Of a DNA stretch of 32,500 bases, positions 1-32,500 are shown one piece after another. How positions within the stretch are numbered: the stretch's first letter is position 1; every line of letters begins with the position of its first letter. The notes beneath the pieces were generated by a model that ran no database searches, was not told where the DNA came from, and saw only the letters and a program-made list of their open reading frames with translations. The stretch covers positions 720,001-752,500 of the forward strand of contig JACVTC010000075.1 of the NCBI GenBank assembly GCA_016946835.1, read 5' to 3'. The stretch comes from Neocallimastix lanati (nom. inval.) (lineage: Eukaryota; Neocallimastigomycota; Neocallimastigomycetes; Neocallimastigales; Neocallimastigaceae). The position numbers and the translations under genes were made by a program.

Positions 1-474
1 TCCACATAATTTTCACAAATAACCTCTGGGAAAAGATTTTTATAGAAAAGTTGAGCGAGGGCGGGACTCTGTAAATTATTAAAGATAAATTTTAAATAGA
101 AGATACGACTGTAATCCTCATCCTCAATTTCCTTTGTATCGAACAGCTGTTTATTTAAAATCGTTTTAATGAACATCTCGTTGAAATAATGTAAGAATAA
201 ATCCACGATTTTCAAATTTTTACATTCTGAAGTAATTTTTTGAATAAATTGGAAAATTCTTAAAAAGATATTTAATTGATCATTAATAATATGGCCCCTA
301 AATGTTTTATTTTTAATATCAAATAATTCCTTTTCCTTATCAATTTTTACTTTAAGGGCTTCCTCAAATTCCTTACTCGTATTAAAATTTAAAATATCAT
401 TTTGATCACCTATTAAAACAAAAAAAAAAAAAATTATGATATAATTAATTATAATATATATAAAATAAAAATAA

Positions 475-516
<42 letters not shown>

Positions 517-1220
517 ATAGTAAATATATAAGTACATATAATGTAATAAAATATATAGAAAAAAAATTATAAAAAAAAAAATAATAAATGATTAATATTG
601 TATATATATAAGTAAATATGAATTTAATTATAATGATTAATAAATATTATAATTGAATTAATAAAAAATTTATGATATTCTATATATTTTTTAATTATTT
701 ATTTTATATTTATCTATCTATATATATATATATATATTAATTTACCGTCAAACTGTAAATAACCAGAATCTCTATTAGTTGGTAGAGCATTATACGAGCC
801 ACAGAGAGAAGCAGTGACGACCAAAGGGAAATCATGGTACAATAAGAAGTTGTAGAGGAGATCAAAATCCAAATCCATAAGAATAGAGATAGCGGTGAGA
901 GCGTAATCCCCTTGATTTCCAGCTCTAAAATAATAATTCATTAAATAATTGAAGAGGAAGAATTCGTAATGCTGTTCATTTGGAGGGTAATCCTTTTCAA
1001 AAATGTTAGTAATATGATAGGGTGATTTAGTCGAAAAAGGCGAAAGGCATGAATCATTTGAAGATGAAGTGGAAGATGAAAAGAAGAAGGAAGATATTTT
1101 TTGATTTGGAATTGAATCCAATGTATTTGGATCTAGGTTCTTTTTTGGGTAAATAAAGAAATTCACAAGTGATGGATTTTCATGCATTTTTTGACATAAA
1201 ACAAATATTAATTCTTAAGG

Positions 1221-1266
<46 letters not shown>

Positions 1267-1580
1267 ATTAATATATATATATATCATAATGATATTATCA
1301 AAAATGTAATATTATATAATATTATACAATATAACATTATATATTATAATATGATATAATATAATTTAAGATACATTTAAAAAAAAAAAAAATTAGTAAT
1401 ATGAAATTTTTTATAATATGATTAAAGAATTCATTATTATAATAGATTTTAAAAGCGTGTAGTATTATTATAGGTTAAAATAAATTGTTTTATATATATT
1501 ATTTATATGAGTTGTGGTTATTTCATTATTGATTATTGATTATTATCATTATTACTATTATTATAATCAATATATTATTA

Positions 1581-1614
<34 letters not shown>

Positions 1615-2612
1615 TTACTTTATTGTTATTATTTTTTTTTTTTTGACTTTATTTTTTTCTTCTTTTTATTTTAGTATTTAATAATTATTTTAAAAATTGT
1701 TTTTACCTATTAAATAATCCTCATAGAGTTCATTAAGTTTTGGCGTGGTTGCGGTCACATAAATTAATTTATTGAGGGCACGTTGAACGGAATGACGAGT
1801 CAGAAAGGCAGCATTTAATTCACCGCATAAATGAGAGAAGGCTTCAATGACCACTTGAAGAAAACCAAACGGTTGGTCCTGTAATGCGGCATCCACTAAG
1901 GTAATAAAGATGGTATTATCTAGCATATATTCCATTAATACGCCAGCCTGATTTGAATGACTTATACCGCCTTGAAAATTAGGGGAGGTCATAGGACTCG
2001 TAGGATTACTCATAATTTGACGCTCCTCCTTTTCCAATAATTTTAACATGGTTTGAACATAATTAGGTAAAGAAGTATTTGTAATGTAAACATCTTTATA
2101 TTCTGGTCCATGATGAGTATCAATATAATTACAAATCTATTTTTAAATATGCATTAATAGATATTAGAAAAAAAAAAAAATTAATACGATTATTTATATA
2201 TATTTTAAGCAATAATATTATTTATTTTTAGTATTTGTTTTTATTATTATTATAATATATATATATATATATAAATTTTTAACATATTCTTAATATATAT
2301 ATATATTTAAAATTTTATATATTTCTTCTTTTTTTTTTTGTTTTTTTTTTTTTGTTTTTTAGTTTTTTTGTAATTTTTATATATGTGTCAAACTTGAATA
2401 CATCATTAAATAATGATATAAGAGTAACATATATATATATATAAAAAAAAGTTTATAATATTTTTTTTATAAACCTTTTTCAACTTTAAAAGATTTCTCT
2501 GTTGTGGTGTTAAATTAACAGTAGTTTGTTTTGATTTGAAACGATGTGATATTTCCTTTAATTTCCCTTCAATATCATTTAGTTTCCCTTCAATATCATT
2601 TATCATTGACAT
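1..2612 (-). CDS. FHIP2/FAM160B (RAI16-like) family protein, N-terminal part, four exons, 3' end off the window
   Basis: Proposed exons on the minus strand are 2475-2612, 1707-2136, 746-1213 and <1-409. All introns are GT..AG and the junction phases (0, 1, 1) agree, giving about 481 residues. I recognise the N-terminal half of the FHIP2A/FAM160B family from the order of motifs: NTSLPNYVQTMLKLLEKEE, then GVLMEYMLDNTIFITLV, HSVQRALNKLIYV, LIFVLCQKMHENPSLVNFF and FNYLMNYYFRAGNQGDYAL. In animals FHIP proteins belong to the FTS-Hook-FHIP complex that links Rab-marked vesicles to dynein; that role is inherited by family and not shown here. Exon 1 begins with a coiled-coil-like stretch in which a 7-residue unit (NDIEGKL) is repeated by a 21-bp duplication. 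Exon 3 carries a serine/phenylalanine-rich insertion absent from the human protein as I recall it. The start ATG at 2612 is followed immediately by open frame and preceded by A/T-only sequence. The C-terminal half is outside the window. The family call is firm; exact splice sites are predictions. Confidence 0.82.
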
Positions 2613-2899
2613 TGGTGAATATTATTTATAAATAAAAAAAAAAAAAAAAAAGAAAAAGAAAAGGAAAATGTATATAGATATATATATATATAACTTATAA
2701 TATGGTATGTAAAATAATAATAATAATTATAATAATAATAGTAATAATATATATTTCTAAATGTATAGTATATAAAGTATAGATATTTATAAAATATGTA
2801 TTATGTTATAAATATCAAATTATAAAGTAATAAAATATATTTTTTTTTTTTTTTAATTTTTTATTTTTAAAAAAATTTTTTTTAAATAAATTAAAAAAT

Positions 2900-2940
<41 letters not shown>

Positions 2941-3775
2941 ATTAAATGGTTAATACATATATAATACATATATCGTATTTATATAATTCTATATAAAATA
3001 TTAAACTTTATTAATATTATGTATTGTAAGATTCTATAGTATTAAAAATATTGTAATAATAATATAATACTTCATAGTATTAAAAATTCAACTAACCTAT
3101 TCTAAAATGTAGTATAAAATAAAATAAAAATAAAAATTAAAATAAAATTTATTCATAAAATAATATTATATTGAAGAATAAACATTTTTTACTAAAGTTT
3201 AAAAAATTTAATAATTTTATATTTAATATAAAATAAAAGAAAAAAAGAAAATGAAGGTTTGTAGGTATTTAATGTATGTATACAAAATTATTTCAACATT
3301 ACAAAAAAATACATTTTAATTTTATTGATAATAATTTAAGTATATATATCATAATATTATTAATTATTATTAGTAATTATTTTTATGATTATTTATATTA
3401 TTATTATTATTACTATTATTCATTATTATTATTATTATTACTTTATTCTTGTAAATAATTAATTAATTATTATTATTATTTATTAATTATTATTACAATC
3501 ATTTATTATACTATCATTTATAAATTTTTGTTAATATTTATTAATATTATTTATTATTATTTATTATTATTAATAATATTACTATTCATTAATATTTTAA
3601 TTATTACTTGATTTTTACTTTATTAAATAAACTAAAAAACAATAAAACAAATTATTCATTTTATATATATGTCATAATTGAAAATCTTTTTTAAATCATA
3701 TTTAATAATATTCATAAATATCACAAGCACTTTTTTATAAAAAAAAAAAAAAAAAAAAAAAAGATTTTTTAACCT
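2613..3775. other. AT-rich spacer without a gene
   Basis: Homopolymer A and T runs, (AT)n and (ATT)n stretches fill this interval, including a long A run near 2909-2939 and TTA-rich sequence at 3390-3590. The one longer frame at 3276-3458 is tyrosine/leucine/isoleucine-only translation of TTA repeats and shows no GC rise, so I do not call it a gene. It would contain the promoter of the minus-strand gene that starts at 2612, but I see no distinctive box beyond generic T-runs. Confidence 0.7.
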
Positions 3776-3784
3776 GGATATTAT
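3776..3784. repeat. Left target-site duplication
   Basis: GGATATTAT directly precedes the left inverted repeat and recurs at 5526-5534. A tenth matching base (G) follows both copies. I assign it to the element on the left because that makes both ends start with GGG. Confidence 0.75.
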
Positions 3785-3888
3785 GGGTGTGGGGCATTTC
3801 GCCAGGTTGCATTTCGCCAATTTTTTTTGAAAGCATGTGGCGTATTAAAAAAATGTGGCATTTCGCCAAGTTGCTTTTCGCCAAATTG
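3785..3888 (+). repeat. Left terminal inverted repeat with four GCATTTCGCC-type subrepeats
   Basis: The core word (GCATTTCGCCA and close variants, such as GCTTTTCGCCA) occurs four times in this stretch, near 3795, 3808, 3854 and 3871, and pairs with the variants at 5436-5525. It is a GC-richer island in very AT-rich DNA. Repeated sub-terminal words like these are often transposase binding sites; that function is inferred. Confidence 0.75.
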
Positions 3889-4500
3889 AGAATTATTAAA
3901 TAAAATAAATAAATAAAATTAAATATTTTTCATATTGATGTATTTATATTTTTGAAGTAAATATTTAAATATTAAAAATTTTTTTTTTCATATATAAATA
4001 GCTTTACAAATATCTGTTTAAATAAATAATAAATTGATAAATAATAAATAAAAAAAAAAAATAATAATAATAAAATAAACAATATAGTAATATAATTAAT
4101 AAAAAAAAATAATAATATAAACACTATTGCTATAATTATAAAAGGATTGTCATTAATAATAATAAATAAAATTATAAATAATAATATTATTATTTGCAAA
4201 TATATATATAAATGAATTAATAAAAATAATATTTACCTACTAAAGAAAAATGTAAAAAGTTTTTCTTATAGTATTTTATAAATTAATAATAAATAATATA
4301 TAATAAATAATAAATAATAAATAAATAATATAAACTGTAGCAATAATTACAGAAACATCAATAATAATATTTTTATAATAACGATGAAAATTATAATAGT
4401 TATTAAATATAAAAATAAATATAAAATTATAATATAAAAATTTTTATACTTTATATAATAAAAAATATAAAAAAAACAACTTTTTTTCAATTACTATTAG

Positions 4501-4733
4501 AATTGCAAAAAGAAGAATCGAAATATTACATTGATTACGAAAGGAGAACTGCTGGAACTTTAAGAAATAAAAAACAAAAAAAATTAATAAGAACTGAGGA
4601 AATTAAAGCTTTGGTTAAATATTACAAAAATATGGAAATTCTATTAAAAAAAAAAAAGAAAAGTGTTAGAAATGATTTCATTGACTTATGGTTGAAATGC
4701 TTAAATGATTTAAATGTAAAAATTATTGATTAA
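4501..4733 (+). CDS. Short lysine-rich exon-like frame inside the transposon
   Basis: An open frame of about 77 codons without an ATG start runs from a good pyrimidine-rich splice acceptor (T-run, then ATTACTATTAG just before 4501) to TAA at 4731. It encodes a basic peptide with EESKYYIDYERRTAGTLRNK near the start and SVRNDFIDLWLKCLNDLNV near the end. The T-run acceptor and the absence of a start codon suggest a terminal exon whose upstream exon is lost or too AT-rich to see. I do not recognise the sequence. Its position between the inverted repeats suggests an element-borne or captured gene fragment. It could also be chance open frame, though its amino-acid mix is more varied than the surrounding low-complexity translations. 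Confidence 0.35.
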
Positions 4734-4784
4734 ATAATAAATTATTAAGAAATGACAGAAAATTGACTAAATGAATTCTGTCAT

Positions 4785-5344
4785 ATATAATAATAATTTT
4801 TTAATAGTAAAAATTATTTTAAAAAGAGAATAAATGAATAAATACAATAATTATTAAAGTATTTTTAATTTTATTAGATTAGGTTAGCATAAGAACATTA
4901 ATATATATTTTTATGATAAAATATTATTATTTTAAAAATATATTTATATAATTAAAATATTGTAATAATATAATTTTTTACAAAATATTAAAATATATCT
5001 TTATAATTAAATATATTTTTATAATTAAATATTATAAATTATTATTTTACGAAATATTAAAATATATAATAATAATTTTTTTAATAGTAAAAATTATTTT
5101 AAAAAGAGAATAAATGAATAAATACAATAATTATTAAAGTATTTTTAATTTTATTAGATTAGGTTAGCTTAAAAACATTAAAATATATTTTTATGATAAA
5201 ATTTTATTATTTTAAAAATATATTTTTATAATAACAGTATTGTTATAATATTATTTTTTTACAAAATATTAAAATATATCTTTATAATTAAATATATTTT
5301 TATAATTAAATATTATTAATAATTATTTTATTTTAAAAAATATC
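4785..5344. repeat. Tandem duplication, two copies of a 280-bp unit
   Basis: The string AAAAAGAGAATAAATGAATA occurs at 4821 and again at 5101, exactly 280 bp apart. The surrounding sequence, including TTTATTAGATTAGGTTAGC, matches across nearly the whole unit with a few substitutions. The duplication lies inside the transposon, downstream of its short frame. Confidence 0.85.
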
Positions 5345-5435
5345 TATAATTAATTATAAAATATAATAAAAACAAGTTTAAAAAAATTATTTTGAATTTT
5401 TATTTATTTATTCATTCATTTACTTATATCAATAA

Positions 5436-5525
5436 GCCATTTGTCGAAATGCAACTTGGGGAAATGCAACATTTTAATAATATGGCCACTTGGCGAAATG
5501 CAATCTAGGGAAATGCAACTCTCCC
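5436..5525 (-). repeat. Right terminal inverted repeat
   Basis: On the plus strand it shows GAAATGCAACTTGGGGAAATGC, TGGCGAAATGCAA and GGGAAATGCAACTCTCCC, the inverse of the left-end words. Several CG or CC positions differ from the left end (CGCC versus CCCC or CGAC), so the ends have diverged since insertion. Confidence 0.75.
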
Positions 5526-5534
5526 GGATATTAT
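5526..5534. repeat. Right target-site duplication
   Basis: GGATATTAT follows the right inverted repeat immediately and is identical to 3776-3784, marking the insertion site of the intervening element. Confidence 0.75.
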
Positions 5535-6176
5535 GAGCAAAGAAGGAGTAATGAAAAAAAAAAATAAAAAATAAAAAAAGTATTAATTTGGTATAGTCTA
5601 TTTCAAGCTATAGACATAGCATTAAAAAAAAATAAAAAAAATAAAAAATAAAAAAAATAATAATAATAATAGTAATAATTATGATATATTAACTATTATA
5701 ACTATTATATTAATCAATGACTAAGTAAGGTTAGGAGTTTTTTTTCTTACAACTAAATAATTTAGTAATATAAATGAGATAATACTAAATAATTTAATTA
5801 TTCAATTTAGAAATTTTTTAATATTGAATATAGTCAATATAAATCGATAAAGTAAATAAGTGCTAAGAGTATTTCCATTCAACCAAACTATTTATAAAAC
5901 CAGAGAAATAATAATAAATTAATAATTTAATAATTCATTATATATATATATTAATATTTATATATGAATAATTTTTTTTTCAATATTTAATATTAATGAT
6001 AAAATCACAATACACAAATATAATATTATGAATATATATAATTAAAAAAATTCTCAAGAATCCTTTAATATAATAATAAATTATATAAATCAACCATTAA
6101 AAAAAAAATTTTTTTTTTTTGACTATGAATAATTTTTTGACTATGAATAATTAAATCCATTTAAAAATGTATTTAA

Positions 6177-6237
<61 letters not shown>

Positions 6238-6265
6238 TTTTTAGGATTAAAAATTTCTGTAAAAA

Positions 6266-6306
<41 letters not shown>

Positions 6307-6840
6307 TGATTGTACGTATATATATAGATCTATTCTATCTATCGATACATTTATTTCATTAATTATTAATTAATAAAACCTGAACAGACAGACCTATACA
6401 ATAAATTATCATAATACTATTATATAATACCATTTAGAAAAAAATATTTTTTTTTATACGAAACATTATTTATTTCCATAAAATTAGTTTTAATTATTAT
6501 CCATTTCATGTCCATATATTTTATATATATTAATAAAGATATGACAATGAGTCCTTGGAATTAAAATTTATGTAAAACCTATATAGACAAAGCAAATCAT
6601 TAAGTTAATTAAAATTATATATATATAAAAGAGAGACATAAGAAATCCTTATAAAACAAAAAAAAAAAAAAAAAAAAAAAATTTCATTAAACTATAGATA
6701 GTAATTAATATAAATGATGATGAGTTATTAATGTACAAAACTTTTTCTGTATTGCTGTTGAAATGAAAATGATACAATGAAATACTTTTTTTTTTTTTTT
6801 ATTATATTTCTATTTCTATTAAAAAAAAGTATATTCATAG
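5535..6840. other. AT-rich spacer with microsatellites
   Basis: It holds an (ATT)n microsatellite at about 6181-6231, a long A run at about 6269-6304, and shorter A/T tracts. No reading frame with exon-like composition or splice-site support was seen. Confidence 0.6.
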
Positions 6841-6842
6841 TG

Positions 6843-7219
6843 GTCTCCTTCTTGACGGAAATACAGTATAATAAATTTTTTAAAGATTGGCTCAAGGGAA
6901 AGAAGACGTTTTATTAATAATATCTTTCAATCAACTTCCAAAGAGAACTTTTTTTTCCCCGATTTCATATATTTTGTGGGTCTTGTGGAATTCCTTTACT
7001 AATGTTATGCCTATTGGGACTAGTAATTTTCACACTATGAACAATTTGTATACCATTAGACCTACTGTTAACAAGAGCGTCGATACCGAAACTATAAAGC
7101 AAAAAAAAAAAAAAATTTGATACAGAGTTTTTTGAATGATTCATTTTTATTCACATGAAATTATCATCGATGAATGGGAAGAGTTAGAAGCCATTTCGTC
7201 CTCGAAACTCATAATATAG
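6843..7219 (+). pseudogene. Worn gene remnant of unknown identity
   Basis: Base composition rises well above the surroundings and the sequence reads as coding in pieces that change frame. One piece at 6843-6914 gives SFLTEIQYNKFFKDWLKGKK and then stops. A second, overlapping in another frame at 6887-7120, gives NQLPKRTFFSPISYILWVLW and later NLYTIRPTVNKSVDTETIK, and has no ATG start. A third after an A run, about 7129-7219, gives MIHFYSHEIIIDEWEELEA and ends at TAG. The breaks sit next to homopolymers, so this is either a decayed gene or several exons I cannot join. I do not recognise the family. The SFLTEIQ segment resembles the short frame SFLVEERQ seen near 23403, which hints at a shared dispersed source, but the match is too short to rely on. 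Confidence 0.35.
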
Positions 7220-7718
7220 TTTTTTAATATTTATGTAAAAAATTTTATGTATTTTTTTTTCATGTATTTTTTTTTAAAATAAATATTATTAAATTAAATT
7301 TTATTCCTAGTCTATAAAAAAAAAAAAAAAAAAATTAATATTACTAAATTGAAAGAACCTTCATTTAATTTTAATTCCATTCTATTTAAATAATATGAAG
7401 TTATATAAATTTTAATTTTATGTAAATTTGGACATTAAATTATTAAAAAAATGCAAATAGGATTAATAATAATATTATATATATATATTTAAATTTTATT
7501 AATGTATAAAATAAAATTAAGTAAAAAAGATGTTTTTTATTTAAATAAATATATATTATATTATTTTATCTAATTTTATTTTGATGTATATATTATAAAA
7601 CAAAAAATAAATAAAATGAAATAAAATGAAATAAAACATAATAATAAGAAAATAGGGAAAAAAAATAGGGAAAAAAATTAGGGAAAAGAAGTTAAAAGGA
7701 AGTAAAAATAAAAATAAG

Positions 7719-7757
<39 letters not shown>

Positions 7758-8216
7758 TAGAAACAAAATAAAAAATATATATATTTAATTATGTATATTA
7801 TATAGTTTATTAAGTAATATATAGCATAGATTAATTTTTTTTTATAATTTTCTTTTATAGATGCATAGCAATAAATGCATTCTTTGTTTATTTAGGAAAA
7901 AAATATAATTTAATTATTACAAATAAAAAAATTCAAAAAAGAAAATTAATACACCAAATTTATTATAAAAAAAAAAGGTTTAATTTATATTATATATACA
8001 TATATATAAAATAATTTTTTATGTATTAGAAAAAGTCTTAATTAAAATAAAAATAAATTCATAAATAATATATAAGTAAAGTAAAATGAAACCAAGAAAA
8101 ATGAGAAAAAATAAAAATGAAATACAAAAATAATATAAATAAAGAAAAAAAAAATGTATTAATAAAAAATATTAATTATAAAATTTTGAATAAAGTATCA
8201 ATGGTATATTTTTTTA

Positions 8217-8258
<42 letters not shown>

Positions 8259-8829
8259 AATGACACTTAAAATAATATTTATTATTTATTATTATTAATA
8301 AATACTCTTTTTATTATTTATTATTTATTATTTAATTATTTATTATTTAATTATTTATTATTTCTATCAATAATTATTATTATTATTATTATTAAAAAAA
8401 AGTTAAAAAATTGAAAGTATTCAAATATACCATATATAATACTAATTATAATTGTAATTAGTATATTATCCCTTTTTTGGTATAATTAATGAATAAATAA
8501 ATAAAAATTTTTAAATCATTAATGACTCTAAATGTCTATTGTTATTTATGGTATTATTTATTATTATATTTATTTTATATACTTTTAGCAATTATTTACT
8601 TATAATTATAATTATTTGCATATATTATTATTATTGTTGTTATTAACTTTATTATTATTACTATTATTAATTATTAAGTATTATTATAAATTATTGTTAA
8701 TTATTATTAATATTATTGTTAATTACTATTATTATTATTATCATTATTATTGTTGTTGTTAAGTATTATTATTTATTATTGTTGTTAAGTATTATTATTT
8801 ATTATTATTGTTAATTATTATTTCGTTCC

Positions 8830-8860
<31 letters not shown>

Positions 8861-9135
8861 GTTTTATAAATATAATAAAATATAAATAATTATTTTATAT
8901 CAATATTGATTAAATAATACACACCACCAATAGTTTATATATTTGTTATCATAAATTAATAAAATATAAATTTATAACTAGATCAATTACACTTTTTGCT
9001 TATTTTTTACATCTAAAGGAGGAATTATAGTGAAAATAAGCATTAATAACTATTTATTACTATGTAACTAAATATATTTATTAGTTTTATATTAAATTAT
9101 AGTTACCTTCTATACAATATAAATTTTTATATTAA
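7220..9135. other. AT-rich spacer, start of the gene desert
   Basis: No supportable gene. It contains (AAT)n runs at about 7721-7755 and 8219-8254, T and A homopolymers, and a hairpin near 8437-8470 with TACTAATTA and TAATTAGTA arms. TTA/TTG triplet-rich sequence lies at 8620-8820. The word TTAATAAATACTCTTTT occurs at 8295-8311. Confidence 0.6.
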
Positions 9136-9665
9136 TTTTATTATTTATTATTTATTATTTATTATTTATTATTTATTATTTATTATTTATTATTTATTTA
9201 TTATTCAATTATTATTTATTATTTATTATTTATTATTTATTATTTATTATTCAATTATTATTCAATTATTTATTATTTATTATTTATTATTTATTATTTA
9301 TTATTTATTATTTATTATTTATTATTTATTATTTATTATTTATTATTTATTATTTATTATTTATTATTTATTATTTATTATTATTATTTATTATTTATTA
9401 TTTATTATTTATTATTTATTATTTATTATTTATTATTTATTATTTATTATTATTTATTATTTATTATTTATTATTTATTATTTATTATTTATTATTTATT
9501 ATTTATTATTTATTATTTATTATTTATTATTTATTATTTATTATTTATTATTTATTATTTATTATTTATTTATTACTTATTATTTATTATTATTTATTTA
9601 CTCTTTTTATTATTTATTTATTATTCAATTATTTAATATTTATTATTGATTATTTATTATTGATT
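9136..9665 (+). repeat. (TTATTTA)n satellite-like array, plus orientation
   Basis: About 500 bp of near-perfect 7-bp TTATTTA repeats. It is interrupted by TTATTCAATTATT variants near 9200-9260 and by single-unit slips (TTATTATTATTTA). It ends near a variant TTTACTCTTTTTATTA motif at about 9595-9611. Confidence 0.9.
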
Positions 9666-10380
9666 AGTGATGATTATTTAATATATCTATAGATATAAAT
9701 TTTTTTTTAAAAAAAAAAAAAGCTTATTTTTTTTAATTTTTAAATTTTTATTTTTTTTATTTTTTTATCTGTTTCAAAATAAAGTAGAAATATAATATAA
9801 ATATATTGATAATATATGCAATTATAATTAAAAAATATAATAAAAATTTAATTAGTATAAATATGGTAAAATTAAAAATTTTATTAATTAACCCTTTTTT
9901 TTTTTTTTTTTTATAAATTCAATAATATAAAATATAAAATACATCAACCATTAATTATTTTCGAATAATAAAACATCAAAAAGTAAAATATAAACAATTA
10001 ACATTAATAATCATAATTGTAATAATATTTATAATAGTTTTAATAATACTAATATTTATAATAATAATATTAATAATAATAATAATATTTATAATAAAGA
10101 TTATTACTACTATTATAAAAATATTCATAATAAGGATAATAATATTTATTAATGATAATATATTTTATATTGTTTTAAAAATTTTTTAAACATTTTCTTA
10201 TAATGAATTTCTGTTTGTTTTTAAAAAAATAACAAAATTTTAAAAATATAAATTTTAAAATTTCGGTTTTTTTTAATTTTTCCAATAATTTATTATGATT
10301 TATTATTGTTAATGATTTAAATAGTTATTAATTATTGGTATTTTAAATGATTTAAATAGACTTAATTTATTATATAATAT
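9666..10380. other. AT-rich spacer between arrays
   Basis: No gene seen. It holds A and T runs and a TAATAATAATATT-type simple repeat at about 10020-10150. Confidence 0.6.
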
Positions 10381-10662
10381 ATTTATTTACTATTTACTAT
10401 TTATTATTTATTATTTATTATTTATTATTTATTATTTATTAATAAATACTCTTTTTATTATTTATTATTTATTATTTATTATTTATTATTTATTATTTAT
10501 TATTCAATTATTTATTATTTATTATTCAATTATTTATTATTTATTATTTATTATTTATTATTTATTATTTATTATTTATTATTCAATTATTTATTATTTA
10601 TTATTTATTATTTATTACTTATTATTTATTATTTATTACTTATTATTTATTATTTATTAATA
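10381..10662 (+). repeat. (TTATTTA)n array, plus orientation
   Basis: A second array of the same 7-bp unit, with TTATTCAATTATTTATT variants, and the word TTAATAAATACTCTTTT at 10439-10455 inside it. Confidence 0.88.
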
Positions 10663-11221
10663 ATATAGAGTTTAAAATTCATTTAGATTTGATCTTTTTT
10701 TTAAAAAAAAAAATAAATATGAACATTGAATATTGATATTGTAAATAGTAAGAGAACATTAAAATAATTATAATTATAATAGTATAATGATATATATTAT
10801 TTATTTTATTATTAAGAAAGCTATGATTTATAATAATAATATAGTAATGCACTAGACTATTTTAAGTTTGGGTTTTTACCATAAAATAAGAATTTATGGT
10901 AAATAAAAGGGTATACAGAAGAAATTAATAGTTAATTGACTGAAAATTAAGCAACTATTAATACTTATTATTTAATAGTCACTATTAAATAATTAAATAA
11001 ATGAAAGAAAAAGAAATAAACAAAATAATTGTTTTTCTTTTCTTTTTTTTTCTTTTTTTATTCATTTTTTAATAATTTAATAAAGATGAATTGCTCAGAA
11101 ATCGATTAATTAATTTTTAGTTTATATATTTATATATATTTAATAAATTTATATATTCTTTATAAAAAAATATATTTATTAATATATAGATAATATAATA
11201 TCAAAGCATATTAAATATAAT
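10663..11221. other. AT-rich spacer
   Basis: No gene. Slightly richer sequence at about 10850-10985 (a GTTTGGGTTTTTACC stretch) contains no open frame worth calling. Confidence 0.55.
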
Positions 11222-11415
11222 AAATTATTAAATAATAAATAATAAATAAATAATAAATAATTGAATAATATATAATAATTAATAAATAATAAATAAATAA
11301 TAAATAATAAATAATTAATAATTGAGTAATAAATAATAAATAAATAATAAATAATTAATAATAAATAAATAATAAATAATTGAATAATATATAATAAATA
11401 ATAAATAATTAATAA
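11222..11415 (-). repeat. (TTATTTA)n array, minus orientation
   Basis: The same family as the 9.1- and 10.4-kb arrays but inverted: AAATAAT/TAAATAA units with AATAATTGAATAAT, the complement of the TTATTCAATTATT variant. It therefore faces the 10.4-kb array as an inverted repeat with a gap of about 560 bp. Confidence 0.85.
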
Positions 11416-14400
11416 TGTAATCTGTATCTATCGTATATATATATATTATTAAATATTAAATATATTATTAAATATTAAATATATTGTAGTATTAAATATA
11501 TTGTAGTATTAAATATATTGAATTAAATATAATGATAGGTACTATTTAATATAATCTATATTTATTAGTAAAATGCTGAAATGGAGAATTAACTTTTATC
11601 TATTTTGAATGGATGAATGGATACATTTAAAATTTAAAATTTATATATTAATTTTTCCAATCTTACAAACTTTAAAATCCATTATAATCATTAGTTATTT
11701 AATATATAAAAATAAAAAAAATTAATATATTAATCCTATTAGTTTTTTGTTATTTTTATTATCTATTTTTTTTTGAATAGAAAAAAAAAATTATAAAACT
11801 CTAAAAATTATTTGAAATGACCTAACCATTTGTACTATAAAGGGTACTCTACTATCCGGAAATGGTATTCTACACTTCAATAAATAATAAATAAATATTT
11901 TTTTAAAAATAAAATATCTCATATATTTTCTATTCTAAGATAATATAAGCCTTTAAAAATTAAAGGAATTAAAGTAAATAAATGATTAATATAAATATTT
12001 TTTTTAAAAAATTTTTACAAAAAAAAGTTGAGAGAGATAATTATAGTTAATAATTTTACATATATAAAAATTAAAAAAAATTAATGTATTTGATGTTTTA
12101 TAATTAAAAATAATATATAATTAATGTACATTTATTATATAATAAATTTAAATAATAAATATCTTTAATATTATATATTATGTAATTAATGACATTTATG
12201 GAATAAATTTACATTCCAAATGGTTATAATAATCATTCTCTTTATAACAATAATACCTAATACTTTTTTTTTTAATAATAATTATAAAAATAATATTTTT
12301 TATTACACTGAAGTCTTAATTCTGTTGTTACTATTTTATATAGATATGAAAGCGGAATAATATAATAATAATAATAATTATAATAATAATAATAATCATA
12401 ATAATCATAATAATAATAATAATTATAATAATAAATATTATTTTGGTTAAGCCATAGAATAGACATACTATATAAATATTGTCATCTTATATTATGAGAT
12501 ATATTAACAATATAATATAAAAAAAAAAAAAAAAAAAAAAAACAGTTTAATTTTATATATATACATATATATATTTATTTATTTCAATTAACAAATAATA
12601 TATAGCTATAATTATATTTATTACTTTTTTTTTTTATTAGTAAACAATGTTTAAATATTAATATACCTATAATTTTTTGGTATGCATATATCACTACATA
12701 TAATTTTTATAATAATATAATATTATTAATAGTATATTATTATATATTTAATCAGTGAACATAATTAATAATATTAATTGTAAAAAAAAAATGTTTCTAA
12801 TTTTTATATATATATTATTATATGACTCCTATATGATTTAACTAAAATAGTACTTATTATAATTCCCACCTACATTCCCCTTTACCCAATAATGAATAAT
12901 TAATAAGATTAAAATTGATTCCATTAAATAATAATTCTTTTATTATTATAAATATTACTATAAATAATATGTGTTATCACATATTATGAAATATATTAAT
13001 TTTATAAAGTGTTTTTTTTTTTTTTTTTTTTTTTAATTATATAATTAAAATAATATAATTACAACTTTATTATTAGTAAACAATCTTTACATATTAATAT
13101 ATCTGTTAACTTTAACTTTATTTTATACATATATATAATATAAAACTTTATGAAAATGATATAAAAACAATATATACCAAAGGGAATAATTAATAATAAT
13201 AATGATACTAATAATTATGATTTATTAAAAATAATAAAAAAAAAAAGATAATCATTTTAGATTTCATAATTTTAATTTCTTTTTAAAAACAAGGATAAAG
13301 TGTATTTATTTTTTTTTTTTAAAAAAAAAAAAGATTATTAAATTATTTAAAGAAAATTATAAAAGTGTATGTAACAGACGAAATAATTAAACAAACAAAT
13401 ATATCCCTTTTTTAAAAAAAATATAAATATAAATAAAAATATAAATATATATATAAATATAAATATAAATAATAAAAATTTTAACATAAATAGACAGATA
13501 TATTTTTAAAATATCTTGGTATTCTTATTTTAAGATCACTAATAATAAGTATATGTCACGTGATATCTTATTTTGAATTTTTTTTTTTTTTTTTTTAATA
13601 TTTACTGTCACAAATTAAATACTATTAAAATAAGTAAATAAAGTAAACAATATCCTAGACATACTTATATTAATATTAATAATAAAATAAGTATAGAGTT
13701 TAATAATATTATTATCATTATTTAAAGTTTTCTTTTATTTTATATAATTTGTATAATTTTATATTTATTTTTTTATTTTTTTTTTCTGTTTTTTTTTTTT
13801 ATTTTTTTTTATTTTTTTTTTCTGTTTTTTTTTTAAATGTTTTTTAACTTTTTTCTTTCTTAATCGATTCTTCAATTTATCCATCCTAAATTTTTTATAT
13901 TTACTCTATATATTGATATATATAATAACTATATATTATAATATATTATATTTTTATATTAATAATTTAAATAATAATTTTTTTTATTTTCTGTATTTTT
14001 TGCATTTTCTGTATTTATAAAATTTATCAAAGTTTTTATAATTATTTAATTATTAAATAAAATAATAAAAATTTAATAACAACAATATAATAATAATAAT
14101 TAAAATAATTAAAAAATAAAAATAAAAACAAAAATTAAAATGGACTAATAAATGAAATAAAATTTCATCGAAATCAATTAATAATTATAACTATTTTTAA
14201 TTATTTAACAATAATTAAATATTTTTTTTTTCAATAATACATATAATAATTCATTATATTTGAATAAATAAATAAATAAATATATATATAAATAAATAAA
14301 TGAAATCTATTAAATCATTGACTTTAAAATTGTTGTTTAATAAAATCTCATAAATTATTTTAAATTAATACAAATAAAAGTGTTATTAAATAAATTCTCT

Positions 14401-15352
14401 TTACAATTATTAATATATCATTACTCAAAAGTTTTATTATTATTATTATTTTTTTTTATAAATAATAGCAATATTTATAAGTTTAATCATTAATGGGTCT
14501 ATTGTTGTTAAATCATAATAAAAAAGAATTTAATTATAAATAAGAATTTATCATTTATTTTATTTTATTTTATTATTATAGACAATTAAAAAAGTTATAC
14601 ATATATAATATCTTAATTTGTTAATAATATATATATTATTGTTTAAGAATATATATTTAAAAAATAGATAGGTTTAATAATAAAAGAATCTTTTTAAACC
14701 AATTTAAATATTTAAATATAGATAAATGGAAAAAAAAAAGCAAAATTGTTCACCTAACAAAATAAAATAAAAGTTTTAACTATTTTTTCGCTTTCTTTTT
14801 TTCTTTTTTTTAAAAAAAAAGTATTCATTAATTTTTTAATATAAACCTAATCCATTATTTTTTTTTTGGTTAAAAAAAAAACAAACAGACATTAATTTTT
14901 GATATTTAATTTTTGTATTTCATTAAACTCATTAAACTTTTTTTTTCTTTTCAATATATTTTATAACAAACATAAAATAAATACATACATGCTTTTATTT
15001 ATTATTACTAAATTGATCAATAACTGCTTGTTAAATTCTTTTTCTCTTTCACCTCATTATTATTATAAAACAAATTTCGTTTGTTTGTAAACAAAATATA
15101 TATCCTATTAATGCTTTTTTTTTTTAAAAAATTAATTATTTAAAAATAATAGTAAATGTTTTATTTATATTAATATATAAGATTTTTTTTTCTTTAGATC
15201 AATGGAACCATAAATATAAATATATTAAAATTAATGATAAGGTTGTTTTGATTTTTATTTCATTTCATTTTATTTTTATTTATCAATCAATCAATAAATA
15301 AAATTAATATAAAATAAATTAATATAAAATAAATTTATATAAAATTATTTAA

Positions 15353-15387
<35 letters not shown>

Positions 15388-15430
15388 ATTATAAATATTA
15401 AAAATTATAAAATTTAATTATAATTTTTTA
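11416..15430. other. AT-rich spacer, four kilobases without a gene
   Basis: I find no gene. Small islands of mixed composition occur at 11815-11880 (ACTCTACTATCCGGAAATGG) and 12865-12890 (CCCACCTACATTCCCC), but no reading frame spans them. A diverged duplicate pair lies at 12489-12665 and 12982-13101. Frames in this stretch (for example 12272-12466 and 14899-15090) are tyrosine/asparagine or phenylalanine/isoleucine translations of repeats. Confidence 0.6.
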
Positions 15431-16275
15431 AAAAATGTATCATTAATAAATAATTGAATAATAAATAATAAATAATAAATAATAAATAATAAATAATAAA
15501 TAATAAATAATTGAATAATAAATAATAAATAATTATAATAATAAATAATAAATAATAAATAATAAATAATAAATAATAAATAATAAATAATTGAATAATA
15601 AATAATTAATAATAAATAATTAAATAATAAGTAATAAATAATAAATAATAAATAATTGAATAATAAATAATAAATAATTGAATAATAGAAAAGAGTATTT
15701 ATTAATAAATAATAAATAATAAATAATAAATAATAAATAATAAATAATAAATAATAAATAAAAAATAAATAAATAATAAATAATAAATAATAAATAATAA
15801 ATAATAAATAATACATAATACATAAATAAATAATAAATAATAGTAAATAATAATATAAATAATAAATAATTGAATAATAAATAATTAATAATAAATAATT
15901 AAATAATAAGTAATAAATAATAAATAATTAATAATAAATAATTAAATAATAAGTAATAAATAATAAATAATAAATAATAAATAATAAATAATTGAATAAT
16001 AAATAATAAATAATTATAATAATAAATAATAAATAATAAATAATAAATAATAAATAATTAAATAATAATTGAATAATAAATAATAAATAATTGAATAATA
16101 AATAATAAATAATTAAATAATAAGTAATATATAATAAATAATAAATAATAAATAATAAATAATAAATAATAAATAATAAATAATTGAATAATAAATAATT
16201 AAATAATAAATAATAAATAATAAATAATAAATAATAAATAATAAATAATAAATAATAAATAATAAATAATAAAAT
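15431..16275 (-). repeat. Long (TTATTTA)n array, minus orientation, with higher-order duplication
   Basis: About 840 bp of AATAAATAATAAATAA units with frequent AATAATTGAATAAT and AATAATAAGTAAT variants. The same succession of variants beginning TTGAATAATAAATAATTAAT occurs at 15591 and again at 15870, 279 bp apart, so part of the array was duplicated as a block. The motif AAAAGAGTATTTATTAA, the complement of the one in the plus-oriented arrays, is at 15689-15705. Two overlapping long frames here are repeat translations only. Confidence 0.9.
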
Positions 16276-17098
16276 TAGGTAATAAATTCATAAATAGTTA
16301 ATAATTAATAAATAATAAATTTATTATGTATATATTATATATATATTATATATATAATATAAATAATATATATAAAATAGGATATATTATTGAAAAATGA
16401 CTTAATAAATAAATGAAATTAACAAATTTTTATTAAATAATATTTTTTAACATTTTTAATTTAATTCAGATGAAAATGCTTCAAATTTTAAAAATTTTAA
16501 AAAACAAAAAAAAACAAAAAAAAAAAAAGAATTCTTAATTTAAAACAAATATAGACATATACCTATAGAGATAGAGAAATAAAAATTAATAAAACGATTA
16601 ACACCAATCCAAACTAATTAATTAGAAGAGGAATTCCCTTTTTTTATTTATTATTATAAACTATTAATTATTTATAATTTATTCGATGGAATGGGAATAT
16701 CTATACAAGTATTTTAGACATAGAATCAAAAAAATAAGGAAAAGTATTGTAAATCTAAATAAATAGCTGTTTGATTGTATAAATTATGTAAGTCAAATTA
16801 AATAATAAATATATCATTTTATTTTATTTTATTTTTTTTTCTTTAATATATTTAATACAGATATAGTTATTTGAAACAATAATATTAAAATATAAAATAT
16901 GAATTATAAATAATAATAATAATACTATTATTGTTAATAATAATACCAACAATAATAACTTATTTTAATAGTAAAAAAAATATAAATAAATCTATAATTG
17001 TATAATTCTCACAATAAATAAATATTAATTAAAAAAAAAAAAAAAGAATAAAGAAAGAAAACAAATTTAATAAATAAAAAAAAAAAAAAGATAATTAG
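16276..17098. other. AT-rich spacer
   Basis: No gene. A somewhat richer stretch at about 16555-16790, including GAAGAGGAATTCCC and GGAATGGGAATATC, has no sustained open frame. Confidence 0.55.
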
Positions 17099-17267
17099 GT
17101 ATAACTAATAAATAAATAATTGAATAATTGAATAATGAATAATAGTATTAAAGAGTATTTATTAATAATTGAATTGAATAATATTAGATAATAATTAAAT
17201 CATAAATAAATAAATAAAAAAATAAAAAAATAAATAATTAAATAATAAATAAATAAATAATAAATAA

Positions 17268-17306
<39 letters not shown>

Positions 17307-17308
17307 AA
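17099..17308 (-). repeat. Short degenerate (TTATTTA)n array, minus orientation, running into (AAAT)n
   Basis: AATAAATAATTGAATAATTG units, then AAAGAGTATTTATTAA at 17150-17165, then an (AAAT)n tract at about 17262-17308. Confidence 0.8.
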
Positions 17309-17447
17309 TCCTTGTTAAATTATGAAATATTAAATTTATCAATATCATTTAATATTACTGTATATGGTAAGATTTAATTAATCAATCCTAATTATAATTA
17401 GAAATGATCATATAAAAGTTGAAAAGAAAAAAAGGTTTATTTTAAAG

Positions 17448-17478
<31 letters not shown>

Positions 17479-18025
17479 TTCTATATTTTTAATAATTTAC
17501 TAATTTGTAATGGTTAAAAAAAAATAAACCAATAAATAATATATTATTTTAAAAAAAAATAAAAAACCTTTCTCATTTTTATAATATCGTTTTTTATTTA
17601 AATAATATTTATTATTCATTAAATACCCGAGAATAATAACATTATAATAACATTATTATTACTTAATATATGCTCTTTATTTTATTATTGTCAAAATTAA
17701 TAATTATCATTTAATTAAATTATTGATTTCATAAATTAATCTTTTTTATTATTATTTAATAATCTATAGTTTTAAATAATTATTATTATGATCAATATAA
17801 TAATTATAAAGATTGTAATAAAAAACAAACGAAAAAAAGAAAAAAAAATCATTTAATTATTAATTAATATAATAAATCATATATATATTATATAAAGAGA
17901 GTCCTCGATGAAAATATTTATTAGGTTTGTAATTACTACTATTATTAATATGTCCTTTTTTTTTTTTTTTTTTAATATTATTTAATACTTTCATTATTCA
18001 ATTTCATAATAGTTTTCTTTCATTA
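17309..18025. other. AT-rich spacer
   Basis: It contains a (TTA)n tract at about 17447-17476. No coding signal was seen. Confidence 0.55.
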
Positions 18026-18145
18026 AGAATAAAATATTATTTATTATTTATTAATAAATACTCTTTTTATTATATATTATTATTTATTATTATTTATTTA
18101 TTATTTATTATTTATTATTTATTATTTATTATTTATTTATTAATA
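18026..18145 (+). repeat. Short (TTATTTA)n array, plus orientation
   Basis: TTATTATTTATTAATAAATA precedes CTCTTTT, giving the conserved word TTAATAAATACTCTTTT at 18051-18067, followed by about 75 bp of TTATTTA units. Confidence 0.8.
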
Positions 18146-18749
18146 TTTATCTTTTCCTTTAAATTTCTTTTCTTAGATTTTATTTTATTTTTTTTATAAA
18201 CTAAAAATGAAAAAAAAATTAAAATTTTGTAAATTAAATTGAATATATATTTCAGTATAATAAATAATATAATATTAAATATATTTAATATATTTGAATT
18301 TTAAATAATAATATTAAATTATACTTTATTTAGGTAAAATTATAAAAAAATAACAAAAATTAAAAAAAAAAGTAAAAATTAAAATATAAAAAGTATATAT
18401 ATTAGAATATAATGCAAATTATATAAATCTTTAATTGAAATCATTTTAATAAATTTTTACGAAACCAAAAAAATGACATATTATATATTATATTTTATTA
18501 TATTATAATATTTATTTAGATATATTTGTTTCTTTTCTATAGAATAATATTGTAATATATTACTCATATTTATTAAATAATTTAATTTGTCGAGTCAAAT
18601 GTTGATTTTTTATTTATTCTATTTAATTATATATATTATATTTTATATTTAAAATATAAATGAATAAATAAATAAATAAATAAAAATAAAAATTAAATAA
18701 AAAAAAAAACAAGATTATAATTAATTAACAAAAAAGGAAATTAGTTAAA

Positions 18750-18865
18750 TCTTTTAAATAAATATAAATATAAATATAAATCTTTTAAATAAATATAAAT
18801 ATAAATATAAATCTTTTAAATAAATATAAATATAAATATAAATCTTTTAAATAAATATAAATCAT
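18750..18865. repeat. 31-bp minisatellite, about 3.7 copies
   Basis: The word TCTTTTAAATAAATATAAAT starts at 18750, 18781, 18812 and 18843, an exact 31-bp period. The last unit is truncated. Confidence 0.9.
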
Positions 18866-18997
18866 TTAATATATATAAATATAAACATAGTAATTATTAA
18901 AATGTATTTTTTTTTTTATTTTATATTAACAGTTATTTATTTATTTATGAAATTTTCAATTCATTAATCCAATGGTCCATCATATTAATCCATTGAA

Positions 18998-19035
18998 TTT
19001 GAATATATTTTATTATATATTAAAATATATTCAAA
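18998..19035. repeat. Perfect 15-bp inverted repeat with 8-nt loop
   Basis: TTTGAATATATTTTA and its exact complement TAAAATATATTCAAA flank TTATATAT. The hairpin lies about 760 bp upstream of the pyrophosphorylase start codon. In DNA this AT-rich, chance inverted repeats are common, so a role is not claimed. Confidence 0.7.
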
Positions 19036-19373
19036 TAAATAGTAAATAAATATAATAAATATAATAATTAATTAATTAATTAAGAAAGAAAAAAAAAAAA
19101 AAAGATTACGAAATTTATTAGTATTATTTTTAATTTATTTATTTTCGAATTTTATTTTTAATATGATTTGAAATAGAAATAATACAAATATTTATATTAA
19201 TGATGATATATTTATTTACATTGATATTATATATTCAATATCATTTATTAAATACAATTTTTAATTGTTTTTTTTTTATGCTTTTTTTTTATTATATTTG
19301 AAAAAACTGTAAACAATTAAAAAAATTTATTTATTATTATTATTTTTTTTTTGAATTTCGAATTTTGAAAAGG

Positions 19374-19418
19374 TATATAAATAACTTCATTTTTTACCTT
19401 CAATTTTTTTTTTTATTC
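19374..19418 (+). promoter_or_regulatory. Candidate core promoter: TATA box plus oligo(T) tract
   Basis: TATATAAATAA at 19374 is followed about 25-45 bp later by a T-run (19405-19418). This TATA-then-oligo(dT) pairing is the usual Dictyostelium core promoter form. It lies about 380-420 bp upstream of the ATG at 19796, so if real it implies a long leader or a 5'UTR intron. TATA-like words closer to the ATG (near 19756) are an alternative. Confidence 0.3.
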
Positions 19419-19795
19419 TTCAATTATTTATTAGATAAATAAGAAGTTTTTTTTATTTATTAAAAATTGTACAGAAAATATTATAAACATAATCATTAAT
19501 CATTTTATTTTTGTAAATTCTATCTTAATTTATTTGTAAAGTATTCCTACTTAGTTGATATATTTTTATATACAAATAAAAAAAAAATTTTTATTTTAAG
19601 AAATAAATAATAAAATTAAAACAAATAAAAGAAAAAATATATATATGTTAATTATATAAATTTAATATGGTGTTTTCTTTTTATTTTAATTTAAAGAAAT
19701 AATATAAAAATATTTTCAAAGAATATAACTAATATATTTTAATTATAAAAAATAAATATATAAATATTAGGTATAAAATATTAATTTAAATCAAA

Positions 19796-21968
19796 ATGTC
19801 TACTCCAGGAACTCCATACAACGGTGGCCCATTCGAACGTATTCGTTCCCTTTCTGTCACTGTAAGAATCTTTTTTAAAAGAAATATTAAGATATATTAC
19901 GATATAATTATTATTTAAAATATAATTGAAGAATATAGAATATATATGTATATAAAAAAATAGTAACATTATAATAAAATATTTTAAAATTGAAAATATA
20001 ATAATTATTATAATATAGGGTTTTGAAGCTAACACTATCAGCGTTGCTTCTAAACAACTTAGAATTGAACTTGATAAATTAGCTAGTCAAATTAGTAATG
20101 ATGAAAGACGTGCTGTAAGCTCATAATTTTTATTATTCTTTAATAAATAAATAAATAAAATAATAAAATAATAAAATAAAAAATTTATTTAATATTAACG
20201 GAAATAAATATATAAATATTTTTATAATTTAACTTATGATCAATATTAAAATTATTTAATAAGGCTTTCGAAAATGAAATGGATAACTTTTATGCTTTAT
20301 TCAAGAGATATCTTCAAGAAAAGACTTCTACTAAGAAATTGTAAGTGAATCATTTAATTTATATAATTGATGAGTAATAAATAATGAAATTTTTGTAATT
20401 GGAGAATAATTGATATTGATTGTAGATAATATAGTTATATTTAAATATATTATATTTAAAGTTATGATATAAAATAAAAATATGAAAAAAAAAAATTTTT
20501 TTTGACCAATTATATTAAAGTTTAAAAAAAAAAGGATCATCCACAGAATAAATAAAAAATTAATAGATGATTAATTAATAATCATTAATTTTTATTTTAA
20601 AAAATTGTAAATAATATTAAATGTTTTTTTTTTTTTTTTTTTTTTAAAACTTTTTTTTTTTTTTATTGATTTTTTAAATCTAGAGACTGGGATCTTATCA
20701 AGTCTCCAAGTTCTGATGAAATTATTCCATACAAGAATTTAGTAAAGTGTACTGAAGACAAAGAAAAGGAAATTTTAAATAAGCTTGCTGTCTTAAAACT
20801 TAATGGTGGTTTAGGTACTACTATGGGTTGTGTTGGTCCAAAGAGTGCTATTGAAGTCAGAGATAATATGACTTTCCTTGATTTAACTGTCAGACAAATT
20901 GAATACTTAAACGAACAAAATGGTGTTAATGTTCCATTCATTTTAATGAACTCTTTCAATACTGATGAAGAAACTAAGCGTATTGTTCAAAAGTACACTG
21001 GTCATAATGTTAACATTTTAACCTTTAATCAATCTCGTTTCCCAAGAATTAAGAAGGATTCTCTCTTACCACTTGCTCGTACTCCAGATGATGAAATTTC
21101 TCACTGGTACCCACCAGGTCACGGTGACTTATTCGAATCCTTATACAACTCTGGTGTCTTAGATCGTCTTATTGCCGATGGTAAGGAATACATTTTCATT
21201 TCTAATGTTGATAATCTTGGTGCTACCGTTGATACTTCTATCTTAAACCATATGATTGAAACTGATGCTGAATTCATTATGGAAGTTACTGATAAGACTC
21301 GTGCTGATGTTAAGGGTGGTACCTTAATTGATTACAATGGTCAAGTTAGATTACTTGAAATTGCTCAAGTTCCATCTGAACATGTTGATGAATTCAAATC
21401 TATTAAGAAGTTTAAGATTTTCAACACTAACAACTTATGGATTTCCTTAAAGGCTCTTAAGCGTGTTATGGAAAACAATGAATTAAACCTTGATTTAATT
21501 GTTAACAACAAGACTTTAAATACTGGTGAAAAGGTTATTCAATTAGAAACTGCTGTTGGTGCTGCCATCAAGCACTTCAAGAAGTCTCATGGTGTTAACG
21601 TTCCAAGAAAGCGTTTCTTACCAGTTAAGAGTACTTCTGATCTTTTCCTTGTTACTTCTGATTTATACAAGCTTCAACATGGTCAACTTATCATGAATCC
21701 ACAAAGAATGTTTAATACCGTTCCATTAGTTAAATTAGGTGATCACTTTAAGAAGGTCGGTGACTTCTTAAGTCGTTTCCAAAAGCCACCACACATTTTA
21801 GAATTAGATCACTTAACTGTTACTGGTGATGTTACTTTTGGTAGAGATGTTCAACTTCGTGGTACTGTTATCATTGTTGCTAATAGTGGTTGTAGAATTG
21901 ATATTCCATCTGGTTCTATTTTAGAAAATAAGGTTGTCTCTGGTAACCTTCGTATTCTTGACCATTAA
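19796..21968 (+). CDS. UGP: UTP-glucose-1-phosphate uridylyltransferase (UDP-glucose pyrophosphorylase), complete, four exons
   Basis: Exons are 19796-19861, 20019-20114, 20264-20340 and 20684-21968. All introns are GT..AG (157, 149 and 343 bp) and junction phases agree, giving 507 residues, the usual length for eukaryotic UGPases. The cytosolic enzyme makes UDP-glucose from UTP and glucose-1-phosphate, feeding glycogen, trehalose, cellulose and glycosylation. Visible motifs: [17 protein letters not shown] at 118-134 (nucleotide-binding loop), FNQSRFPRI at 194-202, WYPPGHGD at 221-228, SNVDNLGA at 253-260 (metal and sugar-phosphate region), ADVKGG at 287-292, [10 protein letters not shown] at 366-375, and [13 protein letters not shown] at 388-400 with the conserved catalytic-type lysine at 396. 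The C-terminus (about 456-507) has the [13 protein letters not shown] pattern of the left-handed beta-helix used for oligomer contacts. The ATG follows an A-rich leader (TCAAAATG). Codon choice (GGT, GTT, AAG, CCA) suggests strong expression. D. discoideum has two UGPase paralogues; I cannot say which one this matches. Confidence 0.96.
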
Positions 21969-23240
21969 GGGAGTTTTTTTTTTTTTTTTTTTTTTATTTT
22001 TTTTTTCTAAAATAAAATAAACTAATAAATAAATTTCTTTTACTTCTTTATATAAATTAAAAGAAAGAAAAAAAAATAAAAGAATCTTTATTAGTTTATA
22101 ATAGTGTTCTCACCTAAAAGAAAAAAAAAAAAAAATTAAATTAAATTCCTTTTTTTTTTCTATCCAATAAAAATTGAATGTAATATAAAATTTATATTCA
22201 ATTTTTTTTTATTTATTAAATCTGTACAAAAAATAGTCAATTAAATCTATGTAGTTAATAATAGTATTTATATATTTATATAAATATATAAAAGATCAAA
22301 TTATCAAGCGGATTTTATTTTATTAAATTTTAATTAATTCAAGAAAATACTAAAATCATAAAAAAATATTCAGAAGTTTATTTTGGGGAGATTAAAATAC
22401 AAACCAAAAAAAAAAAAAAACCAAAAAAAAAAAAAAAAAAACAACAAAAACCAAAAAAAAAATCATGAATAATAATTAATTTAGTTGTATTAAATCCAAA
22501 CAAAAAAATAATTTTAAATAATTAATTTATTTTTTAAGTTTTTTTTTTTTTTTTTTAAACATAATTTTCTCTATCATAATTAACATTCCTTTTTTTTTTT
22601 ATATAAAAAAAAAAAAATATTACATTTTTTTATTAGTTTATAAAATTATAAATATAATTATAAAATATAAAATATATATTATATATTTATATTATTTTTA
22701 ATTTAATATTTTTTTCTATTTATTATATTTAATAAATAGGGGAAATATCCTTTTATAAAGATTAAATTTAATATAATATATAATTTTAAAATATAATAAA
22801 ATTTTTTTCATTATCTTTTTTTTCTTTTTATTTTAAAAAAAAAAAAATTACACTTTATTATTAAATATGGTAAAGAAAAAAAAAATTTTTTTTTTTTTTT
22901 TTTTTTAAATATTTCTTTAAAGAAAAAGAAATGAATAAAAATTATTGTATTATACTTTTTTTTTTTTTTTATTTATACACTTTAAAAAATATATAATAAT
23001 ATATACATATACTTATAAAATATACAGTATAAAATAAAAATTTAAAAATATATATGTATATATATATATAAATAAATATAAATTATAAATATATATTTTT
23101 TTGTAGTAAAACTTTTTTATATGTAAAATAAATAACTAAAAAATAAAAAAAAAATTTTTTTTAATAAAACAATAAAACATAATATTTTTTTTTTTTTTTG
23201 TGATAATTAGTAAATATTGTATAATAATCAAATAGTGTAA
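21969..23240. other. AT-rich 3' flank and spacer
   Basis: The pyrophosphorylase stop codon is followed at once by GGGAG and a long T-run, then by alternating A and T homopolymers. AATAAA-type signals are plentiful (from about 22013), so the poly(A) site cannot be singled out. No further gene seen. Confidence 0.6.
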
Positions 23241-23491
23241 TGGTAAAACACAAGTATCATTACTACTTAAGGTAGTGAATCGTTCAAATTGGTTAAAAAA
23301 AAAAAAATTGGGTTAATACAAGTAATTTTTTTTTTTTTTTACTGAATAATGAGGTGTTTATAAATGTATAGTATGGGACATGGTTACCGATGATGTCACT
23401 TCCTTCTTGGTAGAAGAGAGGCAAACATTCTTGATATTAAATTATAAAAAATAATAATAATAAAAAAAAAAAAAAAAAAAAGGAATGGAAT

Positions 23492-23527
<36 letters not shown>

Positions 23528-23994
23528 TATTATTATTTTAAGAACCATATCATTTCAGAAAAAAAAAAAGAGAAAAAAAAAAAAAAAAAAAAAAAAAATA
23601 TCATTTCAGAAAGATTATTCTAAAAACTAAAAACGCCATTCTTGGGGCGATCTACGCCTCTCTTTTTACAGAAATTATGCCTAAAGGCTTGTACACTCTG
23701 ACAAGGGTTGTACTATTCTGACAGTATAAAATGCAAACTAATCAGGGGCTTCAACACTGAAAATGTAATAAGACAAGTTAGCAGGAGGGCCAATGCTTCT
23801 GAAGGAGAAGAAGACCAATAATTTCTTTTCAGATCGTCAATTCAAACCCTAAACATAAGGAAATGAGGTTCGTTGTATACGGAACTTTTTTTTTTTCTAA
23901 ATTTATTTATACATTTTATTTTTTGAATATTACTTTTTTTATTTCATATTATTATTTAAAATATTATTAAGTTCTAATTGGACAAACTATATTT

Positions 23995-24025
<31 letters not shown>

Positions 24026-24157
24026 ATTAATTCTGTGTTTTTTTTTTATTTTTTATTAAAATTAAAAATATTCAATTCATGTAATTAGTAAATGAATAAA
24101 TAAATAAAGATTAAAGTTCTCAATAATTTTTGATTATAAAAAAAAAAAAAAAAAAAT
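23241..24157 (+). repeat. Dispersed segment, copy 1, ending in poly(A)
   Basis: This stretch is homologous, in the same orientation, to 29990-30727. Shared landmarks in order are GTAGTGAAT..TCAAAT, CTGAATAATGA, TCCTTCTTGGTAGAAGAGA, AGGAATGG..ATGTTTTTTT, ACAGAAATTATGCCTA, AAGGGTTG, CTGAAAATG, TAGCAGGA, CTGAAGGAGAAG, ATTTCTTT, GAGGTTC, TTTCATATTATTATTTAAAA and ATTCATGTAATTAGTAAATG. Both end in an A-run (here about 24139-24157), after which similarity stops. The middle part (23620-23890) has much higher GC than the surroundings. No frame stays open through it. A retroelement 3' end, an old gene duplication or an RNA gene pair would all fit; I do not recognise the sequence. Confidence 0.7.
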
Positions 24158-24690
24158 TGCTTTTACATTAAAAAAGAGCTATTCAATTTAAGAATATGTT
24201 ATTACAACATTACAATATTATTTTTTTTTTATATATAATCATTTTTCTATAATAATCTAACATTATTGGTAACATTTAATGTTACACTGCATTATGCTAT
24301 CGAATAAAAATATTTTACACTTAATAGTGTGCAATGTAATTAAACATATAACTATGAATATTTTTAACAGTTTCCATTCCTAAGAAAATGAGAATCTTTT
24401 AGATTGTAATAATTGACCGTGAATATTTCTCTCATTAATGTAGGATTAAAAATTTTGTTAGAAAAAAAAATAATAAGAAATATTTTATATGTTAAGGAAG
24501 AAGATAAATTATTCTACTGTCTTTCTATTTGAATATTTAATGCTTTTCTATTTGAATATTTATAAATATTACTGAGTAATTTTTTTTTTAAAGATTAAAT
24601 AAAAACCTTAACGACAAACATTTTGGGAAATCAATTATCCTTTGAAAAAAAATTTTTTCTCTAGTTTAGATAAAATTCAGACAACTAGAA
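24158..24690. other. Mixed spacer
   Basis: Less repetitive than other spacers, with an imperfect inverted pair (GTTACACTGCA at about 24282 and GTGCAATGTAA at about 24329) and a short direct repeat of CTTTTCTATTTGAATATTTA near 24523-24563. No supportable gene. Confidence 0.45.
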
Positions 24691-24697
24691 AAAATTA

Positions 24698-24801
24698 ATG
24701 AAGACAAAAATTAATGAAGATCAAAATTCCAAAAATAATGAAAATATTGAAATCCAGAATTATAAAAATAATCAATTCTCAAAATTGAAATATAATGGGA
24801 T

Positions 24802-24853
<52 letters not shown>

Positions 24854-25007
24854 AGCTGAAAATCAAGAGGAAATACTCAAAAATTCAAATATTGAAGATA
24901 GTATAAAATTTCCATCAAATAAAATCCATACCACAATTCTACATGAAAATAACAAAAAAAAAGATAATAATAGTATTTTTAGATTAAGAATAATGATAAA
25001 AATATAA
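24698..25007 (+). pseudogene. K/N/E-rich ORF split by an A-homopolymer frameshift
   Basis: From ATG at 24698 an open frame reads MKTKINEDQNSKNNENIEI and on to KLKYNGI, then enters an uninterrupted A-run at 24803-24851 and stops just after it at TGA. In the frame shifted by one base across the run, translation continues as KLAENQEEILKNSNIEDSIK and SNKIHTTILHENNKKKD, with a stop after 25004. Both halves have the same Asn/Lys/Glu-rich style, so they probably formed one frame, with the A-run length either mutated or mis-sequenced. I do not recognise a domain. Dictyostelids carry many such low-complexity proteins, and a chance ORF remains possible. Confidence 0.35.
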
Positions 25008-25597
25008 AGAATATAAAAATCACAAAAAAAAAAAAAAAATTGAATTTTTAAACAAAAATGTGAATAAAAAAAAAAAAGGTTTTATTAATAAAAATTTGAA
25101 AAAAATTTTAAAAATTTTTAGAATAAATTGAAAATTAATGTAGATAAAATAAAATAAAAAATAAATAATGAAAAATAAATAATAAATAGTAATAATAATA
25201 ATAAAAAAAAAAGAATAAAGCTTTACTTAAAAACTATTTCCTATTTCCTTTTTTTTTTAATACTATACTTTATTTTTATTACATATAAAGTATAAGAAAA
25301 TAAAAAACAATTTAAACTATGTTTACAGAAAAAAAAAAAATAAAACTTATAATTATTAATTATTTAAAAGTAAATTATTTAAAAGTATTATTATTATTAT
25401 AATTATTTATTTATTTATTTTTGTAATATTTAAAAAATTTCTTTTTTAATTATTATTAAATGAAAAAAGAAAAAAGTTTTCATGAACATTTTTATTAATA
25501 ATAATATTTTTATTTCATTATTATTATTATTATTATTATTTATTACCATTTATTATATATATTATTATTATATATTATTATATATTATTATATATTA
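25008..25597. other. AT-rich spacer
   Basis: Homopolymers, TTA triplets (25509-25542) and a TATATTATTAT repeat (25553-25610). The frame 25482-25676 is a translation of this repeat overlapping the end of the minus-strand gene. Confidence 0.6.
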
Positions 25598-26461
25598 TTA
25601 TATATTATTAATATTATTATTGTTATATATATATATAAATATTTTTTTCTTTGAATTATTAATAAATGAATTTTGATCCTCTGTATTTTGTACTGTTACT
25701 TTTTCGCTTTCTCCATGATATATTGTAAATTTATCCGTATTTTTATCATAAGAAAATTCAATTCTTGAAGAGGAAACCATCCAAGCTGATTCTATATCTT
25801 CTTCTGGAATTCCCCATGGTTTAGGAGAGCCATTTTCTACTATAGTTAAACCAGTAAATTGTCCGCCTCTCATATAGGTTTCATCATTTTGATTATCTGC
25901 ATCTTTACCTCCTATAGGAACTAAAGATGCAAATCGGTAAAATCTTTTTCTAAAATCATCACTATTTTCAAATATATGGTCAGCTTTAAATTCTGTAGTA
26001 AAAGACTTAATAATATTTAAATTTGAATCTCTATAGCTTATAGAAAATATTATTTTTTTTGTAGATGTGATTTCAACTTCAATTCCAATTTTTTCTGTAC
26101 CTGAGGGAGCCATATTTTCTGGAAATTGTTCAAGTTTATCATTTTTGACATCATAATAATAGGGGTGCCAGCCGTTTCCGGTATTCCTAATTCCAATATC
26201 TATACTACTTAACGCATGAACTCAAAAAGATATATAAGCATTTCTATTTCCTCTTTCTAATGAAGATGGTAACTGTATATAACTTGTTACTTTAGTATAT
26301 CCTGCTTTATATGGTGAAAATGCATAATAATGGGCTCCTACTCCATTTTCAGGATCATAAATAGGCACATTTTTTATATTAACTGGATCATCAATAATAT
26401 CTTCTCCTAATATTTTTACTAAAAATATTAATAATAAAAAATATATATTTCCTTTAATCAT
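25598..26461 (-). pseudogene. Secreted protein of unknown family, single exon, interrupted by one in-frame UGA
   Basis: ATG at 26461 opens a frame with a clear signal peptide (MIKGNIYFLLLIFLVKILGE). It continues as a mature domain with YYAFSPYKAGYTKVTSYIQL, then reads ISF-UGA-VHALSSIDIGIRN at 26222-26224 and carries on in the same frame without any other stop to 25598. Landmarks downstream are NTGNGWHPYYYDV, KIGIEVEITSTKKIIFSISY, GGKDADNQNDETYMRGGQFT and SAWMVSSSRIEFSYDKN. Total length would be about 287 residues. The alternating beta-strand-like pattern suggests a secreted beta-sandwich domain, but I do not recognise the family. The simplest reading is a recent TGG-to-TGA or GGA-to-TGA nonsense change in an otherwise intact gene. 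Readthrough, selenocysteine or a sequencing error are alternatives. The last ~15 residues translate repeat DNA, so the natural C-terminus may also be altered. Confidence 0.75.
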
Positions 26462-26619
26462 TTTTTTTAAATTGTAATTATAATTATATTAATTTTTTTT
26501 TTTAATATTAATGTAAAATAAAATACAATGAAATAAAAATTATATAAAAAATTAATTAAACTATTTTAAATAATAGTTTAAAAATAGTTTATAGTTTATA
26601 AATTATATTTTAATATTTA

Positions 26620-26658
<39 letters not shown>

Positions 26659-27122
26659 GATAAATTAAATAATCAAATATATATAATATATATTATTATT
26701 TTTATTTTTATGGGAATTGAGAGAGTTAACCTTTTCTTATTATAATAAATAAATGAAAAGAATAAAAAAAAATAAAATAAAAATACTTTTGTATAATAAT
26801 AAATAAAAATTACGATATTTTATTTTATTTTAAAATTACAAAAAAAAAAAAAATAATAAAAAAAAATCTATTCCGTAAAATATAAAAGTATAAAAAATTT
26901 ATTATTAATTCATTTAATACTAAAATTTTTATAAAAACGAGAGATTTTTAACATTAGGTTTTTTTAAATATATATATAATTAAAAATATAAATAAATAAA
27001 TAAATGAATAATAATATAAATTAATTTAACAAATTATATAAATGAAAAATATAATAAAATTTTTAAAGATGTAAATATTATATATGTAAAAACATATATT
27101 GCTTCATTTGATATTTTCAGAG
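26462..27122. other. AT-rich spacer
   Basis: Upstream region of the minus-strand secreted-protein gene, with T and A runs at 26622-26658 and no other coding signal. Confidence 0.55.
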
Positions 27123-27367
27123 TGTCAAACTAATAATTATTAATAAATTATTAGAATAAAATAATCTCTTTTATTTTATAAAAAAAAATATGAAAAAAAA
27201 CCTTAAAAACAATATAAAACCAAATAAACTAACTATATATTGTTGTATAGTTTTGGCTTGATGTCATTTGTTTTATATTTTATATTATATTTATGTTATC
27301 TATACTCATTATTATTATTAATTTTTTTTTTATCTCTATCTTATTTTATTAAAAACCTTCTTTAACA
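27123..27367 (-). mobile_element. Copia-like LTR (3' LTR of a minus-strand element)
   Basis: On the minus strand a 245-bp segment begins TGTTAAAG and ends GTTTGACA, giving the TG..CA ends and the short TGT..ACA inverted repeat expected of an LTR. Directly before it stands CTTGAGGGAAAG, which closely resembles the polypurine tract and LTR junction of Ty1/copia elements (commonly CTTGAGGGGGAGTGTT). The LTR itself is AT-rich with some mixed sequence (CATCAAGCCAAAACTATAC). I found no second LTR in the window, so this is a truncated or decayed element. Confidence 0.5.
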
Positions 27368-27379
27368 CTTTCCCTCAAG
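27368..27379 (-). other. Polypurine tract adjoining the LTR
   Basis: CTTGAGGGAAAG on the minus strand, immediately 5' of the proposed LTR. In copia elements this tract primes plus-strand DNA synthesis. In one frame the stretch across the junction reads LPKLVLRESVK, reminiscent of the end of copia polyproteins. Confidence 0.5.
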
Positions 27380-27865
27380 ACTAACTTGGGTAAAGTTGGA
27401 ATTGAACGAAGAAATTATATTGAAGGTATTTATTAATATATTTTTAACCTAATAATGAAATAATTAAATATCTTGAACCTATTAATTTAAAAAGTAGCAT
27501 AAATAATGAGATATTATATAAATTAAAAGAAATATAGGCCTCTAATTTCGTAGAGAAATTAACCTTTTTTTTCACAGAAAGAAAGTTCTATAAAAAAAAA
27601 ATTTTTTTTTTTTTTCAATATCTGATTTAATATATTTAGTTTGATTCATAAACATCAACCAAGGATCATTTATGATAATTATGTAAAGCTGACATAATTC
27701 TTCTTTTAGTTCATTTGTACATTACATTTATTGGATTGATCAATCGTTTAAGTTCGATCAGTTGATATAAAAATAAAATAAAGAGCTTCAAGCAATTTAA
27801 ACGTCTAATTCCATTACTAAATTGACTAAAATTGTTTCTCAACATTACAGCTTGAACTAAAAAAA
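27380..27865 (-). pseudogene. Decayed interior, probably of the copia-like element
   Basis: Between the polypurine tract and about 27865 the minus strand has short frame-shifted open pieces with mixed composition. One reads LRNNFSQFSNGIRRLNCLKL and on to LINPINVMYK before a stop. The next, in another frame, reads CTNELKEELCQLYIIIINDP and on to SDIEK. Position relative to the LTR fits the reverse transcriptase/RNase H end of pol, but no diagnostic catalytic motif survives that I can see. Confidence 0.3.
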
Positions 27866-28784
27866 AAAAAATATATTGAGATGTCTTTCTTATTTATAAT
27901 TAATTATTACATTTAATGTAATTATTATCAAAATAAAAGTCAAAATTTTCTGAGTACCTATATAACAGTTATTTTCAAATATATAATTTCGAATAAATTT
28001 TTTATATCCTAATAAGTTATTTATTTATTAAATAGTAATAATTTTCTTTTTGCAAAAATCATATTGTAATTAATTATATTATTGATCAACTTTATTAATT
28101 AATAAATAAATTGAAAAAAAATAATAATGATCTTATATATAATTCATAATACCAAATATTAATTAATAATAAAAATTTATCTGTATTAGTATTATATATT
28201 AATTTTAATTAAACATTTAAAAAATTAAATATATTTAATATATAAAATAATAAATAAATATATAAATATATTGTATTAAATTCAAATTATTAATTATTAA
28301 TATTTTTAAATAATATTATGAAGATTTGTACATTGTAAAATGTCTCATAATTAATATTTTTATCTTTGGTATCATTTATTAAGATCGTGTTTTCCTTTCG
28401 TTGTGAAACATCACAAAAATATAAAATGGAATAGATTAGCATTGAACAAAATTACAGTATGTTTTATTTTATTTTTTTTTTTTTTTAAAAAAGAGATCAT
28501 AAAAAGTTTTTAAAGCTATTTTTTTTATGGAAAGCAGTTTAACTCTTTGAATTTTATATTAAAGTATTTAATATTCTTAAATTGCTGTAAAAGTAGTCGA
28601 AGTTAAAACATTCTTTATATATATATATATATATATATATTGAAAATCCATTTAATTTGGATGAATAAAAAATTTATTATGAAAAAACATATTTATTTAA
28701 GATTAATGTTGTACAATTTAAAAAAAAAAAAAAAAAAAAAAACTACCAATAACAGTTAATTTTCTTTAACATATTCCTTTTTTT
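27866..28784. other. AT-rich spacer
   Basis: No gene. A small mixed-composition patch at 28368-28465 (GATCGTGTTTTCCTTTCGTTG) and an (AT)n run at about 28615-28640 are the only landmarks. Confidence 0.5.
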
Positions 28785-28907
28785 TTTTTTTTAATTCCTT
28801 AATTAAAAATGACTTTTCAATTTCAATATTTTTATTAAAAATTTGCTACCATCAATGGTAAAAACTCCAATAAAACTTTTCTTTTTTTATTAATATTTAA
28901 TGTAATG

Positions 28908-28940
<33 letters not shown>

Positions 28941-29845
28941 TAGTATATTTCTTAAATCAATTAATTATTTCCATCTTAATATTTTTATTATATGTTGCCA
29001 ACATTAATGGTGAAAATCAACTATTCGTTTCTTGATCATTAATATTTAATGTAATATTATTTTTTGGTAGCTAATTCTAATATTATTTAAATTATTTCAA
29101 TATTATTATTTTTAACTGCTATAAAAAATGGATAGTGTTCAACCATCTTTTTCGGTACTATTAATATCCAATACAATTTTGTTGTCATCAGCGTAGTTAA
29201 TAAATTAATTCAATTATTTCAATATTATTATTAGCTGTAGCACATAGTAATGGATATTCATCATAAAAATTATCTTTTCCATTAATATCCAATTTTATTT
29301 TGTTATTATCAGCATATTCTAATATTAATTTTAACTATTTCAATATTATTCTAATTAGTAGCCATTAAAAGTAGGTACAACCCAATTTCATTTTTTTTTT
29401 TCATTAATATCCAGTATAAATTCATTTTTATCAGACATAATCAACTATTAATTTAGTCATTTCAATATTATTGCTAATAGTAGCATAAACAAGTGGATAT
29501 ATATTCCATTAACATCTTTATCATTAATATTTAAAATAATATTGTTTTTCGGCAAGCATATTTTAATAATAAATTAATTTTTTCAATAATGCTATAATCA
29601 ATAGCCAATATAAGTGGATAAAACCCAGGTTCATTCTCTTTTTCATTAATACTTAATTTGATTTTGTTTTCATTAGTATATACTATTATTAATTTTATTA
29701 TTTCAGTATTATTGTTTATAGAGCAATAAGTAAAAGTTAATAATTTTCTTTATCTTTTCCATTAATTATCTATTATCATATTATTTTTAGTAGCATATTC
29801 AAATATTAATTCAACTATGTCACAAATAGGAATAATGGAGAATCA
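28785..29845 (-). pseudogene. Ankyrin-repeat protein pseudogene
   Basis: Reading the minus strand, ankyrin-type units recur about every 100-130 bp but shift frame or hit stops in nearly every unit. Examples are DIVELIFEYATKNNMIID, NTEIIKLIIVYTNENKIKLS followed by FYPLILAIDYSIIEKINLLL, NDKDVNGIYPLVYATISNN followed by IEMTKLIVDYV, and NNKIKLDINGKDN followed by EYPLLCATANNNIEIIELI. The last recognisable unit ends near 28800 with PLMVANFNKNIEI. The pattern (D-I-N-x-K-D-x-x-G, then Y-P-L-x-x-A, then N-N-I-E-I-V-K-L) is that of the large dictyostelid ankyrin-repeat families. I count roughly eight units. No start exon or stop can be assigned because of the decay. The intact relatives would be scaffold or interaction proteins; this copy cannot encode one. 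Confidence 0.8.
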
Positions 29846-30096
29846 AGTTCTGATTCTGATAGTAGTAGTTATGAAGCATATAATATTAATAATAATAACA
29901 ATAGAAATAATATATTACTAATAATAGAAATATCAGCAATAGTGAAAATAGGAATATTAATAATAGTAGTGATAGTGAAAATAATAGAATGGTTACTAAT
30001 TATGTAGTGAATAGGTCAAATGATGATAATCATATAAATATTAGTAATTTTCTGAATAATGAATGTATAAATATATATAATGTAACGATTATGTAA
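29825..30096 (+). pseudogene. Asn/Ser/Asp-rich coding fragment with a frameshift
   Basis: On the plus strand the sequence reads NRNNGESSSDSDSSSYEA and on into an Asn run. It then shifts frame near 29910-29930 and continues as NRNISNSENRNINNSSDSEN and MVTNYVVNRSNDDNHINISN, stopping at TAA 30094-30096. Asn- and Ser-rich tracts with AAT/AGT codons are typical of dictyostelid proteins. Part of the end (GTAGTGAAT..TCAAAT) matches 23270-23290, so this fragment may belong to the dispersed segment. No upstream start is visible; the ankyrin pseudogene abuts it on the other strand. Confidence 0.45.
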
Positions 30097-30207
30097 CATC
30101 CTTCTTGGTGGAAGAGATGCAGACATTCTTAATTTAAATTATGAAAAAAAAAAGGAATGGGATGTTTTTTTTTTGTTTAAGAACTAAATCATTTCTGGTG
30201 ATTATTC

Positions 30208-30240
<33 letters not shown>

Positions 30241-30727
30241 CCATTCTAGATGTGATCTGCGGCTCTCTTTACAGAAATTATACCTAGGACTAGTACACTT
30301 GATAAGGGTTGCTATTCCGATAGTATAAGTATAAATTAACGCTGAAAATGCAGTAAGACAGACTAGCAGGATCCAGTGCCTCTGAAGGAGAAGACCATAA
30401 TTTCTTTCAGATAGTCCATTCAAAACCTAATCCAGAATAAGAATTCCCTTTTAAACAGAAATCTTATAATCTGAAGGTGAGGTTCATTGCATATGAACTT
30501 TTTTCTGAATTTACTTATACCCTTTGTTTTGAATATAACTTTTTATTTCATATTATATTTAAAATATTATTATATTCTAATTGATTAAATACTATTTATT
30601 TTTTTTATTAATAGAATTTTTTCTATATAAAAAAAAAATTCATATAATTAATAAATGAATAGATAAATAAAATTAAAAGTTTGTAATAATTGCGACAATA
30701 ATAATTAAAAAAAAAAAAAAAAAAAAA
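29990..30727 (+). repeat. Dispersed segment, copy 2, ending in poly(A)
   Basis: Counterpart of 23241-24157 with the same landmarks in the same order, for example TCCTTCTTGGTGGAAGAGA, ACAGAAATTATACCTA, TAGCAGGATCC, CTCTGAAGGAGAAGACC, GAGGTTCATTG and TTTCATATTATATTTAAAAT, ending in an A-run at about 30709-30727. It is shorter because copy 1 has longer homopolymers and extra bases. Indels between copies are not multiples of three. The minus-strand frame at 30202-30423 in this copy is interrupted in copy 1, which argues against it being a gene. The upstream edge overlaps the end of an N/S-rich coding fragment. Confidence 0.7.
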
Positions 30728-31605
30728 TTAGTTCCACTCACGGAATTTATAGAGAGTAATTCTCTTAATGAGTATTTTCAGAGAAGAGTTTTAGCGTTCT
30801 CCACACACCCTATCCATTTTTATAGACCTTAATTTTGATAGTTATTATGGAATAACTATTAAAATTTTCTCTTTTTTTTTTTTTTCATTGAATTTCATTA
30901 ACCTAATTTTATATTAAATTTTATTTTTAATAATATTTTTTTTTTTTTTTTTTTATTAGACACATTTTTTAAAAATATTTTTTTTATCTTAATATATTTA
31001 TAATGTATTTTTACACTTAAATGTATATTAATTTTTTTTTTTTTAATAATAAATATAGCAATGGAATTATATTAAATCAGTATTAATAAAAAGTAAATCT
31101 TATATATATTTATGTTTTTAAAATTTTGATTTTTTGAATTAAAATTTTATATACTTTATTTCTTTCTTTCTTTATTATTTATTTATTTATTTATTTATTT
31201 ATAAATTTGTTTTAATTAGAGAAAAAATGTATAAATATATATTTGATATAAAAAATTATGATAAATTAATAATAATAATAATTAAAACAATCAAATAAAA
31301 TATATTAGATAATAAAAATAATAAAAATAAATAAATTAATAAATAAGATAAATATATATATATATATATATATTTTAAAGGCATCAATTCTTTAATTTTT
31401 TATCTATTTCTAATTTTCATTAATAATATTATATATATATATAATAATAAATTATTTTTATATTAACTAAAGAAATAAAAAGAAAATAATTAATAAAAAA
31501 AGAAAGAAAGAAAGAAAGAATGCAAAAATAATTATGATAAAGTAATAATAATAAAAAAAGAAAAAAAGAAATAAATAAATAATTTTAATAATTTAAATAA
31601 AAAAT
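30728..31605. other. Spacer with one mixed-composition patch
   Basis: The patch 30728-30835 (GTTCCACTCACGGAA, then TTCTCCACACACCCTATCC) has clearly more G and C than its surroundings but no sustained frame. The rest is T-runs, (TTTA)n at 31176-31203, (AT)n at about 31353-31372 and (AAAG)n at 31498-31520. Confidence 0.5.
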
Positions 31606-32309
31606 CTATAAATTTCTCCATTGATTAAGTTCACTCTCTTCCTTGAATTTCGCCTTTACAAAATCAATGAATTTTTGATCATAATACTCTTCTGGCTTGA
31701 CAGTTAATGAGTCATGTTTCTGAGCTTCAGCTTTGGTTAAACATATTATATTATTAAGTGATGGTGGTTGTGTACGATCCCATCCTATTATTTATATAAT
31801 TTTATATTTTAAAAAATTTTTAATAATATATTAATTTTAATGTAAAATAAATTTATATATAAAATTTACTGGTTAAAGTTAATTTATTTAAATCTCCGGA
31901 TAAGGCACTTCTACCATTCCAAATTTCTTCAAAGATGAAAGCAATATCGCTAATAGTAATATTTATTGGTTCTCTATTCATTTTTTTTTTTTTTAAAAAA
32001 AAAAAATAAATTTGAATAAACATTAGTTATTATAATTATAATTATAATTATTATTTATAAGAAATATAAAAATTTTGATTTAATTTTATTATGAAAATGA
32101 AAAAAAAAAAAAAAAAAAAAGTAAAGACTTACTTATTATTAAAGAAATGATTTTCTTTACAAGCGTATTCTTTGTGAAGTCTAGCATAAGTACCTTCTCT
32201 CATCTTAATAGCTAATGGTTTAATTGGCCAATCTGCTAATTTGGTTAAAACATAAGTAGCAACAGCATCACCAAATAAAGCTGGGATAGTACCAAACACT
32301 GGCAAAACT
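31606..32309 (-). CDS. tRNA threonylcarbamoyladenosine dehydratase (Tcd1/Tcd2-like, ThiF/E1-like), C-terminal part, three exons
   Basis: Minus-strand exons are 32133-32309 (5' neighbour off the window), 31870-31973 and 31606-31784, with stop TAG at 31606-31608. The two introns (159 and 85 bp) are GT..AG and phases agree, giving about 152 residues. The sequence VLPVFGTIPALFGDAVATYV, then ISDIAFIFEEIWNGRSAL, then LTLTRWDRTQPPSLNNIICL and LTKAEAQKHDSL, then EYYDQKFIDFVKAKFKEE, matches the C-terminal region I know from yeast Tcd1/Tcd2 and relatives (GRS motif, LTRWD..P.SL.N motif, KEEA..HE motif). These ATP-dependent E1-like enzymes convert t6A37 of ANN-decoding tRNAs to its cyclic form; the yeast enzymes sit at the mitochondrial outer membrane. 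The ATP-binding Rossmann part should lie beyond 32500. The exon-1 acceptor may be at 32310 (chosen) or 2 bp downstream. Confidence 0.75.
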
Positions 32310-32500
32310 CTTTATTATATAAAAATATAAATATATATATATATATATTATTTATTATTTAAAATTTTATTTAAATGGATAATAAAAGAAATTTTAAGTA
32401 ATAAGAAAAAACTAAAATAAAAAAAAAAAAAAAAAAATACAATATTTAAATATTTATTTAACTTTAAACTGTGTATAAAATTATATAGATAATCAAAATT
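32310..32500 (-). other. Intron of the Tcd-like gene running off the window
   Basis: AT-only sequence with T/A runs lies upstream of the acceptor at 32310-32311. No exon is visible before the window edge, so the intron is at least 190 bp long. Confidence 0.5.

Follow-up and report, generated by a model that had tools for sequence, protein, structure and literature searches.

A deletion derivative of a Mutator-like DNA transposon, probably non-autonomous, and its transposase-bearing relatives in a genome most likely belonging to an anaerobic gut fungus

The window, that is, the whole stretch of 32,500 nucleotides analyzed here, contains a 1,741-bp element at positions 3785-5525 with inverted ends that each start with GGG. 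To the left of the element, pieces of a host gene for a RAI16-like protein are found at 3-2136 on the minus strand, while a host gene for UTP-glucose-1-phosphate uridylyltransferase is located at 20670-21968 on the plus strand. A dispersed repeat of approximately 490 bp (6843-7334) is 80-81% identical to sequence in two other loci, L041 and L048, and the segments 29974-30716 and 23751-24149, which probably represent an older repeat, both match a single region of L048 at 72-74% identity. Long TAATAAA-like arrays at 9068-9692, 10325-10736 and 15418-16287 produce spurious ORFs in several reading frames. A search of the window against Rfam at gathering thresholds gave no match.

The boundaries of the element were determined with a script looking for GGG-type tips beside reiterated words together with a 9-bp direct repeat outside the tips. 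It returned 3785 and 5525, the same positions as in a preliminary description of this DNA, which had claimed a complete element with exact 9-bp target duplications, two inverted ends starting with GGG and reiterated words within them. All of this was borne out. The sequence GGATATTAT is found on the left at 3776-3784 and, as an exact match, on the right at 5526-5534. The element begins with GGGTGTGGGGCATTTCGCC and finishes with GGGAAATGCAACTCTCCC. Its terminal inverted repeats, approximately 100 bp per end and alignable with gaps, extend over 3785-3890 on the plus strand (tip GGGTGTGGG) and 5425-5525 on the minus strand (tip GGGAGAGTT, read on that strand), and the arm alignments include, for example, one stretch of 36 nt with 81% identity and another of 44 nt with 86%. 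Seven of the nine GCATTTCGCC-like words (at most one mismatch) present in the window fall inside these two ends, versus 0.04 expected from shuffled sequences. Units of 15 bp start in the left repeat at 3794 and 3809 (outer) and at 3858 and 3873 (inner), with a spacer containing GTGGCGTATTA between the two pairs, and in the right repeat at 5516 and 5501 (outer) and at 5467 and 5452 (inner).

We then looked at the assembly containing the window, which comprises 199 Mb in 762 contigs. There are 333 occurrences of the exact left tip (19-mer) and 623 of the exact right tip (16-mer), versus 0 for each of the reversed tip patterns used as a genome-wide control. These numbers exclude a single-copy sequence lacking related ends elsewhere, one of the observations that the preliminary description had named as refuting it. 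Searching with the left end gave 40 matches of at least 94% identity plus six shorter ones (40 of 793 candidates scored), and searching with the right end gave 40 matches of at least 94% identity (40 of 679 candidates scored). For contigs C1 to C36, for which complete lists of both exact tips were available, an inward-facing exact right tip was located less than 6 kb from 44 of the 52 exact left tips. The spans from tip to nearest tip ranged from 96 to 5529 bp and did not exceed 396 bp in 37 of the 44 cases, which means that short, MITE-sized copies predominate in this sample. Relatives were absent from viral contigs, whether searched for by protein or by end pattern. Three pairs of loci (L034/L036, L045/L046 and L037/L039) share both site and flanks and are duplicates of one insertion. 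On contig C124 of the same assembly (G000), left-end matches at 36204, 49794 and 63383 are spaced by 13,590 and 13,589 bp, as if they were part of a tandem array of units of approximately 13.6 kb, possibly ribosomal DNA.

Longer copies with a MULE transposase, which the preliminary description had proposed as relatives to look for, were found at four loci. Between the same ends, L045, L049, L055 and L056 code for proteins matching the MULE domain PF10551 with 41.7 to 43.6 bits, above the curated Pfam cut-off of 27.6 bits. The L049 element (3188 bp) has tips of the window type and a 465-aa frame that departs from the usual C-terminus (PF10551, 43.3 bits; FLYWCH, 21.7 bits, below the curated cut-off of 23.6 bits). 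The L045 element (2425 bp) has a 370-aa frame with a missing N-terminus (PF10551, 43.6 bits). In the L055 element (3108 bp, without target duplication), a single stop interrupts the frame (PF10551, 41.7 bits; FLYWCH, 32.3 bits), and the L056 element (approximately 2740 bp), in which tips are altered, the left one among them, has a 436-aa frame with an early end (PF10551, 42.9 bits; FLYWCH, 32.5 bits). Among the same-ended copies, the FLYWCH zinc finger therefore exceeds its cut-off in L055 and L056; the remaining Pfam matches to the four frames were to FLYWCH or below threshold. In a fifth copy, L039 (3209 bp), the frame is broken and matches PF10551 in part, with 26.5 bits, below the cut-off. 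Each of these five copies has a flaw and none of them encodes a fully intact transposase. The motifs FxDGT, HCDFE and SE, which presumably hold the catalytic acids of the DDE triad, show no variation among those aligned frames that span them. A comparison with proteins of solved structure gave no sequence match at E values up to 1. When the L045 protein was searched against the genome, the 111 scored matches (itself included) comprised 17 at 83% identity or more, seven at 71-75%, each with at least seven in-frame stops, and 87 at 58-61%. Genome-wide, there were at least 150 matches to PF10551 (150 scored among 862 candidates).

Alignment of the window element with the L049 element indicated how the two are related. 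They agree in 1680 of 1724 aligned columns (97.4%), and the main pieces of a local BLAST alignment, in which small gaps are counted, show 90-94% identity. One clean gap of 1352 bp, with its junction after position 4468 (4468-4469), removes the transposase gene except for its last approximately 80 codons; seven further gaps of at least four bases measure 4 to 73 bp. What is left of the gene, including the stop codon, is a plus-strand frame at 4485-4733 whose peptide is nearly identical to the C-terminus of the L039 and L055 frames and shares their stop. It is also nearly identical to the region that precedes the divergent or truncated C-termini of L049 and L045. This remnant lies outside the PF10551 domain, and Pfam returned only two matches to it, both sub-threshold and unrelated. 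The earlier view that the interior lacks a recognizable transposase thus holds for a Pfam domain search and fails on comparison with the family: an interior devoid of transposase sequence was ruled out by comparing 4485-4733 with the longer copies having the same ends. Between the remnant and the right end, a pair of direct repeats (183 nt, 95% identity, spacing of 280 bp) occupies 4797-5259 on the plus strand, and a similar pair can be seen by eye in the L049 element. In summary, the window copy has kept the ends of a transposase-bearing relative and lost most of the transposase gene through an internal deletion, the combination by which a non-autonomous derivative is recognized.

Target-site duplications were evaluated at 26 distinct insertion sites with both ends, the window included. 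Outside this sample were L013 and L016, with a single end within the stretch, as well as L036, L037, L046 and L001 to L009, which repeat sites already represented. An exact 9-bp duplication was present at 17 of the 26 sites, in agreement with the expectation formulated earlier that copies sharing both ends would each have their own duplication. With fixed tips, 15 elements showed it (the window, L029, L030, L031, L033, L034, L039, L041, L043, L045, L048, L049, L011, L012 and L015; the duplication in L049 is GTATTTTAT), and two more (L014 and L044) did so once the last base of one tip was allowed to vary. Imperfect duplications were observed at three sites (one mismatch in L040; two each in L010 and L056 in a relaxed scan with a variable last tip base and boundaries shifted by one base), and no recognizable duplication at the six others (L032, L035, L038, L042, L047 and L055). 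When flanks were exchanged among the 16 fixed-tip elements, none of 240 pairs matched, versus 15 of 16 at their own sites, and a control with shifted offsets gave 6 matches in 1800 (18 elements, two being duplicates of others). Because the nine allowed shifts raise the chance rate (6/1800 per comparison), the 15 fixed-tip duplications are the stronger evidence. Moreover, identity ends after nine base pairs: the tenth base agrees in none of the 16 elements on one side, and on the other side in 3 of them. As for the sites lacking a duplication, L038 and L055 sit between longer flanking repeats, and in L032 (7072-7404) as well as in L047 (609-986) the two tips are of one type; we infer that these four are recombination products. 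Despite the AT-richness of the surrounding DNA, the duplication starts with G or C in 10 of 16 elements, which weakly hints at a target preference.

Sites without the insertion were sought by joining the two flanks of an element with one copy of the duplication. For L029, all of the matches scored (40 of 123 candidates, 89-94% identity) ran through the junction, and the five sites that were read lacked an insert and showed the CCTAACTCC-like word just once. The target of the L029 insertion is one copy of a dispersed repeat. This repeat measures at least 121 bp and has at least 40 copies at 89-94% identity (sites L050 to L054 among them, for example G000:C756:714145-714266). For L045, 40 matches to the joined flanks were obtained: four are halves of two occupied copies (on C50 and C24), 33 are confined to one flank, in some cases together with the duplication, and three extend across the junction with 77-84% identity and are compatible with unoccupied sites. 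For the window site, no unoccupied allele was found with the joined flanks, which returned two halves at the occupied locus and 12 further, weaker matches, most of them short.

Taken together, we are highly confident that the element belongs to the Mutator (MULE) superfamily of cut-and-paste DNA transposons, as an internally deleted and probably non-autonomous copy, that its host is most likely an anaerobic gut fungus and that its ends are shared by relatives of approximately 3.2 kb, which have a MULE transposase frame in between. A MULE domain in same-ended copies, a 9-bp duplication and long inverted repeats, features by which MULEs are recognized, are present, and the Mutator-like structure proposed in the preliminary description is upheld by the longer copies that combine these ends with PF10551 and 9-bp duplications. 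Duplications of 8-9 bp occur outside MULEs too, and their size would be equally at home in a superfamily such as hAT, P or Merlin whose ends look Mutator-like by chance. This reading is very improbable given that PF10551 exceeds its curated cut-off in L045, L049, L055 and L056, all with the same ends. The duplication sizes given for MULEs in PMC6446971 range from 8 to 11 bp. Similarly improbable is a repeat that does not move and was multiplied through segmental duplication or ectopic recombination, with direct repeats arising by chance. Such a process would account for the three pairs of loci duplicated together with their flanks and is in line with the six of 26 sites that lack a duplication, but it is contradicted by exact duplications at 17 sites, by distinct flanks having distinct duplications, with no cross-match in the 240 exchanges among 16 elements, and by the uninterrupted paralogous sites of the L029 insertion.

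The preliminary description had also placed the element in a Dictyostelium setting, to which the AT-rich sequence and the long homopolymers lend some plausibility. Nevertheless, the same assembly encodes at least 150 CBM_10 domains (150 scored among 1440 candidates), versus none in 14 control genomes, and PF02013/CBM_10 is presumably the dockerin of anaerobic fungi. Hundreds of dockerin proteins are indicated for anaerobic fungi in PMC12341934 and PMC5622200, and the former gives assembly sizes of 187-201 Mb and a G+C content of approximately 18% for Neocallimastix, close to the 199 Mb of the present assembly and the 16.7% in the stretches L029 to L049. The likely host is therefore an anaerobic gut fungus resembling Neocallimastix. 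A dictyostelid origin was ruled out by the dockerin count and, of all the alternatives, is the one we consider least credible. In a dockerin-rich genome, comparison of the ends with DDT, Tdd and thug elements is beside the point.

In this reading, the transposase of the longer copies would recognize the ends, probably through the GCATTTCGCC-type 15-bp units arranged in two blocks per end, excise the element and insert it where the two strands are broken with a 9-bp stagger. With transposase supplied from elsewhere, the window copy would move in trans, as would the many copies of approximately 200-400 bp.

The organization of the ends was compared in 16 elements (32 ends), using a unit pattern that permits variants, so that the counts depend on the pattern. 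Every end has its first GCATTTC-type unit beginning at base 10. An outer block of one to three units at exact 15-bp steps is followed, after a step of 47-49 bp on the left and 33-34 bp on the right, by an inner block of one to four units. Exceptions are the left end of L015 and the right end of L030, with a single unit, and the right end of L041, with two units and no inner block. Between the window and L049 elements, two gaps of 14 bp (as aligned) fall in the outer blocks, one per end, and there the unit counts differ by one. The 15-bp units are likely transposase-binding sites. More tentatively, and with slightly less than even confidence, we propose that the ends are modular: phased 15-bp putative binding units (GCATTTCSCC plus 5) would form an outer block from base 10 and an inner block, separated by a nearly fixed spacer that differs between left and right, and their number would change by whole units between copies. 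Copies may then differ in binding strength and mobility, and recombination at the units may swap tips between ends; L032 and L047, both lacking a duplication, resemble such swaps. The two-block arrangement of phased 15-bp units is a mildly unusual feature of this family.

The element otherwise resembles known MULEs in which a transposase-bearing parent is accompanied by internally deleted derivatives, sharing with them the MULE domain, the 9-bp duplications, the long inverted ends and the retention of the parental ends, and differing in the two-block construction of its ends from phased 15-bp units. TvMULE (Parabasalia) and MuDRx-Phytophthora (Oomycota), listed in Table 1 of PMC6446971, are comparable in having a single frame, a FLYWCH-type finger and duplications that measure 9-11 bp or 9 bp; their inverted repeats measure 20-38 bp and 40-80 bp, versus approximately 100 bp here, and the likeness is one of features. 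The string "neocallimast" does not occur in the text of that article. No description of Mutator-like elements from Neocallimastigomycota was found among literature titles and the beginnings of abstracts, a scope that left out Repbase and most subscription journals. The family is possibly undescribed, while the kind of element is ordinary and well known. MULE transposase sequences are abundant in this genome, although we found no description of such elements from anaerobic gut fungi, and the family, in which a single genome combines copies that bear a transposase with deletion derivatives and numerous short copies, provides a tidy case for the multiplication of short elements. According to a 2018 article (PMC5796279), no gene-insertion protocols existed for anaerobic gut fungi, and a native transposon with well-defined ends could therefore be practically useful.

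Other MULE groups are present in the same genome, namely the loci L017 to L028 and the 58-61% matches to the L045 protein, many of them with frames of 473-497 aa. The 473-aa group (L017 to L028) is set apart from the group of 58-61% matches. Its members L018, L020, L023 and L026 share 57-58% identity with the L049 transposase, and PF10551 and FLYWCH both exceed their cut-offs in L018 (473-aa frame) and L023. Unlike the family of the window element, 11 of these 12 loci (L018 to L028) contain no TTTCGCC-type word in approximately 3.3 kb each, while L017 has two. Identical scores were frequent in both the PF10551 and the L045-protein searches, suggesting near-identical copies and recent spread.
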